Part shown: piece after piece, positions 1-64,000 of the stretch | How positions within the stretch are numbered: position 1 is the first letter of the stretch | How the letters are laid out: every line of letters starts with the position of its first letter | NCBI GenBank assembly: GCA_024663395.1 | Contig: JANFAH010000001.1 | Location: 248,001 to 312,000 of the forward strand | DNA length: 64,000 nucleotides | Reading direction: 5' to 3' | Source of the DNA: Pisolithus tinctorius | Lineage: Eukaryota; Basidiomycota; Agaricomycetes; Boletales; Pisolithaceae | Notes under the pieces: model-generated | Database searches by the model: none | What the model was told of the DNA's origin: nothing | What the model saw: the letters and a program-made list of their open reading frames with translations, nothing else | Position numbers and translations under genes: made by a program

Positions 1-309
1 TCATCCATCCACTCCTGCATAACTTGTCATCAACTTGTGCCAGGAGCATGTCTTATCAAAGTCCATCATCCCAAGTCCTTTCAGCTGAACACCTTCACTC
101 TGTTCAGCATCCCCCATCCAATCATCACTTGCTTGTCTTCTCCTGCATAACTCGTCGTTGACTTGCACTAGGAGCACCTGCCATCAAAGTTTCCCTCACA
201 CATTTTAGGTTCTCTGCCCTCCAGGTTCCATGGAGGTAAACCACCACTTGCTTGTATTTGTCTTTGGTGTTGGATTTGTTTGGTTTACACCAGCTTTCCA
301 CACTTTGAC

Positions 310-1143
310 TCACAGTGGAGGTATGTGTTTGGCATCTGCTGGACCCTGGTAGCACTGCTGAGCGGCAGACATTTCGGAGCAGAGGAAGTCATGAAGGGCG
401 GAGAGCTCGACAACATAGTCGTGAGCCCTTGGAGAGGTGAAGTCTTGGTCAAGGACCACAGACAGACTTGGATGGTATCCCTTGTTAGCAAAGAAGGGAG
501 AAACTCCAGTAGTTGCACTCGGTGTGTTATTGAAAGTGAACTCTGCTAGAGGTAAGAGCTCAGCCCAGTTGTCTTGTTGGTAGTTACAGTAGACACGAAG
601 GTACTGCTCGAGAGTCTGGTTCGTTCGCTTGGTCTGGCCATTGCCTTCTGGGTGGTAACCTGAAGTGAAGTGAAGGCGCATATCAAGGGCTTTTCCTAGA
701 GAGCGGAAGAAGTGTGAGACAAACTCAGGACCTCTGTCGGAGGTGACATTAGCTGGCACTCCGTGCTTGGAGAAAACATGGGTTAGGAAGAGCTTAGCGA
801 GTTCGGCGGAGGTGACGGAGTCGTGGGTGGGGATGAACACTGCCTGTTTTGAGAGGCGGTCCACTACCATGAGTATGGTGGAGCAGCCATCAGAGTTTGG
901 GAGGTGTTCGATGAAGTCCATGGAGATGGAGTTCCAGGGTCTCTCTGGGACAGGGAGTTGCTTCAGCAGACCATAAGGGCGGTGGCACAGAGTTTTGCTC
1001 CATCCACAGGCGGTGCAAGACCTGACATATTCCTTCATGTCGGAGCAGAGGTTAGGCCACACATAGTCCCTGCGGACGAGTTGCAGGGTGTGGTTTTGCC
1101 CAAAATGGCCTGCTAGAGGGTGGTCATGCTTAAACTGAAGCAC
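310..1143 (-). pseudogene. gypsy-1 integrase, catalytic Glu lost
   Basis: A 277-codon open segment with the N-terminal HHCC zinc-binding motif (H..H near residues 8-12, C..C in CTACG) and the DDE core: D in SMDFIEHLP and D in TSDRGPEF. The third residue, normally E in GQTERVNQ, reads K (GNGQTKRTNQ), a G-to-A change that should abolish strand transfer. It is followed by the usual LPLAEFTFNN region. The 3' part (about 125-355, minus) keeps a weak chromodomain-like stretch (HGTWRAENLK). Confidence 0.85.
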
Positions 1144-1472
1144 TCGAAGGCAGAGGCCATCAATGTCAGGGACAAAGATGCGACTGTCAAGGCAGAGTAG
1201 ACTGTCGGAGTTGGAAGATGGTTGGTGGAGATGGGGTCAGAGGGTAGGGCAGAGATGATGTCAGAGTGCAAGCACTCAACATTGAAGACCATGGTGGCAT
1301 GGAGTACAGGTGCCATGAGGGTGGTGGTACAGAGGGACGATGCGAGTTGCTCCTGTGTAAACATAGGGCAGAGATTGTGAGGATTTACTTGTGCGTAGTC
1401 CCTACCCCCCCCCTTTGGGTAGACGTCCCAACGTCACATAAGTGCGTCAGGTTTGGCTCCTAAGCGGCCAGG

Positions 1473-2057
1473 TCAGAAGCAGATGGAAAGATTAAACTGT
1501 GAAAGGTACTCTGACCAGTGGGCCTGTCGACGAGTGAGAACCTTAGAGGTGGAGAAATACTCAAGGTTTTTGTGGTCCATCACCACGTTGACAGGTAAGG
1601 CAGAGCCTTCTAGGTAATGCTGCCAATGGCGGAAGGCCTCAAAGATCACCAACAGCTCCTTGTTGTGGGTATCACAATTGAGTTCTGGTGCGGTCATGGT
1701 CCAGGAGTAGAAAGCGACTGGGCAGAGTTCACTGTCGGAGCAGGTGATCAACAAAATGCCAGCAATGGCATAGTCGGAGGTGTCGGTTTCCACTGTGAGC
1801 AGAGCATCAGGGACCCAATGAGTGAGAATAGGAGCGGAGCTGAAGGCATCCTTCAGGTGGAGGAAAGTGGAGTGGCACTCCTCAGAAAAGTTCCAAGGAG
1901 CACCCTTTTGCGTGAGGTGAGTGAGTGGAACGACGATGTCAGAGTAGTTATTAATGAATCGTCTGTAGAAATTTGCAAAACCAAGGAAAGACTGGATGTC
2001 TCGCACCTTCCATGGCTCAGGCCAGTCGTGGACTGCCTGAACCTTCTCAGCAGACAT
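1473..2057 (-). pseudogene. gypsy-1 RT connection and RNase H fragment
   Basis: Continues the pol polyprotein after the break near 2,150. It shows the gypsy RT C-terminal signature (VRDIQSFLGFANFYRRFI), then the RNase H domain with TDTSDYAIAGILL (first catalytic aspartate), a Glu-containing NCDTHNKELLVIFEAFRHW segment and the VMDHKNLEYF region with its aspartate. The frame is then lost before the integrase, near a run of C residues at about 1,403. Most likely functional as RNase H in sequence, but not expressible as part of an intact polyprotein. Confidence 0.85.
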
Positions 2058-2150
2058 GGTGAGACCAGAGGGAGAAAGAACATAACCAAGGTACTCGATG
2101 GAGTCAGAGTGAAACTCACACTTCTCTGGCTTGGCATAAAGACCATGCTT

Positions 2151-3430
2151 TCAGAGGTGGCGGAGTACCTCTTTTACATGTTTGTGGTGTGACTCCATGT
2201 TCTGCAAATAAATTAAGATGTCACCGAGGTATACCACAACGCAGACATTGAGCATGTCCACAAAGATGCTATTAACAAGCTGCTGGAAGGCCGCAGGTGC
2301 ATTAGTCAGACTGAATGGCATTACCTGCCACTCATAAGAACCATAACAAGTGCGGAATGCCATTTTCCATTCATCTCCATCTGCAATGCAGACCAGATGA
2401 TAGGCATGGCAGAGGTCGATCTTGGTATAGACTTTAACACGGCTTGGGGAGTTGAGTAGGTTGGAGATGAGTGGCAGCGGATAGCGGTCTTTTTCTGTGA
2501 TGTTGTTGAGTCCTCGGTAGTCTACACAGAGGTGGAGTGAACCATCCTTCTTTTTCACGAAGAGGACAGGGGCACCATGAGCAGAGGTGGACTGTTTGAT
2601 GAAGCCATAGCCAAGATGCTCGTCAATGAAGGTGCAGAGAGCTTCAAGCTCTGGCAGAGAAAGAGAGTAGATTGTACCAATGGGCAGAGAAGCTCCTTCC
2701 TCGAGGTCAATCTTGAGATCGAATGAGCAGTGTGGTGGAAGTTCTGTAGCCTTGTCTTTACTAAAGACATCGGCAAACTCGTGATACTCAGGAGGGACTG
2801 AAGAGAGGTCAGGAGGCAGAGAAGAAGCAGAGGACGCATGAAGCTTCACATCATCAGCGGAGAGCTGTAAGCGGAACTGCCTAGAGCCAGGGAGAGCACA
2901 GGCTCTGACATACACAGCAGCATTGATGAGTGAGACGAGCGGAGCAGGGCATGGTGAGTCTGTCAGAGCTGCAGTCGGAGCTGCAGACAGAGTGGAGGGT
3001 GTTGGATCTGGAGCGGAGGTTGCAGTGGAAGATGACGAAGGTGCCTGGGGTGTCGGCATTCCCTGTAGCGACGGTTTGAACGACATACTGCCCAGTACCC
3101 AGTCAATCGACGGATTGAAGCGGGTGAGCCAGTTGTGTCCCAACACCAGCGAACACAAAGAATCCAATGGAGTAACATAAAATGAAACAGAGTTGACCTC
3201 ACTGGAAGGAAAGCGGAGGGAAAGATCTACTTCTTGGGAAATGACAGCATCTGTACTACCATCGAACAAGTGGAGCAGAATTGGCGGAGAAACAGAGGAA
3301 ACAGAAATAGCATATTTTTTAACTACAGACACCCAGGTCTACGAAGCAATGAGAAGAACCAGAATCGATCAATGCAGAAAATGTATCAACAGAATAATCT
3401 GGAAGAGTTACAGATGGAAGTAAAGAATTG
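2151..3430 (-). pseudogene. gypsy-1 protease and reverse transcriptase, broken
   Basis: The aspartic protease active site LIDSGSSHCFVD reads in one frame at about 3,410-3,375; the following protease residues (VLGHNWL, NPSIDW) and the reverse transcriptase read in another, so there is a frameshift near 3,340. RT motifs are clear: FVKKKDGSLHLCVDYRGLN, TKIDLCHAYH and MPFSLTNAPAAFQ. The catalytic box is YLGD instead of YLDD, losing one metal-binding aspartate. The frame ends at a TGA (about 2,150) where the family has arginine (LRHL-stop-KHGLYAKPEKCEF), the CpG-type CGA to TGA change. The enzyme would be inactive. Confidence 0.85.
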
Positions 3431-3527
3431 GGACTAGAAAGAGCAGATGCATTGAGTCGGACGTCCAGTTGTGCACAGTTGGGACCAATGCTTCCTCCAG
3501 GCTGTGCAAGCTCCCTGGAGGAGTGGA

Positions 3528-4652
3528 CTAATTTTTTGACTCTGCCTTCTCCACAGGTGGAGGAGGCAGAGTTCCAGCCATAGCTGCACAGGCTTTGGCT
3601 GCATGGGAGGTGGACTTGGGACAGTCCTTGGCGGAATGGCCAGCCTCACCACAGAAGAGGCAGAGGTTGTTTTTCATCCTGCACTGGCATTCAGTGGAGG
3701 TGAGTTTGCCATCCTTGCCCAGAAGATGGGCAATATCGGACTTGGGCAGATCTTTCTGTTTGCCCTTGCCCTTGGCATCGGACCTTGGAGCAGAGGAGGA
3801 GGATGATGATTTAGGTTTATTGTCGGAGTTGGAAGACTGCGACTTGTCAGAGGCAGACTTGGTGGTGTGTGAGATCTCTGCTTTGTGCTCCCAGTAGCGC
3901 GCATCGATGGTCTGGGTGAGTTCGCAGAGTTGTGCGAGGGTAGAAGGTTTTCTGACACAAGCAATCTCATCCTTGATGCAGTCTGGAAGTCTGCTATAGA
4001 AGCGGTGGCGGAGTGCACTGACACCGTAGTCCTTGACCTGTGAAGCCCAGTGATTGAACTCCACAATGTATTTAATGATTCGAGAACCATCTTTCATGGT
4101 GAGGTTCTTGAGTTGTTGGACAGCATCTGCTATGGCATCATGTGGACTGAAATTAGTTGTGAGCTCTTGTAAGAACTCATGGTAGTCGTCCATCCAGAGT
4201 GGGCAGTCATAGTTGTCGGGGTTTAGCAGGTCTGGCTCAAACCAAGCCAGGGCCACACCCTTGAGATAAGACTGAGTGAAGGTAACCTTTGCTCTGTCAG
4301 AGTGGAATGCGTGAGGGTGGTCTTGGAAGTTCAGCTCGCATTGTACAAGGAACTCACAGAGCTTCTTGGGATCAGAGCCATCGAAGGTATCAGGCTCGTG
4401 GACTTTGGTTTTCAGAGCAGAGTCCCCAGTGCGCGAACTAGACTGCACAAGCGCATGAACAGCTCTAGCAAGAGCTACAAGGGGATCCTCTGGTGGCTCA
4501 GCTGGGTCTTTGGGGACATCCCCATCACTGCTGCCCCTGCCATCGGGATCACCATCAGGATAATCAGGGTCGGGGTCGGGTCCACCACCTCGGTTACGAG
4601 GAGGCAGAGTATGGAAGGCTGATGGGTGGAGGTCGGAGTGACCAGCTTGCAA
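3528..4652 (-). CDS. gypsy-1 Gag polyprotein
   Basis: Open frame of 374 codons encoding a Gag-like protein: an acidic proline-rich N terminus, a retrotransposon gag core (around residues 100-230, with the typical TFDGSDPKKL and ALAWFEPDLL stretches), a basic Ser/Lys-rich linker and one CCHC zinc knuckle (CLFCGEAGHSAKDCPK) near residue 345 that packages element RNA. This is the least damaged part of gypsy-1: no internal stop is seen. It lies just upstream of the protease-RT frame, separated by a short gap near 3,430-3,530. Start codon choice is uncertain. Confidence 0.85.
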   Translation of the reverse strand: MQAGHSDLHPSAFHTLPPRNRGGGPDPDPDYPDGDPDGRGSSDGDVPKDPAEPPEDPLVALARAVHALVQSSSRTGDSALKTKVHEPDTFDGSDPKKLCEFLVQCELNFQDHPHAFHSDRAKVTFTQSYLKGVALAWFEPDLLNPDNYDCPLWMDDYHEFLQELTTNFSPHDAIADAVQQLKNLTMKDGSRIIKYIVEFNHWASQVKDYGVSALRHRFYSRLPDCIKDEIACVRKPSTLAQLCELTQTIDARYWEHKAEISHTTKSASDKSQSSNSDNKPKSSSSSSAPRSDAKGKGKQKDLPKSDIAHLLGKDGKLTSTECQCRMKNNLCLFCGEAGHSAKDCPKSTSHAAKACAAMAGTLPPPPVEKAESKN

Positions 4653-4858
4653 AGCACTTTCGCCTTCAGCATGAGAGTGGTATCAAGCAGAGAAAGACTG
4701 GAATTGTTCAATGACAGAAGGGAGTCAATGCAGACTAGCCAGCGCTACAGCGAGGTTCTCAGCGACCTCTCTCTGGGATTGAGCTCAAGTTCTCATAATG
4801 GCATAAGTTTTTTTGGAAGACAGAAAAGGAGATCATACAAGTGCAAGTACGAATATAC

Positions 4859-5572
4859 TGTCAAGTCTGGGCCTACTCTGACCAACTCTGACACTTAACA
4901 AGGTCTGGAGAAGGGTTCGGAAGCAAGTCCAACACAGAAGAACAGAACTCCGACTAGCGGAGTGTTGGCAGGAACGAAGACCACTGAGACAAAGGCAGAG
5001 TGGAGTGAGGGCATCGGGTTTAGCTCGTGCGCTACCCCCTTGCACAATCTCAGCCCTCGTATTTCAGAGGGAGAGTACAGACAGAGAGTTGGAGATAACT
5101 CTGACAGGCAGAAGATGGAATCAGAGGGAGTAGGAACTAAGTTGATATTCATACTGAAGAACAGCAGAGTACAGTACATGCTTTTATACTGCTACGGAGG
5201 TACAGTAATCGGAATCAGAACTGACATATGGAGACTCATAAATTTTCAAGTAAAATTTCCTGGACAACGAATGAAGGGTAGACGGAGGACATATGAACAG
5301 GTAACACAGAACATCCAGAAAAGGAAACAGTCCAGGCACTGGACCATGCGGTGAGCGCACTGTGGAGTACCTGACTGTGAAGGTAGTCACATGACCCCTC
5401 AGAGAACGGACTGCTTGGTCCAGTAGGAGAGCAACACAAGTCCAACAGCAGTTGGAGTGGAGATGGTTCACAACCAACAGAAGTTGGGCAGAGTTGGTGT
5501 GGAGTGAGTGGATGACCGGCGGAAAAGGTTGTGGAGTGAGCAAAGACTTATGACAAATGCATGGTTATGACA
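4859..5572 (-). repeat. 5' LTR of gypsy-1
   Basis: Aligned by eye with the solo LTR at 43,113-43,928: the shared block includes the stretch around 5,003-5,160 (GAGGGCATCGGGTTTAGCTC and following) and matching ends, TGTCAAG at the inner edge and TCATGACA-like at the outer edge. Read on the minus strand it begins TGTCATAACC and ends CTTGACA. An 11-nt segment inside the LTR (5,145-5,155) is complementary, with one CpG-type mismatch, to the bases just inside the element (4,846-4,856), which implies a self-primed element. Confidence 0.75.
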
Positions 5573-6098
5573 ATTGGCTTGAAAGAGTTGGTAGTTGTTA
5601 TGAAAAGTAGAGGACTCAAAGAGATATCAAATTCACTGAGGGTATAGCACCTCAGGTTGGACTGTATATATACTACAGCAGTGCACATGGACCAGGTATG
5701 TGTCACTATGTGAAAACTACCATAAATGATAAGTTCCTGCTATACTAAGTAAAGAATAGTCATGGAACAATAGAGAAATAGTGGAGTCATGATGATGTGC
5801 TAGATCACATGACACCAACCAGTATAAGCAGAATATCACATGTAAGTCATGTTAACCAGTGTGTAAGTTTGTAAACTTCCAACAAGTGCCATCATCAAGA
5901 GGGAGAATTGGCACCCTGGAAAGCAACATCACTGCACAAACTAGCCAGGTCAACAGGGATGCTGTACATATTTGGTAGACCAACTCAGAGAGCCCACAAT
6001 ATCCAAGGTGCACAGTATGCCTGCATGAAAATAAATACTCCAGCATTTTGTGTGTTTCAAACCTCAATGACATAGTGGAGGACATGGGGACTTGCAGT
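5573..6098. other. non-coding; 5,880-6,098 is a decayed copy of hydrophobin-flanking DNA
   Basis: 5,573-5,880 shows no gene. 5,880-6,098 matches 51,776-51,985 almost base for base except that nearly every CpG there is TpG or CpA here. The match is interrupted by the copia element and resumes at 11,143, giving a pre-insertion site. Confidence 0.8.
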
Positions 6099-6390
6099 TG
6101 TCGAGAATGCGATCCAGAATTACAGTAGCATCTCGGAGTTTTGCCCAGAGGGCTTGGAATTGTTCCCCAACCCTCGGAATTAAATTCTGATGTCAATGTG
6201 CTTACTAATTATGGTACTATAAATTTTCTGCACCATTCTTTTCCACCTCAGTGACTACTTCATACACTGAGGTGAGTATAGCTAGATTCCTGCTCATTTA
6301 CTTGGTACTGACATAGTGTAGAAACTCATATTTTCATTAGGTACTAATATAGTGACTACTTTGTACACTGAGAAACTCATACCTTCGTTA
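6099..6390 (+). repeat. copia 5' LTR
   Basis: 292 bp, ~90% or better identical by eye to the right LTR; differences are mainly C/T and G/A transitions. Begins TGTCGAGAATG and ends TTCGTTA. Confidence 0.92.
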
Positions 6391-6405
6391 GGTTATGAGC
6401 CCTGC
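6391..6405 (+). promoter_or_regulatory. copia primer-binding site (initiator tRNA-Met anticodon arm)
   Basis: GGTTATGAGCCCTGC starts at the first base after the LTR. Its complement, GCAGGGCUCAUAACC, resembles the anticodon stem-loop of eukaryotic initiator tRNA-Met (loop with CAU). Drosophila copia is known to prime from an internal half-tRNA-iMet fragment, so the same mode is inferred here. Confidence 0.75.
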
Positions 6406-6494
6406 TCTCATGCTCTAATTCCGAAAGAGTTAATACACAGCAACAATACCCACTATGGCAAAAGACGATCATTCCTTACAAGTCCCAACCCTAA

Positions 6495-7427
6495 ATGCAG
6501 ATGGAAGCAACTGGCTATACTACAAGGCTTGGGTTGAATGGGTTGATTGGACACCTGACTGGCTTGGATGTGAAACCAGAGGACCCTTCAGCAGGGAAAG
6601 ATGCCTCCTGGAAGCCCACAGCCATGGAGCAAAAACTTGTCAGTGAATACCCAGAAAAACTCTGGCAATGGGCTAAGGATGATGGATATGTCAAGCAAGC
6701 GATTGCTGCATCACTCCTGGAATCTCTGTTCCTTCAAGTCCTGAAGGAAGAGACTGCAAAGAGTGTGTGGGGTGTCCTCACTGATCTTTTCCAAAACCGC
6801 TCTCGCATCATTGCAATCGATCTTTGGAGAAAACTCCAAGAATCCTGCTGTTTGGAAAAAGGTGATGTCCATGCTCACTTCGACAAGATGCGCACACTGT
6901 GCAAACAACTTGCTGCACTTGGACAGTCAATCACAGATGATGACTTTGCAGCCATCATCCTCAGTTCACTTCCCACTTCTTATGACTCCAATCTCACAGC
7001 TATGACATCTTTGGCCCTAGTCATGCAAAAGGACCTATCTCTGGACTTCATCATCAAAGTAATTTCTGATGAATATGATAGGCACCAAATGTGGATGAAG
7101 AGAGGCAACTCTGGAAACTCCAGAAATTCCAAAGATGCAGCTTACTCAGTGAAGGATGGAAAGAAGTCCACTTGTGAAAACTGTGGAAAGAAAGGTCATA
7201 CGAAAGACCAATGCTGGGAAGAGGGTGGTGGAAAAGCTGGGCAAGTGCCCAAGTGGTTCCAGAACAAGGGAAAAGGGAAAAAGAAGGAGAAAGGTACTGG
7301 AAAAGTGGCCACTGCAGCCAGTGCATCAGCCAGCTTGAGCATGCAAACCAGTGCTGACTCGGAACCTGATGGAGTTTGGCTAGCACACCTGCAGGATGAT
7401 GACTGGCTTACAGAAATTGCAGAGTAA
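6495..7427 (+). CDS. copia Gag with CCHC knuckle
   Basis: A 310-codon open frame, the best preserved part of the element. It contains a UBN2/gag-like region (about residues 60-200, with WGVLTDLFQNRS and ILSSLPTSYDS) and one zinc knuckle CENCGKKGHTKDQCW near residue 225, followed by a Lys/Gly-rich basic segment. It ends with TAA at the junction to the protease region, where the family normally continues as one polyprotein. Translation could start a little upstream, since the frame is open into the leader. Confidence 0.85.
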   Translation: MQMEATGYTTRLGLNGLIGHLTGLDVKPEDPSAGKDASWKPTAMEQKLVSEYPEKLWQWAKDDGYVKQAIAASLLESLFLQVLKEETAKSVWGVLTDLFQNRSRIIAIDLWRKLQESCCLEKGDVHAHFDKMRTLCKQLAALGQSITDDDFAAIILSSLPTSYDSNLTAMTSLALVMQKDLSLDFIIKVISDEYDRHQMWMKRGNSGNSRNSKDAAYSVKDGKKSTCENCGKKGHTKDQCWEEGGGKAGQVPKWFQNKGKGKKKEKGTGKVATAASASASLSMQTSADSEPDGVWLAHLQDDDWLTEIAE

Positions 7428-8960
7428 GAAATTCCAAACCCCCAGGACATCGTTAACGACGAAGAAGATGCATATACGAACAACTATGACCATGTTCTCC
7501 TCACAGGTGAAAGCCTAAATTCCACAGAAGAGACAATCCTGTTCGACTCTGGCGCTTCATGTCATATGTCCTCCTACCACAGCAAATTCCTTGACTACAA
7601 GCCAATCATACCCAAACCTATCACCGCTGCTGACAACCACACCTTCCATGCCATTGGGAAAGGCAATCTCGCAATTTCTCTCCCAAACGGCACTACCCAG
7701 ACCCATATTTGACTCAAGGATGTGCTCTATGCTCCCAAGATGGGAATTACACTTGTTTCCATTAGCAAACTTGACATTGCTGGGTATGTGGCATTATTCC
7801 AAGACAAGCATTGTCAAATTTTTGATGCTTGGAAAAAGAAAGTAGCTGAAATTCCAATGAAAAAAGGCCTCTACTGCCTCAAATGAGCTTGTCGTGCCTT
7901 TGCAGGCCTAGCCAAGTCCACGGAATCCTTAACCATGGAGGAGATTCACATAAGGCTTGGCCACATCACTCCTGAAGCCATCCAGTGCATGCTCAAGGAC
8001 AGCATGATCACTGGAATTAAACTGGATGAAGCACATTCTACCATGGGCATGTGCAATTCATGTGAATATGCCAAAGCCACTCAGAAGCCCATTGGGAAGG
8101 AGCATGACCCACCCTGCCATGAACACCTAGGTGACAAGGTCCACACAGATCTCTGGGGACCTTCTCCAGTCCAAACCCCTGGCCACAGTCAATACTACAT
8201 CTCATTCATGGATGACCACACCTGCTACACTAAGCTGTACCTCCAGAAGACAAAAGCTGAGACCTTCACATCATACAAGGCCTATGAAGCATGGCTGAAC
8301 ATGCAGTTCAACACCAAAGTCAAGCAACTTTGCTCAGATCGAGGGGGAGAATACCTTAGTGCAGAATTTTCGGAATATCTGAAATCCTGAGGCACAGAAT
8401 GCTGCATAACTGTCCATGATACCCCTGAACACAATGGAGTTGCAGAACGACTCAACAGAACACTCATTGAGCACATACATGTGATGATTCATGCCAGCGG
8501 CCTACCCAAAAACCTCTGGGGGGAGGCCATTATGCATGCTACTTGGCTCAAAAACCACTCGTTGACTTGCCATCTAGGCACAAAAACTCCCTATGAAATG
8601 CTCTACCACAGACCACCTGATCTCTCAAAAATTCTGGTCTGGGGATGTCATGTCAAGGTCCATGACACCTCTGGCTCCAAACTAGACATGCGAGCCTGAG
8701 ATGGACACTGGGTAGGTTTTGACCCTGAGAGTGATGGCCACCATATCTACTGGCCTGACACACGAGCAATTGGAATTGAAAGAAGTGTCATCTTCGAGTG
8801 CCAGGATGTGTCTGTACCACATGGTGTGCTGCTCGAGGGGGAGCAGGGGAATTCTGATGCCTCAGAAAGAAATTCCGAAGCCTCAAAATGAAATTCTGAT
8901 GCCTCAGAACGGAACTCCGCAGCTTCACAGGGAAATTCCGAGGCCCCACAGATGGTTGAG
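7428..8960 (+). pseudogene. copia protease and integrase, broken by TGA stops
   Basis: Conceptual reading gives the protease site LFDSGASCHMSS (about 7,537), the GAG-pre-integrase zinc-binding region (HIRLGHITPEAI and CNSCEYAK, 7,947-8,075) and the integrase core: D in VHTDLWGPSP, D in LCSDRGGEYLS and E in HNGVAERLNRTL. The frame is interrupted at about 7,710, 7,884, 8,388 and 8,697 by TGA codons, most of them plausible CGA arginines. The catalytic triad itself is intact. Confidence 0.85.
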
Positions 8961-10850
8961 TGACCCACCAAAGCAACTTTGGAAATTCCGAGACTCATTT
9001 TGGACCCACTTGGAGACAATTTCAAAACACCTCCACCTCAACCTCGTCATTCCACTCACCAGCACTTTGAATCAGACTATATGAGGTGCCTACATACAGG
9101 GGAAGGCACTCATGATGGGTGCATCCCTCTCGACTTTGTAAAAGAACTCCAAGAGAGCGATAGCAACCCAAACAGCCTGAAATCCCGAGAAAATGCTACC
9201 TACGTATTCGACGAAGAACTAGCTGCTGATGAAGATGACACTAACATCGTGTATGCTATGGTGGCAGGGATGGCTGAAGCCAAAGGGCTGGACCCATCAA
9301 CAGTCCATGAGGCGAAATCCTGAGCTGACTGGCCAAAGTGGCAAAATGCCATAAATGCAGAATTAAAGAGCCTAGAGGAAGTGCATACCTGGGATGTTGT
9401 TGAGTGCCCCAAGGGTGCAAATGTCATAGGATGCAAATGGGTCTTCAAGATCAAACACAATGCTGCTGGAGAAATTGAGAAGTACAAGGCCCACCTAGTC
9501 ACTAAGGGCTATTCTCAGATCCAGGGCATTGACTATGATGAAACATATGCTCCCATTGCAAGACTTGCATCTCTCTGCTGCATGCAATAACTGGGATATT
9601 GATGTATTCAATTTCCACTCAGCATTCCTCAATGGCAAACTCAGAGATGGCAAAGACATCTACATGGAGCTCCCTGAGGGCTACACTGTAGGGCAGAATT
9701 TTTCCCATCCAGTTGGGAAGCTGAATGTAGCATTATACAGCTCAAAACAAGGTGCGCTTCGGTGGTACCAGAAGCTATGCACTACTCTTGCAGATCTTGG
9801 GCTCACCAGAGCACACGCAGGCTGGGGAGTGTTCTATGGTCACATAGGATCGGAAATTCTCATCCTTGCCAGCCACATCGATGACTGCACTGTAACAGGC
9901 AGTTCCCCATCATTAATTCGCTCATTTAAACAGGAGATCAGCACTCGTTTTAAAATCTCTGACCTAGGGCCCATCAGTTGGCTACTTGGGATGAAGGTGA
10001 CATGGAACAGAGAAGCCCGCACCATATCCCTGTCACAGCAGTCCTACATTGAGGCCATCCTGATGAAATACAACCTCGCTGACTGCAAACCTGCTGCAAT
10101 TCTGATGGACCCTGGAATAAAACTCTCTCATGGAGAAATTCTGCAGCCAGCTGAAGAAGCTGCATGCATGAAAAACGTACCCTACTGTGCTGCTGTAGGC
10201 TCCCTCATGCACCTTGCTGTTGGAACATGCCCAGATATTGCATTTGCTGTCTCCACAGTCACTCAGTTCAACAATGCACCCAACATGACTCACTGGGAAG
10301 CCATGAAATGAATCTACAGGTATATCTCAGGCACAAAAGTGCTTGCTTTAATGCTTGGAAATTCAGAATGAGGCCTCGAGGGCTATACTGATGCAGATGG
10401 AGCTTTGCAGGAGCATTGACATGCTATAAGTGGATATGCCTACCTACTGGATGGTGGAGCTATCAGTTGGGCCTCATGGAAACAGGAACTTGTAATGCTC
10501 TCCACTGCTGAAGTGGAGTACGTTGCAGTGACTCACACAGCCAAAGAGGGCCTGTGGCTTCGACAACTCATCAGAGAAGTTTGCCGACCACTCAAACACC
10601 CTATCCTGCTGTATTCTGACAGTCAATCTGCCATTGCACTTACCAAAGATGGCAGCTATCACCCTTGCACAAAGCACATCGACATATGATACCATTTCAT
10701 TCATTTTGCTGTGGAAAACAATTCCTTTCATTTAATTTATTGTCCTACTGACGACATGGTCACTGATACATACCCTTACCAAGCCTTTACCTAGCATCAA
10801 GGTGAAACACTTTGCATCTGCACTCAGACTTCATTCCAATTGAGGGGGAG
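8961..10850 (+). pseudogene. copia reverse transcriptase and RNase H, broken
   Basis: RT motifs appear in order: WPKWQNAINAELKSLEE, GCKWVFKIKHNAAGEIEKYK, DVFNFHSAFLNGKL and the catalytic box HIDD at about 9,879, then the RNase H signature with LLYSDSQSAIALTKD at about 10,600. A frame shift sits near 9,575 and TGA stops replace arginines (for example MK-stop-IYRYISGTK and HIDI-stop-YHFIHFAV). The linker 8,840-8,960 contains an imperfect repeat of about seven residues (NSDASER / NSEASK / NSAASQG). Confidence 0.85.
10841..10850 (+). promoter_or_regulatory. copia polypurine tract
   Basis: TGAGGGGGAG lies immediately before the right LTR, the expected place for plus-strand priming. Confidence 0.8.
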
Positions 10851-11142
10851 TGTTGAGAATGTGATCTGGAGTTATGGTAGCATCTCGGAGTTTCGCCCAG
10901 AGGGCTCGGAATTGTTCCCTGACCCTCGGAATTAAATTCCAATGTCAATGTGCTTACTAATTATGGTACTATAAATTTTCCGCACCGTTCTTTTCCACCT
11001 CAGTGACTACTTCATACACTGAGGTGAGTATAGCTAGATTCCCACTCATTTACTTGGTACTGATGTAGTGTAGAAACTCATACCTTCATTAGGTACTAAT
11101 ATAGTGACTACTTTGTACACTGAGAAACTCATACCTTTGTTA
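10851..11142 (+). repeat. copia 3' LTR
   Basis: 292 bp, same length as the left LTR; begins TGTTGAGAATG and ends TTTGTTA, followed by the GCAGT target duplication. Confidence 0.93.
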
Positions 11143-11330
11143 GCAGTGCATGAAAGGGCAGAGTGCCATGACAAAATATCAGGACTTGTCAGATTCATTG
11201 TGGAAGTTATTTGACTGTGGGGCGCAGATTATGTAATCAGGATCAAAAAAATGTGTCAGTCCCATGCTCAACAAGTCTTGTGTTTTGAGCTCCATATCAA
11301 GCAGTGTTCAAAGTGCCAGCAGCATGCCAG
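11143..11330. other. right half of decayed hydrophobin-flank copy
   Basis: GAAAGGGCAGAGTGCCATGA and the following ~120 bases match 51,985-52,105 with CpG replaced by TpG/CpA. The following bases (TTTTGAGCTCCATATCAAG) resemble the dehydrogenase remnant at about 48,248, so this is a third copy of the duplicated hydrophobin locus into which copia inserted. Confidence 0.75.
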
Positions 11331-11880
11331 TGGCTCACCAGAAAGCCAGGCATGGCAGAGCCACAGACCACAACCATGGTAGTGGTGGTAAATAACACAT
11401 TCTGATTGGGTGAGGGTCACATGACATGGCAGTAAACAAAACAAATATTGTACTATGCTTCACCTGGTGCTCATAAAACTCATGAATAGCACAACTACAA
11501 CTCAATAATTTTTGGTCTAATTTTTTGTGGTAACAAGATTACCCTTAGGACTGCTACCATGAAAATTTTGAGAAGAAAGAATGATGGAAAAGTTGTGAAT
11601 AATGAAGATAAAAATTGTAGGTCTGGTTTCACCCATATCCTGTGCTGTCCAGCAGCAGATTCAAGGTGAAGAATTGAAGTTCCCTATCAATTATTGTACT
11701 ATCCAAAGTTATCTATGGGACTTCTGTGGCTTGCCCTCCCCATAAGCCCACACTGTCTGAGAGTTAAGTTAATTACATATCTATTATTACATGAAAAACA
11801 GAAGATAAAAGTGAAAAAACCTACTCCATTCAACAATCTGATCTTGAGTTCATACACTGGGTAAATTTCCCTGCTGGTGG
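11331..11880. other. AT-rich stretch, nothing recognised
   Basis: No convincing gene or structured repeat seen on either strand. Confidence 0.5.
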
Positions 11881-11889
11881 GCAACACAA

Positions 11890-12060
11890 TCTCACTGCTG
11901 CTCATCAATGATTCTTGCAATCTTGCAGAGTTGGCACATAACCTTGGTTCTTTTTTCCTTAATATTGGCATAGGCCACATCTGCTCTTGTTGAAACACCT
12001 GGGTGTTCTTCAAAATATGCCCACCACCACCCCCAGTTACTTGAAGCTGCACTCATGGTG
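11890..12060 (-). pseudogene. hAT-type BED zinc-finger fragment
   Basis: The minus strand reads SSNWGWWWAYFEEHPG, then KRTKVMCQLCKIARI. Tryptophan-rich WWWxxFEE plus KTKVxCxxC is the start of the BED-like zinc finger found at the N terminus of many Agaricomycete hAT transposases. Nothing resembling the rest of a transposase was found next to it. An orphan N-terminal piece of a hAT element is the likely identity; family assignment is from memory of the pattern. Confidence 0.5.
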
Positions 12061-12099
12061 AGGGAATGTGATGAAGGGTAGCTATTACTCATATATTAC

Positions 12100-13555
12100 A
12101 GCAATCTGACCATTTTGTTGAACACTGTTTGTAGCTACTCCTTGATCATTGGGATGGTGTCCCACACCTGGAGGCTTTATATTGCATCTCACATGAAAGG
12201 GGGCTCCTGTGCAGATAGGACATCACTTCCCTTGCTGCCAAGATGTGACTAATGTGCAGGCCACAGTGATTGGTCTGCCCTCCTTTGGTTGTGGGCATGA
12301 ACCTTGCATCAACTCCTTTATCTTGATCTGTCTTCATTTTCTGGGTGATGAGGTTTTTTGTGGGGTTGTTGGATGCCAGGCATGGTGTGTTGGTCTGCTG
12401 TTACAGTGGTTGGGGTTTCTCAGTGAGTGGCCATGGCAAATTCTGGTGGTTGTTGTTTGGCACACATTGAGGGTGATGTACTGCAGTTGGGGTTGGGGTG
12501 TGGCCTGTCACACTTATGACAGCCAAGATGACAGGCTGAGATAAAAATGAAGATGTTGTAGCACACAAAATGGGAGAGAGAGAGGGAGAAAGGGAGATGG
12601 AGATGGAGATGGAGGGAGAGGCAGGACAATGGGGGGGAAGTGTCACATCACAAGGAAACACAGTAAGGGAAAAAGCATGCCAGTGACTGGGGGGGATTTA
12701 TATACTTGAGTCTTATGTACTGTTGTTTGGCAATGGTCCAACTAGCAAGGTCACCAGTTTGGCTGCTATGCATGTCACGTTCTTGGCCTTGGCATGTGTT
12801 TGGTTGCTGCAAGTGCCAGCAACTTCCTCTGAGTCAATACCACTTGTTGTACTATACATAGCAAATAGCAATGTCACATGACTCCACTGTCACTGGATTT
12901 GGCTTCTATATACTAAATATACTAAATACTAAAGTTTCATTTGACATTCTCATAATTGCAGTGCTGAGCCAAGCAAGCACTCACTTGTGCCATTGGTTGA
13001 GCAGTAGTGGTGGCTTACTCTTGGGACTTCATAGCAAATGTATTGTAGTAGTACTACTGGATCATTTACTACATGTAGTCAATTATTGAAACTGGAAATT
13101 GGCCCAGCACCAACTGACCACTCCATAAATAGTACTATGTAATGTTCCAGAGATGTGTCTGAAGTACAGGTAAACAGGTGTGATAATCATGACAGTGGTG
13201 ATGTTGTTTATGTCACAATTAAGGTTGTGTCAAGATTATCATAGATCCCACTACATGACAGTGAGTCCAAAATTGAGATCAGTGCATCTGAGTATCTGGA
13301 TTGACACAGTCTCTTGCTCCTCTACTTCCTGCCATGCAGTGTCCACCTCACTGACCATTGTTGTGCTATCCCACTCTCTGGCCTGCTGCACCTCAGCAAA
13401 ATTTTAGGTACATTGTCACCCTCTATATTGCATGGTCTGGATCATACTCACATAAAGCACTAGCATGACATCATGAAATGATCTCTCCCTCAAGATTGTC
13501 ATGTGTTGCTCTCTCACTCAGCACTTCCCACACCTCTCCCTCCCTAAACACAAAA
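12100..13555. other. TG-rich intergenic DNA with a purine tract
   Basis: No gene seen. 12,570-12,625 is a GA-rich microsatellite-like tract (GAGAGAGAGGGAGAAAGGGA then GGAGAT repeats). CpG is nearly absent, as in the neighbouring transposons. Confidence 0.5.
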
Positions 13556-13559
13556 TAGG

Positions 13560-14074
13560 TACATCATCCCTGCGATGCCACATCTCCCTTCCAAAAAACA
13601 AAACAGGTATGTCATCCAGTGTGTGGCATCCCTGTACCACTCACAGAACACCCCCTCTCACTGTGTCTCATGCAGAAATAAGGTTTGTTGTCCCAGCTTT
13701 CAGCATCCCTTTATGACTTACAGAACCCCCCCTCACCTTCAAAAAAATAAAGAAGGTATGTTGTCCAGCATGCAGCATCCCTGTACCACTTACAGAACAC
13801 CCCCTCACCTTATCTTATCCACAAGACAGGTTTGTTGTCCCAGTTCCCAGCATCCCTCTACCACTCACAAAACACCCCCTTGCCATGTCTCTTCCAAAAT
13901 AAAGGTATGTTGTCCCAGTTCCCAGCATCCTTGTACCACTCACAAAACACCCCTTCTCACCATGTCTCATGCAGAAATAAGGTTTGTAGTCCCAGCTTGT
14001 GGTGTCCCTTTATGACTTACAGAACACCCCCTTGCCTTCAAAAAAATAAAGAAGGTATGTTGTCCAGTATGCAG
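13560..14074. repeat. ~78-bp minisatellite, left block
   Basis: About six imperfect units, each with CATCCCTGTACCACTCACAG or the variant CCCTTTATGACTTACAGAAC, a run of C residues (ACACCCCCT), and an AAGGTATGTTGTCCAG or AAGGTTTGTTGTCCCAG block. Unit starts fall near 13,626, 13,706, 13,787, 13,851, 13,927 and 14,007. Two unit types alternate. Short open frames across it are by-products of the period, not genes. Confidence 0.85.
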
Positions 14075-15100
14075 TGTGGGACACTACCTCTGGGTAGCAT
14101 ACAAATAGGGGAAAGCTGTAGGGGAAATCCCTAGGCTCAAGCCAAGGGGTGCTGAGTAGGAAGGAGACATAGAATATGATGGTAGAGTCAGTTGAGGAGT
14201 CAAATGTATGGCATGGAATTTAATTCTGCAGAGTTGTAGGCAAATTGGGTAGGAATAGACTTGCTTTCGAAATTCTGAGTGACAATCTTGACCCGATGAA
14301 GTAATTCCAAGATGAATTAGGTGCACAGGAGGGGAAACAAGGTACTAGTGGATCCAGGACACAAAGATGCAGAAGACACAGTAGATGCAAGTGATGCAAA
14401 GACACAGATACACAGCAGACACAGAGGATGCAAGGACCCTTTGAACACTTTAGACACACATATGACACAGATTGTGAGTCCCAAAAAGATGATGATTCTT
14501 TTTCATTGCTGAGGTGGAATTATATAGTACATGGATAGTAAGGTACTGATTGGAGAAATGTTGGGCAGGTAAAGCAAAATTCTGAAAAACAAAGAGGGTG
14601 ACATGTCAGATGTCAAAGCCATACAGAATCATGTGAAAACAAACTGTACAGTAGTAACCAAGAAAAAAAACAAATGGGAAAGGATGGGTATCTTCCAACA
14701 GGACAAGTGTACATCATACCATGGAGTGGAATGCGAAGGATAGAGGCCATAGATGCAAAGGGGTTCTTGCATTGCAGAGAAAGGTTCATGGGAAAAGAAT
14801 GAGAGGGGTGACCAGAGTTTTTACTGATGATCTGTGTGATTTCCTGGCTATGTGGCAAGGTGAAGGTTGAGGTGACATGACTGCAGAATTCCAGATAGAC
14901 ATATGTCAGGTTGATGTTGACATGGAATTCCAGGATGATGACTGGTGTGTGTTATTGACAGACAGAGGAGCTCCAAAGGTTCAACAGGCAAGGTGGCACA
15001 TGAGGCTGATGCACAAGGCTGATGCAATAATTCCAAAGATGACAGACATGGAACTCTGATAGGGGTTGACTTTGGTAACAGCAGAATTTTGGTGTTGGCA
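14075..15100. mobile_element. ~1-kb insertion interrupting the minisatellite
   Basis: Minisatellite units stop at TATGCAG and resume with (G)CATCCCT, with 1,026 bp of unrelated sequence between. The insert begins TGTGGGACAC and ends GTGTTGGCA, so it has TG..CA ends like an LTR. It contains a short tract of GATGCAAAGACACAGA-like repeats (14,360-14,460) and no gene. A solo LTR or non-autonomous element is possible; no clear target duplication could be identified. Confidence 0.45.
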
Positions 15101-16150
15101 TCCCTATTTCAGCCTCAGGGAGTATACCACTCCCTACAGCAGCATCCCTGTACCACTCACAGAACACCCCCTCACCTCATCTCATCCACAAAACAGGTTT
15201 GTCATCCCAGTTCCCAGCATCCCTCTACCACTCACAAAACACCCCCTTGCTGTGTCTCTTCCAAAATAAAGGTATGTCATCCCAGTTCCTGGCATCCTTG
15301 TACCACTCACAAAACACCCCCTCTCACCATGTCTCATACAGAAATAAGGTTTGTAGTCCCAGCTTGCAGTGTCCCTTTATGACTTACAGAACACCCCCTT
15401 GCCTTCAAAAAAACAAAGAAGGTATGTTGTCCAGTGCATGGCATCCCTGTACCACTCACAGAACACCCCCTCACCTCGTCTCATCCACAAAACAGGTTTG
15501 TTGTCCCAGTTCCTGGTGTCCCTCTACCACTCACAAAACACCCCCTTGCCATGTCTCTTCCAAAATAAAGGTATGTCATCCCAGTTCCCAGTGTCCTTGT
15601 ACCACTCACAAAACACCCCCCTTCTTGCCACATCTCATGCAGAAAAAAGTTTTGTCATCCCAGCTTGCAGTGTCCCTTTATGACTTACAGAACACTCCCT
15701 TGCTGTGTCTCATCACTAAAAAGGTTTGTCACCCCAGTTCCCAGTGTCCCCTGTACCACTCACAAAACACCCCCTCTCACCATGTCTCATGCTTGTGGTC
15801 TCCCTTTATGACTTACAGAACACCCCCCCCCTCTTGCCATGTCTTGTGAAGAAAAAAGGTTTGTCATCCCAGCTTGTGGTGTCCCTTTATGACTTACAGA
15901 ACACCTCAGCATCTCTCATCACAAAAAAGGTTTGTCATCTGAGCTCATGGTGTCCCTGTACCACTCACAGAACACCTCCTTGCCTTGTCTCTTGCCAAAA
16001 AAGGTTTGTCATCTCAGCTTGCAGCATCCCTGTACCACTTACAGAACACCCCCTTGCTGTGCCTCATCCACACCCCCTCACTGTGTCTCATCCTACAAAA
16101 GGTATGTCATCCCAGTTCCTGGTGTCCCTGTACCACTCACAAAATACACT
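15101..16150. repeat. ~78-bp minisatellite, right block
   Basis: About fourteen further units of the same repeat as 13,560-14,074, again alternating TACCACTCACAGAACACC and TATGACTTACAGAACACC types, with variable C-runs. The final units become degenerate near 16,060-16,150. Confidence 0.85.
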
Positions 16151-16496
16151 AGTAGGCTATCAATTCATATCTCCCTCCATCCAATAAGGTATGTTGTTGG
16201 ACTTCTACTTCATGGTGTCCAGATGATACTCACACATCCCCCACTATGGTCTGCTTATCCAGTGCCCAGTGTTGTGTGTAGTTGCATAAATCAGATCACA
16301 TTGGCTTGTCTTTTCCATAAATATGTAGATATCTATCCCTGCTCCATCATATATTTACCAAACTAAATGCATTTATTGTTATCTTATTGCTTGTCCCCTA
16401 CCCCTTTTGTGTCATGTAAAGATAATAAGGTATGCTACTGTTCCCTTCTGTATCACATGTTGCTGCCACTCACTAATGTTGGCATACTAGACTAAG
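16151..16496. other. intergenic DNA upstream of the H3-mimic gene
   Basis: No gene or clear repeat. It would hold the promoter of the gene starting at 16,497; no obvious TATA box was identified. Confidence 0.4.
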
Positions 16497-18084
16497 ATGG
16501 TGAAGACCAAGCAGACAGCTAAGAAGACCACTGGGGGTAGAGCTCCCAGGGTATCTCTTGCTGGTCTAAAAGCTAGGGAAAAACAAGCTGCCAAGTCAAG
16601 CAAGGCCCATGCTAGGAAGGCCCCTGTGGCCAAGAAGAGAAGGATGAGGAACTTGGCAAGTCTCTTGTTATATTCCATCCATCTTTCTAACATTCTATGC
16701 AGTTCTGTGTGATGTGCAGGGATGGAGGGACATTGTGGCCTTGTGATCAGGCAGGTTGCAGAAGGGTAGTGTGTAACAAGTGTGCTGTGGTACCTGAGGA
16801 TTGCCTTGCAGAGGTCATCCAGCTTCCTGTGACCTTCAGGTGTGTTAACCTCCTTTTTATGAATTAATGCCATTGACTCAAACTCTGGATGAACTTCAGG
16901 TGTGTTGCCTATCATTGGAAAATGACAAGATTTGAAAGTTCTCAGCCCTATTTTGTAAGAGCATATTGCCACCCCAATCACTTCTAACTCCAAGTACAGG
17001 GCTTCTACTTGCCAGGCAAGCCAGTCCTGAAACACCCTCTTGTGGTCATTGGGGGGTTTAAGCATGCCACCACCTCTGAAGTGGCCAGTAACTCTACTGC
17101 CATTATCCACCTCCACCTTGAGTCTCTGGAGCTTGGCCATGCCCCTGTGCATATCCTTCACACCATGTTGCAGGGATATTTCACACAAGACACCTACCAC
17201 TTCTCACATTTGCCCTTCAACTTTGCCACTGAGGAGCCCAGAGCTGCCTATGACACTGCAGCATCAGAGCTAGCTTCAAGTCTGACTACCTTTGCTAAGG
17301 TAGTCATTTTCCTTACTACCCATACTGATGAAGACCAGGGGGGTCTGTTCTCTGGAATGGAGAATAAGGTTCCAATAGCCACAGAGGTCTTTGAGGTAAG
17401 TCACCATTGTTTGACTGTCACTCCCATCTGACCAGTTGCAGTTTCTGCAAGGCCTTCTGTTACCCTTCTCCAACATCGTCAAGGGTGGAGACCTCATCTT
17501 CTTTGTATGTGGTTCTACTGTAAGGAAGGAGCAGAGCTTCCAAGGACTGAAGGCAGCTGTGCAACAGTAGGTTTTCTTTCAATGTTGGTGGTTATGGCTG
17601 ACACCATATCAGTTTCAAGCCAAGGTCCATGTTGCTTTTTGATGCTGAGAGACTTCAACTAGTCACCACCATGCCCTTCCTCATGAGTGTCCTTGACTCC
17701 ACCCTTGTTCAAGGCTTCCATGTCCAAAGTGCAGTCAGGTATGCCCTGAATGACTGCAGTATGTTGGGTAGGCACTCCAACATCATCCTGATGTTGTGGC
17801 AGGAGAAGGTAGTGGTGGAGAAATTTATCTGGACTGACAAGTTCATCAGGCCTTGGGGACAACAATTGCCTGCCCAGAGCCCTCAGTGTTATAGCATTCA
17901 GAAGTGGGAAGCTGGTTGTTCAGGGCAGACTTATTCCTATGAGTGCAAGAATCCTGGCTGTGGGAAGGACACACAGGGCACATCTCAGCCTCCCCAAACC
18001 TATACTATCTGCATGTCCAAAGGGGCTACCAAACTGACACAGGGAAAGGGGCAAACATCATCCTGGCTGTTGGAATCTTTGTAA
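16497..18084 (+). CDS. histone H3-tail mimic / PHD-like finger / possible CHAT-like protein
   Basis: Six exons give an open frame of about 437 codons: 16,497-16,625, 16,703-16,839, 16,900-16,954, 17,000-17,395, 17,442-17,566 and 17,613-18,084; all phases agree, but the first donor (GTGGCC) is weak. The product begins VKTKQTAKKTTGGRAPR, matching the H3 tail with K4, K9, T3, T6, T11 and the GG-x-APR stretch kept, then a basic linker. A PHD-like finger follows (CVMCRDGG, CDQAGC, VVCNKC, FRCVAYH; one late Cys is Tyr). The C-terminal half has a strand ending KVVIFLTTH (His about 215) and another ending GGDLIFFVCGS (Cys about 262), an arrangement like caspase/CHAT peptidases, then FDAERLQL and a broken zinc ribbon (CKNPGC). 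There is no histone fold. The overall architecture resembles hypothetical proteins I associate with mushroom genomes; function unknown. Confidence 0.65.
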
Positions 18085-18455
18085 AATACCCTACCTTGAT
18101 ACATATGATATGCATGTACAACAATCAAAAATAGCTGCTTTGTGTTTTCAAATTTCATATGACATTGAATGTTCAGAAAAAAAAGTAATTTCCTGCAGGA
18201 CAATTCCTCCTTAAGTACTGATACACAACTGAGTAAATTTGTCTGATGTTAATTCCAATACAATGGCCAGGTTGATAGAGTTAACTTCAATACCACAGGA
18301 TAAGGATAGGATATAGGATTTTTCCACAACCATGTGGGTTCAGCCAGCTAACTACCAAGGAAGTAGTGTACTGAGTAATAAGATTGGCCAGGCCCACTGA
18401 CCCACTAGCAAGATATTGGTCTTTCTTGCAAAGTGTCTGCCCAACCATAACTCCA
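18085..18455. other. intergenic, nothing recognised
   Basis: Contains the 3' flank of the H3-mimic gene and the approach to the 45-bp repeat. No gene seen. Confidence 0.4.
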
Positions 18456-18459
18456 AGTC

Positions 18460-18985
18460 ATGGTTCATTCCCCCAGCCACATCAGCTGACCCCACTGCCA
18501 GGACATCATCCCTTCCCCCAGCCATGTCAGCTGGCCCCACTTCCAGGTCATCAATCCATCCCATAGCTGCATCAGCTGACCTCACTTCTAGGTCATTAAT
18601 CTATCCCATAGCTGCATCAGCCAACCCCACTTCCAGGTCACTAATTCATCCCATAGCTGCATTGGCTGACCCCACTTCCAGGTCACTAATTCATCCCATA
18701 GCTGTGTCAGCTGACCTCACTTCTAGGACACTAATCTATCCCATAGCTGTGTTGGCCAACCCCAATTCCAGCACACTAATCTATCCCATAGCTGTGTCAG
18801 CCAACCCCACTTCCAGGTCACTAATTCATCCCATAGCTGTGTTGGCTGACCCCACTTCCAGGTCACTAATTCATCCCATAGCTCCATTGGCCAACCTCAC
18901 TTCCAGGTCATCAATCCATCCTATAGTCATGTCAGCTGACCCCACTTCCAGGGCAGTTGATCCATCATCCTGTGACATAGGCCAA
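18460..18985 (+). repeat. 45-bp minisatellite, open as a 15-residue repeat
   Basis: About eleven imperfect 45-bp units of the form CATAGCTG(C/T)(A/G)TCAGC plus CCCACTTCCAGGTCACTAAT. Because the period is a multiple of three, one plus frame stays open from 18,416 to 19,105 and encodes a 15-residue repeat (ADPTSRSLIHPIAVS-like). Whether it is translated is unknown: no signal, start context or homology supports a gene, so I list it as a repeat. Confidence 0.8.
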
Positions 18986-19046
18986 CCCCATCTTCACAGT
19001 CTTGCCTACCCACCCCTAGGGACCACCAGCCAATGTCAGTTAGTCC

Positions 19047-19486
19047 TGTTAAGTATGGGTTTACCCTTGGGCAACCAGGCTTCAAGACCAGGTGACAGGG
19101 GCTAAGTCCAGGTGACCAAAGTCAAGGCCAGGAGATGGGGCCAAGTCCAGTTGGACCAGAGTTAGGGCCAGGGGTCAGGGGCTAAGTCTGGAGGACCAGA
19201 CTTAAGACCAGGAGTGTGGGAATAAGACTGGTAGCATGGGAAACCAACCAGTCTTGGGGTGTGCACAGGGGGGAAGTCATTCTGGGGTCAGATCTACCTC
19301 CCTTGGTCTCAGCTTATGTGCTGTACCCTTACGCAAGCTGGGGAGAGGTCCAGGACAGGGGCTGGGGATAGCTTAAGGCTCAGCCTTAGCTATAGAGTAG
19401 ACTCAGGGTGTAGTACAGAGTTGAGGGTAATACTAAATTGATATTCTGACTGGAGTGCTACAAAGTATGTACAGGGGTTAAATACA
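19047..19486. repeat. LTR-like repeat R1, copy 1
   Basis: Begins TGTTAAGTATGGGTTTACCC and ends GGGGTTAAATACA. Strongly similar to 41,053-41,530. Without the hAT insertion the two copies would lie only about 6 bp apart. Confidence 0.75.
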
Positions 19487-19492
19487 TGAGGC
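19485..19492. repeat. hAT target-site duplication, left (CATGAGGC)
   Basis: CATGAGGC, repeated exactly at 41,045-41,052. Eight base pairs is the hallmark length for hAT transposons. Confidence 0.92.
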
Positions 19493-20886
19493 CAGTGGTC
19501 ATCGAGTCAAACTCAACCACTTAACTAGTTGAGAGTTAAACTCCTTCACTTGGTAATTAACCATAGTTTAACTTGGTTAATGAGTTAATGCATGACTTTC
19601 ACGTGAGGGATAAGTCCAAAAATGTACTTGGTATTTACAAAATAATGATTGAATATACTACAGCCATGACACTGCAGAGGCCCATTGCACTGAATGAGCT
19701 GCCAAAGTCATTACACCTAGCACTATTCCCACTCCCTCACCAGTATGGTCAGAATGGTATAAGGGAGGCCTATATCCAGGTTATACAGCACATCATGAGG
19801 CCTGGTGCAAGCATTGTATTGCAGCACAGGTGCATGAGATCCTAACTGGCAAGCTAAATGCATTTGCAGCAGGAGAGCATACAATTCCACCTCAGAAAGA
19901 AGGGGAAATAGAAGATGAATGTGAGTCAATGTAGCCCTTCATATCCTGGCAAAAAATTGACTTCTGGATCCTATGCAGTGAAGAGGACACATACTGCAGT
20001 CTGTGGCAAGGTGGACATTCTCTGGAAGCATACTGCTGAATGTCCCAATGCACCTGAGTCCAAATGGCAATGGGCAATGGACAGCTTACAGTCTCGTGAG
20101 GTCACTGCTGTAAATAAATCAAATACTCGCCTCCATCCTGGTCATTCATCTGCTCCAAGCCCAGTCCCACTGCAGCTCAGCCTACTACAGATTCCCACCA
20201 GTGGTAGTCATGGCACTATGGTTTTGTCACCTATAAACTCCCCACTTCTACAGTTTCACCCTGCACCTCCCAGTATCTTGGCCACACCTGAGCCATCCCT
20301 CTGTACACCTGCCCAGCCCTCTGGTGAATGTGGTCAGGATCCAATCAACCTGATGCAGTATGGGAGTTGGAGTTTACCTGTTGCTGGGCCATGGAAAAGT
20401 GAGGTACAAGGAGAGTTTGCAGCAGGTCTATGCAGACTGTTACTTGTCTGCAATGTTGCCTGGTGGGCAGTTGATCAGCCATATTGGCACCACTTTTTTG
20501 GAAAGTGGATGCCACAGTGCCTCATGCCTGGTAGTAAGCAGCTGTCTGGGCGGATTTTAGACAAGGAGGCTACTAAGGTAGTCAAGAAGATGAAGACAGC
20601 AGTTCATGGCAAGTTTGCAACAGGTCAATGCAATGGATGGAAAAATGTCAACAAGGCATCAATTATTGCATCAACAATCAATGTTGAATATTCAGTATAT
20701 TTTTTGTCATTTTGATTATTTGATTCTGATTCATATAATTTCAAACAGCCTTATCTGCTGAATACAACTGACATTTCTGCACAGCCAAAGACTGCAGAAT
20801 GGCTTCTTGAGATTGTAATGGCAGAGATAGCCTATGCAACCAATACTCTGAATGTAAGATTGATTGCTTGGTGCTCTGATGCAGGC

Positions 20887-20894
20887 AGGGATTC
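20887..20894. repeat. KDZ target-site duplication, left (AGGGATTC)
   Basis: AGGGATTC here against GGGGATTC at 32,510-32,517, one mismatch. It falls inside the hAT coding sequence, so the true insertion point is certain. Confidence 0.85.
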
Positions 20895-20989
20895 GAGCGA
20901 TTAGTGTAACATTCTTGCAATGAAAAGCGGTAACTACCGTCAGGTAGTGTTGCATTGTTCACGGCAACAGGGTTGTTGCAAAGAGTGTT

Positions 20990-21275
20990 GCACCATTTTG
21001 TCAACGTTTCAACAATCATACTAATTTTGTTGCAGCATGTTGCAACACTCGTTGCAACATCTATACTACTTTCATTGCAATGCGTTGTAGCGCCCTTGCC
21101 CCTTTCATTGCAATGCGTTGTAATGTTGCAACATCTGTTGCAACGTCTATACTACTTTCATTGCAATGCGTTGTAGCGCCCTTGCCCCTTTCGTTGCAAC
21201 GTGTTGTAATGTTGCAACACCCGTTGCAATGTTTATACTACTTTCATTGCAATATGTTGCAACACCTTGTGACCA
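20990..21275. repeat. KDZ left subterminal repeats
   Basis: Repeated TTGCAACATCTATACTACTT / TTGCAATGCGTTGTAGCGCC units, three or more copies. The same TCTATACTACTTT-TTGCAATG words recur near the right end in the same orientation. Confidence 0.8.
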
Positions 21276-21482
21276 CCATATTAATTACAACTTAATTGCT
21301 TATCTGCCGGCATATGCAGTTGGATAGCTCAAGCACATTTGCACATAGAAGTATGACATATACATGACGATGAGACAATTTCGACGAAGAGTATGAATTA
21401 CGAAAAACTTAAGGAACCGTCTTCCTTTTCCTGGCGTGAACGATTATCATCAAAACATAGCGTCCCAATTGAATTGCGCGAC

Positions 21483-23598
21483 TTACTTTGACTTCCTCGC
21501 CACACCATCCTTGAGTTCAGACCGCTTCTTCTTCACCCTATGCACCGCCAAACCATTCTCCTTATCTGCATCGCCTATCATGTTGTCTCGCTGGGCACGC
21601 AAGGATGGGACTGGTTTGCATTTAGGATGGCCTAGCGGAGGGTCCCCAAGCGCCTTGGAGGCTGGTGGCAGAGAGCTGTTGTCAGATGGGGCGGGAGGTA
21701 ACAAAGGCAGGTCTTGTGTCAAGTGCTCATATTGCCCTGCCGTTGTGAAATAGTCCAGATATGGATCGGTAGTACTACCAGTAAGAGACATCAAATGGTT
21801 CATAGCGTGGACAGTTGCAGGGTTAGAGCTAATGAGGGGTAGGCCATCGAAGTTCCACTGTGGTGTAAACATCAACATCGTGTCGGCCTGGAGAATGCTG
21901 TCCAGTTCCGCGCCGAAAGAGCCGAAATCCTGTGAAGATAAAAGATGATTGGAAATACCAGAAGGCTGGATACTCGCTGAAGGGACAAGAGTGCACTCAG
22001 GCATTGCAACACTCGGAAGTCCCATGATGGAACCGGGCATTGCAACGCGTGAAGGTGTTGCAACATATGCTGGAGTTTTGGCTGGACTTGCAATACTCGG
22101 ATGTGTGGTCTGAATGCGCAGTGGCGAGACGATAGGATAACATGATGTTGCAAGAGCGGAACCTGTAACGAGTCGGGGTGGAGTTGTTGCAACAGACATA
22201 CCATCATGAGAAGTTGCAACACTTAAATACCGAAGCGTTGAGAATATAAATATGAGAGTGGAAGCACCGCTCAACTTGTCCAAACGCCCAGCATTGTCAA
22301 CCTCCTGGTCATCATCGATGCCTGAATCATCACCTTCCTGGTTGTCACCAATGCCCGCATCGTCCCCTTCATTGTCCTTGCCAATGCCTGCATCATTACC
22401 TTCCTGACCCTCACCAACGTCAGCGTCATCTTCGTCATCCATGCTCCTGTGGTCGTCAGGCTCGTCGTCATTGTCACCCTTCATGACATCAGCACCATCG
22501 TTTGCGTTGCTGCCCTTGTCATGGCCTGTTTTCTTGCTGATGGAGGAGGCTGCAATGACGGGTACATTATCATCTTCCCAGTCAGCATTGCAGCTTTTCT
22601 AACTAAAAAATAGAAACTTACGGAGCTTGGAGTCAAGGAATTCCGCGTATGCTTGCACCACAGTGGAGTCGAAGTGATGGTAAGACTCTGCAAAATTAAG
22701 TCCACATCTATTCTTCCCGATGTGAAGGCTATACGAACACTGTTGTGAGCTAAAACACAATTAGTAGTACTTTGCTCACCTTGCAACCACACACTGCTCC
22801 TCGGCGTCCGCCGGATCTGGCCCACCCATCAGAACTGAAAAGGACCAGCTGGTCTTTTGTGACAAATGGGTGAGAATCTGCGTGAGTGCTGGCGCGCACT
22901 GCTGTATATTACTGAAAGAGGAATGAGCGCTAACTGCCCTCAGCGTCACAGCCAGTGTTCCCACCTTCTATGCGTTTCAGCATCAACATCAGCACTGATT
23001 TCATCGTCACTCTCAGTGGGGGGCGTCTTCCTACTGGTATGTTGCTCGTTATGGATGCGCATAACTTCGTCTCGGATCTCTTGAGGTTCCACCCTAAACT
23101 TTTTGTCGATCTGATCACGAAGACTGGAAATGTTACTATCGGTCGAGATGTCGGGCTTGACCTGCGAGGTATAGTACATTTTTGAATAAATTTCCAGCGG
23201 CTTTTTTATGCGAGTTTTAGCTTTCATCAAGCCGTCGATAATGGTCAATGTCTTCCTGTTCGCAGCCTGATTTTTCCCAGCTCCCGTGTGCCAGCACAAC
23301 CACTGTCGTAATTGCTGCACGAAATTCAGTGAGCTCTTCCGTGAAGTAATGTGATATCGCTGACCTGTTGGCACTTGGTGACAGCGTCTCCGAGGATCTT
23401 GTCCTGCTCAAGAGTCAATGATACATCTGGTGGGAGGTCCGGGAATGCAACAGCCCTCTCGGGCCAGAGTTGCGACCATTGTTTGAAGACGGTCGGCCAG
23501 TATCGTGAGTATTCCTTGGTGCTCATACTTGAGTACCGCACTAACTCATCCTGCAAAAACTTCTTCTGCTCGGGGGTCGTCCATTCCTTCCTTGGCAT
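21483..23598 (-). CDS. KDZ cargo gene A: SANT-like N terminus, acidic repeat region
   Basis: Multi-exon minus gene. The first exon starts MPRKEWTTPEQKKFLQDELV, a helical region resembling the N termini of many mushroom-specific hypothetical proteins. It splices (donor after TKCQQ, acceptor GTGCAG) into a segment with TKIKKP-like basic and QIDKKFRVEPQEIRDEV helical stretches, then SWSFSVLMGGPDPAD and GLNFAESYHHFDSTVVQAYAEFL. The last exon (to 21,483) has an acidic repeat of about ten residues (GIGDNQEGDDAGI-like, five units) and a basic end. Exact internal junctions between 22,480 and 22,960 are not resolved. No catalytic motif is recognised; a DNA- or chromatin-binding role is only a guess. 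Confidence 0.6.
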
Positions 23599-23826
23599 GT
23601 CTACAACGTGATGCCAGTCACTAACCCTAATGTGTACCGTGCAACAAAATCCAACTTACTGGCAGCCAACAGTTATAATGCAAGGACAGAGAGTCGAGAC
23701 AAGGTGAGGCATATAAACAAAACATTTTATACTGAACGCGTTGATGCAGAACGCGCTGATATGTTTGTCGCATTCAACAAGGAGCGTGTCAACACATCTT
23801 ATCTTACACTAGGTGATCTATGTTGA

Positions 23827-24285
23827 TTAGGGATCTAGGCCACTGCATTCAAAATGAAAAATCAACGCAGATCCTAAAAGGTATGCGTTGGCGAGTCTTC
23901 TGTGTAATATATCAATGTATCTTATGTTACAGATCTCGGTGACTGCAGAAAGCCTCGGATTCGTGGAATGGCCACCGAGCGAGAGTGAAGGCAACTACGG
24001 TAATCCGTCTTCATGCTCGCGTAGCGCATTGACGTGTCTTCGTACAATGCATCCATGTATCTCATGTACAGATCTCGGCCACCACAGAACACGTCAGATT
24101 CACAGAATGGCCACTGAGTAACTATGCGACTGGCATGTAGGAGAAAAGCACAAGAGCGAAGACAGTGATGGCGATTCAGATAAATTGCAGATCTTCAATT
24201 ATCAAATACCACAAGTCGTTGTTCTCGAAACTGTGGCAAGTGCAAGGTCAGTGCATTTGGATAGCGAGGGAACCACTTCATTCTG
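23827..24285. other. intergenic within KDZ element
   Basis: Contains two similar ~110-bp segments (around 23,880 and 24,020: TCTCGGTGACTGCAGAAAGC versus TCTCGGCCACCACAGAACAC), suggesting a local duplication. No gene seen. Confidence 0.4.
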
Positions 24286-24292
24286 TAGTACT

Positions 24293-25217
24293 ACATAGTG
24301 TCTAGTGGGTAGTTCTGGAACAATAAAATGCCTCTTGTACGCATCCCAGCCACATCTGCACCTTCCATAGCATTCATCAAGAGGTCCTCCAGAATTCGTG
24401 ATGCTAAGTGAATACGATCGTACGTTTCCTTGGTAGGATCATTCAGGTCATCCCAGTGTTGCTATTTCAACCTGCGCACTCGTGACTCCAAGCCATCCAC
24501 CTTGGACAGAACAGCCCAAATTCTTGAATAATCTCCACTATCGATGTAGTTTTGGCATAGGTTGTCCATAAACGAGTGACAGGAGTTCCCTATTATTGCC
24601 TTCAGCGAGTGGTTGATCTGATCAATGGAATCTGGCCCAGAGCACGATGAAGAATTGACACGAAACTGCCTATTGGGGTGCGATGAGGCATGAAACTGTT
24701 CCAGGCGAGTACCTCCGACCTGCCTGGGCCTAAATCCTTGTCGTTCCTTAGGATCACTGAAGGGTCTCAGGTTACAGGATATGGGGAGTGGAGTGAGTGC
24801 GCACAGCAGCTTAGGGGACGATTCTGTGTCCTGTCGTTCACTAGGATCGCTGAAGGGTGTCAGGTTATAGGATATGGGGAGTGGAGTGAGCGCGCACAAC
24901 AGTTCAGGGGATGGTTCTGTGTCCAAATGGATCGCCCTAGACTCATAAGAGTAAGTAACTCGCTGTGACAACTAGTTAGAAACCCGATCATACGAAGTCT
25001 CCTCTGACTGGAAAGAACTCTTGGCTCTGCCTCGTTTTGCCTTGAGCTTGAAGTTGATTTCGTCTCTATGGCTGAGGATGAACAACAATCCTGAGCCGAG
25101 AAGCATCCTTCAGAATAAAGAGAAATAAATTTGATACCTCTGATAGTATTTCATTCGATAAGCCCGAGCAGCCAAAACCTTTTGATCTTGTGTTTTGTAT
25201 AATTTCGGCTGCCCCAT
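24293..25217 (-). pseudogene. KDZ cargo gene B: GxPKxY-type basic protein, probably broken
   Basis: The minus strand from 25,217 begins MGQPKLYKTQDQKVLAARAY and MKYYQR, a basic helical start I recall from mushroom hypothetical proteins (consensus GRPKxYxT..EK). An intron near 25,130 leads to a Ser-rich region that contains a 72-bp tandem duplication (two ELLCALTPLPISYNL-like copies, 24,765-24,910). The C-terminal part (SFMDNLCQNYIDSGDYSRIW, then QHWDDLNDPTKETYDRI after a TAG at about 24,467) reads as a continuous helical protein apart from that stop. Function unknown. Splice sites at the front are uncertain. Confidence 0.45.
24765..24912. repeat. 72-bp tandem duplication in cargo gene B
   Basis: TAGGATCACTGAAGGGTCTC...GATTCTGTGTCC is followed by a near-identical second copy. 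The unit is a multiple of three and keeps the frame. Confidence 0.8.
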
Positions 25218-25680
25218 GTCGAAGTTGTCAGAGTAGTAAGAGCATGTCACCATGGTAGGAGATTTACTACGTATGCCTATTACAGCAGATAACCATATAC
25301 ACACAAACGACTAATCCTAATCGTGTATTTGCTTCATACCTATTAGCGCATTTGCATGTATACCCTTTAGTCTCCAGACGTTCTGTAGCGTGAAGAATTC
25401 AGACACTAGACAGCGCCTCCCAGAACGTCCCAAGACTATCCACCCCATGTCGAAGTTGTCAGAGTAGTAAGAGATTGTCGTCGTGATAGGAGATTTACTA
25501 CGTATGCCTATTACAGCAGATAACCATACACACAAACGACTAATCCTAATTGTGTATTTGCTTCGTACCTATTAGCGCGTTTGCATGTATACCCTTTAGT
25601 CTCCAGACGTTCTGTAGCGCGAAGAATTCAGACACTAGACAGCACCTTCCAGAATGTCTTGGGACTTTATACCCATGTGT
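25213..25680. repeat. ~230-bp tandem duplication upstream of cargo gene B
   Basis: CCCCATGTCGAAGTTGTCAG and about 215 following bases recur at 25,443 with few differences. It duplicates the start region of cargo gene B together with its upstream flank; the second copy lacks the following coding exon. Confidence 0.85.
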
Positions 25681-25814
25681 TTCGTGCTGTTTTGTTTCAT
25701 ATTCCCGGTCTGATAGTTAGATTTTGCAGAGTCATGCACATGTTTAGGCAAAAATCAGTTGTTAATTTGTGTATACAACTAATAATGTTCAAGCAAAAGT
25801 CAGCACAAGACGGA

Positions 25815-26831
25815 TCACTGTAACTGAATCAAATGCCACAAATACAAAGCCTCTGCCATGGCAAGGCCATGTTGCGAAAGTCGAAGAGCAAATACGTGGT
25901 CACTTAATGCGCCATTACGTGCACATATAATAGTGTCAATAGCCTCACGCATATAGCCATGAGCAGTGAGATATCGTGCCGCATGAGCACCAAGCACCTG
26001 GGCATGAATATAGGTAGCTGTATTTTCAGAGTAGTGGTGGCGACTTTCTGTGATCCCCCTAAGACTCCGTACATGTGCATATATAATTGGGCTTGTACGA
26101 GATCCAGAATCACGCCAAATCGGAGGCGGAGCTGAGGTCAAAGTGAGAAGTTGGATGTCAACGAAGGACAACATCATCCACCCACCACTCATGGAATGTC
26201 CACACGCTTGAGAAGGCACGGATTGGGTCAGTCGAGGGGCCACAATGTCAGCGTCTTGAAGGCCTACAACATCAGCATCTTGAAGGGCTATTCGTGGTAA
26301 GCGCACAACATCAGCAGGGAGAATGGTATATGACACTAACTGATGGATTCAGCTACTTCGTCTACTGTCACCACTCGTGGTAGTTGATCCTCAATGCCCT
26401 TCACCGCCATATACACTAAGGCCTCATGAAGTGTGTCGGTCCGTTTCCATTTTGCCCAATGAAATGAGCTCCCTGCATGAGTGGCTCCTTCTCTAGTATA
26501 GGATTGTGATTAGTCGGGGAGAATTTGTAGTATGAGACACTTACTCAGTGCGATGAACACCGGGGGGGTTTCCGACAACAACTGCATAGAAACTGTCACC
26601 TGTGTCTTTGAGGAGGTCTCGAACTGCTGGCGACTTGTTGAGGAAGGTGACCAAGTCATGGGTGGTCGGTTCAGGTAGTATTGGTTGTAAGACGCTATCC
26701 AATGTTTGCATGACAAGTTTTGCCTCGTCCATGGAATTACACTCGATGGCGATGGGGAGTGGAGGTGACGACCTCCCACAAAGGATATATGGACTATAAC
26801 AACACGGTTTTCCATTATTATCTGTATGCAT
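25815..26831 (-). CDS. KDZ cargo gene C: RNase H1 N-terminal (viroplasmin-like) domain protein
   Basis: Exon 1 (26,831-26,545) ends FYAVVVGNPPGVHRTE; a phase-consistent intron (GTAAGTGTC..TACTAG) joins it to GATHAGSSFHWAKWKRTDTL. The result, FYAVVVGxPPGVHxT then a KWKRTDTLHEALVYM helix, resembles the RNase H1 N-terminal/viroplasmin fold (YAVxxGxxxGIxxxW...KxFxTxEEA), which binds RNA:DNA hybrids in RNase H1. No RNase H catalytic domain follows; the last exon (26,336-25,815) is a helical region ending in RLSQHGLAMAEALYLWHLI. A further short intron near 26,340-26,380 is needed to stay in frame. Domain call is by pattern only. Confidence 0.5.
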
Positions 26832-26839
26832 TAGTCAGT

Positions 26840-27455
26840 TGAAGAGTCTGACTCACCACCCATGGTAAATGCTGGGTTTGGTCCCACCTATGATTACCCA
26901 CCAAGACATTGTAGTGCACGGCAGGTGATTCTAGTCTCATGCTCTCTCATTTTATAACCAGTCCACTATCTAAGCACCGTCTCCAGGCTTCAATTAGTCC
27001 TCAGATCACGTAACCTCGGGTGCCGAATGCTAAGTGCAGTGTGCAATTTGCTGTCACCAAAGTCCACAGTCAGCAGTCCGGGGAATGCTCGTGCTCCGTG
27101 TTACACAAACTTCTTTAGAGGTGAGTGATTAGGAAAGAAGCATCACTGAAAAACCCTGAGGATGAATCAATGATGTCCGATCACCTGCCGTTTCGCCAGG
27201 ATTTTGCCTTATAAGTTTTAACTTTAATCCTGAAGATCAACATACTGCAAACCCCGAGGATGTCCAACCGTCTGTCGCGTCGCCATTGTCAAGATTAACC
27301 CTGAAGATCGACATGTACGTTCCTTCAACTTTAAATCCGAGGCTAAATGAAAAGCATGTTGCTATAGGTCAGGTATTTATTACAGTGGTCGCGTGTTCAG
27401 CTTGCTTTCAACCCCCCTTCCCTACTCGTCCTTTGTTACTGGTATCGAGTCACTG
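26840..27455. other. intergenic within KDZ, between divergent genes
   Basis: Separates minus cargo gene C from the plus-strand SIM-like gene, so it may act as a two-way promoter. It has repeated CCTGAAGATC-type words (27,230 and 27,300). No gene seen. Confidence 0.4.
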
Positions 27456-27461
27456 TTTATC

Positions 27462-27860
27462 ATGCCGCATAAATGCATCAAGCTGATATTGCCGAATGAA
27501 ACGGGACTCCATGGTTTCTCTATTTCATATATGCACGAGGAACCAGCCATAATGGTATGTGCAATGATGTTCGCATGAGCATGAGATGACTGACTTACCC
27601 CTCTCAAGACATTTCAGATTCTTATTGATGACTCCGACGACAGCGATTCTCCAACTGATACTAAGGTTCCGGTGGCGTCCAATGTCACCCGGGATGTTAC
27701 CAAGAAGGAGGTGTCATCGGTGAGCATTCCGTTCCATTATGTAATGAGCATCTTGCTTATGGCCTTAAATTTACAGCCCAAAACTCGCAAAAGGGGCGTC
27801 GACGGCTCTCCCTCGCCTGTGGCAGTGAAACGGACTAGGGGGAGTGCTCGAACTACCTAA
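27462..27860 (+). CDS. KDZ cargo gene D: 92-residue protein with SUMO-interaction-like motif
   Basis: Three exons with all junctions in phase 0: 27,462-27,554, 27,618-27,719 and 27,777-27,860. The product starts MPHKCIKLILPNE, and exon joining creates IMILIDDSDDSDSP, a hydrophobic core followed by Asp/Ser, which fits the consensus SUMO-interaction motif. The C-terminal third (PKTRKRGVDGSPSP, VKRTRG) is basic and looks like a nuclear localisation signal. It lies directly upstream of the KDZ transposase on the same strand. No homolog is recognised. Small size makes the call tentative, but three consistent splice junctions support it. Confidence 0.55.
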
Positions 27861-28171
27861 AGGGTTAATAGATCTACCCACTTCTTTGATTACATAAGTT
27901 GTATTTGGCATGTTGTAAATGCATGGCTCCCAAGTTTCAACCTATCAATGTATATATGAAGGACCGTATACGACGTGAAGTGAATAATCCGTGGTCGCTT
28001 CAGTCAGCTTTGTTGATTGCCATTGCCCCAGCGTCCAAAAGCTCTTGGAATGTGGCACTCGGATTCGCCAACGATATATACAGCTATTCATTTGATCATT
28101 TTGGTGAGAGATTCAGCGGTATCGAAAATTCGTAGATCCTCATCTTTTTTCACAAGCAAAAGGCCGAGGAG

Positions 28172-31100
28172 ATGAAACATACACGCTTTCACTTTCATCG
28201 ACAGTATGTTTATGCCCCTCCTGCACTGTACTTACATACTGACCATTATCAACAGGTCACTTTCATGCAGCAAGAATCGCATGTCAGCGATGGGCCGTCC
28301 CCGCCCCGACCTCCTGTGGGCCCACTTTGTTTCCGAAAAATTCCTGGCTTTACCATTCATAAACGAAAGGCTGAGGAGATGGAATCCGCATCTACCCGTC
28401 GCCACACCAAGATTCAGTTGGACACGCACGGCGCACTCCATTTGACTACCCACATACTCACCACTCCCAACCCTGTCCCCAAACCTACTGCTGTGCAGCC
28501 CGGGGTTGCGTGCCATTGCCTAGAGATTCCTGAGTGTACGGACAGACTGCCGTCTGGTGTCGACCTTGGAATTTTGGGTACGGAGCCCAGACAGACAACA
28601 GAATCTGTAAGTGAACTTTTTGTGAGATCAGACGCAACTTGGCTGATGTATTGATTAGGACTTACCACTCCTCACGTGGTCAAAATTAGACCGTGAAGAC
28701 TACTTATCAGAGCTACTCAGGCTGGAAGGTAGATGTGGTGTTTCCAGTATCTGTCCCGACTGCAAGCTTCGACCGGCTCGCTTCTGCTGTGACAATTGCC
28801 TTGGAGTTGACATGTACTGCCAAGAATGTGTAGTGACTCATCACAGAGATCACCCATTGCACCATGTGAGGGTAAGTGGTAATACACTCGGAAGAGTATC
28901 GTACTTATACTATTGACAGGAGTGGAGTGGCAGATACTTCGCAAGCAAAACGTTGAAGGAGTTGGGCTTGATCGTGCAGTTGGGCCATCCTATTGGCAAA
29001 AGGTGCTGCAGGCCCTGGTCTGTCCTGAAAGATGAGTTTGTTGTTATGCACAGGAATGGGATTCACATTGTCAGCCTTACCTTCTGTGGGTGTGAGACCG
29101 CAGATTCATATACACGACAATTGCTGCGCATTCGCTGGCTCCCTGCAACTTCTGATAAGCCCCGCACTGCAGCAATGTTCCGAGTCCTGGAAGACTTTCA
29201 TCTCCTGTCATTAGAATCCAAGCTTTCTTGTTACGAGTTTTACAGTGCCTTGTCACGTCGTTCAGATAATACTGGATTAAATCCACCTAAGGTGCTTCGC
29301 AGTTCATGTTGTAAAGTTTGTGCTCAGTCGTGTCAGGCTCGTTATGAACAGTTTTTGAGAATGGTCCGTCAATGGCGCCACCTCAAGATGCTCAAACGTT
29401 CAGGATGAGGACACGACCCTGCTGGTGTTTTAAATACAAAAGAAGGCGAATGTGCAGTGTTATGTCCAGCATGTCCTCAACCCGGGAAGAACATGACGGG
29501 GTCACCAGAAAGGTTAGCTATATCTTAACTCCGATATTCGACTAAATTGTTATGTAGAGATGTTGACACACTTTTTGTCGCTCTTGATGCCAACTTTCGC
29601 CTCAGACGTTGTGCAGTCTCGAATAATGAGAACGATCCGAGCCTCAGTCAGGGCTGGGTGTATTTTGTGGAGGACACCATGTTCAAGAGATACTTAAGTG
29701 ACCACTGGCATGATATCCAAGAGGTATGCAGTCGTCCACTGAATGCACTTGCAAACATTTATTTTAATCCAGAAAAGCACGTGCTCAAATCACAATGCGG
29801 TGAATATGGCAGATGCGAAGTCAAAGAAGGGTTGCGATGCAACTGGCGTTGGCATGGTTGTTTGCGCCAGGCATGGCATGAGGCTCCCAAATGGGATAGT
29901 TGACCTACAATACAGCGAAAGGTGTGTATCATTTACATCCAATGTGATATCATTTCATGGGCGTAAAACATACAGATATGTGAATATGGACTATGCATTT
30001 GCATCTGCACTACACCACTCAGATGCGACTGTCCTCAAAGTTTCGTACGACATTGCCTGCCAGTGGCACAAGAAGTTATATCAGCGGATGGACCAGATGC
30101 CACCTTCTTTACAGTCAAACTTACGCAACCGGGCCGTTACGTTTCTCGTACCCAAGTTTCACCTTCCTGCCCACATCGCCTCATGCCAATGGTCCTTCTC
30201 CTTCAATTGGACCAAGGGTGTTGGTCGGACAGATGGCGAAGAACCTGAGCGTGGATGGGCAAACCTTAACCCCGCTGCTTCAAGCACGAAGACCATGGGC
30301 CCTGGTCATCGTCGAGACACACTGGATGACTACTTTGGTGACTGGAACTGGAAAAAGCTTATTGGACTGGGTTCGCTACCATTTCCGTTGATTCACTGAG
30401 GACTGACTTACCTCCCGTTCGTTGTAGGCGCTTCTCTTCTTAGGAAGGTAAAGGAGGCCGTCCCCGAGCACAATGATCATCAACGTGACTTTGAAGAATT
30501 AACACAGTCGCTCAAGCTCAAGTTTCCTGAGCAACTCGCTCTATGGAAGCAGCAGATAGAGGACTGGGAAGCCGACTCGACCAAGCCTAATCCATTCGAA
30601 GTCAAGAATGATGGTATGTACAGTCTCGAACAAATTTTTGTTTCCCTTCAATTCATCTATTACTGTACCTTCACAGGTATCACGCAAGCTAGTATCCGCT
30701 TACAATTGGCGAAGGATGAGGCCGATGCGCTTGCGGGAGGGAGTGAGCTCCTACTACATCCAGATGTAACCCCGAGCGTTCTCATTGGCGCTGGGATTGA
30801 CCTAGAGGATCAGCAGTAAGTCACCCTCTGTGGAACATCTGTTGATCTAACTCCTGCAACATAGACGATGTCTGCGTGATGCCACCGAGCTGGCATCGTG
30901 TGTCACGGATATGCACAAACTCAGGGTTCAACAACGAAGCAACACACTGATGAGGCGAATCGAGGCATGGCAAAAACTTCAAGTCCTGTTTATGCCTGGT
31001 GTAAGTGCCCTCCAGGACGAGTGGCCGGAGTTTGCCAGTCGACCTCATTCCCCGGAGGACATCCCGTTGTTCCTCCCATCGCAAGTTAGCGGCAAAGTCA

Positions 31101-31898
31101 CATGTCCACCGAAATTGGCAATGATTGAACTTCGACTCAGGGAGGGTCAAGCGCACGATGCATTGAATGATCTGCGCCAGGGTCTTCGATCTCGTGCATA
31201 CATGCTCAAATTCAAGGATCATTTTTTACATGGTCAAGGAGCCAACACCCGCGCACGAAATTGTCTCAAAGCCCTAGATACCAAGATAAATACTGCTGCT
31301 ACAAGGTACCGTGTAGCGTATCGAGCATTAACCATTCTCGCCCCCCTGGTTGGACAAGTTGGGTGGAGGGACAAGCTTCGCCCACTTGTGGACGAGGACA
31401 TTAGTGCACTCACAGATGCTTACGACCTCCGGCCTGGAGAGGGACAGCGCCGTGTTTCTTGGATTTGGCGGTTATACGGGTACAGTGATCACGCCACAGA
31501 GAAGGAATCAGATGACGGTTTTCAGGAGGGTAAGCATCTTCTAGTAGCCTCATCAACCTCGCTTTAGTGCTAATCTTAACTCCATATTAGCCATCCATGT
31601 GGAGTGGTGCAAAGCACGCGCATGCACACACCGCTGGGAAGAGGAGGTTAGGCTACTATTTGAAGAAAAGCAACGTACATTACAGTTTCTTGAGTGGCAC
31701 GCAAATTGGTGGATGGGCCGTGCTAGTGCCATTGCAACAGGTGACAAAGCTCTCTCCGATGGGTGTCATGCATATGCCGAGCATCAGGCAGAACTTCGGC
31801 ATCAGCTCACAAGGTCATTTGCTGATATGTGGAAGGACACACAGCGTTTCTTGGATGTTGCCGATGCTTATAGTGTATCTCCCTCTTCTATACTCTGA
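28172..31898 (+). pseudogene. KDZ transposase with CxC2 cysteine cluster; one nonsense codon
   Basis: Eleven exons give 1,067 codons with every junction in phase (28,172-28,606; 28,659-28,871; 28,920-29,291; 29,337-29,512; 29,558-29,723; 29,773-29,921; 29,976-30,370; 30,428-30,613; 30,677-30,815; 30,865-31,529; 31,591-31,898). Exon 2 carries the CxC2 cluster typical of KDZ transposases (CPDCKLRPARFCC, YCQECVVTHHRDHPLHH). The RNase H-fold core follows: FVALDANFRLRR, ATGVGMVVCARHG, YVNMDYAF, VSYDIACQWHK, KFHLPAHIASCQ and TDGEEPERGWANLNP, with acidic residues kept. The only lesion is TGA at 29,406-29,408 in KRSG-stop-GHDPAG, where the family has Arg (CGA). The start codon is uncertain. Readthrough or repair in trans cannot be excluded. 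Confidence 0.9.
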
Positions 31899-32039
31899 AA
31901 CATCTTAGTTTCAATCTTACTGCTTTGTAACCGTGAATTGACTGTGACCGTGAGTATCTGTGTATCGCGTGCAGTGCCATAGCACCATAGGGTAGTGTTG
32001 CTGTTGCATTATTATACTAATCTTATTGCCGTCTATACT

Positions 32040-32420
32040 ACACATGTTGCAACACCCGTTGCAATGTCTATACTACTTTTGTTGCAATGTGTTGCAGCAC
32101 CTTGTGTATCGCGCGCGGTGCCATAGCGCCATAGGTGTTAGATTTGGCAGGTCCGAGTCATGAGAGTCACTTTCCATTTTAAGGCTTTATTTCGTATAGA
32201 CACCCGTTGCAATGTCTATACTACTTTTGTTGCAATGTGTTGCAGCACCTTGTGTATCACGCGCGGTGCCATAGCGCCATAGGTGTTAGATTTGGCAGGT
32301 CTGAGTCGTGAGAGTCACTTTCTGTTTTAAGGCTTTATTTCGTATAGTGCTACTTTTGTTGCAATGCGTTGCAGCACCCATTGCAACATCTATACTACTT
32401 TTATTGCAATAATATTGCAA
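32040..32420. repeat. KDZ right subterminal repeats
   Basis: Two ~150-bp direct repeats (about 32,053 and 32,205), each containing CACCCGTTGCAATGTCTATA, then GCGCGCGGTGCCATAGCGCC and TGAGAGTCACTTTC, plus a shorter third. They share the TTGCAA and TCTATACTACTTT words with the left end. Confidence 0.8.
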
Positions 32421-34007
32421 TAATTTGTGGTTGACGTGCCATCGTGAGTGGTGCAACAGGGCCCAACGGTAGTTACCATGTTAGTTGCAACAAACTGGCA
32501 TGAACTTGTGGGGATTCAGCAAAAATGAGACGTCTCCTTGTCCAGAAGCTTCCACACTTGATCATAGTTGACTGTTGGGCACATCAGGCAGGTAATATTC
32601 TACCTAGCAGTGAGATTCCATATCTAACAAAAGCAATACAGGTGAATCTGATTGTTGGCAACATCTTCAAGGTGAAGGGGGCCTTTATCCAGATTGTTGA
32701 TGATGCCCTGGAAGTTGTCAAGTGGTTCAACAATCACAGTCATGCATTGGGAATCCTTTTGGATACCCAGCACCAACTGGTTGGGCAGCCTCTCAGCCTT
32801 GTCTTGCCAATTCTCACATGGTGGACCTCACATTTCCTTTCTGTCCATCAGCTCCTCCAACTTGAACCAGCATTTAAACAGATGCTCACAAAAGTACCCC
32901 ACAATGATCTCATAATGTGTGCTGGGTCCAGGGCAGATATGAAGAGAAAGGCTCAACAGGTTTTAGACATTTTGCAACACTATGATTTTTGGTATAAATT
33001 TCAGATGTATGTCACTGGGCAGTTGTAAGTTATGTCACTAAGTTGCCAATTTGCAGAGTCAAACAGCATCTCAAGCCTCTTGCCATTGCCACAAATGCAA
33101 CACAGAGCAACTATGCATGGCTGGAGGTTGTGCTGGTCACCCTTGTGATTCTGTATCACAAGTTTTGTGATCCAACTCTTGACCCTACCATATGTGAAGC
33201 AGCTCACAACAGTTTGGAAAAACACTGGAAGAAAGCTGACCAAGATATTTTCCTTCTCACAGTTATCCTCAACCCATACCTGTGGGTTTCTTGTTTCTCA
33301 GAGCACAGTCCTTATTGGAATTTCTCAAATGTATGGCACCTTTCACACAGAGTCTTCCAGCAGCTTTATGGGATGGAGCCAAATCTTGAATTTCAATGAA
33401 TGCTACAGGATTATGTCAGTGCGATTGGTGGATGGTCAGCAGTCGACATGGGCCTTGATCAGCATGCAGAACAGGCCAAATGTGAGGTATGTGTCTTGCA
33501 GCTGCAGGCCATCTTGAATTCCTATACTAATTAGGCTTCCACTATGTCTAGAACCAGAGCATGAACCTCATCCAAGTTTGGTGGAATATGGATGAGATCC
33601 AGATTGGACTGAACAATGACAACATACATGCCCATGCCATCACAAGAAATGGTCGCTCCAGTTTCATCTTACTAGCCATCCACATTCTTTCTGTTGTCCC
33701 CAACTCTGCTGCAACAGAACAACTATTCAGTCAGTTTGGCATTATCCACTCAAAACTCTGCAATCACCTGTCAGTGGAGAAAGTGTGCAAGCAAGCTCTT
33801 GTCAGAGCTGACACAATTACTCAGCATGGTTACCTTCGAGGTGTGAAGAGGAAGTTTGTTGAAGTTGGTGATGATGACAATGAATTGCCAGTGGCCATCC
33901 CCCTTCAAATGGCAGGAGTTCAAACCAGCTGCCCAACCAGCACAACAACCAGCCTACCTGGGCTAGCCCAGGACTCCACCCCTGCTGCTGCACCAGCATA
34001 TCCCAAC

Positions 34008-34313
34008 TGTAATGACTGGTAGACTCTTCACTTTTGCATTTCCTAGTTGCCCTTATATATCCACCCTCTGGTTAGGGTTACGCTTTAGGGATGCTTAGTC
34101 ATCTTGGACTTTTCCTTTTGTTTACTTTTCTCTAGAACATTCTCTTGTGGCAGTATGTACAAACAGTAAGGCAGTATATAAGTCCTGTCATTTGTCATAG
34201 CCAGTTTCTCTAATCTAGTTCACTTTGAGCCTTGTCCTCATTCAACAGGTTCCACTCCCAATCTCTCTGGTTTGAAGTGATAGCTGAGAAGACCTTTGTC
34301 TTTGGTTGCTTCA
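34008..34313 (+). repeat. gypsy-2 5' LTR
   Basis: 306 bp. TATA-like TATATAAG at 34,175-34,182 lies about 30 bp before TAATCTAGTTCA (34,211-34,222), the likely transcript start region. Confidence 0.93.
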
Positions 34314-34315
34314 CT

Positions 34316-34327
34316 TGAACTAGATTA
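34316..34327 (+). promoter_or_regulatory. gypsy-2 self-priming primer-binding site
   Basis: TGAACTAGATTA, two bases after the LTR, is the exact 12-nt reverse complement of TAATCTAGTTCA at 34,211-34,222 in the LTR. This is the arrangement of Tf1/sushi elements, whose own RNA 5' end primes reverse transcription. Confidence 0.75.
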
Positions 34328-34878
34328 TAACTTCTCCCCTATCCCTTCATACCTGGTGCCAAGGGTCAATGGTAGTATGATACTCAGAGTGGGCAGTTCC
34401 ACCTGTAGATTCTTTTCACCTCTGTCAGTGTGACTGAGAGCACCCAAGCAACAAAGCCAGTTGGGCAAGCATCTTAGGGAGTTTTAGTTTATGTATATAC
34501 ACTGTCCTGAGGTCAAGCTCAGTGTATGCAGGCTGATGCTTGATCAAGAGGACCTGCAAGGTCCAGAGTGGCTGAGCCATATATAGTTGTAGCTCCTGCA
34601 TGGCAGTGCAGCAGAGGTAGACCCATAGTTGACATTCTTGCACCCACCATAGTTTGCATAGTGTGCCAGGCTGGTCCCTCCCTATCTCTAGGAGGTCAAT
34701 CAGGTGCATGACAGCGAACAGACTATGTGTTTAGTGGTCTTGAACATCATTGGCAAGTAGTACACCTACTTTACTTTTAGTTTACCACCATTCCCACTGT
34801 AAAGAAGGAAGAGGTTGAGCTTCATCTCCCTCTTAGATTCCTCCCTTACAAAAGGGAACTTTCCACCCTGCACCTTTC

Positions 34879-36075
34879 ATGCTTGCTTTCCCACTCACCC
34901 CACTTCCCCTTCCCCCTCTCAAGCTTTTCCATGAGGTAACTCCAGAGCTCATCTATCCTTCACCCTCGCCCTCCCCCAACTGGAATGAACTCAGGTTCAT
35001 CTTTAACATCCCTTACAATCTTCAGAACCACCATTCCATCTGCTGCCCCCTTTGTCACCCAGTCCCACTAACCAGCAGAAATGGACCCAACCCACCCCAA
35101 CCACCACAGATTGATTATGCCATGGTGCAGGCTATGGCAGCAGCAATGGCTCAGGCCATGCAACAGTATGTTCCTGCACCAGCTGTGGTGCAAACTAACA
35201 ACTTCAACCCCAAGAAGAGGGGTGTTGCTGAACCTGGAACTTTTGATGGTTCCATAGCTAAATATGAGGAGTGGGTCATCAAAATGAGGGCCTTCTGCAA
35301 AGCAGCTGTCCACCACTATACAAGCCAGGACTGCATGGTGTTCTGGACCCAGATGACCAGTCTGATCGCTGGTAACTACACTTGGGCCAAGTTGGACTTC
35401 CACTTGGCGAACAGAAACTGGCCAACCATTGATGAGGTGGTGGCTGATCTCAACTCCCACTTCTGGCCCATGAACAATGGGGATTGGGCCTGGAAGAAAA
35501 TGCAAAAGGCAAGGCAGGGACAGTCTTGAATGGATGCCTTCTTGGCAGAATTTGACAGTTGGAAGCTGATGGCAAGTGCTTCTGACAATCTAGCCATCCT
35601 GTGCCTCAAACAGGCAATAAACCCCAAGGTGCTCTGCCTCATGCATCACCTGGGGAAGAGAAAAGACATGTACAAGGAGTATGTAATGGAGCTCCAGTTG
35701 GTGGCCAGAAATTTTGAAAACCACCAGTATATGACAGCCTCCTCTTCAAGGGTATGGCCCCAAAACCAGCCTCATGGCTTTTCAGCCACAGGAACACAGC
35801 CTGGGGCCAGTGCCCCTATGGACATAGGCACTGCCCAGCAGCAAGGAAAGGGGAGGGGACCCCCTAAGGACAAGTCCCATATAACCTGTTTTGGATGCAG
35901 CCTGAAGGGCCACTACTGAAGCGAGTGCCCTAAACAGGCACAACCACAAGGATGCCCCATCAGGGCTGTAAATACTGACACTGGACCCAACCCCTGCCTA
36001 CAGGCAATGGAGGGGATGAGCTTTGAATGGATCATTGCTCATATTAACCAGTTAAAAGAATTGGAGCTGCAGTGA
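34879..36075 (+). pseudogene. gypsy-2 Gag
   Basis: Gag-like frame with AEPGTFDGSIAKYEEW, a helical core and the knuckle CFGCSLKGHY-stop-SECPK, where the stop is TGA in place of Arg. Another TGA at about 35,527 (GQS-stop-MDAFL) also fits CGA. The N-terminal extension (34,879-35,080) may be leader rather than protein. Confidence 0.8.
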
Positions 36076-36476
36076 AATCAGGTCCTGCAGACTCTAGCAT
36101 ATGGACATTTGTTCCTGTTTCTCCTTCTTCTTCTTTTACTTATGGATTTCATTCTACTTATGGACTTAAAAATACAAAAGGAAATACAAAAGTTGAAAAT
36201 AAAAATACCAAAAATAGTGTACCAGTAGTTTCTTTCAATTGTTTCTCTTGTCTTGATATTGAAGAACCACAGGAGTTATTTAATGGATCAGAATCTGTTT
36301 CCTCTTCTCCTACTCTTACATCATCTGAAGTGGAGTCCCAAAAGGGCTTGGGGCCAGATGTAAAACCATGCCTGCTTAATTCTGCTTGCAACAAAAAACA
36401 AAAAAAAGTTTCTTTTGATCTCCCCAATCTGGAAAGTAGTAGTGCAAAGACCTCCATATGGTCTGAAACCTGATGC

Positions 36477-36953
36477 ATGCTGAACTTGAAGGACTCAGTG
36501 GAGGTCCCTTTGGTTTTACAGATGAATGCTGGTTTGGCATTCAGGGTGGATGTGCTGCTTGATAGTGGTGCTACTGGAGTATTTATAGATAAGAACTTTG
36601 TTGAGAGGAACTGGATTCCAAAAATAGCACTGCCAAGGGCAGTGGACGTATTTAATGTCGATGGTTTGCCTAATTCCACTGGAAGGATTACACATCAGGC
36701 TCACCTTCAAGTCTCCTACCTTGACCATCATGAGGAACTTCTTGCCAAGATAACTGATCTAGGAGGTAGTACCATGATCCTGGGACATACCTGGTTACAT
36801 CAGCACAACCCACTGATAGATTGGAAAACCAGCAAGGTTAAAATGGGAAGATGTCTGGCTAGATGCCAACAGCTGGCCCCTAAATCCTCATTTGTACACA
36901 AGGTGGAAAAACTTGAAAGGGAAGCCATGGACTCTTACATAACCTGGATTTGA
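36477..36953 (+). CDS. gypsy-2 aspartic protease segment
   Basis: Open segment with the retropepsin active site LLDSGATGVFIDKNF (about residue 31) and the downstream ILGHTWLHQHNPLIDW typical of chromovirus proteases. It is part of the Pol polyprotein; upstream and downstream stops (TGA at about 36,472 and 36,953) isolate it. Confidence 0.8.
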   Translation: MLNLKDSVEVPLVLQMNAGLAFRVDVLLDSGATGVFIDKNFVERNWIPKIALPRAVDVFNVDGLPNSTGRITHQAHLQVSYLDHHEELLAKITDLGGSTMILGHTWLHQHNPLIDWKTSKVKMGRCLARCQQLAPKSSFVHKVEKLEREAMDSYITWI

Positions 36954-38340
36954 AATCTAGGAACAGACAAACTGAAAACAGACAAAACCCCTGAGGAACT
37001 TGTTCTGAAGGCATATCATGAGTATTTATTGATCTTTTCTGAGAAGGAATCTGAGTGCATGCCACTTAGGAAACCTTGGGACCATGCTATAGAACTAAAG
37101 GAGTCATTCATACCAAAAAAGGGAAGGTTGATCCCTCTCTCCCCTGATGAGCAACAAGAAGTCAGTAACTTTGTCGATGGTTAGCTCAAGAAGAGTTATA
37201 TCTGGCCTAGTAAATCACCACAGACTTCTCTGGTGTTCTTCATCCCCAAAAAGGATGGAAAGAGGTGTATGGTCCAGGACTATTGTTATTTAAATGAGCA
37301 TACTGTCAAGAATTCATATCCTCTTCCTTTAATATCTCAGCTTGTAGACAAGTTGAAAGGTTGCAAACTCTTCATGAAGATGGATCTTCATTGGGGTTAC
37401 AACAATGTTAGGATCAAAGAAGGTAACAAATGGAAAGCTGCTTTTGTATGCCATCACAGTGCTTCTGAGCCCCTGGTCATGTTCTTTGGGCTTTGTAACT
37501 TGCCCACCATGTTCCAGAACATGATGAATGATATCTTTGGCAATATGGAAGATGTGCTTGTTGTCTACATCAATGGCCTAATGATATTTACAAAAATGGA
37601 CAATCAGGAGGAGCACAACAAGATCATGTTGGAGGTGCTTAGGAGGCTGAAGATAAATGACTTGTTTGTCAAACCCCAGAAGTGTATCTTCAGACAGCAA
37701 GAGGTGGACTTTCTAGGAATGATCATTGGCATTAATGGAGTACATATGGACCCTGCCAAGATCTCTGCTGTGCAAGATTGGCCTGTACCTACCAACATTC
37801 ACAGAGTTCACAGCTTTCTTGGCTTAGCAAACTTTTACCAACGTTTCATTAAGGACTTCACACAGATCACAAAACCCCTGAACAACCTCATGAAGAAAGA
37901 CCTTCTGTTCATATTGGATGACAAGTGTCAGATGGCATTTGATATGCTGAAAGAAGCCTTCACCACCACCCCTATCCTTATGTTCCCTGATCAGGATCAG
38001 AGGTTTTGGTTAGAAATGGACACTTCAGACTATGCCACCAGAGCAGTGCTCTTGGTAGAATGTGATGACAGTCTCAGGAGACCTGTCACCTACTCCAGTC
38101 ACTCTCTATCTGGGGCTGAACTTAACTATACAGTTCATGACAAAGAAATGCTGGCCATTATCTGTGCATTAGAGCAATGGCATCATTACCTTGAGGTGAC
38201 CCCATACCAATTTGAAATTTGGATGGACCATCACAACCTCAAGTGGTCCATGACCACACAGAAGCTCCAACCATGCTGAGCATGTTGGGCACAGTACTTT
38301 AGTCAATTTAACTGTATTATAGTTCACAAACCTGGAGTCA
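36954..38340 (+). pseudogene. gypsy-2 reverse transcriptase and RNase H, catalytic box lost
   Basis: The RT region includes VFFIPKKDGKRCMVQDYCYLN, MKMDLHWGYNNVRI and FFGLCNLPTMFQNMMND. The catalytic YxDD box reads YING (about 37,566): the first Asp to Asn change is a CpG-type G-to-A. Then come LGLANFYQRFI, LEMDTSDYATRAVL and WMDHHNLKW of RNase H. Stops include TAG at about 37,182 and TGA at 38,277 (QPC-stop-ACWAQYF, family QxCRARWAQYF). Confidence 0.88.
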
Positions 38341-38342
38341 CA

Positions 38343-39520
38343 ATGGGAAGGCCAGATGCCCTGTTGAGACAAGAGGACTTTGTAGAAGGAAAAGAACAGG
38401 AAAAGTCAGAAGAGTCCCTGTTTATAAATCTGAGCCAGGTCTGCTCAGTAAAACTAGAAAATCCCTTCATGGAAGACCTGCAGATTGAGTCCACTAGAGC
38501 CAAAGGAGTTCCCACTGGATGCAAGCTCCAAGGCAGTCTTCATTACAATGGAGAAAAGGTCTGGGTACCTAGTGCACTTAGAAGGAAGCTACTTAATGCT
38601 CTTCATGACTACTCCCCCCTAGCAGGACATTGTGGCATAAAAGGAACTCAGGAGTTGATCACACACTGGTTCACATGGTCCACCTTGAAACCTGATGTAG
38701 AAGAGTATGTGAAGCATTGTCAAACATGCCAAGCCAGCAAGCCTGGAAATAGGCTGCCTGCAGGGGAACTCAAACCTTTACCTATCCCTGATGGGCCTTG
38801 GAGAGAATTAACAACAGACTTTATGGACCTTGGAGTCAAGGGATCTTCAGCAAAATCCCATGTCCTAGTTGTTGTTGACAGGTTCTCTAAGGAAGCTGAG
38901 TTTATCCCCTGCACTGCAGAAGAAACAGCTGCTAGCACAGCTCACCTTTACCTGACACATGTTTGGAAACATCACAGACTTCTGGACTCTATCGTATTGG
39001 ACTGAGGCCCTCAGTTTGCCTCTGCTTTTATGAAGAAACTGTTTAAAATGCTGGGAGTAAGCAGAAACTTTCTACAGCTTTCCACCCACAGACAGATGGA
39101 CAAACAGAGTGGTTGAACCATGAGATCCAGCAGTATTTACAGATGTATGCTGACCAGAAACAGGCTTGCTGGGAGGAATGGCTACCTTTGGCTCAGTTTG
39201 TGTACAACAACTCTGCCTCCTCTTCTACTGGCAAGTGCCCCTTTGAAGTTACTTGACCCTATAGACCTAGGATGGGTGTTGAACCAATGACCTCAAAGGT
39301 AGAAGCAGCAGAGGAAGTTGCCAAATCTTGGTTCCAGGTGTCCCAGGATGTTAAAGCACACCTCACCAAAGTGCATTCCTGGCAGAAGCAACAAATGGAT
39401 AGATGCCACTCATCTGCTCCTTCCTACTCCATTGGATCCCAGGTCTGGCTAGCTACAGACCATCTGTCCTTGAAAGAACAGCAGAGCCACAAACTTTCCA
39501 AGAAGTGGATCTGACCATAT
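38343..39520 (+). pseudogene. gypsy-2 integrase
   Basis: HHCC zinc-binding region (H in NALHDYSPLAGH, CQTCQASK), first catalytic Asp in TTDFMDLG, second in VLD-stop-GPQF at 39,002, where TGA replaces the Arg of DRGPQF. The Glu region after it (GQTEWLNHEIQQY) reads only in a shifted frame, so there is also an indel near 39,080. Non-functional. Confidence 0.85.
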
Positions 39521-39689
39521 GAAGTTCTAGAAGTACTTCCAAATGCTCTTAAATTAAAGTTACCACACAACAAGAGGATTCACCTGGTTGTGAATGTCTC
39601 ATGGGTTAAACCCTATCTTGGTGCTCTTGATGGGCAGCCTGTTAACAGGCCTGGACTGCAGAGGGTTACTGATGAAGGAGATGTCAAAT

Positions 39690-39966
39690 ATGAGGTTGAA
39701 TAAGTTGTTGACTCCCATTTGAAATGTGGAGCTCTTCAGTTCCTTGTGCATTGGAGGGGATACCCCAAAGAAGATCATACTTGGGAGCCAGCCTCTGCCT
39801 TGAAGAATTCGCAGTCAGTGATCAAGGATTTTTATCAATCCCACCCTGGGGCACCCTGTAAATTATTTCTCCTTTCATCAGAAAGCTTTGACAGCTTGTT
39901 CACACCCATGCCAGAACTGTTGACTACCATTTGTCCTATCTGGTCTTGCCTGGAAGTCAAGCCTTA
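39690..39966 (+). pseudogene. gypsy-2 chromodomain
   Basis: VVDSHLKCGALQFLVHWRGY then PKEDHTWEPASALKNSQSVI is a clear chromodomain, the module that directs chromoviruses to methylated-H3K9 chromatin. A TAA stop lies just upstream (about 39,702). It ends the polyprotein about 10 bp before the right LTR. Confidence 0.88.
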
Positions 39967-39977
39967 GGAGGGGATAG

Positions 39978-40283
39978 TGTAATGACCAGTAGACTCTTCA
40001 CTTTCACGTTTCCTAGTCACCCTTATATATCCACCCTCTGGTTAGGGTTACACTTTAGGGATGCTTAGTCATCTTGGACTTTTCCTTTTGTTTACTTTTC
40101 TCTAGAACATTCTCTTGTGGCAGTACATACAAACAGTAAGGCAGTATATAAGTCCCATTGTTTGTCATAGCCAGTTTCTCTAATCTAGTTTGTTTTGAGC
40201 CTTGTCCTCATTCAATGGGTTCCACTCCCAATCTCTCTGGTTTGAAGTGATAGTTGAGAAGACCTTCACCTTTGGTTGCTTCA
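39978..40283 (+). repeat. gypsy-2 3' LTR
   Basis: 306 bp, same length as the left LTR. Purine-rich TAGGAGGGGATAG lies just before it as the polypurine tract. Its TAATCTAGTTTG carries decay changes in the self-priming word. Confidence 0.93.
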
Positions 40284-41052
40284 CCAACTCACCCACAATG
40301 CCAGTGTGCCCCCCCACTGTTGCTACTGTACCAGCTCAGGGCAGTGTAACTGCACAGCCAAACCCACCCACTGCTGTTGTGGCTGCCACTATCCCCCAGT
40401 CCCAAGCATCTCACACTACCACTTGTGTTACCACAGCCATGACTTCAACTGCTACCCCTTCCATGACCTGTCACATCAGCCACCAAGAACTTACTACTGC
40501 AGAATCCCACATACTGACAGATGCTGCTGTGTGAACAGGCTGTTTATTCACACCAATTGTAAGTGAACTCATTCATGATGTTGAAGCTGAAGAGGACTCC
40601 AACCTAATCCCAGTCCCAATGGCAACACATACCACAGGAGGCTCCATTTCTTTGCTCCTCAAGGACCTTTTCCATTTTCCCTCCTCCAGAATGTCAATCA
40701 CAATGTCAAAACTACAAAACTTTTGGAACATGTGTGAGACAGGTTTGCATTATGAAATTACACTTCATGATATGATACATAACCAGAATATTGCAACACA
40801 TCTTGATGATGAGGACATCTGTGACAGCTGGAGTTAATATTATAGGCTTATAGCCATTAGTAATCCGACTTTTTTTAATCAAATTTCATTGCTAAGTCCC
40901 CTTATCTTGATTTGAACATCTACATTAATAACACCTACAATCATTCCTCAACCATGGGTTTAACTTCAACCAGTTAAGGGCTGTGTCTCACTTTGAGTTC
41001 AACCACAGTTAAACTAGTGGTTTAACTAGTTAAGATGACCACTGCATGAGGC

Positions 41053-41530
41053 TGTGAAGTACGGGTTTACCCTTGGGTGACCAGGCTTCAAGACTGGGTG
41101 ACAGGGGCCAGTCCAGGTGGCCAGAGTCAAGCCAGAAGACAGGGGTTAAGTCTGAGTGGCCAAAGTCGAGGCCAGGAGACAGGGGCCAAGTCTGGTTGGA
41201 CTGGAGTCGAGGCCAGAGGTCAGGGGCTAAGTCCGGAGGACTGGACTTAAGGCCGGGAGCATGGGAACAAGACTGGTAGCATGGGAAACTGACCAGTGTT
41301 GGAGTGCGCACAAGGGGAAGCCAGTCCAGGGTTGGATCTACCTCCCTTGGTCTCAGCTTATGTGCTGTACCCTTATGCAAGCCAGGGAGAGGTCCGGGAC
41401 AGGGGTCAGGGATAGCTTAAGGCTCGGCCTTAGCTATAGAGTAGATCAAGGGGTAACACAGAGTTGAGGGTAATACTAAGTTGATATTCTGACTGAGGGT
41501 GCTATGAAGTATGTACAGGGGTTAAATACA
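41053..41530. repeat. LTR-like repeat R1, copy 2
   Basis: TGTGAAGTACGGGTTTACCC to GGGTTAAATACA, homologous to 19,047-19,486 with about 40 extra bases from internal repeat expansion (AGGGG..AAGTC(T/C)..GGCCA motifs). Confidence 0.75.
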
Positions 41531-42452
41531 TGAGGCCGGTCCGGGATAACGAACATAGAGCTGGACTTGTTAATAAGCTATTAGCAAGAAGACTAGCAAG
41601 AGAGTGGATAGCCATAGTGGCTGTGCTGAGGCTAATAGCCAAAGTCTGGGTGACCAGCATACCAGGGTCAGACACAGGATTTGTACAGTAAGCAAAGTCA
41701 GATGAACAGGCTAGACTAAATATAGTACAAACAAAGGGAAACAGACCGGAGTTATGTCTGGGTGACCCAGACATAGACCTGGGAGGACCAGGGTGGAGCA
41801 GCACAAGGCCAGGAGGCCAAAATGGACTGGAGATAGGGGTAAAACACCGGACTTGAGTTATGCAGGCTGGAGTTGAGTTATCTAGGGCCAGGATTGGGTT
41901 TTCTAGGCTGGACTAGGACCAGACTTGACCGGAGATAGGGGCTAGGGGTCCGGACTGGACTGGGACCAAGTCTGAGAGTCATGGATATGACAGAGGCCAG
42001 TCCAGAGTAATGAACATAAAGCCAAACTTGTTAATAAGCTATTAGTGAGATGATTAGCAAGGTGAGGACAGCCACAGTGGCTGTGCCAAGACTAATAGCC
42101 AAAGTCCAGGTGACTGGCATACTGGAGTCAGACACAGGTTTCATACAGTAAGCAAAAGTCAGACAAAAGGACTAGACTAAATATAGTGCAAACATGGAAA
42201 ACAGACCAGAGTTATGTCCAGGTGACCCAGACATGGACCTGGGAGGACTGGGGTGGAGCAGTGCAAGGCTGGGAGGCCAGAGTGGACCAGAGATAGGGGT
42301 AAAACACTGGACTTGAGTTATTCAGGTCAGAGTTGGGTTATCTAGGACTGGAGTTGGGTTTTCTAGGCTGGACTAGGACCAGACTTGACTGGAGTTAGGG
42401 GCTATGGGTCTGGACTGGACCAGGATTGAGTCCAAGAGTCATGGATATGATA
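41531..42452. repeat. ~461-bp tandem duplication
   Basis: Two copies, 41,531-41,992 and about 41,993-42,452, each running from GAGGCC(G/A)GTCC...GA(A)CATA through TTGTTAATAAGCTATTAG to GAGTCATGGATATGA. No gene inside. Together with R1 it may be the remains of a non-autonomous LTR element. Confidence 0.75.
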
Positions 42453-42940
42453 AGTCCCAGTTTCAGGACAAAATGTACATGTTGGATGACCCACTTTTAG
42501 GACTACAAGTGACTGAATCATGTGGCCATGGAGTGACTTGAACAACACTTTGCTGCACTCCATCATGTTGGAGTTTAACATATTTACCTTAGTCATGTTC
42601 CAGCAAGCACAGCATTATGTAATCGAAAAAGCGTACACTTTGCAGTTACTTATTCACCTGCACCTCAGCTTCAACCAACTTGAAGTCTGAGGTGAGACTC
42701 ATACATTCTTTCTACAGGACATTTACTTACCTACCTAGAATAATCCTTCCTTTCAGTCCAGTACTTGATTCCCTCTGCAGTTCATCAACCTTCAAAACAT
42801 CATACTCAAGCAACTTTCTGTGCACTATGATGTTTTGGCTGAGCTCACTTTGTGGGACAACCATGGAGATGATGGACCAACAGCATTTGAACCTGTATTT
42901 GAGGGATGAAAGCACCCATCATTTCTAGTTTCATGACATG
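42453..42940 (+). pseudogene. coding-like fragment upstream of Harbinger
   Basis: The plus strand at 42,770-42,905 reads FINLQNIILKQLSVHYDVL and AELTLWDNHGDDGPTAFEPVFEG, then stops. It could be part of the same broken gene that resumes at 47,054 beyond the Harbinger element. Family not recognised. Confidence 0.3.
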
Positions 42941-43112
42941 TAAGAGCTAGTTCAGAAACCTCAGGTAAGCCACAACTAGTTCCTTCAATGCTTGTACATG
43001 TTTTTCCACTGGGGCAGTTTGCATAGTGAGTTTGAATTGAGTTTGAAACATGTCCTGTGATGGATTATGATGATCTGGATCACCTTAGGCTTGCCTGGGT
43101 ATCAGCTGCCAC

Positions 43113-43928
43113 TGTCAAAGTCAGACAACACCCCTGGCTCCTTCTTAGGGCAGAGTTGGAGCAGGTTGGGCTGTGGAGTACAGCAGTCAAAGTCTGAAGT
43201 GAATCCAACCACTGGGTGGTGAGATATTTGACGAACAGTGAGTGGAGGGGTATGAAGGAAAGTTTTCGGAGGCTGAGGTTGGAGTCAGAGCTGGAGGTCA
43301 GAGGTCAGAGGTCAGATGAGAGGGCGTTGGGTTCAGCTAGTGCACTGCCCCCTTGCATGAGCTCAGCCCTCATATTTCAGAGGTGGAGCAGACTCAGAGG
43401 AGGTGGAGATGAAACTCTGGAGGGGACTGAGAGGGAGTCGAAGGTGGGGACTTTATTCGATATTCGTACTGATTACATTGGAGTACTACGTGGCCTTATA
43501 TACAATGTAGGTCAAGGGTGGTGCAGTACAGAATGTAAACCAATAAGTGTATAGTGGGTTAGAGTCCTTCCAACACAAGGGATAGAGGGTAGGGATGATG
43601 GGGACCTTAACTGAGACAAGGAAACTACTACAACGAGGAAGAGAGGGTAAATACTGAAGGAGTGGAAGAATGGAGAAAACCAACACAAGGGTGGAACCCT
43701 ATCTAGAATGCAGGGCCGCAAGTCTGACAGCCCATGTGACCAACCTTAGGGCAGAGTTGAGCAGAGTTGGTCAGAACATGGACAGGGGACCTCAGAGAGG
43801 TGTGGAGATGTGTCAGGAGGGTCGGAGGAGCGCGGGAACACGTCGGAGGAGGGTGGAGAAGTGCGGGAACATGTTGGAGGAGGGCAGAGTAGGTGTTAGG
43901 GGCTTATGCTGGTGTCATGGTCATGACA
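43113..43928 (-). repeat. solo gypsy-1-family LTR inside Harbinger
   Basis: TGTCAAAG at the left and TCATGACA at the right, with CCAC on both outer sides as a possible 4-bp duplication. Shares the gypsy-1 LTR's core. The self-priming word ATATTCGTACT (43,460-43,470) is intact, and TATATAAGG on the minus strand lies about 30 bp upstream of it. Confidence 0.75.
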
Positions 43929-43981
43929 CCACCATTGTTGCCCTCATATCCCAGTACACTCTGGATTCACTAACTCACTCA

Positions 43982-45325
43982 ATGCCTAATAAGACTAGTG
44001 CTCCCACTCCATGAGTTCATTGGAACCATGAAGAAACCACTGCTCTTGTAAGGTTCCTGCATGACAACCGGCATGAGGCAGGCAATAACGGGAACTTCAA
44101 GATGGCTACATATCAAGCCACCACCCTGCATATTGCCAACTATTGCACAGATGGACCTCCTAAGAACTATCAAGTGGTGAGAAACAAGTGGACTGGCTAT
44201 GTAAGTCAGCATTGTAAACCACTTGTGATTTTTACTGATCTTCTGTCATAGATTTGAAAGATATATCACAATATCAAGTACTATCAAGCACAACCATCTG
44301 GAGCCCACTGGGACAACAAGAAGGGGGCTAATATTCAGGGTCAGCATGCCAAGCAGGTGTTCAAGGATTTTGTGAAGGTATTTTTATTTTTATTTTTTAA
44401 CCCCATGGCTTGATGAACTGATGATTACTCTTAGAGTCACCCCCTCATTTGCCAGTTCAAAACAAGTGGATGGGATCTATATCCCTATGTTGCAGATATC
44501 ATACCCCATGGTGGTGCCTGTGGGGCCAATGCCTTTAGTCCAGATAGTTCTAATGCCACCACCAACAATGGAGACAGTGGAGTGCCAACCATTCAACCAA
44601 CCACTTCCACTTCAGTGCCTGCTGAATCTGCACCCTCCTCCACTCCCACACCCATCAAACCCATATCTACTTCAGTGCCTGCTGATTCTGTGCCAGCACT
44701 TCCCCTAGTCCTGCCCAGGTCAGATGACAACCATTTCCCTTTTTTCAATGATCCACCATCTACCATCAACCCATCCAACATTTCTATCCCTCCATCCAGT
44801 GCTCTGCCATCTAGTGGGAAGTGGTCTCACACTGAGATGCTTGGTGATGACAAGGTTTTAACTACCATGTCCATTTTGCCATACACCAATGCAAGTGACA
44901 TTTCTGCTACTGCTACTGCCTCCAACAAATGCACCAACCTCTCTGCCACCTTGGACTATGCAAAAAGCTCCTGTTCCCATCATTCTCGCAATCCTCTGCC
45001 TCTGCCTTCACTCGCAATATCAAACCCTATCACAGTAGGCCTACAAGGCTCGATCAACTTCCTCACTTCATTGATCAACATGTCAATGACATCTGCCATC
45101 GATAAAGCATCAACAACAAGGGCACAAGTGATTCATTTACCAGACAATCAAGACCAAGATTTCCTCAGTCCCATCAAAGCATTCATCCAATCGTTGATTG
45201 TGCAGAATCTTGGCTTCACTGATGTATACTTGAGGATGGCAAAGAAGGAAGATCATTTGGCACTTGCTGAACTGGAGTATCGGATGAAACTCAGGGTTGG
45301 TAGTTCTCAGACCAGTACACAGTAA
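43982..45325 (+). pseudogene. Harbinger Myb/SANT-like DNA-binding protein
   Basis: Starts MPNKTSAPTP-stop (TGA, expected CGA), then HWNHEETTALVRFLHDNR, GNFKMATYQATTLHI, GPPKNYQVVRNKWTGY and HWDNKKGANI, the trihelix/Myb-like domain used by PIF/Harbinger elements to bind their ends. After introns near 44,190-44,250 and 44,380-44,460 comes YPYVADIIPHGGACGANAF, a Ser/Pro-rich linker and a C-terminal helical region ending ALAELEYRMKLRVG. In Harbinger elements this protein helps carry the transposase to the nucleus and to the ends. Confidence 0.75.
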
Positions 45326-45492
45326 AAAATACTATAGGTAGATTTGATGTTTGCTGTACCTCCATACCTGCTATCACTGTATTGCAATCTTTTTTTTTCT
45401 TTATTGCAATCTATCTTTTTTTTCTTCATCACACATGAGAGATCCAAAAGCATACATATATTGCATGGTACAGGAACAAGTGAACTACATGT

Positions 45493-46667
45493 CTACAACA
45501 TTGATATATCACTCATACTGCTACCAGTGTTTGTGGAGTCATCAGAGCTATAGTCGTTGCTACCTGAGGGCAATTGCCCAAGATCCTGCAATCGAATGAT
45601 TTCCTGATAATCATCCCACATATGTTGAGCAATCTGGTCACAGAAAGTGCATGCTGCTTCAAGCTGGCCTACATTGGGATTATCTTTGTCAGCTCCACCC
45701 TCATCTGCTGATCCCCCAGGCCCTCCTGCACCTTGCTCATCTATGTGGACATCCTGTCCTGGCATCAGACCTTCTTCAGCATCATGAGTACAGATGAAGT
45801 TGTGCAGTGCACAGAGTGCTGAGGGGATTCAGCCTTGGACATCAATGTTGTACTCAGGGCTTAGTAGTAAGATGCAAAAACAATGCTTGAGGACACCAAA
45901 TATTTGCTTGATGACATTGCATGCAGATGAGTGCCAGAGGTTGAACAGCTCTTCTTTGCTCCTGGGTCTTGTCAGTTCAGCAGGACAATAAGACAAATAA
46001 TTCAAAGAAAATTACCTTAAATGCACTCAGCACCACTCTGTGAGGTGGTAGTGAGTCGCCCAGTATGGGACTAGAATTTCTGGGTGCAGGGGGAATCCAG
46101 CATCCACAAGGAGAAACTTTCCTGTTGGGATGACAAGCCCTTTTGTATGTGCATCCTGGTATACACACACATCGGTAGCCAAACCCTCCTAACCAGTCAA
46201 CAAGTATGTAAACATCAGCTGGAAATTGCAAGCAAACAAGCAGTTCTGTGATATGGAGCCTTTGTGGTTTTGGTACACCACCCAGTCCTCTGATGCCAGA
46301 GCAGCATGGATATGGCTCCCATCCAACACACCAATCACATCCTTGAAATACAGCCAAAATCTTTTATCTCCCCTAATCTTTGGCTGAATATCATCAGCAC
46401 CAGACATCTTGACATATGTGGAATAGAAGGGTGACAACAATAGGATGAAGAGTATCTTGTGAAAGTACCTGATCAAGGAGGTTAGAAAAGTATTGGAAAA
46501 CTAAGGGTGATGACATACTGAGATATGGTCTCATTTGACTGTTGAAAATGTTCACCAACATGCCTGATAGTCAGACCTGTCACACTCATATAGAGGAAAA
46601 TAGCTAGTTGTTCTTCAAGTGAAACAAATTGAGAGTTGCCATGACCAATCTGGCGAAGCTCCTCCAT
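45493..46667 (-). pseudogene. PIF/Harbinger DDE transposase, catalytic Glu lost
   Basis: Exon 1 starts MEELRQIGHGNSQFVSLEEQ and includes LYMSVTGLTIRHVGEHF. An intron near 46,500 leads to GADDIQPKIRGDKRFWLYF, VIGVLDGSHIHA (first catalytic Asp) and SQNCLFACNFQLMFTY. LVDAGFPLHPE keeps the second Asp. The third residue, normally E in NVIERIFGVLKRRF, reads K (NVIKQIFGVLKHCF), with neighbouring Arg changed to Gln, His and Cys as expected from CpG decay. Nonsense codons include TAG at the LTGW position and TGA in VQG-stop-IPSALCA. Confidence 0.88.
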
Positions 46668-47053
46668 GAGTCATGCAAAGACATCAGCATGAACACCAAG
46701 TTTGCATTGGATTCATTCTGGATGACCTGCAAGGAGCTCAATAAGCCATTCCTCACTGGTTAGTGCTGATGTGTGGTAAGGCTCTGGAATCCTTCAGATT
46801 GGCATAGATTGCACTTCAGTATGACCAATCATGCAGAGGATGATATTGATGACAAGAGCAATATGGCACAGCAAGCATTGGCAGTGAATCTCTTCATGAT
46901 CACCACCAATATCAACATCATCCATCTTGTGTACAGGAGGAAATGTTTCAAACTCAATTCAAACTCACTATGCAAACTGCCCCAGTGGAAAAACATGTAC
47001 AAGCATTGAAGGAACTAATTGTGACTTACCCAAGGTTTCTGAACTAGCTCTAA

Positions 47054-47850
47054 CTGAGTGCCACCAACATCAGACCCCAACCATATCATTCACCCTCCAT
47101 TCAAGAGGGTCACTCAGCAGGATCCTTCACTTCAGCAAAAGATCACTCAATATGTGGCTCAGGTATTAGGAAAGTGAGAGAGCAAGGTAAAAATCCATTT
47201 GCCACTCCCAACCCTATTTGCTGGAAAGCTTCAGATATGTGGAAGTGGTGATTTCTTCCAGACAACAGCTGTCTCAGGTAGACCAGCAGCTCCAGCAAGG
47301 AGGAACTGCTACATCAAGGTGTGCTCAATATCACTAATACTATGCAGTTGGTTTTAATGACATCATACATGACTAGTACAAAGTAATTCTTGAGGTGCAT
47401 AACTGTCATTTGGGTCAAGTTATTGGATATGGTGATCTGGAGAAGATATTCATGCTCACCCTGCCACCAAACAAATTCTTTGCCTCTCTGAGTGACAAGA
47501 TGCTCATCCTTGCTCTTATCACACCATGGAATACCAAAGGAAAGGATGCTGTGAGTGAGAATACTTACTTGTTGTTCTGCTGTGCAACTATTGTCACCAA
47601 CATGCAAAGCTTAAAGGCTGTAGCTGAGGGAACAGTCGAGGTAAGGTTTTGGAACAGCTTGAGGGGAGCAGCAATAGGTACTAATAGCAGTGGCAGTGGT
47701 GGTACTGACACTAGTGGACAAAGTGGAGTTGGAAATAAGGAGTGTGAGATGGCCGCCCTGGGCATAGCTATGATTTTCACCTGGAAGAGTATTATACCAG
47801 AGGGAGGTCGCGAATCGGTAAACTGTGACGACGGCATCATATGCATGTAA
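47054..47850 (+). pseudogene. transposon-associated ORF fragment
   Basis: The plus strand shows VPPTSDPNHIIHPPFKRVTQ, then (after 47,340) YAVGFNDIIHD, LGQVIGYGDLEKIFMLTLP and FASLSDKMLILALITPWNTK. I recall similar stretches in large mushroom transposon-associated genes but cannot name the family. Broken by stops; merges into the dehydrogenase remnant near 47,850. Confidence 0.35.
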
Positions 47851-47864
47851 GCTCATTAATGCCA

Positions 47865-48870
47865 TTCAAACGTGAATCAAAAAGCTGTCTGCGAGCATCA
47901 ACACATTGTGCTGACTTGTTCCTCCACACTATCGCCTTGTACATCTGTCCGAGGACGTTTGTCTCGGTAATGGCTTCGCAATGTACGCCTTCTATGTATT
48001 CCACCCGAGGGACAAGTATGGGGGGGGGGGGGGGGGGGGGGGGGGCACGTCGCCAATGCCTTTGCTATGACCTCTCTCGCGAACGTGTCAGTACACATAC
48101 TATCCTTGTCCGCAGCTAGGTTCATCTTCTCTATTAACCGCTCTTCGTACTCAACGTAATACAAAGTGGGGGGTAACTTGAACGTGATCTTAGAGATGTT
48201 GGATTTGATATCAGCCGGTGCAGCGAGCATCACATTGATATCGAATGGTTTGAGCTCCATATCAAGGCCTCCGGTGATGCCGTATAGTGCAGAGTATTCC
48301 ACGGCGTCTTACTGGTACCATCGATCATTATCCTCAGTCGTGACTTTTCTGTGTCGGGTATGCCTGATGGAGACTCACATTGTACCAACGATGGACCCAA
48401 TGTTAATGACGAGACCCTCATGTCGTTTCATCATAGGTGGCACGGTAGCCTTGGTGACGCAGAGAGCAACAAAGCTGTTGAGCTCGAATGCTTTCCGGGT
48501 TTGCGCGATCGTCGCTTCGGCAACTGGACCTGGTACCATTGCACACGTATCATATCAGCTATCCACTCTTCGAGTATACGTCGAACGACCTAACAGAAGA
48601 ACGAAAGACAACTATACCATATCCTCGTCCTTGGTGAAGTCCAAAGCCTTCATGCAGATGACGTCGTGTTAGGAGCCTTGCATGGTCTCGAGCCTGAGGG
48701 ACGTCGCGTACTTTTTCTATAAATTTTTCGCAAGTGGTACTCTTCGTTAGTTAGCAGCCATGGCCAAACCGCGTTGTACAGCACCAGCGCAAGACCCAGA
48801 ACCCACAGCAAATACGGCCATCTCAAACCGAATAAGCCAACAACATAAATCATAGACACGGACGTACAGA
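47865..48870 (-). pseudogene. AYR1-like short-chain dehydrogenase remnant, copy 1
   Basis: The minus strand gives IAQTRKAFELNSFVALCVT, HEGLVINIGSIVGTM, MELKPFDINVMLAAPADIKSN, DTFAREVIAKAL and LGQMYKAIVWRNKSAQ, the pattern of fungal NADPH-dependent 1-acyldihydroxyacetone-phosphate reductases. The YxxxK active-site stretch after TPWNTLHYTAS is lost by a small deletion that shifts frame, and the region before the C-terminal end is disrupted by a 26-bp G tract. N-terminal Rossmann part is degenerate (FAVGSGSCAGAVQ in place of VTGC..GIG). A pseudogene. Confidence 0.75.
48020..48045 (+). repeat. 26-bp poly-G tract
   Basis: An uninterrupted run of G on the plus strand inside the dehydrogenase remnant (poly-Pro if read on the minus strand). 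Such runs can form G-quadruplexes and are also prone to length errors in sequencing. Confidence 0.95.
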
Positions 48871-50640
48871 CGAAATCCACTAGCGTCGTACACTCGGTCA
48901 CGAGGATCACCTTGAACGTTGAATAGCTCGGACAGCTGCAGTCCCGTCGCAGGCATTTCACTCGGGTGGTGGCAGTGGACGTCTGATGAAATCGGCATCC
49001 ACGTTATCTGAGCTCGCTCCTTTTTCTTCTTTTTTTTTTCTTCTTTTCAGCCGCCGCTCGATCCGCGGACTACGACCTTGTTTCGATACTGCGTTGGTAA
49101 ATTGTACCGAATTTCTCGCAAATGTTCGTACACATGATGGTAGGAACTTCCGAAGTGAGTACATACCTTGTACGTTTCCTTCCTACTACAGACACATATT
49201 AGCACGACGCATGGCATATGTCCAAATTGGATGCCAGGTCGTAAGACCGCGTCGATTGGTGTGGATAGCAGTAGTGGAAACAGGACCTTGGCAAAACTGG
49301 ATTGACAGATTGACAACTGACACAAACAGAACAAAAAATTTTCGATGATATCATTCTGGGGTGCGAACTCATCCCAGTGCCGATCGATAAGGAATAGAAT
49401 CCGTAGGTTGCAGACGCAAACGTTGTAGACATTCTCGTACTACAGACTGCAACAAGGCACGCGACGCTGAACGCGAGTTGTGGTAACCCATGTGATGTTT
49501 GTTAAGCGTTGGCTAAAAATAAGGTGAAAATGGGTTTCCAAAGTCCAAAGGAGGACGTACTGTACACATGTCCCTACCTTGTTCTTCTCAAAATGTCAAT
49601 GTCGAGCCAAATAAGGGCCCAAATGACAACAGAGTAATACAATGCTCGACTCATCATTCAGTCCTTGGGCGATATACGATAGAGTACTAGGCATTTTGCA
49701 TTTTGCGTTTTGAAAAAAATTGCTAGAAAAACATGCCACGGATTACACTTGAGACAGACACCAACGCCCGCCAAGGAATAGTAGTCAAAGATTTCCGAAC
49801 CCCAGAAAGGGCTCCAAAAACGTGGGTACAGGTGCGGGTTTAGAGGGACCCGAACGGCGGCCACTTCCTTGCACTCATAAAGTTTTTTCTCCCCTACCTG
49901 CTGTCGACCTTTGGATCGTGAGGGACATAGCGGCCTCGTTTCAAGGTTGGTTTCCAATATTTTGGAATATTGGCACAGAAAATGAATACAGATTAGTACC
50001 AGTAACCTGTGACCTGGGCGGGGAGTTGATGTTATTGAACGTAACGCGGCGTGGGGGACTAGGAACCCGGGATACTCGTGACGTAAGATTGCCTCCGCTG
50101 ATCCAAGCCCATGCTTAATTAAACGCCTACCAAGCAAAACCGCGGACCCAGAGCGCCGCCAACACTGAAACATGCTCCCCATCTGTCAATAGAAGAGGCG
50201 ATCGCTCCACTATATTGTACCTGATTTGAGCATTATCAAAATATAGGCGTAGTTAGCTGTCAAGGGCTGCACCTTCGAGAGTGAACTCTGTCGTCTGCCG
50301 TTGAGCTCGGCAGCATTGGGATGAAATCATAGTGGATGGGTCCTACGTCCTTAAGTCTGCGGCAATGGGAGAGCAGAATTTGAATCGTCTTCCGTTCCTG
50401 CTCCCTCGAGGACCATTTGGAGTGGGAATAATCAACGGCAGCCATCGACCATCAGACATCACGTCCAGGGGCAGTCACGTACAAAGAAGAATTCGCCATT
50501 GCAATCCCCCTCCCGCACGTGGAACATGCGAGAAAATGAATCAAACCACCTCATGTTGTCATTCTGCCCAAAAAGTCACGTACACTGTCCGTCTTCGTGT
50601 CATCACCCCTTGAGCAAACAAGTACTCACTCTCGTCCTGG
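48871..50640. other. hydrophobin-1 upstream region, conserved in copy 2
   Basis: Long upstream region alignable with 52,650-54,520. A minus-strand stretch (49,334-49,047) reads FAKVLFPLLLSTPIDAVLRP and HVYEHLREIRYN and is partly conserved in copy 2 (53,192-52,929), which may reflect a gene remnant or simple nucleotide conservation. I assign no gene. Confidence 0.4.
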
Positions 50641-50642
50641 GG

Positions 50643-50650
50643 GTATAAAA
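50643..50650 (+). promoter_or_regulatory. TATA box of hydrophobin 1
   Basis: TATAAAAT after a GGGGG run, about 80 bp before the start codon and conserved in copy 2 (54,522-54,529). Confidence 0.7.
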
Positions 50651-50728
50651 TGCCTGCTAGTCAGTTCCGTATTCCCCAGAGAAGTCCTCAATCTTCAGCC
50701 AACCTCCAGTGCTCGTTACTCAGTTGAA

Positions 50729-51183
50729 ATGTATACTCGCGCCTCTGCTCTTCTCTTCCCAGTCTATGCCCTCGCTTCCCTCGCCGCAGCTGCCCCAGGG
50801 GCTCTCGATGCCCGTAGCGGCAGCTCGTGCACCTCTGGTAGTACGCTGTGCTGCAAAACGGTAGTCTCTGTACGTATCGTGGCGTCGATTGCCATCTTGC
50901 TTCCCGCGCTCTTATGGACTGACCAACTGCGTACGCAGGACAACGCGGCTGGCGTTGCGCTGATCGAAGCACTTGTGGGTGCCACTATCGATCCCGTCAT
51001 TGGGCCTCTTCTCGCGACCGGCTGTATTGCCACCGTTGGTTCCTGCATTGGTCAGACGGTCTGTTGCGAAAGCAGCCAGGATGTAAGTACCCAATAAATG
51101 TGGGAAACCTGCCGGGATCCTAACTGAAGCCCTTTTCATAGAACAATCTCGTCTACGTTGGCTGCAACAACATCGCTTTGTAG
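50729..51183 (+). CDS. class I hydrophobin 1
   Basis: Three exons (50,729-50,869, 50,939-51,082, 51,142-51,183), all GT..AG and phase 0, give 108 residues. A signal peptide (YTRASALLFPVYALASLAAA) precedes a mature protein with eight cysteines: C..CC, then a hydrophobic loop (ALVGATIDPVIGPLLATG), C, C, CC and a final C in VGCNNIAL. Hydrophobins are secreted and self-assemble at air-water interfaces on hyphae and fruit bodies. The spacing between the fourth and fifth cysteines (six residues) is shorter than usual for class I. TATA box and start context match copy 2. Intact. Confidence 0.92.
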
Positions 51184-52105
51184 TTGGATGTCAAGGGGAG
51201 GAAGTTGTGTGAATTGATCTTGTATGATTGTGCCGATTGTGCTGCAGTATTGTTTGTACGAAAAGAATGTGTGCTGTAAATCGTGATTATTCAAAGAAAA
51301 AAATATCAGTGTGGCCCACTTGCAAACACGGACTTACCGATTGACAATGGTTGTGAACGCAAGAAGCCGTTCAGGTTACTCACAAGACCGCACACCAGTT
51401 GGCAGAGGTGACACACGTGTGTCCGCGCCAGAAGAGCACAACGCCTGCCAACACCCTCAGCCATTAGCATTGTCAGGGTGTAATCTGCCCACAGGACATG
51501 GTCAATATTCGCCAGGTACGACAGAGCGGGCACACATCCAAAAAACGTGCGTTGCCTTTCCCGAGTTGACTTACACGGAACTACATCTGTCTTTCTGACT
51601 TCAAGCTTTCGAGGGCACTATCGCAGTCTGTACGCTAGTCTCCCTGAAACATCTCCATGCGGATCTCATCCCCTTCGGCCGGTGCTGTGAAGATCAAAAA
51701 CGCTCAATTTGGCAAGCTCATCCATTCCGGCAAGGCTAGCGATCTACCTTTTCAATGCAATTCGGGGATAGCGCCGTCATCGAAAGGGAGAATTGGCACC
51801 CTGGAAAGCAACGTCACCGCACGAACTAGCCAAGTCAACAGGGACGCCGTACATATTTGGTAGACCGGCTCAGAGAGCCCGCAATATCAAAGGTGCACGG
51901 CACGCCCGCATGAAAATAAATACTCCAGCATTTGTGTGTTTCAAACTTCAATGACGTAGTGGAGAACAGGGGGACTTGCAGCCCTTGAAAGGGCAGAGCG
52001 CCGTGACGAAATATCAGGACTTGTCGGATTCATTGTGGAAGTTATTTGACTGCGGGGCGCAGCTTATGTAATCGGGATCAAAAAAATGCGTCAGTCCCGT
52101 GCTCT
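51184..52105. other. hydrophobin-1 3' flank
   Basis: No gene assigned. 51,600-51,870 is well conserved in copy 2 (about 55,495-55,745), and 51,776-52,105 is the ancestor-like sequence of the decayed copy at 5,880-6,098 plus 11,143-11,270. Confidence 0.6.
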
Positions 52106-52109
52106 GGTG

Positions 52110-52660
52110 ATGCTGTGTGGTGCTGCGAGCAGCACAGAGTATTCTATGGCGTCGTACTGGTGTCGTCGACCACTGGTCTCGGTCGTGACTTTTCTGTGTC
52201 CGGTGCGCCTGAGGGAGACTTGCATTGTACCGACGACGGTTCCAGCGTCGATGATGAGACCCTCACCTAGTCTGATCATAGGCGACACGGTAGCGTTGGT
52301 GACGCAGAGAACAACAAAGGTGTTGAGCTCGAATGCTTTTCGGATTTGCGCGATCGTCACTTTGGCAGCAGGACCTGGTATCATTGCACATGTATCGTAT
52401 TAGCTATCCACTCTTTGAGCGCACGTCCAACGACCTAACAGAAGAACGAAAGACAGTTATACCATATCCTCATCTTCAGTGAAGTCCACAGCCATCGTGC
52501 AGATGATATCGTGTTAGAAACCTTGAATGATCTCAGGCCTGAGGCCTGAGGGACGTCGCGTAGACTATGCATACTCATTCCGTGAATTTTTCGCAAGCGG
52601 TAGTCTTCGTTCGTTAGTAGGAATGGCCAAAGTGCGTTGTCCGGTGCCACTGCAAGTCCC
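52110..52660 (-). pseudogene. AYR1-like dehydrogenase remnant, copy 2
   Basis: The minus strand reads VTIAQIRKAFELNTFVVLCV and GLIIDAGTVVGTM, matching copy 1, and ends abruptly just after the degenerate active-site region (52,110). The N-terminal side (52,500-52,660) has only traces (ATRRPSGLRPE-like, out of frame). No functional product possible. Confidence 0.7.
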
Positions 52661-54520
52661 AGAACCCAGAACAAAGACGACGGGTCTCAAACCGAATAAA
52701 CCAACAACACAAGTCTCAGACACGGACGTAGAGATGAAATCCATTAGCCCCTGTCGTACACCGGTCGTGAGGCTAGTACCTTGAATGTCGAATAGCTCGA
52801 CATGGAAAGCTGCAATCCCGTTGCAGACGTTTCACTCGGGTGGTAGTAGTGGGCGTCCGACAAAATCGGCATCCATGTTGTCTGCACTGAGCTCCCTCTT
52901 TCTTTTCAACTGCCGCTCGATCCGCGGACTACGACCTTGTCTTGATACCGCGTTGGTAATTGTGCCAGAATTCTCGCAAACCCTCATACACACGGTGATA
53001 AGATGAGCTTTCGAAGTGAGTACATATGTTACGCCTTTCCCTACTATAGATGCACATTAGCATAATGCAGGCCATGTGTCCAAATTGGATCCCAGGTCGT
53101 AAGACCGCGCCGATCGGTGCGGAGAGCAGTGGTGGAAACAGGACTTTGGCAAAACTGGATTGACACATGGTCAACTGGGACAAACAGAACAAAAATTTTT
53201 CGACGATATCATTTTGGGGTGCGAACCCAACCCAGTGCCGACTGATAAAAGAAATTGCAGACGCAGACGATAGTTGTAAGACATGGTCGTACTACAGACC
53301 GCAACAAGGCACGCGACGCTGAACGCGAGTTGTGGTGACCTATATGACGTTTGTTACTGTAAGCGTCGGCTGTAAATATCGAAAATAAGGTGAAAATGGG
53401 TTTCCGGAGTCCAAATGACGTATTGCAATACGCATGTGCGTACCTTTTTCTTCGCAGAGTGTCGAGCCAAATAAGCGCCCTAATGATAATAGAGTAATAC
53501 AATACTTAATTCACCATTCAGTGCTTAGACTATACACGATAGAACACTAGGCATTTTACATTTTGCGACATTTGGGATCGCCTGAAAGAATTGGTGGAAG
53601 AAACATGCAATTGACTACACTCGAGACAGACGCCAATGCCCGCCAAGCAAAAGCAGTTAAGGACTTTCGAACCCCAGACAGGGCACCAAAAACATGGGTA
53701 CAGCTGCGGGTTTAGAGAGACCCGATCGGCGGCCAGTTCCTTGCACTAGTAAAAAAATTTCTCCTAGCTGCTGTCAAACTCTGCATCATGAGGGACACAG
53801 CAGCCTCATTTTTAAGGATGGCTTAGGTTCAGTTTCCAATATTTGGGGATATTGACACGGAAAAGCAATACAGATCAGTACACAATAACCCGCGACGCAC
53901 GTGGGGAGTTGATGTTATTGAACGTAACGCGACATGGAGGACTAGGAACCCGGAGTACTCGTGACGTAAGATTGCCTCCACTGATCCAAGCCCATGCTTA
54001 ATAGGCCTACCAAGCAAAACCGTGGATGCAGAGCGTTATTAAGTCTGAAACATGCCCCCATCTGTCAATAGAAGGGGAGATCACTCCACTATATTGTACC
54101 TCATTGGAGCATTATCAAAATATGGGCGTGGTTAGCTGTCAAGGGCTGCACCTTCGAGGTTGAACCTTGTCGTCTGCTGTCGAGCTCGGCCGCATTGGGA
54201 TGAAATTATAATGGATGGGTCCCATGCCCTAAAGTCTGCGGCAATGGGAGAGTAGAATTTGAATTGTTTTCCGTTCCCGCTCCTCGAGGACCATTTGGAG
54301 TGGGAATAACCAACGGCGACCATCGACTATCAGCCATCACGTCCAGGGGCAGTCACGTACGAAGAAGATTTTACCACTGCAATCCCCCCCTCGCCCTTAG
54401 AACATGTGAGAAAATGAATCAGGTCACCTCATGTGGTTATTCTGCCCAAAATGTCACGCATACATTCCACCTTCATGTCATCGCCCCCTGAGCAAACAAG
54501 TACTCACTCTCGTCCTGGGG
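52661..54520. other. hydrophobin-2 upstream region
   Basis: Non-coding as far as I can see; conserved with 48,871-50,640. Confidence 0.5.
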
Positions 54521-54521
54521 G

Positions 54522-54529
54522 TATAAAAT
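54522..54529 (+). promoter_or_regulatory. TATA box of hydrophobin 2
   Basis: TATAAAAT after GGGGG, same position relative to the gene as in copy 1. Confidence 0.7.
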
Positions 54530-54606
54530 GCCTGCTGGTCAGTTGCATATTCCCCAGAGAAGTCCTCAATCTTCAGCCAACTTCCAGTGCTCGTTACTCA
54601 GTTGAA

Positions 54607-55056
54607 ATGTACATTCGCGCCTCTACTCTTCTCTTCCCAGTCTATGCCCTCGCTTCCCTCGCCGCAGCTGCCCCAGGGGCTCTCGATGCCCGTGACTCGT
54701 GCACCTCCGGTAGTGCGCTGTGCTGCACAACGGTGGTCTCTGTGCGTATCGTGGCCTCGCTTGCCATCTTGCTCCCGGGACTCTAACGGACTGACCAACT
54801 GCGTACGCAGAGCAATCCGGCTGGCGTTGCGCTGATCGAAGCACTTGTGGGCGCCACTATCGATCCCGTCATTGGGCCTCTTCTTGCGACCGGCTGTATT
54901 GCCACCGTTGGTTCCTGCATTGGTCAGACGGTCTGCTGCCAAAGCAGCCAGGATGTAAGTATTCAATGAATGTGGGGAATCTGCCGGGGGTTCCTAACTG
55001 AAGCCGCTTCATAGAACAATCTTGTCTACGTTGGCTGCAACAACATCGCTTTGTAG
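54607..55056 (+). CDS. class I hydrophobin 2
   Basis: Exons 54,607-54,741, 54,811-54,954 and 55,015-55,056, all phase 0, give 106 residues. Nearly identical to hydrophobin 1: two residues shorter after the signal peptide (ARDSCTSG), with Lys to Thr (CCTTV) and Glu to Gln (CCQSSQD) changes. The eight cysteines are all kept. Intron 1 has GTGCGT in place of GTACGT and carries an in-frame TAA, so splicing is required. The frame is intact, suggesting both copies are under selection or the duplication is recent. Confidence 0.92.
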
Positions 55057-56536
55057 TTGGATGCCAAGAGGAGGAAGTTGTGTGAACTGGTCTTGTATGT
55101 GTGTACTGATCGTGTTGCACTTTTGTTTGTACGAAAAGATGATGTGTTGTAAATCGTGATTATCCAAAGAAAAGAAAAAAAGATTAGTGTGGGCCCATTT
55201 TCAAACGCTGACTTATCGATCGACAATGGTTGTGAACGCAAGGAGCTGTTCAGGTTGGCCACAAGACTGCACACCAGTTGGCGGGGGTGATACACGTGTG
55301 TCCGCGCCGGATGAGCACAACGCTCGTCAATACCGTCGGCCATTAGCATTTTCAAGGTGCAATCTGCCTATGGGATACGGTGAATATTCGCCAGGTGCGA
55401 CCGAGCGGGCACACGTCCAAAAAAAGTGCGCTGCCTTTCCCGAGTTCAGTTGAAGAGGACTTACACGACACAACATCTACCTTTCGGACTTCAAGCTTTC
55501 GAGGGCACTATGGCAGTCTGTACGCCGATCTCTCTGAAACATCTCCATGCGGATTCCATCTTCTTCGGCTGGCGCTGTGAAAATCAAAAACGCTCAATTT
55601 GGCAAGCTCATCCATTCCGGTAAGGCCAGCGATCTTCCTTCTCAATACAGATCGGGGATAGCGCCGTCTCCGGGAGGGAGAATTGGCACCCTGGAAAGCA
55701 AACGTCACCACCTGAACTAGCCAAGCCAACAGGGACGTCGTACGTACTTGGTAGACTCACCGACTCAGAGAGTCAGCAATATCAATGGTACACAGCGCAC
55801 CGGCATGAAAGCAAATATTCCAGTATTCGTAAGGTTCAAACCTCAATACTCAACGACGTAGGGGAGGACAGGGAGAGTATTTGTCGATGAAAGGGCAGAG
55901 CCCCATTGCGAACTTTCAGGACTTGTCGGATTCGTAAGCACTTCCAACCTAGTTTTATTCCTCCGCGGACGTTATTTGGTTGCGGGAGCAGCTTATGTAA
56001 TCGGGAGCAAAATCGGACCGTCGGACCCGTGCCGAACTGGTCCACGAGTCTTATACATAAAAACATCGTTCACATACGTACGCGTAAAGTATCATGTCAC
56101 TAGTGATACACAGAAAACCATATATCTATGTGAACCAGAAAGTAAAAGAATATTCCCAGTGAAGGACTGCTAGAAAATAGGTATGTATGCATGTAACTTG
56201 CGTATCCCCCACCCGATCTGTGTATTGCACAGGGATAGGGAAGGAGGGATACGACCCAAAAGAAGAGGCGTATGAGAGAGAGGGGGGAAAGGGCCGAGAA
56301 GTATTGCAGGTGGTCGGACGGTGGGATAACCGTGAGTAGTTCAAGAGGAAGAAATACTTCTGTTATGTATTCCATCTATCATCGACCGCATAGCCCAGCG
56401 CATTCATGGAATGCGACACGGTAGGTTACCAGACTAGGGGTATCAAAATGTCACCAACGAACCAAGAAAGAAGAAAGGAAGAGATAGTATGTTCGTCACG
56501 AAGTCGTTCGTAAGTCGTTCGAATTTCGAAAGGTGT
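55057..56536. other. hydrophobin-2 3' flank to TLC gene
   Basis: To 55,890 conserved with unit 1. The stretch 55,880-56,040 is a weaker third match to the flank sequence. No gene seen from 56,040 to 56,536. Confidence 0.5.
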
Positions 56537-57950
56537 TCATGACGACAAAGATATCGAGCTAGAACCCATGGATGCCGGCACAGATTCCGCTGAATCCAGC
56601 TCCTTGGCTACCTTCACCAACCCTTCGGGTACTGAAAACGAGCTAGCGAGATGGGCGACCAACGATGTTGAATCTATCGGTAAGCCCTCATGCATCGTCA
56701 CGCCCACCTTCCTCACGTTCTCTCCATCGATACCGCCCCTCTCGATCCCCACATAGTCGTATACCAACTCCCGCACCGGCAGCACGTCGCTCAACCGTCT
56801 CCGCATTTCACCAATGCGTCGACCTGTACGCGAGAGACGAAATTGGTCCCATCGTTGGCGCATGGCAAGTCGGAGTGCTGTACGTCTGCGAGAGAACGTG
56901 GAAAGGCGGGATGAATGTGAAATAAAGGAGGACGTATGGGGACTCGTGAAAGGGCTCGTGACGGGGGTGCCGTTAGGAACAGTTGAGTGTTCTGTGGAGT
57001 GTGGGTCAGGGCGAGTAAAAGGAAATGACGCAAAAAAGCGGGCAAAAGCTCACCACGCCTCGTCACAACTGCACTATTCCCATCCACCACCTTCTTCTTC
57101 TTCTTCCCTTGCTGGTTGCGCCTCACGAAACCCTTGACGCACCCCGAGAACCAAAAGGCATGCAACGGAAATATACACGCCATGATAATCCCTGGTCCCA
57201 TCGATCCTTCTGAGACGCGTGCGCGCTGCAGGAAAAAGGAGAGACCGAGCCTGATGTGTAGTGCGATACGGGTGAGGAAGAAGGTTGTGGCGAAGAGGAC
57301 GTCGGAACGGAGATTGGGGTTGATGGTGGCGACGGCGAGAACAAAGGTTGGGATCTGGTGGGGTGCAAGGGTAAGTGAGTGGGGAGATGTATTTTGGGAC
57401 ACATGAGTGGACTTGGGGATGGGATAGCACAAGGGACGTACCTCCATGATTGCACACAAACAGAATATGTGACTCCAGTTCATACGGATGGCATACTCGA
57501 CGACGAAGACATATACCGAGTGGTGCACCCAACCTGTCAGCCAGTTGACCTTACTCCGGTAGTGCAACAACCCCAATACGATATCGCTGTTTGTGCCACA
57601 ACGCCAAGACCGACATGAAACATAGACGCGACACGGTAAGACGCAACGAAGGACGGGAAAGTAAACACGAACGCGATGAGATAAGCCTGGAAGAACCTAG
57701 ACGCACAGTACGTCCACATGTTGGAGTGTTGGATGCGTGTGATATCGCCGTAGGAGGAGAAGTAGTCGTATGCGAGTGGGAGGGAGGCAATGGACATGAC
57801 GGCGCTGGAGATGGTGGTGAGAATCCATGAGCGCTGTTTGACGGTTGGCAGATATGGGGAGGAGAGATAGAAGGCGAGCGTGAGTGCCACGAGGGCGGAC
57901 TGGAAAGCCGTCGAATGGAACAGGTGATCAGTGGGAGGGAGGGAGATCAT
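56537..57950 (-). CDS. TLC-domain membrane protein
   Basis: A minus gene of several exons. Exon 1 from 57,950 (MISLPPTDHLFHSTAFQSAL) has several hydrophobic helices; next come NWLTGWVHHSVYVFVVEYAI, with the paired His of TLC domains, and after an intron near 57,370-57,440 EIPTFVLAVATINPNLRSDV and TFFLTRIALHIRLG. A cytoplasmic tail (56,863-56,537: RRIGEMRRRLSDVLPVRELV) ends it. TLC proteins act in lipid/sphingolipid handling in the ER or plasma membrane. The joint between YWG and LLHYRSKVNW (about 57,565) needs a one-base shift I could not explain by an intron, so a frameshift or sequence error is possible. Confidence 0.6.
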
Positions 57951-58430
57951 CGTTGTCGTGAAAAAAGACGGCCCCGGCGTGGAATGAGACCCACGCGAGG
58001 TATTAAAGAGGGGCGAGGAGGACCCGTGGAGGAAGCACAGAGGACAGCCACCGCAGGAGACGCTCGATAAGCCAGCCAGTCCTCGTTATGGAGACCTGCG
58101 AAGACGAGCCACTCCTCGGAACAAGCCAACGAACGAACAAACGAACGTGTCGTCGGCATGGGAGAATTCGACACGTTGACTCAATTTAGACGAACGTGCA
58201 ACTAGCCTGCTGTCAAACGTCCGACTAGGAACGCGTCCCCAACGCCCCTCCTGCATTGCCAGTGTTCGCTTGGAATGTACTCGATGGGCGCAGCGCCTTT
58301 GTCAGGTTATATACTATCACCAGCGAAATAGACAGTGCCTCATGACGGCCCCTCCCTAATATCGCACTCATCTGGTTAGCATCCACAGATGCCTAATTGG
58401 GACGTTCGGTGCCCAAAGAGTCACTCCATA
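57951..58430. other. intergenic, upstream of TLC gene
   Basis: No convincing gene. Would hold the TLC-gene promoter (minus). Confidence 0.4.
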
Positions 58431-59517
58431 CTAGAACAGCGAGCTCCAATCGGAGTCATTGCAGTGGTTATCGCTTTCAGGACTGCTCGGCAGAATCGGT
58501 CCTTCGATGGTCGTCTCTGGTTCTGACCCACGTTCATCGACGCTTCCTGAGTCACTACAAGCACTACCTGACGTCCGCCCGCGTTCCTCCACTAATCGCT
58601 GCTCGATTTCGCTGTACATACTCAAAAACTGCTTAGTTAGCATGACCCCAAGTGGATTTTGAGTTGATTCATGTCGAGCAGATGTGCATACCACCTCCTC
58701 AACCAACACTATCTCCGACTCAACGAGAGGCCGAACGAGCCGACCGAACCACTTATCAATTCACTACTTATCACGCGTGCTTTATCAGTCCACGTTCGTG
58801 GCCAATCAACTGGTTATCGAATCCCTAAAAGTCTGTGTACTATGCAGACGATCGTTCGTCATGTCGTGTCTGATCAGATCAGTGATCGACTATGGTCGAG
58901 ACTGCGACAGCTCAACCGTGTCCTCTGTACGGCTCAAACTGGACGTCCGCCTTTGAAATGGCAGGTCGCCTACCGGCATAACTACGTTCTGGCTCGGCCG
59001 TCCATCATGGATTATTCCCATGAGGTTCTCCACCCAAACTCGTTAGAGGCCATCCCGATGAACTTAGTGGAAATCCACGGAATCCCCCCAAGGTTTTTGC
59101 GGTAGCGAAACTCGCCCCAGTTCACCATGGTCATGCTATGCAACTCTTCCGTATCCATGGACTCCTCCGGGATAAACTCAAAGAATGGGGCATCATGGTA
59201 CGTCATGTTCGTGCAAGTTGTCCCAGCGAAAATTTTCGCTTTGGATCATCGTTGTCTTGATCCTTGATGATACCGGTGTACAGAATCGAGGAATCGTCCC
59301 GAGATGCAGATTCTAGTGGCCACCTTGCCTCCCCATACTCCGACAACAATCGCCGGAACTCATTTCCCTTCTTCCCTTCTCTGATCCGGCGTTTTTGTAT
59401 TCGTGATCGGGTATTTCGCTCATTGTGGGCCACCTTGGTGATGGAAATTGTACAGTACCTCTTCAAGCGGCGCCACCGAGTGGGGCAAATGGTTTGACTG
59501 GCACATGTACTCTGCAT
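58431..59517 (-). CDS. unresolved minus-strand gene (hypothetical)
   Basis: Three open stretches on the minus strand look protein-like: 59,517-59,203 (basic helix NTRSRIQKRRIREGKKGNEF), 59,206-59,012 (FFEFIPEESMDTEELHSM, WGEFRYRKNLGGIPW) and 58,680-58,431 (LTKQFLSMYSEIEQRLVEER and an acidic Ser-rich end). The DNA between 58,700 and 58,990 does not read as coding on this strand, so this could be one gene with a long intron, two genes or chance. Product not recognised. Confidence 0.3.
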
Positions 59518-59639
59518 TCAGTGATTCCGATTCGAACGCAGAGTTTGTAGCGCCTACATTCTTCCAACTCGCTAGTCAGTGTCACCGCATATACTTGATA
59601 GCTTGGTTGGTTTCATATAATCCTAAGTGAAAGTTGAGT

Positions 59640-60290
59640 AGAAGTAGTTAGTAATCCTTAACAAATGCTTGCTCTTCTCCTTCGTATTCAATGAACCCGC
59701 GGGTGATCGACTAGCCCACCCCACCCCTATCCATACGAGTCGAAGGGACCTTCACTCACGACGAACAACAATAGCATTCGTACATCCTGGCAGACCAGGT
59801 GGTCTCGAAGCTGATTCATTTACCAGGACCCGTAGTACGCGGGGTCACAGGTGGTCATTCTCAATACGAGTGAATGCCAGGAACACTGTTCCTGCGATGA
59901 CTACGATACCGGATGGAACGTCAGACTGGTTGTTTTTAACAACTTCTTTTCAGTAGTGGTTACACCCTAATCATACAGTATATATATGTACGTGCTACAA
60001 TAACGCCATGGCGAGGCCACAAAGAAATGGAGTGAATCTGGGTTTGGGTTGGCACGCGAGAACACTTGCTAAGATAGTAAAGGGGAGGAGGGTTGGAAAG
60101 AGGCGTCACGAACGCTTGGACCAGCCTAGACTAGACATTCACGACTAAGTCCTAGCGGGATGATTCACTTGGGAGGGCAGCTCAGATCGCTTTTCACGTG
60201 CTGCGAGTAATAAATCATATTTGGAGACGCCCGCTTTCGCATCGGCGAATATCCTCCTCGATATCAGCACTCATATTCTCGCTACACGCC
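59640..60290. other. intergenic, nothing recognised
   Basis: No gene or repeat stands out. Confidence 0.4.
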
Positions 60291-60299
60291 TTGACGGAG

Positions 60300-61640
60300 A
60301 CACGTACCGTTTCAGTGGACTTGAATCATGTTCGGGTGCATAGTCCGTAGCGTTCTGCACGAACATCTCTCCCATGTTCCTCGAGTGCTGGTGGCGAAAA
60401 GAGAAGTCAATTCATTGACAGTCAACGGGCGCAGGGCTACGTGTACAGCATACCTCAACTCGTTTCTGTCGTACTAACTCTTCGACAAATTTATCGTTCA
60501 CTATGCTAACCACAACCTTGCGTTCATGTCAACTGAGGGCACTCCGTGCACGAAACCAATCACTTGCCTTCGTCAATACTTGGTCGACCTCAAACCGGAT
60601 GCCTTGCCAGCATAACAAGAGGATCTGCGATGCGTGACGTCTATGCATCGTTAGACACTGGGCCATTACTGATATTTTCCCTGCAGAACTTACAGTACCA
60701 GCGATGTCCTCCTCTAGTGCTCGTTGCGCGCTGTCATCGCCTTCGGCTGCTTTCAGATGGTTTTGGAGCTCACGGACGCGCCGGACCAGTTCTTGCAGGC
60801 GGTATATGAGCGCGTTAGAATACACCACGGCAAAATCCTTCCCGGGCTTAGTGTCATCTCTGCCAGAATCGCCACTATCATCTTTATTAAGCACTCGCAA
60901 AGCTGCCAGCCAGGCGGGGAACACTCACGGTCCGAGGGTACCCTTCGACTTCACATATATGGTTCCGATGAGAAGAACTAGCTATATTCACAAGCTGAAA
61001 TGAGCAAATATTGGCACGCTACTGCACTGAAGTAAACTTGCCTGCGGACCGAAGCTCCTCAATATCAGCCCCTCGCTTGTCTGCCTCGTGACTGTCTCTC
61101 GTGTTGAAGCAGGGTTGGTTGCCACCTATATGGAGATTGGGATGAGGTTTTGATAGTAGTTGGCTTGGCTTGCAAGTTCAGTGGCTCGACAGAACACTTA
61201 CAGGTGGATAGGTGGAATTTTGCAGTTTCTCTATCAAGGTCCTTTTAACCGTCTGGATGGGTGAATCTTGAACGCCGTCAACATCCGCCCTCGTCAAGGG
61301 CAAATGTGGGTTGGTCGTTCTTAGTTGCATGCCCCTCTGTGAGGGGAAACCTCTTCGGCGGCCCAATAACGTGATGAGTGGGTATCGGAGGACTGAATAA
61401 GGACGAGTGCGACCAATCATGCCTTCGATGCTCGGTGCGTTGTCATTGTATGTAGATTTCTCGGTTTTCTCTGGTGCTACAAGTGATACAAGGTCAATCA
61501 AGGAAGATGTGTTACCGACCTGAAAGGGACCAAGAGCAATGTGAGTTTGAAACGGATTCAGGAGGAGGAAGGCACAGACCGCACCAAGTCTGCCAAGTGC
61601 TCGCCTCCAAATTTATCAGTGAAAAAGTGGACGGCCGGTC
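60300..61640 (-). CDS. DnaJ X-domain-like protein (co-chaperone related)
   Basis: The minus strand reads, exon by exon, VHFFTDKFGGEHLADLVR (about 61,630-61,575), SLIDLVSLVAPEKTEK (61,500), QTVKRTLIEKLQ, then GADIEELRSAG, FPAWLAALRVL, YRLQELVRRVRELQNHLKAA (coiled coil) and HASQILLLCWQGIRFEVDQV. FF..KFGGE..AD.. and W..xxFEVxxVL resemble the DnaJ C-terminal X domain of fungal class II/III J-proteins. I could not find the J domain or its HPD motif upstream. Alternatively an unrelated coiled-coil protein. Confidence 0.45.
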
Positions 61641-62077
61641 CCTTCTCTTGTGTGCTCCTATCCTAATTGGAGATTCAGAATATCAGCAGCTCAAGATTCT
61701 TAGGAAAAGACGCACTAGTTCTAATGGTTCTTTTAAGCGCCGTTGAATGGTGGTTAACATCTTGGCGCTCGTCGAATGTACCATAGTCACCCAGCTGCCT
61801 GGGATGTAAGATTCCCATTCACCTCATTGGCCAGATCACGATTGGTACATAGGAACTTTTGAGGAGAGAAAAGAAAGAAAGAAAAGGAATCACGCCAAGC
61901 TCGCATAGGGGACGTCGGGAAGTAAGCAATAATATCCTTCAAAAAGCTGAGGACATGCACTACGGCAACAAACTGTAATTCTTAAGCAGAAACTTAGATT
62001 ATGCCAAATTTAGATGGAAGGACATTCACTTCACCATCTAACACTCGCCTGGCCGACTTGCAGCAACTATAATGGAT

Positions 62078-62650
62078 TTAATGATACCAATCGTGGCGGT
62101 ATATCCGTGGTCTGATGATGGTACTTGTGAACAAATATCTTGAATAGTACTGCGAAGGCGAGCGTGTTTGAATGATTGAGAACGACCTTGTGCAAAGGAA
62201 GACGTCATGCTTCGGGATACGGCAGGTTTTATCCAGTGTTTCAACTCGTGCTGGCTTGAGCATATCAGATGTCGTTCTGACCAGTTTCCCTGGTACTCCA
62301 TTCGCAGGGCGCTGGAAAGAAGAGTGTCGAAGAACAAGGGCGACACTGGCACTGCCTGGTCGGTTGTAAATAATGATGGCACAATCATCATTTGCCCTTG
62401 ACAAGATAAAACCGGTGCCAGAGAACTGGATGCCGTGATGAGTGACCGTGGTCTTCACGAACCCATCATGATCAAGCGTCCTTGGATCCAACTGGAGCAG
62501 AAGGTTGTGTTTCGCCGCGTCGTTGTGGTAAGGGAGGACTGACCAGCTGAAATTGTGATGGTGCACAGGAATTACTTCAAAGTCACTAAGATGTCTGAAA
62601 TAATGGAAGTTGAAGTATACCAACGCGTAGAGATCTGTAGTCCGGTCACC
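62078..62650 (-). CDS. hypothetical protein fragment
   Basis: A long minus open stretch, VYFNFHYFRHLSDFEVIPVH, SWSVLPYHNDAAKHNLLLQL, FSGTGFILSRANDDCAIIIY, looks like genuine protein with beta-strand character, but I recognise no family. It may be a 5' exon of the gene below (60,300-61,640) or a separate gene; start not resolved. Confidence 0.4.
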   Translation of the reverse strand, partial: GDRTTDLYALVYFNFHYFRHLSDFEVIPVHHHNFSWSVLPYHNDAAKHNLLLQLDPRTLDHDGFVKTTVTHHGIQFSGTGFILSRANDDCAIIIYNRPGSASVALVLRHSSFQRPANGVPGKLVRTTSDMLKPARVETLDKTCRIPKHDVFLCTRSFSIIQTRSPSQYYSRYLFTSTIIRPRIYRHDWYH

Positions 62651-63071
62651 AGTGACACGCCATCAAAAGCATAGAACACAGCACGATCAGGAAATGACCA
62701 GGAGACAGTTACAAGAGAACGACACAGTCTTGAAGACTGCTGCCTCCGGATCTACGGAGGAATTAGTGGGCAGTCGGGGATCTTACAAACAAGAAAACCA
62801 TACCAGACGCCATTCCCAGAGAATTCCGACCATTCGATAGACCATGCTGACGGGATGCTACATCTGCAAATCATAGCCCACCGTAGTGGAACGAAATGGT
62901 CTCCATTTGCCACTTAGCTTTGTCGTAAACCCCATCTCCGTCCAATCAGAGCGCATCCTGAGGCCTGAGTAAAAGTTCGCGCAAGTGCTCGGTAGTGAGT
63001 CGAAACAGTCACGTGACGGTGCCACTTGCTCATGTCGAAGCTTGCTTGAGCGCGCTCGCCTGCAAGGGACG
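62651..63071. other. intergenic, promoter side of the NDC1 gene
   Basis: No gene seen. Separates two divergent transcription units. Confidence 0.4.
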
Positions 63072-64000
63072 ATGTCGACAAGTTTCACGTCGTCCTTCTC
63101 CGCTCGCCCGTCGCCCACGGTTCCACCTGCATCGCAGTCTTTCGAACCCCTCGTCAAGGCTGTCCTTAAGCACCGCCTAAATCGTAACATCTTTGCGTTC
63201 TCGGCAGCCTTTTCGCTCGGATTTCACATTCTCTTTTGGAGCAGTGATGACTCTAGTCTCTCTGCGCGGCTCCTCAGTCCGAGCGCCTGGCTCGTTGCCT
63301 CCCTAGCGTGGCTCGTGGGCGTACTGCCTATAATCGTGTCGAGAAAGTTAAACCTCACCAGTCCGTATATCTCTGCCACTGTCCATCTATTATTCGTCTG
63401 ACGGGAGTTCTCTAGCTCACAGTACGGTGGCACCCTCTCCGCGGGGAACACTAGCGGGCGCTCTGTCCAAGTCCAGCACGTGCCGCATATTAACCGTGTA
63501 CACCGCTTCCGCTTTGTTGCTGTTGTCGCTGCATTTGTATAGTGCACCTGCGATCCGAGAAAGCTTGAATCTGAGCATCTTCGTGAAATCAAGGTGAGTA
63601 TCGCATGGTCATAGATATCCGAAATGCGTGTTCGATCGTCGCACCAGAAAGCACCCTTACTACCTCAATGGTTCCTTGATCTTCCTCGTCACGGCACAAG
63701 CATGGTTCGCACTCAGTTTTTTCCTTCGGAATATCATGCTAGAACGTTTCGTATTCCGGTGGTCACGAAATGCACCATCGAATCCTGTGAGTTACTTTCA
63801 GGGAATGCTGTTCCCCCATCTTTACATACTCTCCCAGCCCAATGTCTTCATAAATTTACCCTTACTACTCATAACCATCGGACTCTTCACTCTGGTTACG
63901 TTCACCGCATACAACGTTGCATTTGGAATCACGAGAGTCATCGTCTTACCCATCGTTCTTCGAATACCTCTTGTGCGAAGTTTACTACGACCCTTTGTTG
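63072..64000 (+). CDS. ndc1: nucleoporin NDC1-like, 5' part (runs off window)
   Basis: Exons 63,072-63,364, 63,423-63,593 and from 63,648 onward, with phases consistent. The product begins with a Ser/Pro-rich leader (ARPSPTVPPASQSFEPLVKA), then hydrophobic helices: NIFAFSAAFSLGFHILFWSS, SAWLVASLAWLVGVLPII, LTVYTASALLLLSLHLYSA, LIFLVTAQAWFALSFFLRNI and LLLITIGLFTLVTFTAYNVA, ending RIPLVRSLLRPFV at the edge. This is the membrane region of NDC1, a conserved multi-pass protein anchoring the nuclear pore complex and fungal spindle pole body in the nuclear envelope. The assignment rests on the KHPYYLNG and FINLPLLLITIGL signatures I associate with the family. The C-terminal soluble half lies outside. 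Confidence 0.8.

Follow-up and report, generated by a model that had tools for sequence, protein, structure and literature searches.

A histone H3-tail look-alike at the start of a protein encoded by a KDZ/TET transposon of Pisolithus tinctorius

Within a 64,000-nucleotide stretch of the Pisolithus tinctorius genome (the window), a gene of six exons encodes a protein that opens like the N-terminal tail of histone H3. To whom does this gene belong, and what could an H3-like beginning do for its owner? An earlier note had taken it for a gene surviving in transposon debris, perhaps under selection, with the H3-like start joined to a PHD-like finger and a possible protease fold. Part of that interpretation stands, namely the H3 tail, the PHD/ADD class of the finger and the likeness of the fold to clan CD, but the host-gene context does not: the gene belongs to a KDZ/TET transposon.

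The gene lies at 16497-18084 on the forward strand, as do all window features given below, and splices to 447 aa between an ATG at 16497 and a stop codon at 18082-18084. The full six-exon frame proposed earlier was thus borne out, and the ‘weak first donor’ of that proposal is a GC-AG donor reading GCAAGT, the remaining four introns being GT-AG. Exon 1 (16497-16655, residues 1-53), which is open in 11 of the 11 copies compared, carries the start codon, the H3-tail mimic and a basic linker, and is followed by the GC-AG intron. Exon 2 (16703-16839) supplies cysteines 1-6 of the PHD/ADD-like finger, and exon 3 (16900-16954) its final two ligands, the second of which is Tyr103 in the window copy. 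The caspase/CHAT-like domain begins in exon 4 (17000-17395), with His225 at 17321-17323, and continues through exon 5 (17442-17566), with Cys272 at 17508-17510; exon 6 (17613-18084) holds the end of that domain, a C-terminal zinc ribbon recognized from its cysteine pattern, and the stop codon. Along the protein, the H3-tail look-alike is followed first by a C8 finger of the PHD/ADD type, then by the caspase/CHAT-like domain, which holds a His/Cys pair, and last by the zinc ribbon.

The H3-like tail and its conservation

The protein starts MVKTKQTAKKTTGGRAPRVSLAG, and residues 2-18 (VKTKQTAKKTTGGRAPR, encoded at 16500-16550) match H3 1-17 at 12 of 17 positions. When the whole window was translated in six frames, the runner-up 17-mer matched at only 7 of 17, which rules out a chance match. 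The earlier residue-by-residue alignment was right about the similarity; it left out A1V and counted S10T as a difference. In the host H3 genes for which exon 1 was read, the sequence is KTTGG, so S10T is no difference from host H3. The look-alike is real and is kept in homologues.

We collected at least 130 relatives (85 at first, 41 new ones among the best 120 of 133, and a further 4), those with names coming from Pisolithus, Suillus (six named species) and Boletus coccyginus. Allowing up to eight differences from H3 1-17, the tail is present in 104 of 130, as 61 distinct 17-mers. The other 26 are without a located tail; among those inspected, most are models with internal starts or have slight tail changes. 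The exact start MARTKQTARK is common among the relatives. Met immediately precedes the tail in 95 of the 104, and 100 have A, V, T or P as their first tail residue; residues such as these permit removal of the initiator Met. Because many public gene models of relatives extend upstream of this Met, we infer the true start from its conservation. Diverged relatives also occur in the same genome, at C2:1031117-1032612 (L040) and on C27 (L041), C30, C69 (L042) and C22; L040 carries MARTKQTAKKVTGGHAPR, and L041 lacks a Met directly before the tail.

Conservation within the tail is uneven. Across the 61 distinct tails, T3 is kept in 58, K4 in 59, Q5 in 52, T6 in 53, A7 in 58, K9 in 59, G12 in 58, A15 in 55 and R17 in 54, with lower counts for R8 (34), S10 (13) and K14 (20). 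When eight representatives were compared over five regions, the tail was the best-kept region in 15 of 16 pairs between Pisolithus-type and Suillus or Boletus proteins and in all three Suillus-Boletus pairs. Its identity ranges from 0.35 to 0.82 in between-genus pairs, the lowest values (0.35-0.47) being those of four pairs involving the P0022 subfamily.

These comparisons bear on whether the H3-like start just travels on a successful transposon as a passive leftover of exon shuffling. Recent amplification would keep copies similar regardless of function, as that explanation needs, but tail identity is still 0.65-0.82 in 11 of the 16 Pisolithus-type versus Suillus/Boletus pairs (the others are one at 0.53 and the four P0022 pairs). 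Moreover, between copy A, a complete copy described below, and the diverged relative L040, 7 of the 18 tail codons are identical, 7 are synonymous and 4 are changed. We regard a passive relic as very improbable.

The tail may nonetheless have come from the host. Comparison of the 18 tail codons of copy A with those of the host H3 gene at L036 again gives seven identical codons, seven synonymous ones and four changes. The first exon ends after Q19 at the host H3 loci L036 and L037, which are alike, while at L032 the first intron lies inside codon 13. Since the likeness to H3 stops near L20, close to the exon 1 boundary of L036 and L037, capture of the tail from the first exon of an H3 gene is plausible. 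Such a capture would also suit a different explanation, in which the tail is a basic N-terminus for nuclear import or DNA binding, derived from host H3 exon 1, with no mimicry involved; the linker that follows is likewise lysine-rich. However, a basic signal needs none of the uncharged residues T3, T6, A7 and G12, each of which 53-58 of the 61 distinct tails retain, and linker identity is meanwhile 0.07-0.38 in 24 of the 28 pairs among the eight representatives. We therefore disfavor a basic signal as the whole explanation and consider it unlikely.

The transposon that carries the gene

Besides the gene in the window, 39 further near-full-length copies at 95-98% were scored in the genome, which makes at least 40; the number is a lower bound, given that 40 of 60 candidates were scored. 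In ten other copies compared together with their flanks, conservation reaches far past the gene. Three complete elements measure 16,423, 16,409 and 16,903 bp, have CA..TG termini in all three cases, and are bounded by perfect 7-bp target duplications (TCTGTTC, CTGTGAC and TACCAGT). In one copy, F, the two ends share a 79-bp inverted match at 89%. The same right terminus occurs within 6 kb of 38 of the 40 gene copies. Copy number and element termini together rule out a host gene lying in transposon debris.

The left arm of copy A, a complete element on contig C19 (loci L029, L009 and L010), encodes a KDZ transposase domain (PF18758, 94.8 bits, cut-off 26.6) and a CxC2 domain (79.9 bits, cut-off 27), with a Tet_JBP match on the opposite strand that stays under its cut-off (24.8 bits against 34.9). 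Beside at least 21 of the 40 gene copies, a Tet_JBP match above that cut-off (36.6-37.0 bits) lies upstream on the opposite strand, adjacency having been compared for 36 of the 150 Tet_JBP places in the genome.

TET-bearing KDZ transposons of fungi were reportedly described by Iyer et al. in 2014. On sequence features, the best fit for the present element is a TET-bearing KDZ transposon of the Kyakuja type, an assignment that follows from the length of the target duplications and the CA..TG termini. In the parts of Kojima (2025, PMC12730594) drawn on here, Kyakuja has 7-bp duplications, CA..TG ends and TET/JBP, and is the sole TET-bearing family in Boletales; the KDZ transposase with CxC2, the TET/JBP gene, the duplications and the termini are thus common to those fungal elements and ours. 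The same parts describe two Laccaria Kyakuja families as having no terminal inverted repeats, in contrast to the repeats of about 79 bp seen here, and they make no mention of an H3-tail/finger/caspase-like gene in Kyakuja or KDZ elements.

Two side observations concern the wider population of copies. At least 150 Tet_JBP matches were scored in the genome, at 33.5 to 75.9 bits and 149 of them above the curated cut-off, and 21 of the 36 compared adjoin an H3-mimic copy; this wide range of scores suggests that several TET-carrying families are present. In the copies on C3, C10, C20 and C73, unlike most others, an open frame of 462-471 aa spans several exons, and these could be read-through or intron-less versions.

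Sequence of the element is present in the window at about 12513-14067 and 15145-19046, and the left arm, which would carry transposase and TET, was not found within the 64 kb. Left of the gene, a remnant at 12513-13411 is 83% identical to copy A, its CpGs decayed mostly to TG or CA. Between the divergent genes lies a block of 75-bp tandem repeats (13587-16093, with repeats at 13587-14074 and 15140-16093), interrupted, judging by alignment to the copy at L017, by an insertion at about 14080-15140. Subterminal 45-bp tandem repeats follow the gene at 18468-18952; both repeat types vary in length among element copies. The right terminus (...GACTACAAGTGACTGAATCATGTG, 42453-42524, 72 bp at 96%) sits 23.4 kb beyond the rest of the element on the same strand. 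The intervening stretch (19047-42452) has AGTCC at both joints and, towards its two ends, direct repeats of 414 bp that are 86% identical, so a later insertion, possibly an old LTR element, split the transposon.

What, then, of the selection that the earlier note had suspected on this copy? Most of the ten other copies have FRCVACH where the window copy has FRCVAYH, which means that a zinc ligand is missing here. Two cysteines are gone in all, the finger ligand at 103 and another at 380, so that, despite its open frame, this copy is probably in decay. That open frame is due to recent amplification more than to selection on this copy.

The element also bears a CpG pattern. In copy A, the observed/expected ratio is 0.00-0.12 in gene-bearing stretches, 0.27-0.57 at the ends and 0.82-0.94 in the repeat block between the genes. 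The window copy is older, and over an 867-bp block of it every one of the 43 CpGs present in copy A has been lost, 38 of them to TG or CA; a single CpG stands elsewhere in this block. Such loss and retention fit host CpG methylation of the element with its promoter and terminal blocks protected while it was alive, and the pattern of copy A could reflect methylation that the element's own TET removes locally.

The finger and the caspase/CHAT-like domain

The finger had been called a PHD-like C4 type, and its PHD/ADD class is upheld, but it is a C8 finger. Eleven members share eight invariant cysteine columns in PHD order, with Cys replacing His at the fifth ligand. A profile of the finger searched against the PDB found PHD/ADD readers as its best matches (SP140, 2e-6; PHF21A, 1.8e-5; ATRX, 5e-5). 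Against Pfam, the best E-values were 5.4e-4 for DNMT3_ADD and 2.1e-3 for PHD, each in 4 of 11 members, and the matches stay below the curated cut-offs in the first member (DNMT3_ADD, 15.8 bits against 27) and in the Boletus protein P0129 (PHD, 11.2 bits against 24). With the H3 readers of the PHD/ADD class (PHF21A/BHC80, AIRE, CHD4, SP140, ATRX, DNMT3), the finger shares the cysteine spacing and the glycine-rich CxxC-x-DG core followed by the third cysteine. It differs in that all eight of its ligands are cysteines, the His position being occupied by Cys just as in the ATRX ADD alignment, and in having no Cys-rich GATA-like finger ahead of it.

Two positions, one directly after the third cysteine and one two residues before the first, are those that we take to correspond to the acidic contacts for R2 and K4 of H3. 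The former is Asp in 6 of the 11 members (otherwise N, N, Q, S and A) and the latter is acidic in 2 of 11, so that the presumed K4-contacting acid is not general in this finger. Contact of acidic finger residues with H3 R2 and K4 is described in the portion of PMC3214078 drawn on here.

For the domain that follows, the earlier suggestion of a CHAT/caspase-like fold gained support: in two predicted models the fold is clan-CD-like, with SAVED-CHAT as the best match and caspases next. These matches come from a second structure aligner applied to the top 1000 of Foldseek, the sole route by which the second model was searched, so a fold missed by Foldseek could not surface. Plain Foldseek of the first model against the PDB gave no match at E <= 0.001 and mixed folds among its matches. 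The predicted fold is alike to SAVED-CHAT, TPR-CHAT, caspase-3/-6 and MALT1, and, as in clan CD, His follows one strand and Cys a later one: in the model of relative P0028, His220 follows strand 212-218 and Cys267 follows strand 261-265. In the window copy these are His225 and Cys272, not His ~215 and Cys ~262 as first numbered. The pair is 47 residues apart; for TPR-CHAT, the part of PMC9729208 used here gives H585 and C627, 42 apart.

At the sequence level, none of 24 members hit Pfam CHAT or peptidase C14 at E <= 1, and among the tables listed for the whole protein no Pfam family scored above its cut-off; the domain is a putative peptidase. A CK_II_beta match (12 of 24 members, best 4.6e-4) was set aside as a likely zinc-finger cross-match. 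In the Suillus proteins P0112, P0119 and P0124, the models continue into a second C-terminal part, possibly a fused neighboring gene.

Aligned homologues keep both the H3-like tail and the His/Cys pair, and the predicted fold is not unrelated to clan CD; on both counts the interpretation in the earlier note withstood refutations that it had itself named. Might the domain still be a catalytically dead scaffold, the protein serving to guide the transposase or TET to chromatin? A finger and a zinc ribbon suit a targeting factor, and the presumed partner genes sit in the same element, but two alignments, one of 22 proteins and one of 24, show His as near-invariant and Cys as invariant or near-invariant, and both are retained in a distant Boletus protein. 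We think it improbable that the domain is dead. Those same residues, the clan-CD-like predicted fold and the reader-type finger also suit a protease that acts on H3 or another chromatin protein, its own H3-like end serving as a pseudosubstrate or propeptide until H3 tails compete. The tail is conserved up to R17, and a PHD finger alone usually contacts less of H3 than that; the predicted models, however, leave the tail unplaced. This too we rate as unlikely.

A possible role against silencing

The reading that we prefer, at somewhat below even confidence, is that the element encodes an H3 surrogate, a reader and a protease-like effector that work beside TET against silencing. Removal of the initiator Met would leave a chain beginning A/V-R/K-T-K-Q-T, like H3, and this exposed end could act as the surrogate. 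In cis, the tail would occupy the protein's own finger and hold it off until nucleosomal H3 competes; in trans, it would engage host enzymes and readers that act on residues 1-9 of H3. The effector would be the protease-like domain, the TET dioxygenase would attack 5-methylcytosine, and their joint action would counter silencing of the transposon. More doubtful is the fuller version in which H3 imitation, H3 reader, CHAT-like protease and TET disarm both DNA methylation and H3-based silencing, with the in-cis tail as the switch of reader and protease. We infer the binding, cleavage and anti-silencing steps throughout; that this is a conserved H3-tail protein borne by a transposon is much more certain than its mechanism.

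Histone mimics occur in viruses and among host proteins, as in influenza NS1, SNAG domains and G9a. Like those, the present protein offers a short H3-like sequence to H3 readers or enzymes; unlike them, its tail is transposon-encoded, N-terminal and about 17 residues long, and is joined to its own reader-type finger and protease-like fold. Each component is familiar, be it KDZ/TET transposons, histone mimicry, the PHD/ADD finger or the CHAT-like domain, and it is their joining in one protein that appears to be new. To our knowledge, neither a transposon-encoded H3-tail mimic nor a transposon protein that joins these parts has been reported, and the matches listed in literature searches on the gene and the element included no such mimic. 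That transposons carry DNA demethylases, and some of them histone methyltransferases, is noted in the sections of PMC12730594 used here.

If the preferred reading is true, imitation of a histone tail would be a new route by which transposons meet silencing. The natural set of H3-tail variants shows which residues matter to readers, with K4, A7, K9 and G12 kept and S10 and K14 free, and the protein may hold a reader and its ligand in one chain as well as a candidate chromatin protease in mushrooms. An H3-like start joined to a reader-like finger and a protease-like fold, on a mobile element of ectomycorrhizal mushrooms, suggests that imitation of chromatin may help the element to handle the silencing of its own DNA.
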